Of a stretch of 64,000 nucleotides of DNA, positions 1 through 64,000 are shown piece after piece. The DNA comes from Congeria kusceri. Taxonomy: Eukaryota > Mollusca > Bivalvia > Myida > Dreissenidae. The first letter of the stretch is position 1. Each line of letters starts with the position of its first letter. The DNA lies in the NCBI GenBank assembly GCA_027627225.1, contig JAPFQT010000168.1, positions 387,501 to 451,500 of the forward strand, written 5' to 3'. A model generated the notes under the pieces. That model was given only the letters and a program-made list of their open reading frames with translations, searched no databases and was not told the DNA's origin. Made by a program: the position numbers and the translations under genes.

Positions 1-352
1 AGGTTTTAAGATTAGAGCATGTATCACCCTTGTATACAATTTAATACGAGTATAAATAGTTAACCTTTGTTACCCGAAGTTAACTATTATCTATTAAATG
101 TATAACATGTGTACATGATACTTTTAACAACCTCTCTGTTATTACGTACTAAGTTGGCTTAAATTAGTTTTCAAATACCAGTTCTCGAGTTATGTAAGTG
201 ATTTTTTGCTATCTTAAATTTCAATATCTGTGTGGTAGTTAAATCAAAATAATAATATTTATGCTAAAAATACATACTGTTTCTATTTGACGCAATATAC
301 TGTTATACACACGTCGTTTTTCTGATGTTATATTTTTACTTTCAGCAATATA

Positions 353-2962
353 ATGGCAAAAGGAGGGTTCTGGCGTGTTGGGTCTGATTCTGATAGGCAA
401 AACTGGCTGTACAGTCATGAATCTTCAGTAAGGCAGGATATGTGCGTAGTACTAACTCGAAACCACAAAGGGTGTCTTATTCCAAACAGCAAAATAGCTT
501 GCCTGTGTTATCCTTTAATTATTTAACATTATTTAACATGTTGCAAGTCACGTGTATTATAATGAGATTAACGTTTATGATTTATTACAAGTACAGTTCC
601 TGAAAATTCAAATTAGTTTATTAAAACCTTTGGGTTCCAACTTTAGTCACGCTCATGATTTTGCTACTTGTATGATACCAACATTTTAACATGTCCGAGA
701 TAAAGGCCACAAAATTAATGCGCTCCATCGGTTTGTTATGGCTTATTGCGGAAAGTGCTGTTGTCTGTGATCAATGCGGGTCTTTTTTACATTTGGCAAC
801 ACAGCACTACAATGTGTTTGAAGGTCAATTATAAACTGTAGTAGGGAATATTGATGACCTACATGTTGACTTTGTAGGCTACGAAGCACTAAAATCGATC
901 GTCGGAACCAAAACGGTGCATCAGGTGTTTTAAGTATTTATTTCTGTACATCCATGCATATGTTTCCATTTTCATTTAATAGTTTGTTAAAATATATGAA
1001 TAATGAAACACCATGAGACATCACCAAGAGAGAAACACATGTTAACTAAAACCTGTTCGCTACTAGCAATCTAAGCATTTTTAGTTATAATGTGATCGCC
1101 GTAAACATGATATTAAGATGCAACATCACTTACCTGCGAGGAACAATATATTGAAGTACAGAAGATTAGGACTACGTGACAAAACAAGCTGACATTTACA
1201 GTGGCCTGCATCTCTATTTAAAATGAGGTCAAACAATAGCCAACACTAATCTATCGAAAGTAGTATAGTTAAAGTATGACTTAAAGTTATCTTCGTAACG
1301 AACAACACAACTGACTTTCAACACATTCAAACGTTTTCTTTCTTAAAAAAAAATATGATTCTCTTGCTTTTTCTTTTGTCGACAAAAATCCTTTCTACAC
1401 TGTTGGCGCTTTGATTATTGATGTATGAATAAATGAAAATGCACTTAATGTGTATATACATCACAGTTTTAAACGTATGTACCTTTAGTAATAACTATGA
1501 TAGTGCGTACTATACGCTATTGTGATGTTTATTTCATATATTATTTTAGAAATAGTTAATGATTGATTACCGGAACATTTTGTTTATATTTAAATAAAGG
1601 TTTTGAATTAGACATCATTGCAATGTGCATAATGCAAATAACTGATTTGAGTCACATAAAATACATTTCAGATTCTGTGTGAAAAGGCATCTGAAGAGAA
1701 ATGTAGAATCTTGACGTTGATGGTTTATGGTCCGGTGATCAGAAAGAAACAAACTGACTCATACAGGGAATTAGGTAACTTAGCGACTTTACTGAATCGT
1801 GGTTTGGTAACAACTATTGGCACCGGGAGTAAGGCAGAGGGCCTGACGTGCTTATGTGAAAGTGATACGGACTATATGCAGGTAATAGAAGGTGTCATCT
1901 GCCTGCAAAATGGCATTGGCCGTTGCAATCTTCCAGGGGAAACCACTTTGTTTGTGTTAAATTTGCGGGTAAGTTATCCAGGACACTGTAGACTTATGCT
2001 CAACAGCCAAGGTGGACGTATTCCGGATCTCCTGCATAATGCCCTCTGCGATGATGGAAGTGGAGGCGCTCTCTTAAGCAGTGATTTATTTGTTAGTGAA
2101 TTTTCAAATTAATAAACATTATCAGCAGATAAGGTGCGTCGTGAACGAGCTGGAGCGTCAATACGGTTTTCAATAAGCAGCCATATTCATATGGAAAAAG
2201 TTTTTGCACTACGTTGTCACTGCCCCAGCATCCTGCAGAGATGGGCAGACAGACCTCTTCATTGGCCACCGCCGGATATCGTTCAGAAAGTCGTATCCAT
2301 GGGGGCATTTGTGTCTCCTGTTGGTTTTAAAGAAAGTGAATATAAGCACGTGGAGTGGATTATTTGTTTCAACACTGGGCAAACCGAACTCATTAAAAAT
2401 CCTAATGATACTCAGACCAAACTATATGTTCTTTTAAAAATTATAGTTAAAGAAGTCTTGATTCCTAATAATAAAGAGGTTACCTCATACACGCTGAAAA
2501 ACATAATATTATGGCTAGCGGAAAACAACCCTCAAACTTTGTTTCATAAGAGAAGTTTGTTTCACTGGATGCACGAAGGATTGAAAGAGCTTAGAACTGC
2601 AATATCTACGAGACAGCTGCCATACTATGTGATACCTGAGAGAAATTTGGACTGGAGGGTGAACAGCAGCGTATATGGGTAGAACCCATCAAGGACATAA
2701 TGAATGAAGGTCCGAGTATAGTACGGAGATTACAGAAAATACGACAGGCCGTTATCCCGTATCAGGAGCCACTACTGTGGTACAGCAAGATGCGAATGGA
2801 GCTGGAGTTGCTGCATCTGGAGTGCGATAAGAGAATACCCCACTTCGTGGATGAGAACGTGGAGACGGATGTAACGCAGACGTGTGAATGATGTAGCAAT
2901 GGAGATCAATCAGCGACTGCACGTGGAAGGTAATGGCGTTAATAATTTGAAACATTATTAAT
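353..2962 (+). pseudogene. Mab-21/cGAS-like nucleotidyltransferase pseudogene
   Basis: This is a decayed paralogue of the intact gene at 33194-35638. Exon 1 (353-427, ATG at 353) encodes MAKGGFWRVGSDS and ends in a GTAAGG donor. Exon 2 starts at 1672 after a TTTCAG acceptor, in the same phase as the intact copy. The nucleotidyltransferase signature GSKAEGL followed by ESDTDYM survives. A stop and frameshift follow FVSEFSN near 2112. A second break follows the PERNL motif near 2650, where about a dozen bases are lost compared with the paralogue. A third break follows DENVETD near 2870. The fragments 1711-2112, 2134-2682 and 2700-2891 line up one after another with the intact protein. It cannot make a full enzyme. 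Confidence 0.85.
428..1671 (+). other. Intron of the Mab-21 pseudogene
   Basis: AT-rich sequence between exon 1 and exon 2. I see no gene in it. Parts align with the intron of the intact paralogue (33257-34303), especially the last 150 bases before the acceptor. Confidence 0.7.
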
Positions 2963-3065
2963 TAGAGTGTTGCAGTAACGACAATTGGTGTAAATAAAAT
3001 ACGCATAAACAATCCAATTTAAAAACAATACACTGTACTTGTTTTTACATATTGTATACTATACG

Positions 3066-3703
3066 TATAGGTGCGCGATGGGCCCGTAATGGCACACCCT
3101 CGGCAGTAATGGCCCGAGGGCTTCAGCCCGAGTGCCATTGCATCAGCAGACGTTCCAATACGGACTCATGGCACACCATTACCGTTTTGTAACATTTTAT
3201 TACATTCCTTTGACGCAAATATTTATTTTCAATAGACAAGGAATATATCCACTGCATAATTTCATGCAATTTATCATGCAACTTCTATTCAATGAATGTT
3301 TTATGAGTTATTTCTATGTTAAAAGTGAGCCAAAATTGATGTTACTTAATGTGACGTCACGATGACGTTTTAAATGTATTTTGTTTACATTCATACCTGA
3401 TGAAGACTTTTGAAGTCGAAACGCGTTGTGGTTTGGAGTTTGTTCTTTTTCTCTTTATTTATATGTTACATCAAGATTATTTTTAACATGCGCTCTGCAG
3501 CTGTCATTTTACGTCGCTAACTGCAATCGCCGTTAACGACAGCACGAGAAATCGATCGTATGCAAAAATACCCGTATTTCGGCCCACCGGAAGTAGAAAA
3601 ACCCGTATTTGGCACACCAAATATGTATGCCCGACGCTTTGAATACCGTATCCGGTAAAAATCTACGTAAATGTGTTACTATTTATCGTAAGGGATGTAA
3701 TAA
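3066..3703 (+). mobile_element. Penelope-like insertion fragment
   Basis: About 640 bases interrupt the duplicated block: the other copy runs straight from ACTATAC to ATGTATTTATTGATAG at this point. The insert opens with GC-rich inverted sequence (CCGAGGGCTTCAGCCCGAG near 3111) and later carries the CTGATGA...GAAACGCG motif common in terminal repeats of Penelope-like elements. No reverse transcriptase is present. Assignment to Penelope-like elements rests on the motif alone; a non-autonomous retrozyme-like element is the alternative. Confidence 0.5.
3394..3430 (+). ncRNA. Hammerhead ribozyme-like core
   Basis: CTGATGA (3397-3403) is followed by an extra A, then a perfect 5-bp stem GACTT/AAGTC with loop TTG (3405-3417), then GAAA (3418-3421). 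A tiny stem III can form (AC 3421-3422 with GT 3425-3426), and T3427 would be the cleavage base. Stem I is only three pairs (3428-3430 with 3394-3396). Minimal type I hammerheads with very short stem III are known from Penelope-like elements. The extra A before stem II and the weak stem I make activity doubtful. Confidence 0.45.
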
Positions 3704-4100
3704 ATGTATTTATTGATAGTAGCATTTAATTAAAAGTTGCCGATTACGGCCTAGTTGTGTTCTTTCATTATTCAACAACAAGGGAAATTAGCTCTAGAAT
3801 ACATTATTTGAAGAATTTAATAATATATGTACCTGACCAAAGTAAACGCATTGAATCATATAATAAAATTATAAAACTATATCGGTATTACTTTTATTTC
3901 AATGTCTTATCATCAGTCACACCAACTATCAGTTCGTGTATGTATTATTATTGCATGAATTACCACCGGATGATCCTGTTTGGATTGATATGATTGTAGT
4001 TTTATTACACTTTATGTACAGATGCTATATAAAGAATTGATATTCAAGCCTTTCAGTAGTTTGTCACATGTATCTTGAACGGAAGAACCCACACATGTAT

Positions 4101-4184
4101 ATGTATAGACGATTCCAGAAAATAGTATTTACGCGCTTACCGCCCTTGAGTACTCTCTAAATCCGCCATTACGGTACTGAAGAA
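4101..4184 (+). repeat. Left terminal and subterminal inverted repeats
   Basis: The outer 20 bases (4101-4120) and an inner 19-base block (4166-4184) both recur inverted at the right end. The sequence between them is not shared, so the ends behave as a two-block transposase recognition region. Confidence 0.8.
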
Positions 4185-4269
4185 AAAGCAATACTGTACA
4201 GCTGAGCGATAAAAACAATCGTTTCTTTCTTGCAATATTTACGCTAGTTTTTTGTATTTCTTTGTGGTA

Positions 4270-5991
4270 ATGCCTTATCAAAGGAGTGGTGGAAAGCAAT
4301 GTGTTGTAGTGGGATGTACGAATAGTCAGAAAAAGCTTCACGATTGGAACATTTCATTGTGTAAAGAACATAACAGTAAACATAAAGACTGTCCGTGTTT
4401 ACCGCCCTACAAACTCCACTGTATTCCAGCTGACGAAGAAAAAAGACGGCTATGGATTAAATCTTTTAACAGAAAGGACTTCAACCCAGCATCTAAGTCT
4501 TTGGTAATTATTTAAACCTATTGTAGTATCTAGTGTACATGTGTATAAACACTATTCTTGTGTATAAAAAACTCTGCCTCAGAGGCTCAGTGAAATATGT
4601 TTGAACGACATTATACGTATAGTACTGACGATGTTTATTCTAAGGAAAGTAGAAATAAAAGCAATATGGACATGTTATAGATTCTGTTTGAAAATGGTAC
4701 CTTGCATGCACTGATAGCAAACGAATAATATATCCTGCTTCCCCCTCCCCCCCCCCCCCAGGGGTTTACAAATCTGTTAAAAGCCACTCGCCCTGCAGGG
4801 CTACCAGCTGACAAAATCAAGTCGCCCTTAGTTTGTACTTTGTTACTTCGTAGTCGCCCTAAGTTTCACAGTCACCCATACCAAGACATGATTTTTCTCC
4901 AAATATATTTTGAATATCAACGTTTATTGATATGTTTAGGGAAAATAAAAGCTGTCAATGAAAATATTACCCCCACGAGCGCACAAATCGATACAGCCTA
5001 ATCACCTCTCTCCCAGACAAGAACCTGATTCAAAATAAGGGTGCTGATCTTAAAAGGGGTCACCTATTAGCCCGGAGCATTTGAGTCACCAATTCGAGTG
5101 GGCGAGTAAAATTTTACACCCCTGCCCCCCCCCCCCCCCCCCGGTTAAATTTTTCGATCTTTTGTAGTTTCACTATTACCATTGTTTATTGTAGTCATTC
5201 AGTAGATAATAATATTTTTCTTTGTCTTTCAGGTTTGCTCGGTTCACTTTGTTGATGGACGTCCAACCAAGGAAAATCCCATACCAATATTAAACATGGG
5301 TTATACAGTCCAAGACATGACTACACCTGCAAGAAGGCCACCATTGGTGAGGAAGTCATTGAACATGAATACTCATAGATCAGCTTCAGAGAGCAAACAG
5401 TTGTCAACTCTTGAAACATCCTGTACTTCAGACATTCTAACAGCAACCCCATTACCAGCATCTGTATTTAATTCAAATGTCAGCCAGGAATATTCTTCTG
5501 TGTGTTGTACCCTTAATCCTGGTCAGTGTTACAACAAGCCAAAGATGGTAGATTCAAGCACCCAGACAATTGACATCGTTGCTTTAGACCACAAGTATGG
5601 ATATACTAAAAAGACAAGGAATGATTCATGCCAACAAACTTCAGCTGAATTTTCTATTGACAATGTCACTAATGACTCGGATGCAAGGTTTTACACTGGT
5701 CTCAGTTTGACAGTACTATTAACATTAATTAAGACTTTATCAGTGTTTGGAAAAAAATTACCATACAAGCTCAGAGTTAAAGACCAGATACTTTCTGTAT
5801 TGTTACGCCTCAGACTTGGACTGACTTTCTGTGACTTGGGCAGACGCTTTAATGTTTCTACGCAATTAATGAGCAGTATATTTAATTCATGGATAAGCAT
5901 TATGGCAAAGCACTTGTATGATAACTGTGTTATGTGGCTTCCAAGAGACACAATACGTAGAACACTACCATCGAACCCATCGAACCCATGA
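4270..5991 (+). pseudogene. THAP zinc-finger transposase, lacks DDE domain
   Basis: Two exons: 4270-4503 (first ATG at 4270, donor GTAATT) and 5233-5991 (acceptor CTTTCAG), joined in phase 0. The N-terminus is a C2CH THAP DNA-binding finger. The first pair is CVVVGC, the conserved W lies in LWIKSF, the P in FNPAS, and the last pair VCSVHF is split off on exon 2. A polar linker follows. Near residue 220 begins the helix-turn-helix that precedes the catalytic domain in DDE_Tnp_4 transposases (FYTGLS, LRLGLTFCDLGRRFNVS, WLPRDTI). The frame then runs into a SINE fragment and stops. No DDE residues remain, so at most it could bind DNA. Confidence 0.75.
4504..5232 (+). other. Intron of the THAP transposase
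   Basis: Non-coding, with two homopolymer C tracts (about 4742-4760 and 5123-5142) flanking a stretch rich in TCGCCCT motifs (4790-4870). This may be a small inserted repeat. I recognise no gene. Confidence 0.6.
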
Positions 5992-6043
5992 TCCTCTAAT
6001 TTGTAGTTTAGCGCTTTACCAACTGAGCTAGCCGGTCCGCTTA
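5970..6043 (-). mobile_element. tRNA-derived SINE head fragment
   Basis: Read on the minus strand it has an A box (TAGCTCAGTTGGTAAAGCGC) and a B box (GGGTTCGAT, duplicated in tandem). The anticodon stem does not form a regular 5-bp/7-base arm, so it is a SINE head, not a tRNA gene. It sits exactly where the transposase reading frame ends, which suggests it arrived with, or filled, the internal deletion. Confidence 0.65.
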
Positions 6044-6714
6044 TGGCTATGAATATCTACAAAATTCATTAATATTATGAAAAAGAAAACTGCCTCTGTG
6101 GTAGAGCTAGTGAGAAAAAATACCATTTATTATGAATCTGAATGCACTGATCTCTTGTGTTAAACTATGTGTATCATAATTTAAATGTAACACTGATCTA
6201 CATTATTCATTAAAATGTGTACATTAATATTAATAAACATATTTCCCTGTCAGTGTTACTTTACTTTTAGACCCTACGATATACTGTAATACTGTAAAAT
6301 ATTTGTATCATGTGAGGATTTATTCTGTAAATTTTATGAGTTTGACACTATAATACTACAAGTAATTGGGTAATGGGCTACTATATGTATTTTATAAATG
6401 CATGTATATATTAGTGCTAGTAAGAATGAACAAAAACAACAATTTTAAAATCTCACAAAGTACAAGACTTTTACAGCAAATATATACAGTCTTAGTTTCA
6501 AGATTAACATCATTTGCAACATATTTTATTCAAATAATGTAAGCAACACAATAATTTTCTTAATTTTAATTTTTTATCAAATCATCATAATTGCACATAA
6601 CAAATATTACAAATCTTATAAATTATACTAGTTGAAGTGTTAGTGGAGATAAATAAATAAATCAATCAAATGAGAAGCGAGTAAAAGTGAACAAAATAAC
6701 TTTGGTTATATAAA

Positions 6715-7437
6715 TCATTTCCTATATTCAATATAAGTAAACAGAAGTATATCAATATTCTGATGCCTGACGTTATTATTTAAAATAGTTTTTAATCTTA
6801 AATGAATAATTGAACAGTCTAAAAAATTGTTCGAATCATCTGCCTTACAGATGAGTTTCATTTCAATAGACTGATTTATTTTGAAGAAGTGTTGTGTTCC
6901 ATCCTTACAGTAATATATATCACCAAGCCATCCACTGTCCACATAGTTTTTCCCATACAAAGATCTAAATGCTTTCATTTGTCTTCCATCATAGGCTTTT
7001 TTATGTATCATCTAGTCCACAAGGTCTTCATATTCTAACCGTGGCCATTGATTTGGACTGTTCTTAGACCAGCTGGCATCATCTGGGGGTAATCCTAGAA
7101 AATAAATAAAACACCATAAACAATATACTTAATCTAGGTGGTCACTAAAAAGGTATTTCAACAGTAGGCCCTTTAATAAAAAATGTCAATTACGTCAATA
7201 AGTAATGTATTCACCGAATCAAATATCCAAACTAGATTCTATCCTTACACAAAACGATGAAAAAGTCACTCGACAGTCGGTTGTTTATGTTTACATGTAC
7301 ATTGATCTTTTGACTTGTCAGCTGTCTAACGAGCGAATTCAGTAAACACATGCCACGAACATATTACAAGGGAGTTCAAACATCGTATTCCGTGAACATA
7401 AAAAATTTAACTTACGAATTTCAGCGAGTTTTTCCAT
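6715..7437 (-). pseudogene. Partner gene of the ISL2EU element, N-terminal part
   Basis: Exon 1 is 7437-7416 (MEKLAEI, donor GTAAGT). Exon 2 begins at 7094 after a TTTCTAG acceptor and joins in phase to give RLPPDDASWSKNSPNQWPRL. This resembles the N-terminal region of the SWIM/YqaJ-type proteins carried by such transposons (LPPDD.SW motif, later QMKAFRSL and DSGWLGD). A single TAG at 7014-7012 interrupts the frame between LEYEDLVD and MIHKKAYDG; both sides otherwise align well, so it is probably one point mutation. The SWIM and nuclease domains are absent. The family call rests on remembered sequence patterns. Confidence 0.5.
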
Positions 7438-7486
7438 AATATTCTGAGAATCTTTTCAGCCAATTGACTTTCTGAAGTTTTATCTA

Positions 7487-7571
7487 TTCTTCAGTACCGT
7501 AATGGTGGACAGGTCACATGACTAACAAAATGGCGGCCGTCAATTTGTCGATTCTGGAATCGTCTATACAT
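7487..7571 (-). repeat. Right terminal and subterminal inverted repeats
   Basis: Reverse-complement partners of the left end: the inner block is at 7487-7505 and the outer block at 7552-7571, followed by an AT target duplication. Confidence 0.8.
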
Positions 7572-7573
7572 AT

Positions 7574-10090
7574 GTCGACTGTGCTGCGTTAACACAAACA
7601 ACCAATCGACATTTATATAACGGCTAACAACAATTAACGGCACTATATTTGGATTCCAACTTTTTAGGAACACAAGTTTCCAGTTACAAAACTATATTGT
7701 TATAAATGTAGCCACTGGAAAAAATGGAAATAAACAATAAACTCGCATTGTGACCATAATCATTTAAATGGGAACGAATTTCAAAACAAAGTTATGCAGC
7801 GACGTATGACTTAGAGGAAATGTTTTGATAAACGTCTTAAAGTAGCTATTGGTAGGACAAGAATTGCTTATAATATGCTATTCAGGCAGAACAAATACGA
7901 GTTTCAAGCAACATATACCTTTTTAATAATCAGAAACGAGACCACAATGACCAATCGTGGGATCGACATAGGGATGTCAATTCAAATTGGTAGCGTTTTA
8001 AGTGTAATAGAGTAAAAATATAAAACAGTGAAACGCCCTTTGTTGAATTTAAACAATGTGTTATTTTTCAAATTTTAATTGAATGTCTTTTGTAGTTCAA
8101 ATGTCGCTAGACCTTTGAATCTAAACTGTTATATGAAATATATATGAAATTTTAAGTTAAAAATAGGGATAAATCTGTCAAAATACAAATCTCAGTTATG
8201 GGTATATTTTTACCCGATGCTGTAGTTTATGACAATGTTATATGCCAAGTTTCAAGTGATTATTCTTTGTAGCTTTGAAGTTAAAAGGCTTTGCAAACGA
8301 AACTTTAACAAGACAATCGAATTAAAAAAGGGGCATTACTCTTTGAAATTTGTTGCACATGATGTTGGAGTAAAACGTACTCGTAGATTCCAAGTTTTAA
8401 ATGAATTTCTTATGTAGTATCAATAATAATGTTTAGTGTGCATCAATCATTTTTCATGCATATTAATTTTGAAACAAAAAACATAGATTTTAGTTATGTG
8501 CATTATCAGGACTTATTCTTTGTCAGAAAAAAATATACATTTTTATTATAATGCGTTTATGTCAGCTGAGAAAGTTGCTTTCAGGTTCACCTGCTCACTA
8601 CAAATCTGCTTTGCACCAATCAGATATCATATTTACTCGTTGGTGATAGCGTTAACATATATACTCTGGATGGTGTAAAAGACCTTAACCAGTCAAATGC
8701 TAGTACGTTTCTCGTTATAAACACACTTCTACATACAAAGGAGGCATTTACTTCAAATATGTGAATCGCCAAACCCATGTCAAGGTTTCATTTGACAATA
8801 CTGGGTCTGCTATACCAAAACTTTTACCAAGTTCAGACGTGGATGCCGACTCCGGGGCAAGTTGAAAAGCTCACATTCTTTGAAATGTCGAGCTAAGAAA
8901 TGAAATGTACTCATTAAAATATATAATACAGCACAACAGTTCTGTATCGCATGTACATTACTACTTATATAGTTCTTAGATAACACTAACATAGCATTTC
9001 TAGTTTTCTTATTAACACACATGTACACATTACATTAATTTCCTTTACCAACAATGTAAACTTCCAGCGCGGATACAGGATTTTGCGTTAGAGAGGGCAT
9101 AAATACTCAGTAACTGATACAACCTGTCCACAAACCGTTTTTAATCTTATGTGTTGGGATACATATCGTAAAGGTGCGAAATGGCAGAAAATAACACTTT
9201 AACGAAGAAACGAAATGTCAGCAAATAAGGATCATTATAAATTACAATTTTATTTTGAATGTATGCAACTAAAGTACATCAAAAATGTTTCGAAATGCTT
9301 AATTCGAATATTAAATAATGTTAGGACGAGCGGTTTCCAACCACTTCGAGCAATTGAGGTTCCAGGCTCCAGTGACTGCCTGTCTAGGTATACGATATAC
9401 ATAGGCAGTACTCCAGATAATCTTTAATAATGTCGGTAAATGTAAGCTAACTCATGAAAATTTTGTAGTAAATGTACACTCTTTCCAGAATGTAAGGGGG
9501 TAGATGTTCACTCTATCTATGATATGTGGTGGTAAATTTACTTTCAGCAAAATATAACAATACGTGAAAGAAAAAAAAAACAGAGTATTATCATAATGAT
9601 TCTTAAAAATCAACTAAAACCATTTGAATACAATATTAGTAAGAATTCTGAACAATTTAAGACTTGTATTGCTAAATACGAAACATATCAACAGCACATT
9701 AGGCCACGGTTAGGAGACTCACCGGACCACCTCATTAAGAGGTTTTAAGAAGACTTTCGGTGGTGACCAGCGAAAGGGTCCGATGGAGTAAATATTTGAT
9801 AAACAGTAACCACGATTTACATATTTTGTATTATTTTCTCATGATAAAGGTGTTTTGTTTAAGAAATCGATCAACGACATTACCAGTAGGAATGATAAAA
9901 GAACACTCGTTCGCAGTTTCGCTAAATTATGTATCAAAATAAAGGCGGTAGGAATTTTATAAACTAAAGACGTTAAAAGAATATGTTTATGTACTGACAT
10001 TTAATGATCTGAGTTGTTACTACAACCCATTTAAAAGGAGCATATCGACGGCATTTCCATTTTTTCGAATGTATAAGTCGGGAGGGGTAT
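7574..10090. other. Non-coding stretch
   Basis: AT-rich sequence with only short, composition-driven open frames. Around 8170-8420 the text resembles a common dispersed molluscan repeat (CCAAGTTTCAAGTGATTATT type). I see no exon with convincing splice sites and conserved content. Confidence 0.5.
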
Positions 10091-10131
10091 TTATGCAACC
10101 ATTACATCATGCCTGATGGGTGTTTCAGCCT

Positions 10132-10215
10132 GCTTGCTGACTGTTCCAACATTCATGTTGACTGTTCCAACATGCTTGCTGATGGTTCCACCGTGCTTGA
10201 TGACTGTTCCAACAT
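10132..10215. repeat. 21-bp minisatellite, four units
   Basis: Four head-to-tail units of the type GCTTGCTGACTGTTCCAACAT with small substitutions. Because 21 is a multiple of three, an apparent minus-strand repeat peptide (VGTVSKQ) results; it has no other sign of coding. Confidence 0.85.
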
Positions 10216-12980
10216 GCGTGTTAGTGTGTTTATTATGACCCATCATAATTACATGTAATATAATTATAATTATAGTGCTATCTTTCTTCCTTATAAATTC
10301 TATCATGCTTCCCTTGTCATCAATGGTTTTTTTTGTTTGCTCAGTAACACCGAGAACGCAATATCCAACCACAATATGTTTAACCACTATGCCACATGCA
10401 AGTTGGCAGTAAGCAACAGGCCACAGGCCCTAAGCAGTAAGCGGAATGCGAGATACAAACTTGCAAAGCGAATCACGACAGAAGGTGGCGGTCGTTCGTT
10501 TTCCGTAATTGGAATAATTACTTGTCGGAGAAAATTGCCGAAATTATAGGATTGAACAGTCACATAAAATCAAAGTAACTTTGCATTGTTTGGAATGTTC
10601 TTTTGAATTTAAATGAATACTACCATTTAAAAGTATCAAACTGTGAACGGTCGTGCATGCATAATAATTAACCAGTACAGATAAATATCGTGCAGTTGTC
10701 TTAGTATACAAAGTCTAGATTTTACACATTATTACTTATAAACATTGTACACACATCTATACTAAAGTATACTTCGAACACTTTGTACAACTATATTCAA
10801 CCATGATACGTATAATGTTTCGAATAATCGAGTCGGCTTTTTAACTTTTTTTATACAGTAAATTCGAGTTTTGGTCCCTATATAAAAATATCTCTACATA
10901 TCAATGTACCGTATATATTATTGTGACATTATTATATATGCACATAATACTTTTAACTCTGGTGGTAGTTATTTTACATTCATTCCATCACATAACATTG
11001 ATGTTATCGTGTTTTATGATGTGTATCGTCCCTTTAAATTAATAACAAGTGTTTATCTTTTCATGTTGGAAAATAATTTAGTACATGTTCACTGTAAAGC
11101 ATAAATATAATTCTAATAAATTTCGTTATATCAAATGTACATAAAGTGTATGTGTGATGTAATGTACTGACTTTTGCAGTTATCAATTTGGTTTTCCGAA
11201 TCATATGCCGGACAGAACTATATCCATATCTGGATATTTGTTATATTTTAGTATATAAACAAAACAATAATAATTAACAATGATTACACTATGTTTTAGA
11301 TCAAGGGCGTGTTGTATTATTTTATCATATTTTAGTCAGTTATAGTAATACTAATGCTGTGAAGAATATTTAAATATGTACAAGTAACAAAAGTACGTAT
11401 TTAATGTCTAACACACCACCGATTTGAAAAGATTCTACTGTTCTCCTGTGTCTCCGAGTTATATTATTGATTTTTCCAAGCAAAAGACAGTGGACAACTT
11501 ACTTTACGATTATCTAATCGTGGTCAAATGTTAAATCAATGTGTTTTATAAATAAAGCCAAATTGTTTTGACGTTTTTAAATTTCAGTGAGAAAGGTATA
11601 AATGACATATACAAACCGATGTTAAACATATTTGTCGTAAAGTACCGTTATCTATCGTTTCGTTTCGTTTACGTCGTATTTAGGCTGTTCTATATTGCTT
11701 ATTGCTTATTGCTTAATGTTTGCTTGCAAATTAAATTCGTCTTCTGTGTTAAATGATTCAATCGCGTATTATTCACATTTATATAAATAGTTCACACATC
11801 ATGGTGTCATTGGTTTGCCCATAATATAAGTACGCCACTAACAGCCATCAACCAGTATATATCAACATGCATGATGGCATTGTCAGCTGGAAATATGACA
11901 TCGTCATCAAGCAAAATGAAAGTGTCATCAAACACAAAATATGCGCCAGCTAACACAATGACCATATCAGCAAGCATGTTGAAACACCAATAATGTAAGT
12001 TTGGCCTAAATACCTCTCCATACATAACCTTACCTATGTTTCATACACGAACAGCGATCGATCTTCTGCTATTCAATAACTTGTTCTAATATTAAAATAT
12101 CGATTCATTAATACCTGTATACAACTTTAGTGGTATTTATGTTTGTGAATATTAATGTAAATGTAGAATCAGATTAAAGCATGAGGATTCTAATCGCATA
12201 TCTAGTGTCTCAATCACGCATCGTTCCAAATGTTGACAATATTTGAAAAGCATTGGATCATTGATGCTTTAGGTTTTAATATGTTATAGTGAGTCCATTA
12301 AACATTGCCATTAAAACAGTGTATCGTTAAGATTTTCTGTCACTTTCACCTTTGAACAGAACTTATCCGATTTTGTACAACATTGCATTTTCAATCAAAT
12401 ACTTGATAAACAATATTAAAAATAAGCTTTAATGCGGTACACAATATTTGAACTACACTTAAAATATATAGGCATATACAAATACATTTACTGTAACAAC
12501 TGAATTCATAGAAAGCTATTATATTTTACTAATTAGTAGCACTAGCCAAAAGAACTACAAAACATTTAAATTAATTGTCATCTAATTTTATAAAACACAA
12601 CAGTACATAGAACAAATCTGAACAATAACATGAATATGAAGTATTTACAATCGCAAACGCAAAAAAAAACAAAATGAAACGTGAAAAGTCCACGAAAAAT
12701 AAAATTTTCGAACAAAATGCATAAAAGTCAGCACAATAATAAACAAAGTTCTGGATGCAAGGTGAAGGTCATAAAACTATGGCTAGGATTCACACTTAAG
12801 TACAACTTAAGTTAAGAAATTGGTTTTTTAGTTGTTAATTAGGACATTGCAGAGAACTGACCCTGAACAGAAGTTTGTTTATGTAAGTAAAAATGTTTAA
12901 CCGCAATAACAAGAGCTCCATCCACTATTGAGTTATTATGCAGAATGCAAGTAATGGTGTCATTGAACTCATCCATCCCC
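10216..12980. other. Non-coding stretch
   Basis: AT-rich with no recognisable gene. A 72-codon minus-strand open frame at 11807-12025 is hydrophobic but has no recognisable family. Confidence 0.5.
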
Positions 12981-12984
12981 TAAT

Positions 12985-13870
12985 TAATACCAAGCGGCGT
13001 CTCTTGATCTTGACCCCACCACAACAATATGCAACCCCATGCAAGGTCTTGCAATAATGTATCTCTATGTGAAGTTGTATTACAATAGCTCAAATAATTA
13101 TTGCGTTATTGGGCCGACACCTTTTTCTATAAATAACAGTAACCTTGACACCTACCTATCCCATATGCAATCCCAAGTGAGGTTTCAATATAAGGTATAT
13201 ACATTTCAAGTAACATTACTATATCTCAATTCGTTCTTGAGCTGAAAATCGTAGACCGTTTGTTTTATGTTTAGCAATTGTGACCTTGACCTTGACCCCA
13301 TCTCCCCATATGCAATTCCCAGCAAGGTCTCAATATAATCTTATCTACATGAAGTTTCAATAAAATATCTACATTCATTCAAAATGTACTGAGTGGAAAC
13401 CGTTTTTCTAGTAATGGTGACATTGACCTTGAACCTACTCATTCCAAATGCAATCGCGAGCGAGGTCTAGTTATAAGGTATCGACATATGAAGTTTCATT
13501 ACAATACGTCAATGTGTTCTCAAGTTATTCAGCGAAAACCATTTTTCTATTTTTAGTAATGGTGACCTTGACGTTGACCCCATACACCCCATATGCAATC
13601 TCAAGCGATGCCTCAATATAATACATATATCTATGTATGAAGTTTCATTACAATTTCTCAATGTGTTATCAATTTATTGAGCGGAAACCTTTTTTATTTT
13701 TGGTAACAGCGACATTCACCCCACCAACCTATATGCAATACCAAGCGAGGTCTCGCTATAGTGTATCTATATATGAAGTATCATAACAATAACTTTATTC
13801 GTTCTCGAGTTATAAAGCGCAAACAAAAAGTTGACGCCACCACCCCGCCCACCCAAAAACGACATTCCCC
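12985..13870. repeat. Degenerate 141-bp tandem repeat
   Basis: About six units, counted by the recurring block CATATGCAAT..CAAGCGAGGT at roughly 13026, 13163, 13307, 13447, 13591 and 13731. Each unit has GACCTTGACC-type sequence, the CATATGCAAT block, TATATGAAGTTTCATTACAA and a GAGCGGAAACC block. Units are diverged from one another, so the array is old. Similar arrays are common in mollusc genomes. Confidence 0.8.
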
Positions 13871-14517
13871 TGTCTCATAACCGAAATTTTGTTAAAAATA
13901 ATTTTATACATGTAGATCATATAAGAGATACTGAACTTACTTAACACATGAACTTGTAAACAGCAGATTTCTTCGAAAAGTCCTTTATAAAAAATATCAA
14001 AGAAGTTTCAAATAACCATATAATTAACAACGTAATGCAACTGCGTATTTTATTTTATTTCTATCAGCGTTCCTGTGATGACTATATCGTCTTTGATATT
14101 TCTTATCTATCGATGGTTTCCTTTCTCGTGGTCACTTCCTGAGTCAATAGATCTGCTATGCCACTTGTGTATGAAAATATAAATTTCGTAAACTGACTGG
14201 TGTTACTATATACGTGTGTTTGCATGTTATTGGAGTCTATTTAAGGATGTAGTTATTTTCGGATATAACGATATTAATTATGTGCTCCACTGAAGTATAC
14301 AATGCTTCTTCTTGGATGATAATGACTTTTTCATACATATAAACACAACTACTACCAAGAACTTAAGCAAAAAATTAAAGCGTTGAATATTTAGCAATAT
14401 AATAAACTGAGTATCATGTGTGGATATCACATCAAAATTTTTTGAAAAATGCAAAATGCATTCCTGAACGAACACTTGCATATATTGCATTACGTTTTAG
14501 TTTACTTAGTGCTATAT
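13871..14517. other. Non-coding stretch
   Basis: No supported gene or repeat; only short AT-rich open frames. Confidence 0.5.
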
Positions 14518-16078
14518 GTGTGCACCTCTCGTCTTTGTGTCATTTGCAACCACCAGCAATCTCGAGTTTGGCGACACGATGAGAATTGACGGAGAAGACA
14601 TTCCGATTTTATTTGTGCCTACCACAGTCCCGTCGGCACTTATCTGCACGATGGATCCAGTCTTCTCACTGCAAACATTAATACAGTCGAGGCAATTTCA
14701 GCTCTTCATGTGATATCTTGACGGGAGGATGTTTGCCTTTGATGTAACATAAGATGACCACGTTATTGTAATTTTCCGTTATCACTAATGTTTGTTTGCT
14801 TTGTAAAAACGCAATGTCGTTTTCGCCTGGCTTATAAACCCGTTCAGGAAGTCTTGGAATGAAGTCCTTTTCTTCCCCACTCAGTGAAAGCATTCGGATC
14901 GATCTCTTATCTTCGCGGTACAACACATAACTTCCTTATTCATGTTCGTCGCGGAGGTATATTGCGACACAACATTCATCGATCGTTTAGACGTAATTGT
15001 ATTATCTGTTCTAAAACTCAGTATTTCAATTTTGTCCCTTTCACTTGTTACAGCAATCGTATTTTTAGACATAACAGCCATACTGAAAGGTATCATATTG
15101 CAGAACTGGAATGTGCCTTGTATTGTCATATTTGTTGAGAAGATTACAATCTTTTGATTCATGGAATCGATTGCAGCTAGTTGCATGACATTGACAAATT
15201 CCAATTTGCAATAGCGCGGTTTTTCGTCGTCTTAATTATTTTGCCTCAAAACAAGTTTTTCATTTTTTTGCCACTTTATTTTCTTCTGCGGATACCTTTT
15301 GTCAGTATTTAACTCTCCAATTTTTCTACAATAAAGCAGTTTCTCAACCGAATCATCGAATTTAATTGAAATTTCATCCTCAAAATTCAAACTTTTGTGC
15401 TCACCTATTTTATTCTTGTATGACTGTAAGTTGTTGACCAGTATCACTAGCATTTTGTTTGCTGGCGTTGTTGTCCATGTTCCTCTCCAAATCTGGGATA
15501 CTATATCGATATCGCTTTTAATGTCATTACAAAATTTTCTTTTGGGATGAGTTTCCTCTGTCAACTCTTTTCTACGCCTTAAGATTAGCTGTCTCACGAA
15601 CTCGCAGTTCATCAAACAGTTTCAGGACACTGTCTTTCATTGAGTCAATCTGAACAGGAATAGTTTTGGACGGTTCGTTTACTACTTCCAGTCGTTTGTC
15701 ATATTGTTCACGCAATGTGGTGGCATCGGTCTTTTTTTCTTCTAAGCACAGTGTATGTCATTCGTCCAAAGGGAGCATACGCTTTGGATCGCAGTGTCGA
15801 TGATCTTCCACTACACATTTTGCACAGCAGTTACAAGTGTGGTTCAGGAAGAACAACTAGTAAGCCATGTCGTGTCTCAACAAATCAACCATGTTGTGAA
15901 CATCAATTATGCATGATAAACGCAATTTTTTCTTACAATCGCTACAGTGATATTCAAGATCTCGAAAACAACATCTCCCACGGACGAAATCGTAGCAAGA
16001 ACAATTATCGGAACCATGGTTTGTGCTCTCCGATTTCACTACTTGCTGCACATGCCACCCGTTTAAAATGTTGAAACA
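14518..16078 (-). pseudogene. TRIM-like B-box protein pseudogene, intronless
   Basis: On the minus strand the fragments follow the order of bivalve TRIM-like proteins. First comes a B-box (NCSCYDF, then EYHCSDCKKKL, then CIIDVHNM, with a second cysteine-rich block CNCCAKCVVEDHRHC in another frame). Next is a charged coiled-coil-like stretch (about 15230-15700). A beta-propeller-like tail follows, with short strands such as GSIVQISADGTVVG and SRLLVVANDT near 14520-14660. At least four frameshifts and several stops separate them. With no introns across 1.5 kb, it is either a retrocopy or a decayed single-exon family member. The order of parts supports the call; the exact subfamily is not clear. 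Confidence 0.65.
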
Positions 16079-16398
16079 TTAGCGTATTTAACTCATAAAT
16101 GTGCAAAGTTGGTTTCCACAAGTTATATTGACATATTATAAAGAGCTGTATAATTACTGAAGCAAAGGTCGATCATCAATACTATATATGTTTGAAATGT
16201 AAGTTCAATATGCTGAAGAATGGGTCAATTTTATCCAGTTATCGGATTCCAGTCAACGTTTAGAAATCCATAACTACATGGTAAGTCAACGTATAAATGC
16301 TGGCTCATAAAAATCTGTTATTCTCTATATATCACGTCAGGTCTATTTATCGTGTGTGTTGTGCGTGTTTGTGTGCGGTTGTCTTTCATCGACAAATA

Positions 16399-17250
16399 AC
16401 CGGTTGAACTTTTTATAGTTGAGTGTAACCTATCGATAATTGAGTCGATCAAGCAGAGCATTTATCACGATTTGTGGGAACAGATTCAGCCATTTTGGTT
16501 ACAGTATACTAAATATTTCAGGTGTGCAATGCTATACTCTCTAAATAAATCAACACCATTTATTTGAAGACACAATTTTCTGTATAGTCACTTGCCATGA
16601 CTTTATTTTTGAATATTTCTTTGTACGTGTGGTAGGAAAAACATTGTTGTGTACTAAAAATTCACTGTTTCGCTTGAAGGTTGGAGACTACATGACGAGA
16701 CTTTGACAGTTGGCAGTATACCTTCAACTGGAGAGTAGCCGGTAAAAAGATGGCCGTAAAACAGTGAACTTTGATTCGCGTCGAGTTCTTTCTTACATAT
16801 CACATGACCTATCTTTTTTATTGTCTAAATCAATTCGGCTCGGAATGCTCTTTAAGAAAAGGTATGGTTATGAGGGTCTCTACGCGCAAAATGTTGAGTT
16901 TATTTTTTGTTGAATTTATTGCTTTTACATTGAATTTGTTAAGGAAATCTTTTAGTATATTGTGACCTTTTAGTGGCAGTCTATTTAGTCATTAATATCA
17001 GTTTTATGAAGGTATTTGTATTTAAATTATGTAAATGTATTATTGGGATTTTAGTCTAGTTGGCCATTGAACAGTGCCTTTGTCGAATATTGTATTAATT
17101 GGACAAAATATGTAGTTTTCTCAGACACTGGTATTTTGTGATGGCAACATAATTGTATATTAGCGACCACATTCAAAAACGCCATTTTGCTTTTGCCTTC
17201 TACCGTATTGTAAATATTACATTGGAATAAACGCCAGTTTCAACACAACA
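16399..17250 (+). mobile_element. LTR relic related to the Gypsy U3 region
   Basis: From TAACCGGTT at about 16400 this matches the start of the Gypsy 3' LTR at 30815. The match includes the block GTGTAACCTATCGATAATTG and, after a 471-bp MITE, the block ATTATTGGGATTTTAGTCTA, up to about 17165. It then diverges into a different 3' part ending near 17250 with an AATAAA and a GTGAGT. No internal coding part adjoins it, so it looks like a solo LTR or relic of a sister subfamily. Confidence 0.55.
16497..16967 (+). mobile_element. 471-bp MITE, copy 1
   Basis: Terminal inverted repeats: GGTTACAGTATACTAAA at the left, and GGTCACAATATACTAAA on reading the right end in reverse. It interrupts the LTR relic. 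The uninterrupted LTR at about 30915 has four Ts here, and this copy has TTTT on both sides, fitting a 4-bp target duplication. It is 471 bases long and differs from the copy at 61157-61627 at only two positions that I could see. The 64-codon open frame inside starts at TTG and has no known family. Confidence 0.8.
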
Positions 17251-20100
17251 AGGTGAGTAAATATTACTTTCTCTATATTCTGTTATTAATAAAAGAATGT
17301 TTTCATGTATATTTTGGTAATGAAGCTAGAATATGTTTCAGAAATCGTTTTATGCAATAAGCTTCCGGGTTTTCGGAAGGCATTTTGTCAATATACATGG
17401 GTTGCCAATAACCATGATTCTCGCGATATCGTGTTTAATCGTAATTTCCGGTGACATATTTGTAATGTCTGCATATTTGCGCACCTGCTGCATGGAACTT
17501 TTCTGTGTTTAACCACTTTTTTTCCAGTACTAATTGCATGAAATTGTTCTCTGGTTGTGGAAAAATAGGTATTTTATGACGAACCCCACATCCCTCGTCA
17601 ATATTTACTTGATTTTTGAAGAAATTGATGATTTTTCTTTAGGAACGTTGACGAGTGACGTCACACGCACCTGCTATGTTTAGACTCCGCCCACTGGTTG
17701 GCAAAAGGTGGTGGGCATAACATTGGCATATATAGAGAGTGTTGAAAAAACATAAGTTAATTTTCACAATAATTAAATGTTTGAAAACATGTTGGCACAT
17801 AATAATGTTATAATAAGATATATTGCATTACAGTATGAATCATTTCTTTTTATGATTATTGTTTACTCATGATGCATTTAAAAGAAATACTCATTGTGCC
17901 GAATATCCATGTATGCAACACTCATAAAATAAAATTCAAAATAAAATATCCATTTAAGTTAACTTATTCCAGAATACAGGGCACTAAAGCAAATAAGGAT
18001 GTAAAGCAACTATTATGGATCATGCCAATTAGGCTTTACATAATACATTAATTAAATATTGAAACCTTACCAGAACCTACGCAGGTCAGAAAAACCTTAC
18101 ATGTTATATATTTTAATCCACTTTCATAAAAATGAAATGGTATCTAACTTAATCTTAATTTGTATGTTTTCACCAGCTTGTGCATATTTCACACCCTACC
18201 CATCGTTTAATAATTTAATCCGGCGTTTAATTGCCCCTTCGTTTGAGCATAAGCCCATTATCTCATTGTGACCAGATACTGCCCAGACAGTTACTAACGA
18301 ACAACATGGTGTCAAGTTTGAATCTAAGTGCCCTAAAACCACAGGTGGCAGACGTACACATGTCTGGTCATTTAACAAAATGTATTATACTTTCATGGTA
18401 TTTATCAGTCATTTTCATGGATAATATAAACTCCCGAAAATACTGAATTCTTGCTCTTTTATAATGTATTGTAAAAACGATGCTCATTAAATTTGGTAAA
18501 TTGCTAAGAAATGTTCTGAGAAGCAAGATTTTTAATCGTTTAAGAATAACATGTTTTATTGCTATTGAAAACCCGATAAAATTTAAACATGGTGCAAATT
18601 TGCTATAAAACATATTATTTGTAAAACATATAAAAACACCACCATCTTAGATCGCCAATGATTTCATAAATGTATAACATTATGAGCGTCATTAAATAAT
18701 TATAATATATAACCATAGGTATGTTTTAAAATTATACAACCTTGTTGCGCTAAATAGACAATGATTTAAAATTTAAGATATTTAGGAAGTTACACAACGT
18801 AAATGTACATACACGATATTTGCAAATTAAGTACAGACGTCTTTAATTGTTTGTTCTTTTTTTCGAGTTATTAGTAATGAGTTCATCAAATTGTGTATTC
18901 CAATGTGCTTGAAAAAAAATCAATCATATTTAAATATTGTCTTTTAACAAGTATTACGCTACAGGTTTATTTTAAGGTTGATATTACATGGCTGATCAGT
19001 ACATTCGTTGTACGTTACAATGCACCTCCTGCCACTTTATTTCATAAAAAATAACACACATTAGCATACACTGTGCATTCATAGCATTACTGTTTTGGTA
19101 CAAATTATCAGGATTCGTAAAAACATTATCATTTTTTAAAATAAAAGTTCTTTTATTCGTGTCTAAAGTAAATATAACTGAGAAGTTATGGCTTAGTTCA
19201 AAGCACTGAAACTTTTTGTTTAACCTGCCCATTTGATATATTAATTTAGTTTATTATATACTTAAGTCGGTATGTGATTGTTTTTTTTATAAATTTTATT
19301 TGTAGTGTTTTAATATGTATTTCAGAAATTCCGATCGATTTATCGAGTAAACACATGTATGTTTTCTGTATCTGTAACCAGCGCTTTTCGCAACCAGCAT
19401 GCGCGAAAAATCCCGATTGTAAACAATAACAATCAACATTCCTATAAGATTCGGTCAAGGTCATTTCAAATTGAGGACGCGCATTTCCCGCGCAAATGTA
19501 TTTCGTAAGCTAAGTCTAAGGAAATTTCCAGGTGATACCGGAAGTCGTCAGAATTTCAATGTTTTGCTTTCGGTTTCATGTAAACAAACAAGATTTCAAC
19601 GAATAACATAGTTTGGGCGTATATTGTACGTTTAATGTATGTTGTAGAATTAATCTCACAGTATGTATGATTCGTTTAATGCCTGATTAGTGACTATATC
19701 TGTAATTCATTTAAGGAAATATCTACATACTTGCAAGTTGTGTAAATTCAATATATGTAGACTGTAATTAGTAATTACATTTTAATTTTCAAATGGTCCA
19801 GAGAGAGCTACATTTATGTTTTGTTAACCTTGAAAAGTATTATTAGTTAGTTCAAATTTTAGTTTGAATATGTTCTTGTAAATTGAATGTCAAAGTTTAA
19901 CTATTAATATTGTTTTATTTTAATTTTCTGAAGCATTTTGGTTTTCTATCAATGACAAAAACTCAAGTAACTAATCCATTTAATTCAAATTAAATATACA
20001 AATTCAAATTGTTTATTGTTTTATTTTCATAAAATGTATACTTACTTTGATGCAAATTATTAAAATAATACTTTATTTGGAATATGAATTGTTAATATAA
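17251..20100. other. Non-coding stretch
   Basis: AT-rich with no recognised gene. It includes a CRE-like TGACGTCA at about 17657 and a GC-richer patch near 19380-19570 with AACCAGCATGCGCG-type sequence. I do not claim promoter activity. Confidence 0.45.
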
Positions 20101-20135
20101 TTATGAATAACCAGGCCTTTTTCTACTGCTCTCAC

Positions 20136-20154
20136 GGGTCCGATAGTCGGACCC
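20136..20154. repeat. Perfect short hairpin
   Basis: GGGTCCGA and TCGGACCC form a perfect 8-bp stem around a TAG loop. It is the only GC-rich piece in an AT-rich neighbourhood and lies about 430 bases before the broken gene at 20571-22574, so it could belong to the end of a transposon. Confidence 0.6.
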
Positions 20155-20570
20155 TTTCCCAATGCCAAATATGCATAATTTTTTCCAATTCTGACCCCAA
20201 AATTCCCAATTGTAAAAAACCTGCATTTTGTTTGAAAATGAAGGTGCAAATACGATTTTTCAATACTTTACAACTAAATATAAGGAGGTAAAGATATTTT
20301 TCAAGTTATCACATATTTTCGCGACCTACGTAGTGTCGGCACAACGAGATGTTTATTAACACATCATTTAAAGTTAAATCATGTAGACAGTAGATCCCAC
20401 AATTTTATTTTGGTGAAGTTTGTCAGATTTGGTGATGCTTTTTTTTATAAATATATATCTACTTTTAGGATATGAGACATGCATATGATTTCAAACTCTT
20501 GGTTGCATTGCTTGCTTAGGTATTTATCACAGTTTAGAGTTATTCAGTTTTATTATTTATTTATTTTTGT

Positions 20571-22574
20571 AGCTGCCCTCGGATCATGCTGGAAAATAGT
20601 GCAAGTTCTTAAAAGCATGTAAGTATCAATCTTTTATTTATTTTTAGATCGATCACAATGAATTAACAAATTCTGAAAAATGAAAGTGTTGTTGAGTATA
20701 ATCAGGTGCCGTGGCATTGAAAAAACAACAAAATATATAATGGAAAAAATATGGACAGAATATGACATATACATCAGTACTGGGTATTGTTACACGCACA
20801 TATCAAACATTTCAGAATTTAAATAAAAGTAAAATGCGTGTAAAGGGAAAAGCAAATTTGGATCGCTTTATGAATGAAAGATTTCAGATTGAGAAAAACA
20901 ATGAAAATGTCAGTCAAAGTAATCGATCTGATCCATTTGCTACAAATGATGATTTCCGTATTAAAGCTGAGGCTTATATGTCTGTGTCTGAAACTCTGCC
21001 ATCTGAGCTGCATCAAACGAAAAAATCAAATGAAATTGAAAGAAGATGAATGAGATTTAACTTTGGCTCAAAAAGAATGTTTAAATGAAAGTCTTGGTAA
21101 ATATATTAATAAAACTGAATCACAGCGAAAATCCTGAAAACGTACTACTAACAGAGAAGCATGTTGACGAGAAAATTTTTAGAAATTTGACGCTGACATT
21201 GATATGGTTACAGAACATGAATTAGAAATTCAGGAACTTAATTAAAAAATATGTGACCTAAAAAATGAAATACTGCAAAAAAATGAAGAGATCAAGGCCC
21301 TTAAAGCTATAATTCATGATCTCAATATTCAAAATGCTACTTTGCGGAACATTAAAGATATGGCCTTATTTGATGAAAATAAAAACTGTTATATGCTAGA
21401 GCATCATGAATGTGTTTACAGACTTTTAGATTTACACGTGTCTTGCGAAAATGTGAGTCAGGTAATTAAAGCTGTTTTAAAACTTTGAAACAAAAGTCCC
21501 AATAAACTGCCGTCTGTAAGCACAATTATCAATTGGTCAGTGAAAAGGTCTGTGATAGTCCGACGGCAATTGTCTGAGTACGCAGCAAGTGAGGGAAACT
21601 ACTTGCTTCTAGGTTTACGTGATATGGCGACCAAATCAGCATCTGATTCACTCGACTCATTTAAAGATATTTTAAATGACATTGACTGAGCAAATAACGG
21701 CGAAAATATGGAAAGTCCAGCAAAAAAAATCTTTGTAATATAAAAAATACCCTGAGTGACAGAGCGTCCGCAGAAACAAAATTTAATTCAATGCTTGAAG
21801 AAATTCTGAATATAGGGCCACTTTATTGCCAGATGTAGTTAACAATTATAAAAGCATGAATGAAGAGTCTAAACAAGCGATTAGTCAAATGAATACTTTT
21901 TTATGTGGCCTCCATACACTAGTGCACATGGCTGATGTTTCACCGAAGGCGATATATGAATCGGTGAAAGAACATTTAGAAGGTAGCATTCCTATTGATA
22001 ATCCTTCTTTTACAAAATCCGGACAGTCCGGAACAATTCGACTGGTACACACAGCCTGCAAGGCATTCGCATGAAGAGGCGATCAGAAAAATGGTTGCCA
22101 TTCAGCTTTTTGGACTTATTTCAGTTTTTTTTGTAATCTAACTAGCGAACAAATTTGAAAGTAAATGAGTCGAAGGAAAATGTTCTTTCAGTAATTGAAC
22201 ATACTTTTCAAATCCCACCACCAGAACAATCTCATATGTTGGTTTGCAGAGTCATAGAACATAAATGGTTGGAGAATGATGAGCCAAGATGGTATAAAGG
22301 GAGAGTTATTTCCAATGTGATTGCAAATAATACATTGTTAAATCATTGTTATTCATTTTCAGGTGCTTTAATTGAAAAGCAAATATTAAATGGGAAAAAC
22401 CCGTGAAAAGCAAACATCTGATTACGTAACATATTGTATACTTGATACTTTCAGGTCCCAGGCTTCCCTCAATGGTTTAATGTGACGCTTGATGATGACG
22501 AGGCCGTATACACAGCAAAGCTGGGTGAAGAATATCAAGCCGGTGATATCATAATCCGGGAGCCGGATCACTAA
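20571..22574 (+). pseudogene. Broken gene of an unnamed multi-copy family
   Basis: Several frames contribute. A possible short exon is at 20571-20618 (TTTTTGTAG acceptor, GTAAGT donor). A Lys/Glu-rich N-terminal part runs 20762-21049 and a coiled-coil-like part 21180-21400. A conserved-looking core follows (CVYRLLDLHVSCENVSQVIK, GLRDMATKSASDSLDSFKDI, FLCGLHTLVHMADVS, SGTIRLVHTACKAFA). The C-terminus is split by an intron (donor near 22400, acceptor TTTCAG at 22454): WLENDEPRWYKGRVIS, then DDDEAVYTAKLGEEYQAGD. That tail looks like a small Tudor-like barrel. Many stops and shifts are present. I recall similar uncharacterised proteins in many invertebrates, but no function or name. Confidence 0.5.
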
Positions 22575-23157
22575 CACATTTTAGAAATAGAAGGCATAAC
22601 AAAATGACGTCTATTTGAATACGATTGATATGTATTAATAAAATATGTGTGATCATCCTATGTTCGTCCTAATACACCAATCTAATCATACTGGTGAATT
22701 AATCAATAATCATCATAAAATAAATGTCAGATACAGTAGGGAGTGCTAAAATTGTCAAGATGTGCTTATCAAGAATTTTATTTTAATAATGCGGCATTTT
22801 ATGTGAATAATAGCTTAATATCGCAGTAAACAAAGGGCTATAATTATCTCTATATAATGAATAAAAAATTTGAAATAAACATTATTTATATAAAAATCAC
22901 TCTTGCTTTTGTATATAATTGATCTTACTATTTAAAATATCAATATTTGGCACGTCTTTAAATATAAAATCTAAGTAAATGATAGTATGTGACTTCGGCA
23001 GAAAAATACGAAATGTCAAAATTTTAAAGGCCCATAACTTCTGATTGGGTGGTCCGATTGAACAAAAAAAATTACACCATTTTTTTTCTCTCGTCAAGAC
23101 CTTTCCAATGATATATAATAATTATAGTTTTTCTCAAGTTTCAAAAATGGCCTGTGG
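22575..23157. other. Non-coding stretch before the Gypsy element
   Basis: AT-rich with no recognised gene. The 5' LTR is truncated at about 23158, so its original boundary with this sequence is lost. Confidence 0.5.
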
Positions 23158-23742
23158 ATTTTATTTATATTATTAACAGTCGTAACAATTATCACTGTCT
23201 TTAATATTTGTGCACATATGCATTAATATTGCAGTAGCCAAGCACAGGGGAAAGCCTACAGTTCAGGGTCCAGTTTTAGGTGTTGTCGTGAGAGGCCAAT
23301 CCACAATTGGTATGTTGTTGTTGTGGTAAATGTCCTGTATGGAAATGTACATATTGTTCTTATTGCAATTACTGTTGTTCTTATTATGCCGGTGTGAACA
23401 ATTTGTTTAAGTTGTCGAGTTATTGTGATGTAATTCAGCAGATACATTGTATAGACGGCCACTGGATATATGCGTATATTTATTCCTTCATCAATATTAT
23501 TGTAATTGTATATTTTGTGTATTACTGTTGAGAATCCGTAATTTATAATTGCAGGGCTCCAGCACGTGATATCAGTGTCTGCGACCTTGACAGATATATA
23601 CTCATATTAGTATTAAATACTATCATGTTATCAACTGTTTGACGTGAACATGGAGAGTAACTATTAAACGGACATATAATCGAACCCATTGTGTTGTGTA
23701 GATAATTTACTATTCATCTATCACTAAAGCACACAATTTACA
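23158..23742 (+). mobile_element. Gypsy 5' LTR, 5'-truncated
   Basis: 23160-23498 matches 31083-31412 at high identity (for example ATTGCAGTAGCC followed by GCACAGGGGAAAGCCTACAG). The U3 part present in the 3' LTR (30815-31082) is missing here. The LTR runs on to about 23742, just before a tRNA primer-binding sequence. The tail 23499-23742 has no counterpart in the truncated 3' LTR. Confidence 0.7.
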
Positions 23743-23744
23743 AA

Positions 23745-23760
23745 TGGCGCCCAAAGTGTA
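23745..23760 (+). promoter_or_regulatory. Primer-binding site
   Basis: TGGCGCCCAAAGTGTA follows ...ATTTACAAA. TGGCGCCCAA-type sites complementary to a lysine tRNA 3' end are usual in Gypsy elements, and the position right after the LTR end fits. Confidence 0.7.
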
Positions 23761-24779
23761 TAAACTTTAGTTTCTCTCGTTTAACAACTGAAAAGTGTTT
23801 TTACACTGCTGATTTGTATGATACGATCACGTGCAAGTCTGTGGGACATTCTACAGTTTTGAGGGGGCAGCTTGGAGTTGCAGTGTATACATCGTCCAGG
23901 ACCCTCGAACTGACAGTGGACCATGTGACAATTACATTGCAGTCTAGTGGCCTATTGATTGATCCAGACAGCTGTTTGACCTGTTTTTGTGAGTACCAAT
24001 AGTGGAAGGCCATTTATTTAGTCAATTGCAGTTGAATTTCTTTATTAAATTGTAAACAACCATTTGGGTACAGTATTTTGTAAATATTTTGCTATATTTT
24101 GTTAACTGTTTTATTTAGAACTGCGATTTTCTAAATAGTCTAGGAAAGTGAAAAGGAAAATTTGGGAAAGTGTCACTATTGAATGATACCATAGCATATA
24201 AATAAATAAACCTAGGTGGAGGTTCTTAATTCTAACAAGTCTATAATTATATTTAACTGAAGCATCTTTACTTTTTTTTACTTTTCATAATGTTGCCATC
24301 ATATTGAAAACAGTACATAGTATATCATATTATTATTTGTTATAACAGTACTTTTTAGTGGCCAACTAGTTTTATTTCAGATGTGTTGTTTGTCTGGAGG
24401 TAGTGACCAGCATTCAAATCACACAGCTATATAGCGGTGGTTTAATTTGAAATCTTGCTGAATGCTACACATGCTTGATATACTGGGATATTGACCTTGA
24501 CTGTAAAATTATTGACATTGAAAGTTTGACCTTGACATGCCTGTTTTAAAATTTCAGGAAAGGCAGATTGATTAATTGATTTATAACTGTATTATTTTGC
24601 AGTGAGTAGTTTGATGTTTTATACTTGTTGCAGAAATGTAAATTTTAATTAAAACATTAACATTTATTTGCACATTTTCAGATTTGCAGTGGATTTCCAT
24701 AATTTATTTTGTGTGTATTATGTAGAATCTGTTTTACATTTCAGTCAGTTTATTAATTAGTTTCTCTATTTTAATTATA
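23761..24779 (+). other. Gypsy 5' leader
   Basis: Untranslated region between the primer-binding site and gag. It includes TTGACCTTGAC repeats near 24491-24537 but no supported open frame. Confidence 0.6.
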
Positions 24780-25967
24780 ATGGATAGTAGGGATTATGCA
24801 AGGTCAAAGGAAGATGATGACTCATCTAAGAGTGAATTAGCAATCGGTGGGTCTGAACGAGAAGAAACGTTGTCAGAAAAGGAAAAGAAGCTACTAGAGG
24901 CGCTTCATGCTTTGAACATGGATCCTCAGACAGAAAGTGAGGAAGACTTGGGTCTATTTCTGAGAAGTCTTGGCCAGAAGATGGGCGAGGATAGAAAACC
25001 ATCAAAGACACAGCCAATCGTAAGATCAAGGTATGAGTATTCATTACTGAGAACTCCTGCTACTCCAAAGACAGGAACATACCATTTCCCAAAGTTTTCT
25101 ACATTCTCGGGGGAAGATAATAAAGGTGAAGTTTCGTGGGATGCCTTTAATTATGAAATAGACGCACTGTTGACAGAGGGAACATTCACGGAAAAGCAAA
25201 TTATGCTGGGAGTGAGAAGGTCAGTGCGAGGCACAGCCAGCGATATCGTGCGGAGATTAGGACCTGGTACAACCATCCAAGAAGTTAAGAAGAAGCTAGA
25301 AGGTACTTACGGTAGCATAGAATGGCAAGAGTCGGTGATGAGCCAATTTTACTCCTGTACCCAAGGATCTGAAGAAGTTACAACTTATGCATCAAGGCTG
25401 GAAGATTTGTATGCCAGAGCAGTAGAACTGAAAGCAATCAAAAGAGGAGATGATCAGCTCTTGAAACAAGTGCTTTTTCAAGGATTGAAACTAGAGCTGA
25501 AGCATATAGCACAGTACAAGTACGACACAATAGATGACTACGACAGGTTCAAGATAAAGTTACGAAGATTGGACAAGGAGCTCCAAACAACAGATAAGAA
25601 GAAGCCATGCAATGTTGCTCAGAAGACTGAAAAGGAAGATAAGTCAGAGATCAACGAATTGAGAGAGATGGTAAATGAATTGAACAGGAAGATTGAGGAA
25701 TTGCAGAAGGGGATTACCAACCCAACCTATTATGTTGGCAGAAACTTTACAAGAGGTAGATTCCAACAACCACCACAACGTAGAGGAGGAAGAGGCAGCT
25801 ACACACCTAGAAGACCACTAGGCAGTAACACCTTCCGAGGTGCATGTCACACATGTGGTGGCCGGGGACACTTTGCAAAAGATTGCCCGAATGTCTTGCA
25901 GAATGGAAACAGAAATTTAAAAGGGCAAGTGCTCTTATTGAGGGATCGAATGCGGGCACTACAATAA
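24780..25967 (+). CDS. gag: Ty3/Gypsy Gag polyprotein
   Basis: Intact 395-codon frame with ATG at 24780. The first 100 residues are acidic and charged. A capsid-like region follows (residues about 100-280: FPKFSTFSGED, then WQESVMSQFYSCTQGSEEV, then LFQGLKLELKH), then a Lys/Glu coiled-coil segment and an Arg/Gly-rich stretch. A CCHC zinc knuckle, CHTCGGRGHFAKDC (C-x2-C-x4-H-x4-C), lies near residues 357-370. It would form the cytoplasmic particle and bind genomic RNA. The stop lies 48 bases past a -1 slippery heptamer, and the protease frame overlaps the end. The frame is intact although pol is broken. Confidence 0.9.
   Translation: MDSRDYARSKEDDDSSKSELAIGGSEREETLSEKEKKLLEALHALNMDPQTESEEDLGLFLRSLGQKMGEDRKPSKTQPIVRSRYEYSLLRTPATPKTGTYHFPKFSTFSGEDNKGEVSWDAFNYEIDALLTEGTFTEKQIMLGVRRSVRGTASDIVRRLGPGTTIQEVKKKLEGTYGSIEWQESVMSQFYSCTQGSEEVTTYASRLEDLYARAVELKAIKRGDDQLLKQVLFQGLKLELKHIAQYKYDTIDDYDRFKIKLRRLDKELQTTDKKKPCNVAQKTEKEDKSEINELREMVNELNRKIEELQKGITNPTYYVGRNFTRGRFQQPPQRRGGRGSYTPRRPLGSNTFRGACHTCGGRGHFAKDCPNVLQNGNRNLKGQVLLLRDRMRALQ
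25913..25919 (+). promoter_or_regulatory. -1 frameshift slippery heptamer at gag-pol
   Basis: A_AAT_TTA lies in register with the gag codons AGA AAT TTA. Slipping back one base gives AAA AGG GCA AGT and enters the protease frame (KRASALIEGSNAGTT). This matches the X_XXY_YYZ rule for retroviral-type frameshifting. I did not model a downstream stimulatory structure. Confidence 0.65.
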
Positions 25968-26348
25968 CAGATTCCAAATTAGTAGGAGAATCTAACGAAG
26001 CCAACATCTATATTAACGGCAAAGAAACACAAGCACTGTTGGACACAGGAAGCTGTGTAAGTGTTATCGCCAAATCCTTCTACGAAGAACACTTTAAAGA
26101 CATTCCTTACAACCTTTGCAAAAAATCTCCATGTAGACTGTGCTGACGGACAGTCATTACCATATTTAGGCTATATTGAAGTGGAGTTGACAGTAAAGGG
26201 CATACCACGAACGGAAAGTCAACCATGTTTATTTTTTATTGTACCTGATACTTCCTATTCATCTAGAACACCAGTTATTTTAGGTACCAACATTTTATCC
26301 GAACTTTTAAATGAATGTAAAAGTAAATTTGGAGACAAATTCTTGTAG
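25920..26348 (+). pseudogene. pol: Gypsy aspartic protease, frameshifted
   Basis: The frame entered after the slippery site contains the active-site motif ALLDTGSCVSVI. It is broken near 26110 and continues in another frame as HVDCADGQSLPYLGYIEVEL and PVILGTNIL, the usual end of a retropepsin fold. One indel therefore separates the two halves. Confidence 0.8.
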
Positions 26349-27760
26349 AAAGCTGACTTACATGTGCCATGGTACTTATGTTTTAGAAGCATTGTGCTTA
26401 GGGAAAAGAAGTTACAGCATAGCAACAACTGTATAGCTATCTTGAGAAACGCCTTGCAGCATCAAGTTATTATTATACCAAATGAAAAACTAACAGTCCA
26501 AGCCTATACAGACTAAGAAATGGATTATCCAGTAACTTCTGCTCTGATCCAGGAGTGTACTGCAAGTAAATTGCCTAGTAGTGTTGAAATGAGTCCAGCA
26601 TTAATGATGTCTGGAAAGAAGAACATTACTGTTATCTTGACCAATTTGTCAACCAACACCGTATGTCTGGCACCAAAAGCTATCTTGTTCGAACTACAAC
26701 CAGTAGAAGTAACAGAAGAAGTGCTTGACAGATTAGAAGAAGAAGACAAAGACATAAAACGGCAGAAAATAGTCAAAGAACTCAGCATTGATGAAGAAAA
26801 CATACTAGAACCTGAACAACGACAAGCATTAACTGACGTTCTAATGAAACACCGCAATATATTCTCTACAAGTGACACTGATATTGGAAACTGCACAACC
26901 ATCAAACACCAAATTGATTTACATGATGCAAGACCATTTAAGCAGAGACACCGAAGAATATCAACGAAGTTAAACAGCATATAGAACAACTGTTAGCATG
27001 TAACATTATACGACCATCTAAATCTCCATTTTCATCGAACATTGTCATAGTTCGAAAGAAGAACGGAAAACTTAGACTCTGTGTTGACTACAGAATGCTG
27101 AACGACAGAACCATAAAGGATTCATTTGCTCTTCCAAGAACTGAAGAAATATTTGATTGTTTGCAAGGAGCCAAGTACTTTTCAACTGTAGACATGAAGG
27201 CAGGGTACCATCAAGTTGAAATACAAGAGGAACATAAGGAACGCACTGGATTTACTGTAGGACCACCCGGATTCTTTGAATTTAACAAGATGCCTTTCGG
27301 TTTGTTTAACAGTCCAGCCACTTATCAAAGGTTAATGCAAGAATGTTTGGGTGACTTTAAAATGAAAATATGTGTTGTTCTTGATGATTTGATAATTTTC
27401 ATCAACACCGTGTCTGAGCATTTAGAGCGGTTATAATTAGTTTTATCTAAATTGCAGGAATGTAACTTGAAACTTAGTCCTGAAAAGTGTCATTTTGGTT
27501 ATAATTAGTTTTATCTAAATTGCAGGAATGTAACTTGAAACTTAGTCCTGAAAAGTGTCATTTTGGTTATAATTAGTTTTATCTAAATTGCAGGAATGTA
27601 ACTTGAAACTTAGTCCTGAAAAGTGTCATTTTGGTTATAATTAGTTTTATCTAAATTGCAGGAATGTAACTTGAAACTTAGTCCTGAAAAGTGTCATTTT
27701 TTCAAACAACGTGTTAATTTTTTAGGTCACATTGTGAGCAACGAAGGGGTATAGACAGAT
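26349..27760 (+). pseudogene. pol: Gypsy reverse transcriptase, broken
   Basis: A linker with stops (26349-26519) leads to an open part, 26520-26984, whose end (RPFKQRHRRI) is the usual lead-in to RT. After a shift near 26965 the RT core follows: SPFSSNIVIVRKKNGKLRLC, DYRMLND, FSTVDMKAGYHQVEI, GFFEFNKMPFGLFNSPATYQ. The catalytic box reads VVLDDLIIF rather than the usual Y/F-x-DD. It then enters the 68-bp repeat, which destroys the frame. After the repeat comes CHFFKQRVNFLGHIVSNEGV. Confidence 0.85.
27429..27700 (+). repeat. 68-bp tandem quadruplication inside RT
   Basis: Four head-to-tail copies start at 27429, 27497, 27565 and 27633. I see no difference among them. The unit covers the RT segment coding LSKLQECNLKLSPEKCHF. 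Since 68 is not a multiple of three, each extra copy shifts the frame. Confidence 0.9.
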
Positions 27761-28380
27761 CCTGAGAAAATTGACAAGATAAGAAATTGGACAACACCAC
27801 AAAACCCTAACTAATTACATTCTTTCTTAGCATTTGCTGGGTGCTACCGGAGATTCATCAAAGATTTCAGTAAACTCACTAAACCTCTTTCAGATTTGAT
27901 CCCACATCCTACAGGTAAGAAAGCTCAACAGAAAAAAGATGCTAAAGACTGGACATGGACAAAAGAAAACCAAGAAATTTTTGATAAATTAAAAGTCATA
28001 TTAACCACATCACCTATTTTGGCTTATCCTGATTTTCAGAAACCTTTTGAATTGCACACAGATGCGTCCACACAAGGACTGGGAGCAGTACTGTACCAAC
28101 AACAAGCTGACAATCGGAACAGAGTCATAGCTTATGCCAGCAGAGCACTCTCGAAGTCGGAAAAGAACTATTCTGCATTTCAAATTATAATTTCTAGCGT
28201 TAAAGTGGGCCATTACAGATAAATTTTCTGAATATTTATCACATAATCATTTTACAGTGTACACAGACAATAATCCCTTGACGTATGTTTTATATTCAGC
28301 AAAACTAGATGCCACCGGTCAAAGATGGGCTGCTGCGTTGGGAGAATATAACAGATACCCACAAGCAAAAGATGTATATT
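27761..28380 (+). pseudogene. pol: Gypsy RNase H region, broken
   Basis: Contains AFAGCYRRFIKDFSKL (RT connection), then ILAYPDFQKPFELHTDASTQ with GLGAVLYQQQ, and VIAYASRALSKSEKNYSAFQ. These are classic Gypsy RNase H motifs; the first catalytic Asp is in HTDAS. Stops interrupt near 28220, and VYTDNNPLTYVL continues in the next frame. Confidence 0.85.
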
Positions 28381-29495
28381 CTAGTGATCGTTTACAACGT
28401 GATAATAATATTGTCAAAGCTATTTGCAATTCTCTTCAGAGTAGTTATTATTATTTTGAAACATTGCCTTGTTTATCTTTAAATGTAGTAGATATAGCTG
28501 ATAACTTTGGACAACCATTGGCTCAAATGGAACTGCGGGAAATTCGAAAAGCCCAACAATCTGATCCTACAGTTGACAAGTGGAGAAGAGCAGTCATCGA
28601 TAAGACACTCCCACAACACATATACAGTAAGCTAGATCTGAACATGAAAAAGAACTTTGCAAGTTTGAAGATCAAGAGAGGTGTGTTGTTCAGAGAAATT
28701 GAAGACCAAGGTGAACATATTGAACAGTTAGTGATACCTGAAGTTTATAAGGCAGATGTGTTGAAAGGTCTTCATACTGATGTAGGACATCCTGGTAAAG
28801 AAAGAACTTTGAAACTTGTACGGCAAAGATTTTTTTGGCCTAGAATGACAACGGAGATAGAGAAATACGTGTCACAGTGCAACAGATGTTTAAGACGGAA
28901 AGCTGCTTCTAACACCAGAGCACCACTAGTTAATGTACATACAACATGTCCACCAGAGCTCATTTGTTTTGACTATCTCTCATTGGGATCATCGAAAGTA
29001 GGATACAACAGCATTCTAGTGATTACAGATCACTTCACCAAATTCGCACTTGCTATTCCTACTAGAAATCAGACTGCAAAGACTACTGCAGAAGCATTTC
29101 TCAACAATTTTATTATCCATTACGGTATTCCAACTAGATTGCATTCAGATCAGGGAGCAAATTTTGAATCCGAAATCATCAAAGAATTATGTAACATCAC
29201 CAACATGAAGAAGACACATACATCCATTTACCTCCCCCAAGGCAATGCCGGTCCAGAAAGATTCAACAAAACACTATTAAATATGTTAGGTACTTTGGAA
29301 AATAAACAGAAAGACAACTGGAAAATATTCATAAACTCATTAGTTTACTCATACAACTGTACTCCACATGAATCAATGAAGTTTTCACCTTTCATATTGA
29401 TGTTTGGACGGAAGCCAAACCATTTGATACTGTATTTGAAAGATTTCAAGGAACATCAATCAACAAGACAACTCAAGAGTATATTGATGATTTGA
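28381..29495 (+). CDS. pol: Gypsy integrase, largely intact
   Basis: Lies within one open frame from 28257 to 29495 (412 codons), whose first part is the end of RNase H. The zinc-binding HHCC domain is visible as LHTDVGHPG and QCNRCL. The core triad residues are in FDYLSL (D), HSDQGANFES (D) and GPERFNKTLL (E). HYGIPTRLHSDQGANF and FSPFILMFGRKP are typical of Ty3/Gypsy integrases. It acts in the nucleus to join element cDNA to the host genome. It has no start of its own, being made as part of a Pol precursor that is now broken upstream, so it is unlikely to be expressed normally. Confidence 0.85.
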
Positions 29496-30463
29496 AAGAT
29501 AGAATCAGTAAGACAAGAGATATTGTAGAAATGCATATTTCTAAAACCAGAGAAAAGCAGGAGCAGAGTTATGACTTGAAGGTCAGAGGTGCTAATGTGG
29601 AAGTAGATGACCACGTTTTAGTGAAAATATTGGCACAAGCTCGCAGACAAATATGAAGAAGAACTGTATGTGATAACAGAACAATCAAGAGAAAATATTC
29701 CTGTATTCAGGCTTAAAGGTGTGGAAAGTGGTAGAGTTAAAACTTGGCGTAGGAATCATTTGTTTCCAGTGCAAACTCAGGGAAATCATGACGAGGCAAG
29801 TCAACAAGACGTGATTGACCCAGTGCAGAAAACTGCTGTTTATGAGAAGGATGCATCCAAAAGTAAGTTGTTAGATGTTGCACAGAGTGAACTGTCAAAA
29901 GCAACAGTTCTGGTGAAGATAGTGTGAGTTATATACGCCATTAAACTCCTAGTAAAAGGGAACAGAGAACGAGTCACAGAGTCTAGTGATGTAGCATACA
30001 CATCGCCCAGACATGATAGAGATGTGCGAACGAGAACAGTGAATGAGGAAATCACAGTTGGGTATAGTCTACCCTCTGGAGAACAAGAAGCCGAGAGGAA
30101 TACAGATGTAATTGAGCTGCGAAATGAAGAAAATCAATCCAACACTGAAACCGAGAATGAAACCATGGAACCAACAGTAGAAGTAGAGAATACTGACAGA
30201 GTTAATCTGAACATGAAATCACTCAATACACTACAGTGCAAGAACAAGATGTGAATGATACAACAAGAAAGAAAAGAAGGAAATTACCAGTACAACCTAC
30301 AAGAAAATCAGAACGACAAAGGAAACAACCAGCGAGATATGATGATTTTCACATGTTTAGTGTCGTGAACGGACCTATTGATAGCAGATTTCAAGCTTCT
30401 GGAATTTTAAACAATATGGACTGTGACATTGCTAGAAAAGTAGTAGATGCTATTATGAAGTAA
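29496..30463 (+). pseudogene. pol: Gypsy integrase C-terminus and tail region, broken
   Basis: After the stop at 29495 the text continues in other frames: VEVDDHVLVKILA, then EELYVITEQSRENIPVFRLK with RVKTWRRNHLFPV (an SH3-like C-terminal fold). An acidic stretch follows (30024-30254). The end is basic (KKRRKLPVQPTRKSERQRKQ) and closes at 30463. I see no chromodomain and no envelope gene. Confidence 0.7.
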
Positions 30464-30802
30464 AATTTTATTATAATCTGTACATATATATGTAACCTAT
30501 TTTAGAGTACACAATTCATTTAGAGGGGGAGAGAAGAATTGTGAACTTAATTCAGATATGAATTGTTAAATGTATGTTTTTCTTTCACAGAAAGGAAGCT
30601 GTATTAGTTCAGATATATGAATAGTCAAATTATTGCTGCATTTATGTGGTTTGCAAGTTTTATCTTATATTCTGTTGTAAATATTTAGTACATGTTAATT
30701 TCTAGTGCTATAGTACATATAATGATTTTAAAATGTGGACAATCGACTGAACTCATGACTGGCTATACAAATGTTATGACTATGACGGGACGTCGTTTTC
30801 AC

Positions 30803-30814
30803 AGGAGGGAAATG
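30803..30814 (+). promoter_or_regulatory. Polypurine tract before the 3' LTR
   Basis: AGGAGGGAAATG directly precedes TGTAACCGG, the likely LTR start. A second purine run, AGAGGGGGAGAGAAG, lies at about 30523; I prefer the later one because homology with the LTR relic at 16400 begins at TAACCGG. Confidence 0.5.
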
Positions 30815-31412
30815 TGTAACCGGTTTAACTTTTATAGTTGAGTGTAACCTATCGATAATTGAGTCGATCAAGCAGAGCATTCATCACGATTTGCGGGAAC
30901 AGATTCAGCTATTTTAGTGGCAGTCTCTTTAGTAATTTATATCAGTTTTATGAAGGTATGTTGTATTTAAATTATGTAAATGTATTATTGGGATTTTAGT
31001 CTAGTTGGCCATTGAACGGTGCCTTTGTCGAATATTGTATTAATTGGAGAAAATATGTAGTATTCTGTGATGGCAGCATAATTTTATATTATTAACAGTC
31101 GTAACAATTATCACCGTCTTTAATATGTATGTGCACATATGCATTAATATTGCAGTAGCCCAGCACAGGGGAAAGCCTACAGTTCAGGGTCCAGTGTCAG
31201 GTGTTGTCGTGAGAGGCCAATCCACAATTGGTATGTTGTTGTTGTGGTAAATGTACTGTATGGAAATGTACATATTGTTCTAATTGCAATTACTATTGTT
31301 CTTATTATGCCGGTGTGAACAATTTGTTTAAGTTGTCGAGTTATTGAGATGTAATTCAGCGAATACATTGTATAGACGGCCACTGTATATGCGTATATTT
31401 ATTCCTTCATCA
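30815..31412 (+). mobile_element. Gypsy 3' LTR, 3'-truncated
   Basis: Starts TGTAACCGG. Its first part matches the LTR relic at 16400-17165 (without the MITE), and 31083-31412 matches the 5' LTR. It breaks off near ATTCCTTCATCA, so the outer ends of both LTRs are missing. The LTRs differ at roughly a dozen sites over about 330 bases, so the insertion is not recent. Confidence 0.7.
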
Positions 31413-31700
31413 TCATGATCGACCACCAATCAGGACTCTGTTGGGACTCTGTCGAGACGCTGTCATGACCATATTTGATCTTTGGATCAAACATTGAAAT
31501 TCGAGCCCCGGATCTCAGAATATTGTCCCGACATTGGACATAATTGATTCTGGACGCTGTCGGCTCAAGAACGGCAGGAAAAAACGGGAATGCGTGACAG
31601 AGGCTTAACCCGTCGCTCTAATCACAAACCAAATGATATAGTTTTTAACTTTGGTTGAAATGATTGTGATGCAGTATACTGAATGTGAATTGTTATCGCC
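31413..31700. other. Non-coding stretch
   Basis: Contains GACTCTGT / GACGCTGTC repeats (about 31435-31465 and 31550). No gene is seen. Confidence 0.5.
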
Positions 31701-31702
31701 TG

Positions 31703-31888
31703 TATCAATGTGCATACCGGTATATCAATGTGTATAGCGCATGTATCAATGTGTATAGCGCATGTATCAATGTGTATAGCGCATGTATCAATGTGTATAG
31801 CGCATGTATCAATGTGTATAGCGCATGTATCAATGTGTATAGCGCATGTATCAATGTGTATACCGGTATATCAATGTTGTTTTGTGGG
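31703..31888. repeat. 21-bp minisatellite
   Basis: Six near-identical 21-bp units (TATCAATGTGTATAGCGCATG) at 31723-31848, bounded on both sides by a variant 20-bp unit containing ATACCGGTA. It produces open frames on both strands (CINVYSA, YTLIHAL), a result of the period being a multiple of three. Confidence 0.9.
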
Positions 31889-32188
31889 GTGTTACAGCCA
31901 GCTGTGTGCAAGTGATGACGTTCATGTGATATAGGAACAAAGTCCTCAGCTACATCCCCTTCTCATCAGCTCAGTACGCAGGACGATTGTGAACAGTCGG
32001 GAATAGATCAAAAGCAGGTAATTAATTCTTAATTTACTATTAAATCATCTTTAGAATGTTAAGTGCAAAATACTGCTCATTCTAACGAATAATTATGCTT
32101 ATTTTGTATGAAATTAAGTACTTAAAGATTTTAAGAAATAATATTGGAATGTGCCGTACATAGCGTTTGTTTCTGACACGCCATTAAT

Positions 32189-32770
32189 GTGCTCTATACA
32201 TAGTCCATATAGCCAGCAGTTCGAATGTGCGCTATATAGCCTGGTATTCGTATGTCGGTTATTAGCCTGGAGTACTGATGTGCGCTATATAGCCTGGTAT
32301 TCGTATGTCGGTTATTAGCCTGGAGTTCTTATGTGCGCTATATAGTCTGGTATTCTTATGTCGGTTATTAGCCTGGAGTTATGATGTGCACTATATAGCC
32401 TGGTATTCTTATGTCGGTTATTAGCCTGGAGTTATGATGTGCACTATATAGCCTGGTATTCTTATTTCGGTTATTAACCTGGAGTTCTGATGTGCGCTAT
32501 ATAGCCTGGTATTCTTATGTCGGTTATTAGCCTGGAATTCTGATGTGCGCTCTGTATACTGGTTTCTTCGTGTATGCAATCTATTATTGGGTTCAGGTTG
32601 CGCATTATAGCCAGGTGTTCTATTGTGTACAATATGGCTTCAAAGTCCAATATGCGATTGTTAGCATGGTGTCCTGATGTGGGCTATAAAACATTTTGCT
32701 ATAATGAACGCTATTTAGTATGGTGCGCGCTATTAAGCTGTGTTTTTGTATGCTCTATTTAGCCTGATAT
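32189..32770. repeat. 53-bp minisatellite with dimeric unit
   Basis: Six units of exactly 53 bp start at 32226, 32279, 32332, 32385, 32438 and 32491, with decayed pieces on both sides out to about 32189 and 32770. Each unit is itself two related halves: TGTGCGCTATATAGCCTGG.. and TATGTCGGTTATTAGCCTGG... It lies just upstream of the intact Mab-21 duplication copy. Confidence 0.9.
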
Positions 32771-33193
32771 TCTAGAGTGTACTAAATTACAAATTCGGTG
32801 GTTATTCTATAAAACGCTATCTATCCGGGTGTTTTTATAAGCAATATTTAGCGTTGTATTGATTTGTTTGACATGGTTTTAAGATGAAAACATCAACATC
32901 ACGTGTATATCAATATGTTAAACTTCGTTTTCAGCGGTTAACTATTCTCTATTATACAACATAATGCAAGCTAATTTTAACAGCCTTTCTATTATAATTG
33001 TTTTGATTTAAATTAGGTTTCAAAATACAGTACATTGTATTATGAAAGTAATTTTTGCATCTTTACAATATTTATGTGGTAGTTAAATCAAAATAATATT
33101 ATTTATCAAAATGCATACTTTTTCTATATGACACAACATGCTGTTATACGCACGTTGTTTTACTGATGTTAGATATCTACTTTCAGCTATATA

Positions 33194-35638
33194 ATGGCGG
33201 AAGGAGGGTTCAGATGTGTTGGGTCCGATTCTGTACTGTACAGTCCTGATTCTTCAGTAAGTGTAGTAGTAGTAGTGGTAGTAGTGGTGGTAGTGGTGGT
33301 GGTGGTGGAAAGAGCAATAGCGGTAGTATTTGTTGTTGTTGTTGTAGTTTTGGCTGGATTGGAAGCACCAATTTTAGTACAGTAACTGATGGTTTTGGAA
33401 GGGCAATTCGCAGCACATGTACCACGGGAACTCCGTGTATTACTATGCAGGCAAGGAATCACTAAATCGAAACCACGAATAGGTCACTTTCATTTTTTCT
33501 TACCCTTTTATTTTTTATTTGCATGTTACTTGTTCTACAATATGTTTCACTTGTGGTTGATAACAGTTAAAATTCCTGAAAAGTCAATGTATTACAATTT
33601 TATTTCAATTTTGAATAACTATCCTTTTTGCATCAGGTTTTTCGAGTAATAGAATTGTGTACATGTATGCATATGTTGACTTTTGCATTTAATTTTTTTT
33701 TCAAAAACCTGTATTTTCTTTAATAAGAAGCAGCAAACATTACCTGGGAACATTACCTGGGAACGGCCTTTTTTTAATTGCGCCAGTTAAGGGCTACGTG
33801 ATCTCATAATCGTGGTCTTTACAGTCGGTTGAAAATCGTTTTTCAATCAGGTCAAATACAAGCTAATATTAATAGATCGAAAGTATTTCATGTAATTATG
33901 ATTTTATTTATTTTGTAAAAGCAATGGCATAACAAACATCCAACATCATTCACAAGTTTTCTTTTCATTGAAAACATTCAACATTTACATGCTTTTATTT
34001 TATTTTCTCGACATTAGTCTTTCTAAATTGCCAGCCTTTTAATTATTGATATATAAATAACTGTAAATGTACTTTATATGTTATATATGAATCTAAATGA
34101 TAAACGTATGTACATCTAGTACTAAGTATTGAAGAGCGTACGCTATGCTATTGTGCTGATGATATCACATTGCTTAAGAAATAGTTATTTATTGATAACC
34201 GAAATATAATGTATTATGTTCATATTAGTTTCATTTTATAAAAACCAATATTGCAACATTCATTTGAAAAAAAATAAATTGAGTGACTTGAAATACATTT
34301 CAGGTTCAGTGTGAAAAGGCATCTGAAGAGACATGTAGAATCTTGACGTTGATGGGTTATGGTCCGGTGATCAGAAAGAAACGAACTGACTCATACAGGG
34401 AATTAGGTAGACTGGACTCTGCACGGTATCGTGGTGGGGCAACAACTATTTTCACCGGGAGTAAGGCAGAGGGTCTGACGTGCTGTTTGGAAAGTGATAC
34501 AGACTATATGCGTGTAATAGAAGGTGTCATCTGCCTGCAAGATGACATTGCCAGTAGCAATCTTCCATTTGAAACCACAGTGTTTGTGTTAAATTCGCGG
34601 GTAAGTTATCCAGGACACTGTAGACTTATGCTCAAGAGCCAAAGTGGACGTATTTCGAAACTCCTGCATCGTGCCCTCTGCGATGATGGAAGTGGAGGCG
34701 CTCTCCTAAGCAGTGATTTATTTGTTAGTGAATTTTCAAATGTATTAATATTTACAGCAAATGATGTGCGTCTTGAACGAGCTGGACCGTCAATACCGTC
34801 TTTACTTGACAGCGTTTCTCATATAGACAACGTGTTTGCACTACGCTGTCACTGCCCCAGCATCCTGCAGAGATGGGCTGACAGACCTCGTCATTGGCCA
34901 CCACCGGATATCGTTCAGAAAGTCTTACACATGGGTGCATTTGTGTCTCCTGTTGGTTTTAAAGGCAGTGAATATAAGCACGTGGAGTGGAGAATTTGTT
35001 TCAATACAGGGGAAACCGAACTAATAAAAAATCTTAATGATACTCAGACCAAACTATACATTATTTTGAAAATGATAGTTAAAGATATCCTGATTCCTCG
35101 ACATAAAGAGGTAACATCATTTACGCTGAAAAACATAGTATTATGGCTAGCGGAGAACAACCCTCAAACTTTGTTTCATGAGAAAAGTTTGCTTCACTGG
35201 CTACACGAAGGGCTGAAAGAACTAAGAACTGCTATATATACGAGACAGCTGTCATACTATATGATACCGGAGAGAAATCTGATGGCAGCCTGTGGACTGC
35301 AGGATGAGCTGCAGCGTACCTGGTTAGCAACTATCACGGACATAATGTATGAAGGTCCGAGGATAATACGCAGATTGCAGAAGATACGACAGGCCATTAT
35401 CGCGTACCCGGAGCCACTACTGTGGTACAGCAGGATGAGAACAGAGTTTGAGATGCTGATGCTAGAGTTCTTAAAGAGACGCGCCCAATGCCAGAATGAG
35501 AACGTGGAGACGGATTTTATTTTGCAGGAAATACAGAGACGTGTAAATGATGTAGCAATGGAGTTCAATCAGCGACTGCACGTGGAAGGGAATGGCGTTA
35601 ATGATTTGAACCAGATATTCAAACGAGTGTTGCAGTAA
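33194..35638 (+). CDS. Mab-21-domain cGAS-like nucleotidyltransferase
   Basis: Two exons: 33194-33256 (MAEGGFRCVGSDSVLYSPDSS begins here; donor GTAAGT) and 34304-35638 (acceptor TTTCAG), joined in phase 0 for about 465 codons. The start ATG is shared with the duplicate copy. The nucleotidyltransferase part has the Gly-Ser turn and metal-binding acids: GSKAEGL, then ESDTDYM. The helical part has RWADRPRHWPPPDIV, VSPVGFKGSEYKHVEWRICF and MIPERNL, typical of bivalve Mab-21 proteins. Some relatives (cGAS-like receptors) make cyclic dinucleotides in cytosolic innate immunity; many others have no known activity. The third catalytic acid is not obvious, so catalysis is unproven. An AG acceptor just before the ATG (33186) suggests an upstream 5'UTR exon. 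Confidence 0.85.
33257..34303 (+). other. Intron of the intact Mab-21 gene
   Basis: Begins with a GTA/GTG microsatellite (about 33257-33350, including (GGT)n) right after the donor site. The rest is AT-rich and partly aligns with the pseudogene's intron. Confidence 0.7.
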
Positions 35639-35904
35639 TGATAAATTATGTAAATATAGTACGCAGAAACAATCCAATGGAAACACAATACACTGTACTT
35701 GTTTTTACATCTTGTATACTATACATGTATTTATTGATAGAAGCATTTTGGTACATATTGCCGATTTTCGCGTTTTAGGGTTGTTTCATTATTCAACAAC
35801 AAGAAAAAGTAGCTCTACAAATGCATTATTTGAAGAATTTAATATTATAAGTATATATGTAACCTAATCAATTAAAACGCATTGAATCACATAATTAAAC
35901 TTAA

Positions 35905-37010
35905 CCAATTTTGCAAAACAATTTGTTTTGTGAAATAAACACGAGGCCTAAAAGGATCAGAAACTCTTCTGGCCCCAGTGCTACTTGTTAGACGAGTAGC
36001 ATCAATTAAACAAATTTAAACAGGACGATCTGAAAGAGCTTCATACAAAATATAAAGGGCTTATGTCTTTTCTAGTAGTTTTTGACAATAATGTTTTTTA
36101 AGTTTTTTCCACATTGAAGGTCTATTAAAAAAAAATTCAGGCCCGGCGCGGACCAATTTTAGCTAAGATACAATATTTTCTACAATTTTGCTATATGCAT
36201 ATAAGGCAATGATTCAAAAAATTTCGGGGTGTTCCTATGAAAGTCTGTGTACAAAATATGGAGCCCCGGGCCGTGGCTATCTTTAAGCTGCAACTTCCGT
36301 ATATTGGTAAGAGGGCTATAAGGTGATGCTTCATACCAAGCTGTATTCCTTTCGTTTAAGACAATAAGGAATTCGAAGTTTTTTCCTACATAAGTCAATA
36401 CAAGAATTAAGTCCCGGGATTGGGTCATTTTTAGCCCAAGGGCATCATATTAAGAACTATGGTAACAGACCTCAAGGCAACGCTACACACCTAATAATAA
36501 GAACATAGACTTTGATATTTCAGACGAGCATATTTTTAAAGTTTAAAACACATGTCAATATAATAAGCCACAGGGCGTCGTCTAGTTTTTGGCATTTTAA
36601 TATTTTGGCAAAGGACTACATGTATAAGATAATGCTACATACTAAATATAAAAGGTCCCGGGCTTGTAGTTTTAAACAAGTCCATAAAACACGCGGTAGT
36701 ACCGGCTTCTTGTCAGCGTATGTGCCCATGTTCACCGCAATCGATATAATAAAGACAATGGGTATATAAACCTTGGTTGGTGAATGTAGTTGTTTAATTA
36801 TGTAAATACTTCATGTTACCGGTACATATGGATTTCAGAGGTCATAAAGAGTTGGCACAGGAAATTTGATGATCAAGAACGAAATATTTTTCAAATATGC
36901 GCGAGTTAAAAGTCGAAATGCGTGTCAAATCAATGACTACTTTTGAGTTCAAATACTTTTTGTTAAGAGTTGAGTTCTCAAAAACTATATCTGTTTACTT
37001 TTGTATTCAA
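35905..37010. repeat. Degenerate dispersed repeat inserted in right copy
   Basis: This stretch is absent from the left duplication copy. It has loosely repeated modules (GGCCCGGCGCGGACC near 36141, GAGCCCCGGGCC near 36260, AAGTCCCGGGATTGGG near 36410) spaced about 120-150 bases apart. No gene is seen. Confidence 0.6.
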
Positions 37011-37189
37011 GGTTTCATTAGCAATCACACTAAATTCAGCATGTTGTATATATTAGTATTGCATGAATTTGCATCTGACGATCATGTTCAGATTAATGTG
37101 ATTGCACTTTCATTACACTGTATGTACATATGATAAATAAAGACTTGATATACACATGTTTCTTACCTTTTATAGTTATTGATACATTT

Positions 37190-37620
37190 GACCGCGAAAA
37201 TTCTAATTTGAAACAAATGCTTCCTCATCTTGTCTACAGAATGGGTTCATAACTGTGGTCAAGCATTTTGGGTACCAAGTCAATACTTCCAATAGATATT
37301 GTTAAATTTGACCTTAAGCAAAATTTCGAAGTTGAAACAAAGGGCAATTACACAAACAAAATCATTAATAAAGTGACCTGCTCTTATGTACATAATAAGT
37401 TCATCACTGTGATCAAGTACTTTGAGGTTCAAGTCAATTCCTCATGTCGGTATTGAAAAATTGGCCTAAAGCGAAAATTGTAATTTGAAAAAAAGCGTAA
37501 TGACTCCAACAAATTCCTTTAAAAAAGGTACCTCCTATTGTCTGCAAAATGGGGTCAGCACCATAAACAAGTATCTTGAGTTTCAATTTAATGTATTTGA
37601 AAGTTATTGAGACATTTATA
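37190..37620. repeat. Degenerate ~160-bp tandem repeat
   Basis: About three diverged units, recognised by GTCTACAGAATGGG / GTCTGCAAAATGGGG and by CAAGTATCTTGAG-type blocks. Confidence 0.5.
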
Positions 37621-38271
37621 TATTTACCAAAAGAATTGAAAAACATATTCTAAGATGTAAGTCCAACCATGGACAAATAAATCTGGAAATATAAATCACA
37701 GGGCTACCTTTTTGTAATGGATTAGCCGTTTGATAGTAAACAAGTATAGAAAGTATTGAAAGTTTCAAATGGAAACCTTTGTTGTTTTTGAGAAATGGAC
37801 TCGGAAAAAAAACAACCAAAAATCTTAACTAACGACAATCGCTCGAAAAAATATTCTTCAGAAAAATGAGCAAAGCATGAGGATTGACAAACATTTTTTT
37901 ATTACGAGAAATGAATTTTGGTGCGGTCTGCCTATTTTGAGAATGTGGCAAACTGTCAACGCTCAATCTCACTTTAATCTAATATAACATCGCTCAATTT
38001 TTAAACTCGTCCTCCGCCTATAGTAAGTATTCGTGTTTCAAAAATGTTTACCGTGAATATTTTCACTTTAATACGAATGAACGCTTTCCTAAGGTGCTTG
38101 GTGTATGTGGCCCTTGGTAAGTCGCAGAAATTGCTCAGTAAATTGCATGTGCTTAAAGAGGCGTATTCACAGATTTAAAAAAATGCCATTAAAGGTATCA
38201 TTTGGAAAAACTAAGCATCTAAACTTAAGAACACAAGTATTATAACCAGACAAGCCTTTAAAAACATTGTG
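37621..38271. other. Non-coding stretch
   Basis: AT-rich; no gene or repeat recognised. Confidence 0.5.
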
Positions 38272-38345
38272 CCGCCACTGGGGATCGAACCTACGACTTC
38301 CGGATCAAAAGTCTGAAGCGTGTAACCACTCGGCCAATCTTGTTT
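38272..38345 (-). mobile_element. tRNA-derived SINE head
   Basis: On the minus strand there is an A box (GGCCGAGTGGTTACACGC) and a B box (GTAGGTTCGATCCCC). The outer arms do not pair as an acceptor stem, so it is a SINE head or tRNA pseudogene rather than a working tRNA. Confidence 0.6.
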
Positions 38346-38499
38346 ATAGTGTATAGACATGTCCGTGTAGGTTTAAAGTGATTCACGTGTTTTCACAATT
38401 TTGAAGAAAACATCAGAAGCACTCCAAAATATTCGTTCGTTACAAACGCTTAATACATTTGTGCATTTCAACTGAAGATTACTCCTCAATGAAACGTTA

Positions 38500-39200
38500 T
38501 TATGCCCCCAAAGGTAGGCATATTAAATCCAACCGTCCTCTGTATGTCCGTCCGTTAGTCCGTCCGGTGAAGATTAACATGTTTTTTCTATAAAGTCCAA
38601 TATCTTGAATGCTATCTAAGGCTTTTACTTGAAACTTAAGATATTTCTTTACTATCAACGTCTCATCCAGAGAAAGCAACCCTCATAACTGTGTTTGTTG
38701 TTGACAGATTAATGTCCCTTTTAACTTAAATGTTTTGGTGATAGTTGTTCATAAAGTCCAAGAGTCTGAATACTATCAAAGGTATTTACTGGAAACTTTA
38801 AATACATTTTACTATCGATGTCTCCACCATGGAAAGGAACCCTTATAACTCTCATTTGTGTTTTGGCAGGTTTATGCCCTTATTTTACTTAATAATTTTG
38901 GTTACTTTCCATAAATTCTAATACCTTGAATAGTATCAAAGGTATTAAATTGAAGCTTAAAAATAGTTCTTTACTATCAACGTCGCCACCAGGGATAGCA
39001 ACCCCTTAACTCTATGATGTGCTTTGATAGATTTATGCCATTATTGAACTTAAATCATTTTGGTAAGTTTTTCATAAAGTCCACTAGCTTCAATATTATC
39101 AAAAGTATTTAATGAAAACCTAGAAACTTACTATCAACTTCTCCACCAGCGAATGTATTGCCCCATTATTCTGTGTTCGTTTTTGACAAAGGAGCATTTG
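38500..39200. repeat. 159-bp tandem repeat with TATGCCCCC header
   Basis: A header (TTATGCCCCCAAAGGTAGGC, then CCGTCC-rich sequence to 38562) leads four diverged units beginning TAAAGTCCAATATCTTGAAT-like at about 38592, 38751, 38910 and 39070. The spacing is a regular 159-160 bases. Such header-plus-array repeats are common in bivalves. Confidence 0.75.
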
Positions 39201-39880
39201 GGAGCATAAGTGACATTATAGTGACACCACTTGTTTTCAATATATGTATACGTCAATAGTGCTATAGTGCTCCTGTATGTACAGCCTTCTTTTATGTTTG
39301 GAATCTGTGACAAAAACTTTGGAAATTATCAATTCATCAATCTGTGAACAGGTACCGTTAAATGTGCGCTAGTAAAATCACAAACTGATGGCGATCGCGT
39401 CTTTTCTCGCTCATTCTAAGATAAAGTGATCTCTTGTCTCGTATAGATTCAGAAATTCAGTAAAATGCATAACGATAAGCACATTTGTTCTTCATAATTT
39501 ATTTCAAACAAAATCTAGTATAATAAAACAAATAAAAACATCGGCTTAGCAAATGATGTTATGTACAATAATATTAATAAATAAAAACACGACGACGCTC
39601 ATTTTCATAACATTCTCCTTTACAATTGATAAATGCGTATGAAAGTTCATTGCAATATAACAACTGATGTAATGTGCTCAATACATCGGTAGCACGTTTA
39701 AACACAACATGCACGTTTAAACATAACATACACCTTATTTAAAATATAACATGTAACTTGAGTAAGTCATTCGCAACATAAATTTAAACAGAATAAGATG
39801 TCAAGACTACTACAAAATACGGCTATTAAAAATGTTATTTCCTTCAACAGCGAAAGACCATAAACTTATTCATAGTATCC
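39201..39880. other. Non-coding stretch
   Basis: AT-rich with no gene recognised; includes small GTTTAAACA..AACATGCACG repeats near 39690-39730. Confidence 0.5.
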
Positions 39881-39889
39881 ATGCAGCTT

Positions 39890-40715
39890 TGTTCCTAATA
39901 TTCCTATAGATTTATTTCTAATAATAGTTATGAAGATTTATTCATAATATTCATGTAGATTTATTTATATAAATATTCTTGTAGTTTTTATTCCTAATAT
40001 TCATGCAGTTTTATTCCTAATATTTATGTAGATTTATTCCTTATATTATGTAGTTTTATTCCTTATATTTCTAACAATATTTATGTAGATTTATTCCTTA
40101 TATTATGTAGTTTTATTCCTTATATTTCTAACAATATTTATGTAGATTTATTCCTTATATTATATAGTTTTATTCCTTATATTTCTAACAATATTTATGT
40201 AGATTTATTCCTTATATTATGTAGTTTTATTCCTTATATTTCTAACAATATTTATGTAGATTTATTCCTTATATTATGTAGTTTTATTCCTTATATTTCT
40301 AACAATATTTATGTAGATTTATTCCAAATATTTATGTAGTTTAATTCCTAATATTCATGCAGTTTTATTCCTAATATTTATGTAGCGTTTATTACTATTA
40401 ATATTCATGTAGATTTATTCCTAATATTCATGTTGTTTTATTCCTAATAGTCCTGTAGCGTTTATTACTATTAATATTCATGTAGATTTATTCCTAATAT
40501 TCATCGAGTTTTATTCCTAATATCCATGTAGATTTATTCCAATGAATATTCATGTAGATTTATTCCTATTAATATTTATGTATATTTATTTCTAAAAATA
40601 TTCATGTATATTTATTTCTAATAATATTCATGTAGATTTATTCCTATTAATATTTATGTAGATTTATTTCTAATAATATTCATGTAGATTTATTCCAAAT
40701 ACTATTCATGTAGGT
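39890..40715. repeat. AT-rich minisatellite with 57-bp higher-order units
   Basis: The basic motif is TTATGTAGATTTATTCCTAATA and variants (about 20-30 bp). From 40021 to 40305 five units of exactly 57 bp repeat almost without change (starts 40021, 40078, 40135, 40192, 40249). This shows local homogenisation inside an older, more varied array. Confidence 0.85.
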
Positions 40716-42225
40716 TTAAGTCCCTAACATGTACAGTCTACTATGCCGTAAGCTCCTACAAACAATAACATAATAATTCGCCACCTTACACGGATTACAC
40801 GGGCCTATCGAACATGTGTTAAAGAAGCAGACAGACCATCGTAATACTAAGGTGGCCATATCAATGATTAGAATGGTCTACTCAAGCGTACACATAGCAT
40901 AAATTAGAGTGTTCTACTCAAGCGTACACATGGCATAAATTAGGGTGCAAACAATGGTTACAATGATGAGAAACATTTGTTTAGTTTACCTTATGTTCAA
41001 TGGCACAAATCGACTTCCACATTCATCTGTTGTTTAAAAATCACTTAGCAATTTAACAATCACATTATTTTTATTGATTTTATTTTTTTATTATTTAATT
41101 TAATTAATCAGTGTTAGAGAACTGTGGAAAATCCCGCTGCAAAGTTGCTGTGACATCATAAAATAAATGTAATATCGCAATTTAATTTTAGCCATGAAAA
41201 AAACTAAGTCTACCACACAATAACACTTTCATCTACATGTTAACAATGAAATACATGTAATACTGCAAACTGGCAGTTTCATTTCAAGTTGGGAATCATT
41301 TCAAAATGGGAATCTTATTACCAATACATATGAAACTACACATATGCATGAAGATCTTTAGAAAAAATTCATTAAATTCATTGAAGCATAACAAAAATTA
41401 TAAAGTTACTTAAGTCTTAAAATTGTTTCATTTATAATACACTTTTGCAAAACAATATTTTATAGAAAAGTGAAATGTATGTTTCCAATTTAACCAAATT
41501 TCCAGCAAGGCTTCATCTTGAATGTTCACTTAAAATATAACTTTACTTAAGATTTTCGGAATTTTGTTTACCAATATTGTACATATAACAATATTTAGAG
41601 TTTTCACATTCTTATGACATGGAATGTAGCTGAAAATAATGTCATAAATCAGCATCTGAATATAATCCTTTATTGGAAATGGAATGATTTTTGTTATTGA
41701 AAATGTTTTATACACACACAGACTTCTATTTGTTATCATAAATACCATTTCACAAACAGGATGATTCTTAAAACAGAGGAAGCTTTTGTAAGTGATATTT
41801 ATAGTCACATATTGTAACACTCGATTTTACAATAAAAAAATTAGACAATAAAAGGGGTTTGATTACTTGAATATATCAAACTTGTATCACAATTTCAATA
41901 GGAAAGTTATTGTGCAGAGTCAAATACAACATACAAGAAAAGATGAAATATCACAAGAATGATGGGAACCAAAATGAGACATGTTGAAATTCTCAGAAGA
42001 TGGGAACCAGCAACAATATTGATCATGAATGAGACACTCTTACCTTTCATTGATCTTCTATTGACCTTTCATTGACAAATCAAACACGACCTGAGACACA
42101 TGTCCGCAAATCACTACAAACTAAATGCATAATGAATATATTTAACACTTATGTCTAACCAAGTATTACATCATGTGTTTTAACATCTTCCACAACATAA
42201 ACAGTGTACCGTCATCTAATATATA
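40716..42225. other. Non-coding stretch
   Basis: AT-rich. A 96-codon minus-strand open frame (41530-41820) has no recognisable family. A short local duplication (CTACTCAAGCGTACACATRG) occurs near 40880 and 40915. Confidence 0.5.
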
Positions 42226-42450
42226 TGTGGCGCGTCTTGGGAAAACCGGACTTGATGCATGCAGTCCGCACAGGCTAATCCAGGATGGCACTTTCCGCCT
42301 ACATTGATTTATGTTTAGAAGAGACTTTCTTGAAACAGAAAATACCATAAAAGCGGAAAGTGCCGTCCTGGATTAGCCTGTGCGGACCGGGACAACACTT
42401 TATGCACATGCATTAAGACCGGTTTTTTCACGACGCACCACATGTATAAC
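42226..42450. mobile_element. Foldback MITE, copy 1
   Basis: Ends TGTGGCGCGTCTTGGGAAAA and, read in reverse, TGGTGCGTCGTGAAAAAACC. Inside are inverted TAGCCTGTGCGGAC / GTCCGCACAGGCTA segments on both arms. The whole element can fold into a long imperfect hairpin. It is the same family as the copies at 47217, 51103 and 58678. Confidence 0.85.
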
Positions 42451-42612
42451 ACACCACATCTCATGTATAACATTAAGTATGACACAGTATAACATCAGGA
42501 ATAACATTACACTATTACATTTTTTATCTCTGTATCATTGCATGCATCACATCATGTATAATATAACACTGTATTACATTTTTTATCTGTTTATCATTGC
42601 ATGCATCACATC

Positions 42613-43066
42613 ATGTATAACATGTTATTACAAGTCATTACATCAGATTTAATCCCGTATAGCGTCATGTATAACATGTTACTACATGTCATTACGTCAG
42701 ATTTAATCCAGTATAACATCATGTATATCATGTTACGACATGTCATTACATCAGATTTAATCCCGTATAACGTCACGTATATCATGTTACTACATGTCAT
42801 TACATCAGATTTAATCCCGTATAACGTCACGTATAACATGTTACTACATGTCATTACATCATATTTAATCCGGTATCACGTCATGTATAACATGTTACTA
42901 CATGTCATTACATTAGATTTAATCCCGTATAACGTCATGTATAACATGTTACTTCATGTCATTACATCAGATTTTAATCCAGTAAAGCGTCATGTATAAC
43001 ATGTTACTACATGTCATTACATCAGATTTAATCCCGTATAACGTCATGTATATCATGTTACTACAT
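42613..43066. repeat. 54-bp minisatellite, eight units
   Basis: Units start at 42613, 42667, 42721, 42775, 42829, 42883, 42937 and 42992, with a partial at 43046. The motif is ATGTATAACATGTTACTACA, then TGTCATTACATCAGATTTAA, then TCCCGTATAACGTC. The 54-bp period keeps open frames on both strands (18-residue repeat); nothing else suggests coding. It lies between two MITEs. Confidence 0.9.
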
Positions 43067-43074
43067 TACATTAA

Positions 43075-43423
43075 AGCCGCAGTCCATATAATATAATTCA
43101 ATACATATTAAATGGGCATTAGTTCTAATGAACGTTAGTGGTATTTATTCCACTGAAAACTGTTTCTTTTTTAAGAAAGGCATTTGATACTGTCTATGTT
43201 TGAAAATGCTTGGTACGAACGGAACAGACAATAATGTACATGCTGGTTTACTCTAGAGGCATCACCAGCTATCGCTTACAGAAACTTTACGACAAAAAGT
43301 TACTTAAAGGTTATTATTTCATCGATTTCAATGCGTTTTTTTTATATTTTGATCGGTAAGATGTCCATTAGAAGCGATTTCTGAAAAGTTGTATTTTTAT
43401 TAACATATTTCTGGACTGTGGCT
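43075..43423. mobile_element. TTAA-flanked MITE, copy 1
   Basis: Inverted ends AGCCGCAGTCCA and TGGACTGTGGCT, flanked on both sides by TTAA (43071-43074 and 43424-43427), which suggests a piggyBac-like target choice. A diverged, shorter copy is at 51580-51877. Confidence 0.75.
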
Positions 43424-43960
43424 TTAAACTCAGTATATCAGTATCTTTTGGCAAATATTTTCAATGTAAAATATATCTCAAAATACTGGAATGATTTATG
43501 ATTGCATCAAGAATTTTATTAACTCACATATTTGTAAGTAATATACTTAAAAGGATACTATAAGAAAGTGATGGTAAAACATTAATAGATCAATACTCAT
43601 TTTCATATACATGTACATGTGGCTTTTTGTGCAGTAGGGAACTTCATTCAAGAATATCAACACATTTTATGAGCGGCAATAAATTCACGGCATATAGAAG
43701 ATTATTACAGGCAACAACAACAAACATCAACATACACAAAATCATTCATTCAACATGAGCTTTGTTGTTAGACTAGTAAGCAGAACTCGACTGTGACAGT
43801 ATTTGAATGAAATGAGTACATAAATATGTTTCTTTTTTTTGCAAAAACTGTAAATGCTTATATTAAAAACACTTATATGATTATTATATAATAGCATTTT
43901 AATTTAAACCGTTTTTAAGCTCGACTGTGTGGAAAGCCATAGGCTAATGGAAACATTTTG
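43424..43960. other. Non-coding stretch
   Basis: AT-rich; no gene recognised. Confidence 0.5.
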
Positions 43961-44140
43961 GAGTCCGTTGCCTGGGAAGAACCAGTACTTGGTGTCTTGT
44001 GAGAAAGATTTTGAGTCCGTTGCCTGGGAAGAACCAGTACTTGGTGTCTTGTGAGAAAGATTTTGAGTCCGTTGCCTGGGAATAACTAGTACTTGGTGTC
44101 TTGTGAGAAAGATCCCTTCAAACGCTCCCGGAGTAGGGAT
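43961..44140 (-). repeat. 52-bp triplication in a SINE-like repeat
   Basis: Three head-to-tail 52-bp units beginning GAGTCCGTTGCCTGGGAAGA start at 43961, 44013 and 44065. Read on the minus strand, they follow a GAGTTTGATCCCTACTCCGG B-box-like block (about 44128-44147), as in a common molluscan SINE. Confidence 0.65.
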
Positions 44141-44148
44141 CAAACTCA

Positions 44149-44395
44149 GGGCTGTATCCACAAAGCTCCTTGGGGAAAACTTCAGTAAATTTCTTAAAAA
44201 TATACAATTCCTTAAGTCTGTGGACGTTTCTTTTAAATTTTCTTTTCTGTTAAACTGTTTTATTCTGGTTAAAATGCTTCTAATGGTACCATATTTAAAA
44301 AATAAATAATGACTTTTACATACAAAATGGTATTTGAAATTTTCGACTTAAGTATAACTTAAGAATTTCCTTAGGAGCTTTGTGAATATAGGCCC
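44149..44395. mobile_element. MITE with GGGCCTAT-type ends
   Basis: Left end GGGCTGTATCCACAAAGCTC; right end read in reverse GGGCCTATATTCACAAAGCT. The imperfect inverted repeat extends about 30 bases. A fragment of the same end (AGGAGCTTTGTGCCTTA) lies at about 52592. Confidence 0.7.
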
Positions 44396-46381
44396 AGGAC
44401 CAACTATAATATAATATAAAATATAATATTTGACCAATAAAACAACGTCTTTTAAGTTCATCATAATTCATAACAAATAGTAATCACGTGTTTGCCGACT
44501 GTTTGTTACACAATAGTCTTACTAACACTTTTTATTGATATTTTATTTACAATATTCACTTTGTGTATTTATACTTTATATTCAATATTTATCATAGAAA
44601 AAGACAAGAAATCCAGTTCATGATAATTCTTCCCCATAAATAATGAATAGTTCACGTCCATATGCGCACACAAATGGAATAGCTGCATACAATGTGGTGA
44701 CTGAGTTTATATTTTAAATGCAAGTACATGCGCTACTTACAGGAATGTAGCGAAGACAATCTTGGATACGACAGAATCTTTCTACTTCAAACTGTTATGG
44801 CCGAAGTAAAATCTTACTTTTAATGTGTATTTCTTCCTTTACTGATAGCATACCCTGACAGTATGACGGAGTCAGTGAACAATGTTTGATTACTATTTTT
44901 AATAATATTACATTTATAATAATATTACAATTTAAAACAAAAGTCATTACACTTCAATGACAATACAATAACAATGCTACTTATTTGAATAAGATATGTT
45001 TATACCAAATTAGTGTTGAGGCCTTGAACGCTAGAACTGGCTATTGTTTTAAGATGTATATGGTTATATGGTATGTATAAGTAAACTACTACTGATGAAT
45101 TAAAGGGCATATTGACAGTATTTCGAATATAGATATACATTATTAAAACAAGAAAATTTCATATATTTTTCAATTACTAACAATTTTATGGATGGAATCG
45201 TTAAAAAAAGGAATATATACACATATACGAAGACAAAAATGAATTTTGTCCTGGCACAGTTCCAGTAGAATTCAAAATAACGCCTACAAAATTGCTTTCT
45301 TTAATGAAAACATTCCAGCACTATGCAACGATTATCAAAGGTGCATATGTGCGTAATGCTACCTGTTTACAGAAACAATGCCATCATATTAAATAATGCT
45401 TCAAATGCTTCAATATGTATACACTAAATGATTTTTATTTCTGCAAATGTCATTGCCGATCTACCGTCAATACGCCCTTTTAGTTAATGGTTTGAAACAT
45501 ATCACACTACGAAAACATGTATATCAATGCCCGTTTTACGCTGGAACGATAGTATGTAGTATACAGATAAATGATGTAGCCATCTTGGGAAGATCTACAC
45601 CATTTACATTTTCTACAATATACCGGTAGTTCAAACATGGATTATTTTTACCTAGGGAATATGAAACACTGAATTTTTACTGTTCTACAAGTTATACACC
45701 GGAAAATCATAAACAAATATGAAAATGTAGATCTGAAAACAAAAATGCACCTTCTGGTGTCCAATACAAAGTCTCTAACAAAAAATAAATAACAAAATAA
45801 TTATAGAAAACACTATAATTGCTAGTAGGACAACAACTTTGCCTAAATAGCTACAGAACTGATATGGTTTGGATTATTAACTGTCTACTGAAATGTTTAA
45901 TTAGACTAACTGCAACAAAAGTATTATGATTGTAGAATTGACGCAATTGTCAACTGATAATAAACCTAAACATATAGGAAATATTCAAATAGAATATACT
46001 TCAATGAAAAATATTGTATTGCTATAAATGAAGATTGCTAACATTTGGTACAAAAAGGAATCAACAACATTTTAATCTGACTAACCTCAAATGGTGTAAG
46101 AATCTATTTGTAGAATCATTTCAACTTTATTACCATTTTCAACAATTAAAATGGACGAAACCTCACTTTTTATTCTCCAAACATTGCAAAAGTGTTTTAT
46201 TGCAAAGTGTATTTTTTGGTGGAATAACTAAGTGAGACTTTTCAACGATGAAAACACACTAAATAAAACAAAATTTAAAATTACTGGATAATAAATATTT
46301 TACAGACTGCTATTAACTAATATTTTGTAGAATAATTGCAAGTTTGTGACATTTTTCGGTAAATATAAAAGCAGACTACAC
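44396..46381 (-). other. Downstream of the myosin V stop, probable 3'UTR
   Basis: No coding sequence is supported. Sequence immediately below 46382 is the start of the minus-strand 3' untranslated region; its end cannot be placed because AT-rich polyadenylation-like hexamers are frequent. Confidence 0.5.
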
Positions 46382-46621
46382 CTAACACCTAACCACAAGT
46401 TTTGCTATAGAGAGCTGCTGTGGCACCTCTATGGTCTCCAGGGTGATATTGGAAGGGTTGAAAGGGAAGGTAACTGAGTAGGAGAACTTGAGGTCCATCA
46501 GCAGTGAGGTGTCAGTGTTCTCCCTTTCCTTCAGTTTCTGTTGAATCTTGCGGATGAAGGAGATCGGGACGCGCTCCTCGAATTCGTCGACCGGCGTGTA
46601 GAGGTTTAGTATCTTCACAAT
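46382..46621 (-). CDS. MYO5: MYO5 terminal exon
   Basis: Encodes [20 protein letters not shown] and runs to [14 protein letters not shown] and the stop. Acceptor CATTTCAG. The phase-0 join to the previous exon is exact. Confidence 0.95.
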
Positions 46622-49600
46622 CTGAAATGTTACATATCCCAAAGTCTCCATGAATTTGTTTAGTACACAATGTTTAAAGCATAATTATAACAATTAGCCA
46701 GGTTCGGCTAGCTCAGTTGGTAGAGCGCTAGACTGTCAATTCGGGGATCGTGAGTTCGAATCCCAGCCCCACCACATAACTTGTGTGGGGATTGATCATG
46801 AAATTATTTCTTCGGCCATTGTCCCCCTACCTCCGATTCAAGTAGGGCAGTTGTCAGTTACTGGCATAGGTATATGCACTTAGTACTGGTAAATTGCTTA
46901 GATCGGCTAAGCTTGCCCAGGAAAAGTGTGAGTAGGTTAACTGACCGCCGTGATATGACTGAAATACTGTAAAAAACAGCAAAAATTCCTAACAAAACAA
47001 ACAAACAAACAAACTCATAAAGTTATTCATTCGAGAAAGCACAACTCAAAGGTAAGGTAAAATCACTTAACTCGATGAGTCTATCTATATTTTGTCAATT
47101 GTTTAATATATATTTTTAGTTAGAGTGTCGGATAGGGATTGGATACTAATGAAGATCTCCCATCTTTCAAAAATCATTATTATTAAAACAAGAGCTGTTT
47201 GGGTTTATATAATATATGTGGCGCGCCGTGAGAAAACCGGTCTTAATGAATGTGCGTAAAGTGTCGTCCCGGATTAGCCAGTGCAGTCTGCACAGGCTAA
47301 TCCGGGATGACACTTCCCGCCTAGAGTGGATTTGTGGTTAGAAGACACTTGATGGAACAGAAAATACCATTAAAGCGGAAAGTGCCGTCCCGGATTAGCC
47401 TGTGCGGACTGCACAGGCTAATCTGGGACGACACTTTACACACATGCATTAAGCCCGGTTTTCCCACGAGACGCCCCCTCTAGGGCCAGAGCCATCTTTA
47501 GAAAATCAAGTTTGGCAAAGATCGGATGAAAACTGTAGGACTTTGTGTTCAGAAACAGGTAAACGGGCCATTTTTTGATAATTCAAGATCATAACTCTGC
47601 AGTCGCTGAGCTGAAATGGCTAATTATCAAACTTGGCTGAGTCCATTTTCATTAAGTTTGATGAAGATCAGATGAAAAATGTTCAACATAGACTGCGGAA
47701 AAAAATTGTGTGGTCCACTGACAGACTGATCAACATTTGCAAACCAGTATAATCTGCCATCTTTGATGGGATGTGTAATAAGTTAAAGACTACGCACCTG
47801 TGGCACTGTCAGCTTGGAGCACATCTCACACACGCTGTCCACATCGGAGTCCGTCTTGCGGGCCTGCAGCAGCTGTGAGGCCTGGATGATGGGCTCCAGG
47901 CTCGAGCCCGCGCCCGACTCCTGCAGCTTGTTGTCCCGCAGCCATTGCTCCATGTGAGACAGGTTGTATCTGCAATAGTGAAAATATTAGTAATACAATT
48001 ACCAACAACTGCCATGGGAAATTAGCCAATGGCATAATAATCATATGACCACAATAATGTCCAATGGAGATAATCAGTCTACTTATTGAAGGGCCCGGCT
48101 ACCTCAGTTGGTAGAGCGTTGAACTGTCAATCCATAGATCGTGAGTTCACTACCCAGCCCGGCCACATAACTTGTGTGGGGATTGGTCATGAAATTATTT
48201 CAACGGCCATTCTCCCCCTACCTCTGATTCCAGTAGGGCAGTTGTCAGTTACTAGCACAAGTATGTGCACTTAGTACTGGTAACCCGCTTAGATCGGCTA
48301 AGCTTGCCCAAGAAAAGTGCGAGTAGCGATATGACTGAAATACTGTTAAAAACTGTGACAAATCCAAACAAAACAAACACAATCTAGAACTTTTGTTAAA
48401 GATACAGCCCACATGGTGTTGATCAAACACTAGGGAAGCTAAACTTTTGGTCATTATAAACCAACGGGAGGTAATCAACCTACATTTCATTCATCATATA
48501 TCAAAGAGAGGTAACCTCATGCGGTCCAAGGGCATGCAAATCAGGTATGAGGCTCATACCTGATTTGCATGCCCTTGGATCAGTTACACATGTCCTTCCT
48601 CAGTAGCAGATTATTAAGGGCACTTGCCCCCCAGAAGAAGTTGAAATCAAGGTAGGTAAGCACACTAAATAACTACATACCAAAGGGAGATAACCTCATA
48701 CCTGATTTGCATGCTCTTGGACCAGTTACACATGTCCTTCCACAGTTGCAGATTATTAAGGGCATTTGCCCCCCGGAAGAAGTAGAAATCAAGGGAGGTA
48801 AGCACACTAAATGACTACATACCAAAGGGAGATAATCTCATACCTGATTTGCATGCCCTTGGACCAGTTACACATGTCCTTCCTCAGTAGCAGATTATTG
48901 AGGGCACTGGCTCCTAGGAAGTAGTAAACCTGTCTGAAGATCTGCTTGATCAGCTCTGGGTCCACCGCGTGCTGGGTGAGAACTCGCAGGAACAGGTTCA
49001 TCTGCAAATCAGAATTCATTTTTTTCACCATTGATAATCTGGGGGCGAAATGTACGAATGCAAAATATCTAAATTTATATTGTCTGTGCTATATTCCTCT
49101 ACCTGAATTATAATGCTTGTATTTTCCGAATGTTTCTGAATGTTTTGACACTGATGACTAATGTAACTGGAATGTTTAAAAAAAAATTCAAAATGTAAAA
49201 AATGAGACTTCCAAAAACCGCCATCTTAGGTTACACTCCACATGTAACACCTGAATTGCTAAAAAAGCAATTCTCTGACTAGCCCAAATAATCTAGTGCC
49301 AAAAATCTCCAATGTCTCATTAAAACGAGCTTCATTCAATAAAGAATAGTCATTTGTCACAAGGCATATTAAGTTAAATTTTAATACATAATCTAGATAC
49401 ATGTATTATCTATAAAAATATTATCTATACAAATAATTATCTATACAAATAATTATCTATAAAAATACATTACCAAGATAATTATATACATAATGTAGAT
49501 AAATATATTATCTACATAAAAACATTATCTAGATATAAACATTATCTAGATATCTACGTACAGATTTCATGAGACTATCCAGGGAGTATTCAGGCGTGTC

Positions 49601-52600
49601 CTCAGCCCGACTTGAACTCCGACCCCGCAGACCACTTGGTTTGCTCCCTGTCAGGCCTGCGATTGCCTCGTGTTCAAGAACTGCCGGAACTAAATGGGGA
49701 ATAACAAAATATGGGATGAAATTGTTAGATTGAAATGTAAAATGGCAAAACCAGGGTGGCATCTTGGCATCTTAAATTAGGAAGTAATACTTCCTGATAT
49801 TTCCCTGACCGAAAAGTGGTTTTCCATGACATTTATTATCAGATTACTGGCAAAATTATTGCAAAGAAATTATTGTGCGTACAAATTGTACACAACTATA
49901 ATATTTAAATTGTTTCATCGTCACAAGAATATTATTATTTCCAAAAGTCTATAGTTCACTTTTCCAGAATTCCCTAATTGTCCCCTAATTTTTTTCAAAT
50001 TTTTTTTTTTCTCCTGCCTGCAGGGAATTGTTTCCATTTTTTCCCTGTTTTCCGAGTCCAGTGGGTTTTTTTTACATTTGAGGGAAAAGCGGCGGGGCCC
50101 TTCAGATGGGGAATTTTACGGCAAAAGGGGATTTTTTTTAGAAAAGAATTATAACATGTTTATATTCTACTTTGATATAAAACATTAATAAATTGTTTTC
50201 CTACAAATGATAACTTGGATTAACTTGGTTTGATGAAAAATTGCTGGGATTGTTATGAAAACTCCTATCTTAGCCAATTTTTTTTCAGATTTTGGTCTTC
50301 TTTTTTTTCAAAATGAAGCTGTATTCTGAGGGGAATTTTAAGGTAAATTTAGGGGAAAACTAGATACTTTTTAAGCTGGGGAATGGGGCCAAATTTCGGC
50401 CCCAAATTGGCCCTAAAAAAAACACTGCTGAGTCAGGGGCCACCCTTCAAAGAACCAGCCAAATAAAATGGTTTCATAAGTTTATGTTTCGTTTCTGTCT
50501 TTCATAGTAACAAAATAACATCACAGTACTGTTTTCAGAATGTTCTCTGTAAAATATTGCTCATGATGGCAAGTAATGGACTAACCCCAAGTCTGCCTAT
50601 ATAAAACTGAGAAGTTGAGCAAGCTCAACATCAACAAGTCACACTGCGTACGGTCTTGTGCTAATTTCAAACACTATAATATTACCTATAGATAATTATT
50701 AGGGTAACCAACCGACTGTCACGTTATACCTATAGAAGGCTGTATGGTAGCCTCCATGTTCTTGATCAGTGTCTGATAGATCCACACTGCGAGGTCACTG
50801 AACACCTGCCGGTACTCGGACAGGTCAAAATTGCGCAGGCAGTGCTCGTTCTGGCGAGGGGTGTTCTCCGTCTGGAACTGTTTCTCACCGCTGTACTGTT
50901 TAAGCGTGTGCAGGAACCGACATGTGTTGGCCAGCCAGAGAGTGACGCGCTCTACATCATCGTGGTGTTTCTGGGAAATAAAATTTCAAATATAGCACAA
51001 CACTCAATATGTGCTACACGTTTTGGTAAATACATGTCACAATGGGCAACATTCCAGAAACTTTTGTAATTTAAATACATCCTTGATATTAAAATCATCA
51101 TTTGTGGCGCGTCATGGGAAAACCGGACTTAATGCATGTGCGTAAAGTGTCGTCCCGGATTAGCCTGTGCAGTCCGCACAGGCTAATGCAGGACGGCACT
51201 TTCCGCCTACAGTGAATTTATGTTTAGAAGAGACTTCCTTGTAACAGAAAATACCATAAAAGCGGAAAGTGCCGTCCCAGATTAGCCTGTGCGGACTGCA
51301 CAGGCTAATCCGGGACGACACTTTACGTACATGCATTAAGTCCGGTTATCCCACGACGCCCCTCATTTTCTTTCACTGTAAGATATGGTAACTTTAGCTT
51401 TATTTGCTGTTGCAAGGTTGTTATTATTACCCGATTATTTGATAATGACAACGCTGTGTTGGTACCATAATGACAACGCTGTGTTGGTACCATAATGACA
51501 ACGCTGTGTTGGTACCATAATGACAACGCTGTGTTGGTACCATAATGACAACGCTGTGTTGGTTCCATAAACCCATTCAAGCCCCAGTCCATATAATATA
51601 ATTCAATACATCTTCAATTGGAATTAGTTCTAATAAAAGTTAACGACATTCATTTTATAATGTCTATGTTCAAAAACGCTTGGTACGAACGGAATATACA
51701 TGTACATTCTGATTTTACTCAAGAGGCATCACCAGCTATCGATTACAGATAACTATATGATAAAAAGTTACCAAAACATTATTATTTTACCGATTTCAAT
51801 GCGGTGTTTTGTATTTTGATTGGTAAAATGTCCATTAAAAACATTTTTTTTCTTTAACATATTGCTGGACAGCTGCTTTAAATTTATATAATTTCCGGTA
51901 CACATAATTAGCGGTCTAGTTAGAAGGTCGTGACAGGTTTCTTACACGACGCCCAATTATGTCACCACCACACCACACAACATGATTATACCAGTATCAG
52001 TCATTAACAGACAAATCATTACTGCAAGAGAGTATACTCCCCTTTATAAACATTTTTGTAGTAAGAGTAAACTTTTCAAAATATAATAATATAACAGAGA
52101 TATTTATTAATAGACAAACATAAAATATCGCAAATATTTAAATGTGACATTGAATTTTTCTACATTTCTGGGAACATTTTAGTGCACCAAAATTATCAGT
52201 TATAATTATGGTAAATGATCTAAGATAAAAGTCATGTGAGTGCATGATACAAAAGCCATCGGTGCTCGTTACCTTGACGACCTTCTTGATGCCGTTGATG
52301 GTGCTGGTGAGGAAGGACCTCACTTTCTCGTCATCGTTGATGAAGTCAGTGTGTCTCACACACATGAACAGTAGATATGCTGGCAGACCCGGCATTAGGC
52401 ATGTTGCAACCTTCGGTTTTAACTCTGGAAAGCCAATGAAAGTTTTCTTATTTAAATTGTGCGACACAGAGGTTTTGACTACAGTTAAACAGATAAGATT
52501 CATAAAATTAATCCTGTGGCTGTTTCATGAACAGGTCTAAATTTTATCTGAGAATTTCACTTATGAACGTCTGAAGTTAACATTTCCCTTAGGAGCTTTG

Positions 52601-55600
52601 TGCCTTACCCACGTTGAGAGCCTTGATGTGGGAGATGTCATAATTCCCCATACTACCCAGGACGAGAGCCTTGATGTGGGGGATTTCATAATTCCCCATA
52701 CGACCAGGATGAGAGCCTTGATGTGGGAGATTTCATAATTCCCCATACTACCCAGTATGAGAGCCTTGATGTGGGAGATTTCATAATTCCCCATACTACC
52801 CAGTATGAGAGCCTTGATGTGGGAGATTTCATAATTCCCCATACTACCCAGGATGAGAGCCTTGATGTGGGAGATTTCATAATTCCCCATACTACCCAGT
52901 ATGAGAGCCTTGATGTGGGAGATTCATAATTCCCCATACGACCCAGGATATAAGCCTTGATGTGGGAGATTTCATAATTCCCCATACTACCCAGGATGAG
53001 AGCCTTGATGTGGGAGATTTCATCATTCCCCATACTACCCAGGATGAGAGCCTTGATGTGGGGGATGTCATAATTCCCCATACTACCCAGGATGAGAGCC
53101 TTGATGTGGGAGATGTCATAATTCCCCATACTACCCAGGATGAGAGCCTTGATGTGGGAGATGTCATAATTCCCCATACTACCCATGATGAGAGCCTTGA
53201 TGTGGGGGATTTCATAATTCCCCATACTACCCAGGATGAGAGCCTTGATGTGGGAGATGTCATAATTCCCCATACTACCCAGGATGAGAGCCTTGATGTG
53301 GGAGATGTCATAATTCCCCATGCTACCCAGGATGAGAGCCTTGATGTGGGGGGTTTCATAATTCCCCATACTACTCAGGATGAGAGCCTTGATGTGGGAG
53401 ATTTCATAATTCCCCATACTACCCAGGATGAGAGCCTTGATGTGGGAGATTTCATAATTCCCCATCTACCCAGGATGAGAGCCTTGATGTGGGGGATTTC
53501 ATAATTCCCCATACGACCAGGATGAGAGCCTCGATGTGGGCGATTTCATAATTCCCCAAATTACCGAGTATGAGAGTCTTAATGAGGGGCATTTCATAAT
53601 TCCCCATACGACCAGTATGAGAGCCTTAATGCGGGGCATTTCATAATTCCAAATATTACCCAGCACTAGAGCCTTCATGAGGGGCATTTGATAATGCCCC
53701 ATATTACCCAGTATGAGAGCCTTGATAAGGGGGATTCCATAATGCCCCATATTACCCAGTATGAGAGCCTTGATAAGGGGGATTCCATAATTCCCCATAT
53801 TACCCAGTATGAGAGCCTTGATGAGGGGCATTTCATAATACCCCCTAGTACCTAGTATGAGAGCCTTAATGAGGAGTATTTCATAATTCCCCATATTACC
53901 CAGTATGAGAGCCTTGATGAGGGGCATTTCATAATTCCCCATACGACCCAGGATGAGAGCCTTAACGAGGGGCAATTCATAATTCAGTATGAGAGAGCCT
54001 TGATGAGGGGCATTTAATAATTCCCCATATTACCTACTATGAGAGCCTTGATGAGGGGGATTTCATAATTCCCCATATTACCCAGTATGAGAGCCTTGTT
54101 AAGGGGGATTTCATAATTCCCCATATTACCCAATATGAGAGCCTTGATGAGGGGCAATTCATAATTCCCCTAATTACCCAGTATGAGAGCCTTGATGAGG
54201 GGGATTTCATAATTCCCCATATTACCCAGTATGAGAGCCTTCATGAGGGGCATTTCATAATTCCCATATTACCCAGCATGAGAGCCTTCATGAGGGACAT
54301 TTCATAATTCCCCATATTACACAGCATGAGAGTCTTGATGAGGGGCATTTCATAATTCCCGATATTACCCTGTATGAGAGACTTGATGAGGGGCATTTCA
54401 TAATTCCCCATATTACCTAGTGTGAGAGCCTAGATGAGGGGAATTTCATAATTCCCCATATTACCCAGTATGAGAGCCTTAAGGAGGGGCATTTCATAAT
54501 TCCCATATTACCCAGCATGAGAGCCTTGATGAGGGGCATTTCATAATTCCCCATATTACCCAGTATGAGAGCATTGATGAGGGGGATTTCATAATTCCCC
54601 ATATTACCTAATATGAGAGCCTCAATGAGGGGGATTTCATAATTCCCCATATTACCCAGTATGAGAGCCTTAATGAGGGGCAATTCATAATTCCCCATAT
54701 TACCCATCATGAGAGCCTTGATGAGGGGCATTTCATAATTTCCGATATTACCCAGTATGAGAACCTTGATGAGGGGCATTTCATAATTCCTCCTATTACC
54801 CAGTATGAGAGCCTTGATGAGGGGCATTTCATAATTCCCCTATTACTCAGCATGAGAGCCTTGATGAGGGGCATTTCATAATTCCCCATATTAGAATGAG
54901 AGCCTCAATGAGGGGCATTTCATAATTCCCCATATTACCCAATATGAGAGCCTTAATGAGGGGCATTTCATAATTCCCCATATTACCCAGTACGAGAGCC
55001 TTGATGAGGGGGATTTCATAATTCCCCATATTATCCAGCATGAGAGCCTTTATGAGGGCATTTAATAATTCCCCATATTACCCAGTATCAGAGCCTTGAT
55101 GAGGGGCATTTCATAATTCCCCATATTACCTAGCATGAGAGCCTTAATTAGGGGCATTTCATAATTCCCTATTTTACCCAGGATGAGAGCCTTAATTAGG
55201 GGCATTTCATAATTCCCCATATTACCTAGTATGAGAGCCTTGATGAGGGGGATTTCATAATTCCCCATATTACCTAATATGAGAGCCTTAATAAGGGGGA
55301 TTTCATAATTCCCCATATTACCCAGTATGAGAGCCTTAATGAGGGGCAATTCATAATTCCCCATATTACCCAGCATAAAAGCCTTGATGAGGGGCATTTC
55401 ATAATTTCCGATATTACCCAGTATGAGAACCTTGATGAGGGGCATTTCATAATTCCTCCTATTACCCAGGATGAGTGCCTTGATGAGGGGCATTTCATAA
55501 ATCCCCTATTACTCAGCATGAGAGCCTTGATGAGGGGCATTTCATAATTCCCCATCTTACCTAGTATGAGAGCCTTAATGAGGGGCATTTCATAATTTCC

Positions 55601-58600
55601 CATATTACCCAGTATGAGAGCCTTGATGAGGGGGATTTCATAATTCCCCATATTATCCAGCATGAGAGCCTTTATGAGGGCATTTAATAATTCCCCATAT
55701 TACCCAGTATCAGAGCCTTGATGAGGGGCATTTCATAATTCCCCATATTACCTAGCATGAGAGCCTTAATTAAGGGCATTTCATAATTCCCTATTTTACC
55801 CAGGATGAGAGCCTTAATTAGGGGCATTTCATAATTCGCCATATTACCCAGTATGAGAGCCTTATTGACGGGCATTTCATAATTCCCTATTTTACCCAGT
55901 ATGAGAGCCTTGACCAGTGGAGTCTCGTCCTCCTTCTTGTACTCCAGCATGCCCATGTAGTTCCTCTCCCGGTGCCTGATGTGGGCCACGTTCTCCACAC
56001 TCTTCGTCTCCTCCTTCTCAAGGTCTGCCTGGATTTCTGCCGCTGCAAATGTAAATGGCAATGTTAGTGCTAAGGGAGACAACTGAAGGAGCAAAAATGT
56101 TACAATTAAGGGAAACAAATCTGATCATGTTAATAATGTATCTAAAGGACATAATAAATGTTGAGTCTGCAACCAAAAGATTTTTAAGTTTCCTAATTTG
56201 CAAACTGCTTGGATTAATGCCACTAAAAGTGCTAAAGGTGAAGTTAGAACTAAGGGAGCCAACTGCTTTAAAGTCTTAAATGTGTATGATAAAAGAAAGG
56301 GAGATTACTCTGATTCTTATTCTGAAAATTGGTAGCAAAGTTCAAATGAAAATGTTACCAGTAAGGGGAATTATTCTGATAATACTGATAATTTATCTAA
56401 AGGACAAAATGATTGGACTTCAACCTAAATAATTTGCCATCTGCCTGAATTTCTGCCACTGAAAGTGCAAATGGCAATAGTAGAACTAAGGGAGACAACT
56501 GTGTTAATCAGGTAATGGATGTGCAAATGGAAATACTAGAGCTAAGGGAGATGACTGCTGAAATCTAATTATGTAAGGGACATAATTTATGATAAGTCTG
56601 GTTGGCAACTTAAATATTTATATAGTATAGCTGGTAATTTAAATATTTATTTATTTTCCTAATTTACAGATTGCATGGAGTTCTGCTGCTTAAATACAGA
56701 GGAAATATTAGAGCAAAGGGAGACAACTTATGACAGTGCAATAAGTAAGGGAGATTACTCTGACAATATAGGAATAATATCTAAGGATTTTACTGATGGT
56801 TAATAAACAGCCAAGGTAGACAACTAAAGATTTGACAATGTTACAAGTAAGGGAGATTACTCTGAAAATAGTGATGATATATCCAAAGGACATAATAGGT
56901 GATTAGTTTGGACGACAACCTAAATATTTATAAAATTTCCTTATTTGTCAACTGCCCAGATTTCTGTCGCTTAACATGCAAATGGCAATATTGTAACTAA
57001 GGAAAACAACTTATTTTATTGATACTGACATTATATCCAAGAGACTTAATGTAACTGCAAGCTGCAGTGAACTATAAAGACGAGGGGTGTTGAGATATAC
57101 CAGGAAACCTAATAAAGACAGTTTCATTATTGCTAAGCAACACTACCACATGTATATACTTCGTCATCCCTTCGATACTGGACTCTTCTTTCCTTGACTC
57201 AGTTTGTTTGTCATCACGTAAATTTGAATTCCATCAGAAATTAAAATCGGTTTAAATTTTGTTGATAATGAGGGGATCAACCATTTATTGTAAATAGGGG
57301 GAATCCTATTTTTTTGTTTAAAAACACGCTGTTATCGTCTGCAGTTTATATCGTTTAATTTACCTCTATCGATTAGTCCATGTTTATAACGGTTCTCACT
57401 TGCATTTTTACGGACTGTACAAATATGTTTAAACATCTAAACAATAATGTCCAAATTTTCCATTTGTTGTTACAATGGACAGGCTCCATTTTAGTGTGCA
57501 AATGTGTGACTTGCACATTCTTATTTTTAATTTTATTATAATTAACGAAAAAGATCCAACAACATGTATACAATTTGCCTATACATGCATAAAACAGGCA
57601 CATGGGTGAAATCATGTCAACAGTACTAACACTTCAATAATTCACTGTACCGTAAGAAAAAAACACCAAATAATGATGAAAAAAAACAACTAAAACCGAG
57701 TTGTAAACAAAAAGAGTGCTAGTACTTTCTCTTAAAATCCTCCCATAATAAACCTGACCTATTGCAGAAATGCTCGTTCCACACAAGAAATCCACTTTAT
57801 TCATTTTAATATGACTGTGCAGATATTATATTTATGTCCAACACTAAAACAAACTTCAAGTTATGTTTCCTATGGATAATTGGTGTTTAATGTGATCACT
57901 GCACTTTTAAATACAGAGAGTGAGAAAAACAAACCAGGAAAATGATATTTTAGTTTTTTGAAACTTTCCATTTATATTTTTTTCTTCATCAGAAGATTTG
58001 GACACTTACAAAATAATTATTTTCAAGTGTCCACAAACATAATTCAAAGGAGGTACTTATTTTCACAAATCAACAGCTTTGATGCCATTGTTTCACTGAA
58101 ACACAACACAATATTTCTTGATACGTCTGAATTCAGGGCCTACACAACTTAACTGAAATTGAAGCAGGAAGTCATACAAGAAAAAGAAGAATTAAACCTA
58201 GTATTGTGCAATGTTACTTCAATGACCATGAAAGAAGGTCATCAAAAAATACCAATCGTGCATGAGTGCCTGGTGTGTTGCCATTGTGTACTATTATTCA
58301 TGCATATCATATCACGGAAAAAATAGCGAATTTCAAAAACGAAGGAAAAAGAAATAAATTACAACAGCAGGTCGTATGCACATGTATGCAGGCATCTTAC
58401 CCGTGGTTGGACTGAGGGACATGGAGGATGTGAACAGAGGTCTGTACGATCTCCCAGGTACTCCTGACATGGCAGCCATGGTACAAACAAAATGTGTTAC
58501 CATGGAGAACTTGGTAATCAGAGAAAACTTAGTTGTCAACTAGTTATTTAAGAGAATTTGCATAGGGAAAATAAACAGAGTTGGACTGCATACTATACAG

Positions 58601-60683
58601 GTATGGACTCAAATGAAACTGGATGTAGATGACAATAGGATGACGATGATGATGATGATGATGATGTAACAAGATATGAGGCATGTTGTGGGAAAACAGG
58701 GTTTAATGCATGTGCATAAAGTGTCGTCCCAGATCCGTCTTTGCAGTCTGCACAGGTTAATCCCGGACGACACTTTCCGCCTACAGTAGATCTATGTTCA
58801 GATGAGACTTCTTGAACTAGAAAATAACATAAAAGCGGAAAGTGTCGGGACTTCAATAACGACTTCCATGTGCCTTTTTTAGGTTTAAACTTTCCAGTTT
58901 AAAGGAAAAAGATTTTGTCCAATTGTGACTCATCTATAGTTACCGAACATACATACATAAACAAATGCTTTGCAATGAAAGCATGGGACACGACACCATA
59001 TTTAAACATCACCTTCTCCCTCATTCAGTCTCTTTGCATACATGGGTCACACACAACCATATTTAACTTGCACCTTCTCCCTCCTTCAGTCTCGTGGCAT
59101 ACATCGGTCACACACAACCATATTTAAACTTCACCTTTTCCCTCCTTCAGTCTCTTGGCATACTTGGGTCACACACAACCATATTTAAACTTCACCTTTT
59201 CCCTCCTTCAGTCTCTTGGCCTATATGGGTCACACACAACCATATTTAACCCTCACCTTCATCCCCTTTCTGTCTCTTGGGATACATTAGTCACACACAA
59301 TCATATTTAACCCTAACCTTCACCCCCTTTCTGTCTCCTGGCATACATGGGTCACACACAACCTTTTTTAACCCCAACATTCACCCCCTTTCTGTCTCCT
59401 GGCATACATGGGTCAAACGCAACCATATTTAACCCTCACCTTCACCCCCTTTCTGTCTCATGGCATATATGGGTCACACACAACCTTTCTTAACCCTAAC
59501 ATTCACCCCCTTTCTGTCTCCTGGCATACATGGGTCACACGCAACCTTTTTTAACCCTAACATTCACCCCCTTTCTGTCTCCTGGCATACATGGGTCACA
59601 CACAACCTTTTTTAACCCTAACATTTACCCCCTTTCTGTCTCCTGGCATACATGGGTCACACACAACCTTTTTTAACCCTAACATTCACCCCCTTTCTGT
59701 CTCCTGGCATACATGGGTCACACGCAACCTTTTTTAACCCTAACATTCACCCCCTTTCTGTCTCCTGGCATACATGGGTCACACACAACCTTTTTTAACC
59801 CTAACATTCACCCCCTTTCTGTCTCCTGGCATACATGGGTCAAACGCAACCATATTTAACCCTAACATTCACCTCCTTTCTGTCTCCTGGCATACATGGG
59901 TCACACACAACCATTTTTAACCTTTAACCCTCACCTTCACCCCCTTTCTGCCTCATGGCATATATGGGTCACACGCAACCATATTTTACACTGACCTTCT
60001 CCCTCCTTCAGTCTCATTTACACTTTCAACATCTTCAGCGCAAAACTAGATTTATTCTTTATAAAGTCACACATAAGTTATCACAGTTCTGCACTAACAC
60101 TCACCTTCTCCCCTCCTTGAGTCTCTTGGTGTACACCTTCAACAAAGGCTTTACATTTCTGTAGCTCTGTGCAAAACTGTGTTAATTCTAGTAAGTTACA
60201 AATAAGGTACCACAGTTTTGCACTCACCTTTCCCTCCTTCTTTCTCTTGGCGTTCAACAATGGCTTTACATTTCTGTAGCTCAGTGCAAAACTGTGTTAA
60301 TTCCTAATAAGTTACAAATAAGTTACTACAGTTTTGCACTCACCTTCCCCTTCCTTCAGTCTCTTGGCGTACACCTTCAACTATGGCTTTACATTTCTGT
60401 AGCTCAGTGCAAAACTGTGTTAATTCCTAATAAGTTACAAATAAATTACTACAGTTTTGCACTCACCTTCCCCTTCCTTCAGTCTCTTGGCGTACACCTT
60501 CAACTATGGCTTTACATTTCTGTAGCTCAGTGCAAAACTGTGTTAATTCCTAATAAGTTACAAATAAGTTACTACAGTTTTGCACTCACCTTCCCCTTCC
60601 TTCAGTCTCTTGGCATACACCTTCAGCATCTTCTTCAGCTTCCTGATCTGCTCCTCCTGCTGGTCTACCTTCTCTCGTAGATC
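46382..60683 (-). CDS. MYO5: Class V myosin, tail-encoding exons
   Basis: Nine exons with consistent phases, in transcription order: 60590-60683, 58401-58463, 55896-56042, 52273-52424, 50730-50970, 49562-49689, 48844-49001, 47798-47969, 46382-46621, about 464 residues. They encode the end of the coiled coil, a short linker and the globular DIL tail, which binds cargo adaptors on vesicles moved along actin. Diagnostic pieces are [88 protein letters not shown] and [20 protein letters not shown]. The order and content match animal MYO5A. Motor, IQ and most coiled-coil exons lie beyond 64000. Introns carry MITEs, SINEs and unusual exon-edge repeat arrays. Confidence 0.95.
46697..47034 (+). mobile_element. 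tRNA-derived SINE, copy 1
   Basis: The head has an A box (TAGCTCAGTTGGTAGAGCGC) and a B box (GAGTTCGAATCCC). The body has TAGGGCAGTTGTCAGTTACT and GATCGGCTAAGCTTGCCCAG, and the tail is (AACA)n-rich. It lies in a MYO5 intron, opposite to transcription. A sister copy is at 48090. Confidence 0.85.
47217..47478. mobile_element. Foldback MITE, copy 2
   Basis: The most complete palindromic copy. Each arm carries its own inner palindrome (left 47257-47312, right about 47380-47435) built from GGATTAGCC..GTGCA..GGCTAATCC, nested inside the outer inverted repeat. It lies in a MYO5 intron. Confidence 0.9.
47479..47797 (-). other. MYO5 intron remainder
   Basis: Non-coding; contains short AAGTTTGGCAAAGATCGGATGA / AAGTTTGATGAAGATCAGATGA repeats (about 47510 and 47656) typical of a dispersed repeat. 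Confidence 0.5.
47798..47969 (-). CDS. MYO5: MYO5 exon: DIL region part 5
   Basis: Encodes [20 protein letters not shown], then [20 protein letters not shown] and [11 protein letters not shown]. Acceptor TATTGCAG, donor GTGCGT. Noticeably GC-rich compared with its surroundings. Confidence 0.95.
48090..48382 (+). mobile_element. tRNA-derived SINE, copy 2
   Basis: Same family as 46697-47034, with A box TACCTCAGTTGGTAGAGCGT and the same body and AACA-rich tail. It is clearly diverged and lies in the next MYO5 intron. Confidence 0.85.
48523..48581. repeat. Near-perfect 59-bp palindrome of exon/donor sequence
   Basis: Two 29-base arms around a single G (48552), with one mismatch at the outer end. 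The arms are the last exon bases (GCATGCAAATCAG) plus the donor GTATGAG of the MYO5 exon at 48844-49001. It sits at the far end of the exon-edge triplication, so the last unit has an inverted partner. Confidence 0.85.
48559..49001 (-). repeat. 142-bp exon-edge triplication in MYO5
   Basis: The true exon (48844-49001) is followed in the intron by two copies of its last ~85 bases, its donor and ~57 bases of intron. Donor ends are at 48844, 48702 and 48559 (periods 142 and 143). The nearest copy reads [20 protein letters not shown]; the far copy has a stop (MCN*SKG). Both keep CAAATCAG before GTATGAG but lack the exon's acceptor, so they look like spare 5' splice sites rather than spare exons. 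Confidence 0.85.
48844..49001 (-). CDS. MYO5: MYO5 exon: DIL region part 4
   Basis: Encodes [20 protein letters not shown], then [20 protein letters not shown]. Acceptor ATTTGCAG, donor GTATGA. Its 3' half is present twice more downstream. Confidence 0.95.
49391..49559 (-). repeat. AT-rich ~16-bp tandem repeat abutting a donor
   Basis: Read on the minus strand, the MYO5 donor GTACGTAGATAT leads straight into TCTAGATAATGTTTA repeats and then GTATAGATAATTATTT repeats. Low complexity limits interpretation. Confidence 0.6.
49562..49689 (-). CDS. MYO5: MYO5 exon: DIL region part 3
   Basis: Encodes [20 protein letters not shown], then [10 protein letters not shown]. Acceptor CATTTAG, donor GTACGT. 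The intron side of the donor opens into a short AT-rich tandem repeat (49391-49559). Confidence 0.9.
49690..50729 (-). other. MYO5 intron with dispersed repeat text
   Basis: Non-coding. About 49980-50420 resembles a common molluscan repeat (TTTCCCTGTTTTCCGAGTCC, GGGGAATTTTA and GGGGAAA blocks). Near 50680 the sequence CTATAGGTA (minus strand) repeats the exon end/donor text of the exon at 50730; this may be chance. Confidence 0.5.
50730..50970 (-). CDS. MYO5: MYO5 exon: DIL region part 2
   Basis: Encodes [20 protein letters not shown], then [32 protein letters not shown] and [17 protein letters not shown]. Acceptor TTTCCCAG, donor GTATAA. Confidence 0.95.
51103..51365. mobile_element. Foldback MITE, copy 3
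   Basis: Same family as 47217-47478, with both inner palindromes well preserved and GTGGCGCGTCATGGGAAAAC ends. Confidence 0.9.
51442..51566. repeat. 25-bp minisatellite, five units
   Basis: Five units of ATAATGACAACGCTGTGTTG + GTACC start at 51442, 51467, 51492, 51517 and 51542. It is not derived from any neighbouring exon that I can see and sits between two MITEs. Confidence 0.9.
51580..51877. mobile_element. TTAA-type MITE, copy 2
   Basis: Diverged copy of 43075-43423, with ends AGCCCCAGTCC and GGACAGCTGCT. The left flank is TTCA (mutated TTAA) and the right flank TTAA. Confidence 0.7.
51878..52272 (-). other. MYO5 intron remainder
   Basis: AT-rich; nothing recognised. Confidence 0.5.
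52273..52424 (-). CDS. MYO5: MYO5 exon: DIL region part 1
   Basis: Encodes [20 protein letters not shown], then [18 protein letters not shown] and [11 protein letters not shown]. Acceptor CTTTCCAG, donor GTAACG. The leading AG completes the Glu codon begun in the previous exon. Confidence 0.95.
52602..55925 (-). repeat. 48-bp exon-edge array in MYO5, about 69 units
   Basis: A 3.3-kb array grows out of the 3' end of the exon at 55896-56042. On the minus strand each unit contains the exon-end text CATCAAGGCTCTCATACTGG, then a GT-starting donor and a short intron piece, GGGGAATTATGAAAT. The units encode an uninterrupted 16-residue repeat, [16 protein letters not shown]. Two subfamilies are visible: GATGAGGGGCATTTC (about 53560-55920, donors GTAATA) and GATGTGGGAGATTTC (52602-53560, donors GTAGTA). 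The last unit (52602), nearest the next exon, has GTAAGG, the best consensus match. Local blocks (about 54417-55040 and 55062-55663) look like larger duplications of the array. Confidence 0.95.
55896..56042 (-). CDS. MYO5: MYO5 exon: start of globular tail
   Basis: Encodes [20 protein letters not shown], then [20 protein letters not shown] and ALIL. It ends CTGG before a GTAAAA donor and completes a Glu codon with the next exon. It is flanked by repeat copies of its own ends on both sides. Confidence 0.9.
56027..57010 (-). repeat. Degenerate acceptor-side copies upstream of a MYO5 exon
   Basis: The 5' end and acceptor of the exon at 55896-56042 (plus-strand text GCCTGGATTTCTGCCGCTGC) recur upstream in the intron at about 56207, 56443, 56673 and 56954, at intervals of 180-280 bases. 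Each is followed by AAGGGAGACAACT-type text. They are more decayed than the donor-side array; most have lost the AG. Confidence 0.7.
57011..58400 (-). other. MYO5 intron
   Basis: AT-rich non-coding sequence; no repeat family or gene recognised. Confidence 0.5.
58401..58463 (-). CDS. MYO5: MYO5 exon: 63-nt cassette linker
   Basis: Encodes about 21 residues ([20 protein letters not shown]) between the coiled coil and the globular tail. Both junctions are phase 1 and 63 is a multiple of three, so skipping it keeps the frame. Vertebrate MYO5A has alternatively spliced small exons in the same part of the tail. Acceptor CATGTCAG, donor GTAAGA. Confidence 0.75.
58633..58668. repeat. (GAT)n microsatellite
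   Basis: Short GATGAT run directly before the truncated foldback MITE. Confidence 0.85.
58678..58850. mobile_element. Foldback MITE, truncated copy 4
   Basis: Left arm and centre of the TGTGGCGCG family (GTTGTGGGAAAACAGG, AAGTGTCGTCCCAGAT, AAAAGCGGAAAGTGTCGGG). It ends before the right arm. Confidence 0.8.
58995..60046 (-). repeat. 61-bp exon-edge array in MYO5, about 16 units
   Basis: On the minus strand the units read TATGCCAAGAGACTGAAGGA (upstream end) to TATGCCAGGAGACAGAAAGG (downstream), then GGG and GTGAATG/GTGAAG, then an intron-like piece TTAGGGTTAAAAAAGGTTGT. The first part is the 3' end of the exon at 60590-60683 ([10 protein letters not shown]) with its donor. Units farther from the exon (59340-59840) are more uniform than those at the edges. 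Confidence 0.85.
60047..60589 (-). repeat. 123-bp exon-edge array in MYO5
   Basis: Copies of the last ~35 exon bases with donor end at 60467, 60344, 60228 and 60105, below the true donor at 60590; steps are 123, 123, 116 and 123. The first two copies keep GGGGAAG before GTGAGTGC unchanged. The intron part (GTAACTTATTTGTAACTT and so on) is shared too. 123 is 41 codons, giving a long plus-strand open frame that is not a gene. Confidence 0.85.
60590..60683 (-). CDS. MYO5: MYO5 exon: end of coiled coil
   Basis: Reads [20 protein letters not shown], then [11 protein letters not shown]. The acceptor is TTTTCCAG, the donor GTGAGTGC. Starts in phase 0 and ends after one base of a codon. Its last ~35 bases and donor are repeated downstream in the intron. 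Confidence 0.9.
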
Positions 60684-61156
60684 CTGGAAAACACACACAG
60701 CAAATATTACAACTTAATTTCTTTTTAGGACGTAAATTGCACATTTGACAACTTAATTATTTTTATGCAACAAAAATAGCAAATATGACCACACAATTTC
60801 TTTTTAAGCAACAAATTGCAAATAAAACAAATACATTCTTTTTTCAGACACAAATACATTACAACCTAATTTTTCCTAAGCAACACAAATTGCTAATATC
60901 ACAACTACATTTATTTTTTTTAAAGACAGAAATAGCCAATATCACTCATTCTTTTTAGGACACCAACAGCAAATATGGTAACTATTTTGTAAGACACAAA
61001 TAGCAAATATAACTTATTTTTGGACACAATTAGCAAACATATTAACTTAGTATCTTTTTATGACACAAATAATAAATCTTAGAACTAAATTTAATCCAAA
61101 TTTTACATATAATATATCCAAACTTCATAAAAGATAAGCCTCCAAAACTTGCTTTA
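60684..61156 (-). other. MYO5 intron, short degenerate repeats
   Basis: Loose ~60-base repeats of GACACAAATAGCAAATAT-type text; no coding content. Confidence 0.55.
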
Positions 61157-61627
61157 GGTTACAGTATACTAAATATTTCAGGTGTGCAATGCTATACTCT
61201 CTAAATAAATCAACACCATTTATTTGAAGACCCAATTTTCTGTATAGTCACTTGCCATGACTTTATTTTTGAATATTTCTTTGTACGTGTGGTAGGAAAA
61301 ACATTGTTGTGTACTAAAAATTCACTGTTTCGCTTGAAGGTTGGAGACTACATGACGAGACTTTGACAGTTGGCAGTATACCTTCAACTGGAGAGTAGCC
61401 GGTAAAAAGATGGCCGTAAAACAGTGAACTTTGATTCGCGTCGAGTTCTTTCTTACATATAACATGACCTATCTTTTTTATTGTCTAAATCAATTCGGCT
61501 CGGAATGCTCTTTAAGAAAAGGTATGGTTATGAGGGTCTCTACGCGCAAAATGTTGAGTTTATTTTTTGTTGAATTTATTGCTTTTACATTGAATTTGTT
61601 AAGGAAATCTTTTAGTATATTGTGACC
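61157..61627 (+). mobile_element. 471-bp MITE, copy 2
   Basis: Same length as and almost identical to 16497-16967 (two visible differences, near 61232 and 61461). Flanks read CTTTA and TAAAC, so only a TA (or no) target duplication is evident here, unlike copy 1. It ends 47 bases before the ATG of the next gene. Confidence 0.85.
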
Positions 61628-61674
61628 TAAACTGACTTTGGGTTAAAATAAAATATCGTCTGCAAGTGCAAAAT

Positions 61675-62216
61675 ATGGATGAGAAAGCAGATTTTTTGTC
61701 ATTTCTGAGCAAAAGAGTAGAAAATAAGTGCATTAAATGCATCAATTCAGATTGTTTGATCTGGAATGGTTGTATTTCAAATAGTTCCTTACCCTATTAT
61801 GGCCGAATGAGGGCTAAATTGCCTTCGGACATAAAATCAGAGACATACTTGGTTCACCGTGTTGCGTTAATGTGCTACATGAAGTCAGAATTGAACGCCA
61901 GGGACTCTGTGAGCCACTTATGCAACAATAGCTTGTGTGTTAAGCCTGAACATTTAAACATAGAGCCCCATTCCACCAACATGGAACGGCGGACATGTTT
62001 ACAGTTCGGACAGTGCAGCGGGCATGGACCTGAGCCAGCCTGCATATTTGGTAAAAACATGAATACAACAAGCTTTATCACTTCCTTTTATTCATAGAAA
62101 TACACTTAAAATACATAAATGCATGTTTTTTTTCATTTTATATCTATTTCTATTGGGTATTTTTGCCTTTTTCAGGTAGAGGAACGCCTGATGCTGACGC
62201 GAGGGCCACTTGTTAG
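61675..62216 (+). CDS. His-Me finger (HNH-like) endonuclease domain protein
   Basis: Exon 1 is 61675-62050 (first ATG at 61675, donor GGTAAAA). A short exon 2, 62176-62216, follows a TTTTTCAG acceptor and would end GRGTPDADARATC. Total about 138 residues. Cysteines CIKCINSDC at the N-terminus and the block VSHLCNNSLCVKPEHLNIEP with NMERRTC match the zinc-bound His-Me finger fold of the I-PpoI type; the His of SHLC and the Asn of NMERR are the expected catalytic residues. The frame is clean. It converges with a transposase-like ORF 58 bases away, so I infer a mobile-element gene rather than a host gene. The two-exon model is an inference. Confidence 0.65.
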
Positions 62217-62273
62217 AGGTCTCTTATGCCAAAACAGGTAATAATAACAATTTATTATCAGGTACACAATCAA

Positions 62274-63893
62274 CTAAGCATATTTATGATGCTTAAGGTG
62301 TGGAAGACTGTCATAATCAGGTTTGGGGTCACTCATGCCCTTGCCGTAGTGTAATTCCTCATGCAGTTTGTATCGATAATTCCGCGTCCTGGCACGTAAA
62401 GCTCGTGCTTTGTTGGTAGCGGATGTTTGCTTTCGGTTAAGGTCGTTGCGGTCCTCATATGCTATCTGCTTAATAATCTTTGACCCCTGGGTAAGGTTAG
62501 CATTTAGTTCAGTGGTTTTTGCAATTACAGAGTCAGCATAGCCATTGTTTAATTTGTGAACCTGCCCGTGAATTCGACCTACACAGTTGCGTGAGAAAGT
62601 CACAGTTTTAGGATTGACAGCTTGGTACGACCTGTTTACTGCTTCACTTTTTTGGGTTGTGGTTAAAAGTTTGGTAGCGTCAAGAGCAGCTGGACCTAAA
62701 ACCATTTCAATGCATTTTTTAAGGACTTGTTGGTCACTGTCAACCATTTTAACCTTGACATTGTCTGGCATGAAATTCTTAGCTTGCCTATTTGTACCAG
62801 CACAGACATAACTGTACTTTGCACAATGAGTATCGCAGTAACCACTGAAGCATAGAACAATGGTTGCGATTACATCAACCATGACCTTCTTTAGAACCTT
62901 GATGTCACCCTGGTGTTTATTGTGGGCAGCTTTAAGCTCAGCCATACACCTAGCTTTGACCGAGAGAGCGAACCGACTCCTGATATTAGACTTGGAATGA
63001 CCCTTGAGCATGCCCTTTGAGAAAGGCGCTTTGTTGAGCTCGCGCTTCAGCGAGTTGCCTAGGTGCCTCAGATCCTTAAGATGACCCACATTGTGACCGT
63101 GAGAGTTACGAACACCTTGGAATGCCCTACTGTCCCCATCACATGTGAAATTTGTTATTTTGATGTCCTTAGAGATCTGGTCACCTAACAACCTATTCCA
63201 TTTGCCTTCATCACCTATTGGTTCCCTCTCTGAAACATTTGCAGAACAATGCCCCCTATGATTGGGGCACTGAACAGGTTTACCCTTATTCCTAAGCATT
63301 GATGCAGTCCTGCATAGTTTATTTGCTACTTGTACCCCTACAATTTGCTTGTTTCTGGTATTGTTTTCACACATAGTGCTTATGGCAATAGTTCCGGCTT
63401 GAAAGGGTGTCGCGTCAGAGTTAAAAATTGGATTGTTGTAGCAAGTGTCCCCTTCAACATTTACCTTAGAGGGATCTTTTTGACCAATTTTGGCATTTTC
63501 AGCAACTAAGTTTTCTCTAATCTGGTACATGCTTCTCTCATTTAGGGATTTAAGGGCAGTATTGACCTTATTTGCTTGTTTTTGCATAGCAAGTGGAGAG
63601 GGAGCAATGATATTGGTTGTGTTGAGAATTCTCCGGGAACCTGTGTTCCCAATAGAAGTACTTGCAACACCTATTTGGAAGCCTACATTGATCTGAGCTG
63701 CCTTTCTGCCCCTGGTACTTGATGGAACCTCATTGTAAAGCTTATAATGCTTGCCTACATATCTGCATCTTGTACATTTTAACCTTTCCTCCCAGCCTAA
63801 GCCCCACTTTATGGAAGCACTGCCGTCAATTACCAAGTCGCCCCTACATTTATCACTTCTTAACCTATGCTTTCTATTTTCAGAGGACATCAT
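62274..63893 (-). CDS. Mutator-like transposase-related protein
   Basis: Open frame of 539 codons from the ATG pair at 63893; the frame stays open to the window edge, so the true N-terminus may lie beyond. N-terminal Cys pair LKCTRC, then STRGRKAAQINVGFQIG and IIAPSPLAMQKQAN. Possible DDE residues are in VNVEGDTCYNN (D), FTCDGDSRAF (D) and TTTQKSEAVNRS (E), arranged as in Mutator-like (MULE) transposases. CPNHRGHCSAN and FSGYCDTHC may bind zinc. The tail is basic (KARALRARTRNYRYKL). It is convergent with the His-Me nuclease gene and lies within a MYO5 intron on the same strand. The frame is intact, suggesting recent activity. Superfamily placement is from motif order only. Confidence 0.6.
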   Translation of the reverse strand: MMSSENRKHRLRSDKCRGDLVIDGSASIKWGLGWEERLKCTRCRYVGKHYKLYNEVPSSTRGRKAAQINVGFQIGVASTSIGNTGSRRILNTTNIIAPSPLAMQKQANKVNTALKSLNERSMYQIRENLVAENAKIGQKDPSKVNVEGDTCYNNPIFNSDATPFQAGTIAISTMCENNTRNKQIVGVQVANKLCRTASMLRNKGKPVQCPNHRGHCSANVSEREPIGDEGKWNRLLGDQISKDIKITNFTCDGDSRAFQGVRNSHGHNVGHLKDLRHLGNSLKRELNKAPFSKGMLKGHSKSNIRSRFALSVKARCMAELKAAHNKHQGDIKVLKKVMVDVIATIVLCFSGYCDTHCAKYSYVCAGTNRQAKNFMPDNVKVKMVDSDQQVLKKCIEMVLGPAALDATKLLTTTQKSEAVNRSYQAVNPKTVTFSRNCVGRIHGQVHKLNNGYADSVIAKTTELNANLTQGSKIIKQIAYEDRNDLNRKQTSATNKARALRARTRNYRYKLHEELHYGKGMSDPKPDYDSLPHLKHHKYA

Positions 63894-64000
63894 AGACTGA
63901 GTAGGACGGGGACATAGACCTTGTTCGTAAGTAAGTCGGGATGGACTTTTGATGGAGCAGGAACCCGTAACAGGTCTACATAGCGAATCTTGTTCGCTCT

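Follow-up and report, generated by a model that had tools for sequence, protein, structure and literature searches.

Tandem repeats that span exon–intron junctions in a myosin V tail gene and in other genes of Congeria kusceri appear to reflect a known type of mutation at unusually high frequency

Results and discussion

A myosin V tail gene and its copies

The window, by which we mean the whole 64,000-nt stretch of Congeria kusceri DNA that was analysed, covers positions 387501-451500 of contig C168, a 464-kb contig in an assembly (G000) of 1.55 Gb and 1071 contigs. Its minus strand carries nine myosin-V tail exons with AG and GT edges, which upon joining give one open frame with a stop; the translation of E1-E8 was compared with the PDB chains of myosin Va, where the best match reached E = 2e-132 over 312 residues. 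Three of these exons, all on the minus strand, are central here. E1 (60590..60683) encodes the end of the coiled coil and was assigned by its AG/GT edges and frame, E3 (55896..56042) by edges, frame and alignment, its end VKALIL/E corresponding to VKNLILE of myosin Va, and E7 (48844..49001), which encodes part of the DIL domain and ends in NWSKGMQIR, by edges, domain and alignment. A Mutator-like transposase open frame (PF20700, E = 9.1e-43) is located at 62277-63998, approximately 1.6 kb upstream of E1.

The tail is a multi-copy sequence. E3 was found 18 times in the assembly, a count that is a lower bound, with 97-100% identity and with two occurrences being partial; these are spread over contigs C3, C166, C168, C194, C226, C242, C363, C45, and C19, and five of them lie between 81.3 and 84.7 Mb on the chromosome-size contig C3. 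A search for myosin heads, in which 65 of 268 candidates were scored, returned 82 matches. Three of them fall at C3:84.806-84.828 Mb, and the joined sequence of two exons from this group was nearest to myosin Va. Given this coverage of the head search, it is likely rather than proved that the MYO5 tail was multiplied apart from its head by partial-gene amplification. Eleven copies of the tail locus were compared, namely that of the window and 10 of the 17 others, which were fetched from the assembly. All nine exons are free of stops in six of the eleven, one copy has nine exons with one stop, and four copies lack one or two exons.

Arrays that start inside exons and run across their donors

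The earlier note had described tandem arrays after E1, E3, and E7 with periods of 123/61, 48, and 142 bp, and both TRF and shuffle-tested alignments confirmed them, all on the minus strand. At E1, a 123-bp array of 4.3 units (60098..60625; TRF and donor alignment) comprises the last 36 nt of the exon, the donor and intron sequence, and is accompanied by a 61-bp array of 16.6 units (58995..60015; TRF and alignment), whose unit contains a 34-nt match to the E1 end and donor. The 48-bp array at E3 (52605..55913; TRF) consists of 69.5 units built from the last 18 nt of the exon, the donor and 30 nt of intron, and its units differ from each other, with 89% matches. At E7, a 142-bp array of 2.6 units (48553..48926; TRF and donor alignment) unites 63-83 nt of the exon end, as given by two TRF runs, with the donor and intron. 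The same gene also contains a purely intronic 25-bp array of 5.2 units (51442..51570, minus strand; TRF), which served as a comparison array. All three donors are thus spanned by arrays whose starting point lies within the exon, at a depth that varies from one exon to the next, and not at the exon edge, from which copying had been proposed to start. The final unit of the E7 array is directly followed, at 48523-48581, by about 29 nt of the E7 end and its donor in inverted orientation, a near-perfect copy such as template switching would leave.

For each donor, 30 nt of exon and 40 nt of intron were aligned to the following intron and compared with 60 dinucleotide shuffles. The scores were 135 for E1, 92 for E3 and 125 for E7 versus shuffle maxima of 29, 30, and 24, so that chance alignment is ruled out for the junction-straddling pattern at these exons. 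The same alignment test gave scores of 16-18, inside the shuffle range, for the donors of E2, E4, E5, and E8, and the E6 donor scored 32 versus a shuffle maximum of 29, with a match confined to the intron. A 17-bp array (49386-49552; TRF) starts at most 10 nt after the E6 donor. At their donor ends, E3 and E7 can be aligned to myosin Va, which identifies the exon as the source of the array in these two cases; for E1, the only such row is 7yv9, covering query residues 1-384.

Copies of an acceptor upstream of E3

The claim that such copies never include the acceptor was contradicted at E3. Alignment of this acceptor with the upstream intron gave a best score of 73 versus a shuffle maximum of 23, and a further alignment placed four diverged copies on the minus strand, at 56205..56265 (score 45), 56440..56501 (score 79), 56672..56728 (score 49), and 56952..57011 (score 53), which include the first 18, 19, 17, and 18 nt of the exon, respectively. 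Each joins about 42-43 nt of intron to this exon part, and they start 223, 459, 686, and 969 nt upstream; a fifth copy has no exon part. The series is a degenerate tandem with steps of approximately 225-285 nt that yielded no TRF row, and three or four of its copies score at least 35 in each of the 11 locus copies. The E1 acceptor scored 33 versus a shuffle maximum of 27 owing to a weak 39-bp intronic repeat without exon sequence, and no score above the shuffles was obtained in this alignment test for the remaining acceptors of the gene.

Unit number varies between locus copies

Minisatellites, or VNTRs, are head-to-tail repeats with units of about 10-150 bp and a variable number of units. TRF found the 48-bp array in all 11 locus copies with 57.5-148.4 units, the 61-bp array in all 11 with 12.6-37.7 units, and the 123-bp array in all 11 with 2.3-4.3 units, whereas the 142-bp array, detected in nine of the 11, is constant at 2.5-2.6 units. 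The intronic 25-bp array, present in all 11 copies as well, ranges from 3.2 to 26.1 units. Both the unit lengths and the differences in unit number between copies, here copies within one assembly, are those of minisatellites, and the arrays are VNTRs shared by descent among the paralogous loci. The suggestion that the arrays arose independently therefore needs dividing: differing in period and exon, the arrays at E1, E3, and E7 are separate events, but they did not arise anew in each locus copy, having been inherited by the paralogues.

Junction-spanning repeats in other genes

We were curious to know how such repeats are distributed beyond the tail gene, and 60 stretches were drawn from lists of domain matches without sight of their sequence (of the C15/C65 pair, C15 alone was used). 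Forty of them surround myosin-head matches with 600-nt flanks; because two matches fall in L066, with an intron between them, these stretches account for 41 of the 82. The other 20 surround SNF2 matches with 300-nt flanks and cover 20 of 63. The 120 edges tested are edges of domain matches, with splice sites checked for those that proved positive, and some matches have a boundary within an exon or extend beyond it (e.g., L029, L053, L063, and L077), so that positives per real junction are probably somewhat more frequent than positives per edge.

At a score of at least 40, junction-spanning repeats were found at 10 of the 120 edges, in 10 of the 60 stretches, seven at donors (L030, L034, L045, L053, L073, L077, and L078) and three at acceptors (L035, L044, and L047). 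The MYO5 tail gene is hence not alone, and its three positive exons out of nine are compatible with the sampled proportion of 10 in 60 (Fisher P = 0.22). Nor is the copying restricted to donors, as L035, L044, and L047 show in addition to E3. Inspection by eye showed GT or AG at the exon edge in each positive, with exon parts ranging from approximately 17 to 80 nt, which argues for the lack of a fixed breakpoint. Eight of the positives are arrays with periods of 36 to 92 bp; the other two, L044 and L053, are single old copies, which count among the 10 but lie outside the set of eight whose match crosses the edge. Two of the positives, L045 and L047, come from the myosin-V head on C3.

Several candidates were set aside. 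A 35-bp array in L049 was dropped as an acceptor case, since it stops well short of the exon and has only CCAC in common with it. In L057, a 77-bp array (L057:760-1163) begins with the donor GT and includes no more than about 5 nt of exon; it was left uncounted, as was the array in L059, which looks like the far end of the L035 array (same intron, similar units). L063, whose array goes with the donor of the exon before, was rejected as an acceptor case and is outside both the 10 and the eight; this 57-bp array (L063:1-692) has a unit of about 51 nt of myosin exon end and 6 nt of intron (GTGAGG), an in-frame length.

TRF arrays in the 60 stretches numbered 13 in the flanks and 10 overlapping a match edge. 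None with a period of at least 20 lay wholly inside the 14,146 matched letters, where 3.1 were expected at flank density (P = 0.047). Outside the tail gene, the window holds four identical 68-bp copies at 27429-27700, within the reverse-transcriptase region of a decayed LTR retroelement.

Duplications blind to exon edges as the proposed origin

We consider it probable, though well short of certain, that these minisatellites were founded by ordinary local tandem duplications that happened to straddle exon–intron junctions. Duplications of tens to hundreds of base pairs would arise often in this genome, blind to exon edges. One that fell wholly inside a working exon would alter the protein and be lost. 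A duplication straddling a donor, on the other hand, would leave the original exon and donor upstream of the extra copies, and one straddling an acceptor would leave the original exon and acceptor downstream of them; in both situations the exon-proximal splice site would presumably still be used and the mRNA remain unchanged. Such copies, if neutral, could then diverge and, through unequal exchange or slippage, gain or lose units in the manner of a VNTR. From the sequence data we infer the mutational mechanism, the splice sites used and the neutrality of the copies. Local duplication of this edge-blind kind would account for the variable breakpoints, for repeats on both sides of exons and in several genes, and for the VNTR behavior, and arrays with exon sequence would sit across exon edges because purifying selection purges copies inside exons.

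Are junctions hot spots of tandem duplication?

A different reading, which we regard as possible but doubtful, holds that tandem duplication in this lineage is concentrated at junctions, and perhaps mostly at donors. Breaks linked to transcription or splicing (R-loops) could be one cause, the abrupt shift in base composition where exon meets intron another. In the full form of this reading, to which we give the same tentative standing, junctions, and donors more than acceptors, would be true birthplaces of arrays at several times the rate of intron interiors, affecting about one exon in six, with break-and-repair tied to transcription or splicing as the likely cause. The comparison with random points bears on this directly. 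Of 2080 points in the flanks of the myosin stretches, 40 in number, 110 were positive (5.3%, with an interval of 2.5-8.5% by resampling of stretches), and the same one-sided test gave 125 of 4149 (3.0%) for points in the window outside the gene, among which mobile-element and other open frames are included. At the ordinary cut-off, the 10 of 120 edges compare with 5.3% at P = 0.10, which weighs against a hot spot, and with 3.0% at P = 0.004. Donors alone (7/60) exceed 5.3% with P = 0.04, whereas acceptors alone (3/60, P = 0.62) are at about the background. Inclusion of the MYO5 tail edges gives 14 of 137 (P = 0.014). Within the tail gene itself, 52 of 689 intron points were positive (7.5%) versus four of its 17 junctions (P = 0.03), a set chosen after the fact.

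The excess grows with stringency, which speaks for the hot-spot reading. When the match had to cross the edge, eight of 120 edges stood against 4.3% of flank and 2.8% of window points (P = 0.14 and 0.02). The background fell to 3.5% and 2.4% at a score of at least 60 (P = 0.06 and 0.009), to 2.7% and 1.8% at 80 or more (P = 0.016 and 0.001), and to 2.1% and 1.1% at 100 or more, where there were still eight of 120 edges (P = 0.004 and 5e-5). Two or more copies within reach were found at four of 120 edges versus one of 2080 flank and 15 of 4149 window points (P = 4e-7 and 0.001). Since the control points are clustered and the background was taken as exact, all these P values flatter the excess. 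Donors outnumber acceptors by 7:3 in the sample (one-sided P = 0.17) and by 10:4 once the MYO5 tail is included (P = 0.09), and arrays that start at a donor or at most 10 nt from it without exon sequence, as in L057 and beside E6, point in the same direction, as does the probably higher rate per true junction. On the other side, the sample consists of two gene families and one window. We conclude that the junction rate is of the same order as the background, and that a moderate excess at junctions or donors is plausible and unproved. The dedicated process proposed in the earlier note, to be judged by comparing junctions with random points, is accordingly neither clearly upheld nor clearly refuted: an excess is seen over the window background and under strict settings, but at the ordinary cut-off it does not separate from the flanks. 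Founding by edge-blind duplication remains the reading that we prefer.

Are the extra donors kept by selection?

The additional donors could instead be retained by selection as spare or alternative sites, lengthening the protein in steps of 16 residues at E3, which we deem improbable. Several features would fit. GT is intact in 19 of 19 aligned copies at E1, 64 of 66 at E3 and two of two at E7 (85 of 87 together), although high retention at these exons alone would not separate youth from selection. Two of the periods, 48 and 123, are divisible by three, and the first few 48-bp units (within 55687-56124, minus strand) are open in the E3 frame, which would make use of an inner donor possible, adding 16-residue steps. 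A column test was performed on 801 units of the 48-bp array, taken from nine of the 11 locus copies (C3b and C168c closely duplicate C363 and C194a and were omitted). The donor G and T were kept in 96% and 97% of units, in a unit whose 48 columns range in conservation from 0.51 to 0.99 and whose exon-derived columns and intron columns after the donor average 0.925 and 0.919, respectively; GT is thus no better conserved than other columns. The donor drifts at +3 and +4 (0.76 and 0.60), and one-base deletions that break the frame are frequent. In these 801 units, column conservation gave no sign of selection for spare donors, contrary to the redundant-donor selection considered previously. In the sampled genes, GT is intact in just two of six copies in L073 and four of seven in L030, compared with 12 of 13 in L034, three of three in L045, five of six in L077 and four of five in L078, while the single copy of L053 reads GAG/GTATGG by eye. 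The acceptor AG is intact in seven of eight copies in L035, four of eight in L047, one of one in L044 and four of four at E3. Besides, seven of the 11 donor-array periods (61, 142, 88, 92, 65, 47, and 52) are not divisible by three.

That the arrays are assembly artefacts is very improbable: the gene lies in a multi-copy region, and the window on a 464-kb contig, where assemblies err, but the imperfect match among the 48-bp units, the recurrence of the arrays on the chromosome-size contig C3 and several other contigs, and the occurrence of like arrays in genes elsewhere all argue against it. Equally remote is exonisation, in which the arrays came first and the exons grew into an intronic repeat. 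Against it stand the alignment of E3 and E7 with myosin Va at their donor ends and the recovery of the sampled exons through conserved domains, even though the first residues of E3 (AEIQAD) lie outside the myosin Va alignment, so that its acceptor side could be exonised repeat.

Under the favored reading, edge-blind duplication at junctions, the point to note is how common junction-spanning repeats are in this genome, and their frequency is worthy of follow-up. As each array holds a piece of a known exon, it records the place and direction of a tandem duplication, and with such records in 10 of 60 exon stretches, the birth of tandem duplications and its relation to transcription and splice sites could be measured. 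The arrays also offer a means to study how splicing tolerates dozens of decoy sites. For annotation, they are a warning that decoy exon ends could pass for extra or alternative exons.

Comparison with known systems

Introns can be gained by tandem duplication of an exon segment that holds AGGT. The present arrays likewise involve tandem duplications carrying splice sites; in contrast to that route, it is the edge of an existing intron that was duplicated here, and no new intron was shown. The human CBS duplication c.844_845ins68, which is single and forms no array, can be likened to L044 and L053 with their one old copy each.

Another precedent is the 31-bp VNTR of human CBS, c.1444_1467+7(16_21), for which 16-21 copies and allele frequencies in two populations are reported (PMC2630376). 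We read its name as 24 nt from the end of an exon followed by 7 nt of intron, a donor-spanning unit that fits the stated 31 bp and resembles those of the arrays described here. As in CBS, exon sequence is joined to its own splice site in the alignments of both the MYO5 tail and the sample, and this is observed at donors or acceptors, with seven donors and three acceptors in the sample and three and one in the MYO5 tail. The CBS VNTR is one human locus, whereas several junctions are affected here, with array periods of 36-142 bp and up to 148 units; the E3 acceptor series, with steps of 225-285 nt, is also unlike the 31-bp unit.

De Grassi and Ciccarelli (2009; PMC2812944) described variable tandem repeats at exon–intron boundaries of human duplicated genes and reported their enrichment in large groups of recent paralogues and 80 modifications in 210 human loci, on average four copies of 30 bp. 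These, too, are boundary minisatellites that vary between recent paralogues, and they are able to change splicing. Set against those human loci, such repeats occur here in 10 of 60 sampled stretches and reach 148 units at MYO5. Because the CBS VNTR and the human boundary repeats, as presented in these sources, are exon–intron boundary repeats of the same kind, the kind is already known, and the arrays do not represent the undescribed class for which they had been put forward. Found at both exon starts and exon ends in several unrelated genes, the repeats of Congeria kusceri appear to stem from a known type of mutation that is unusually frequent here, not from a new system.
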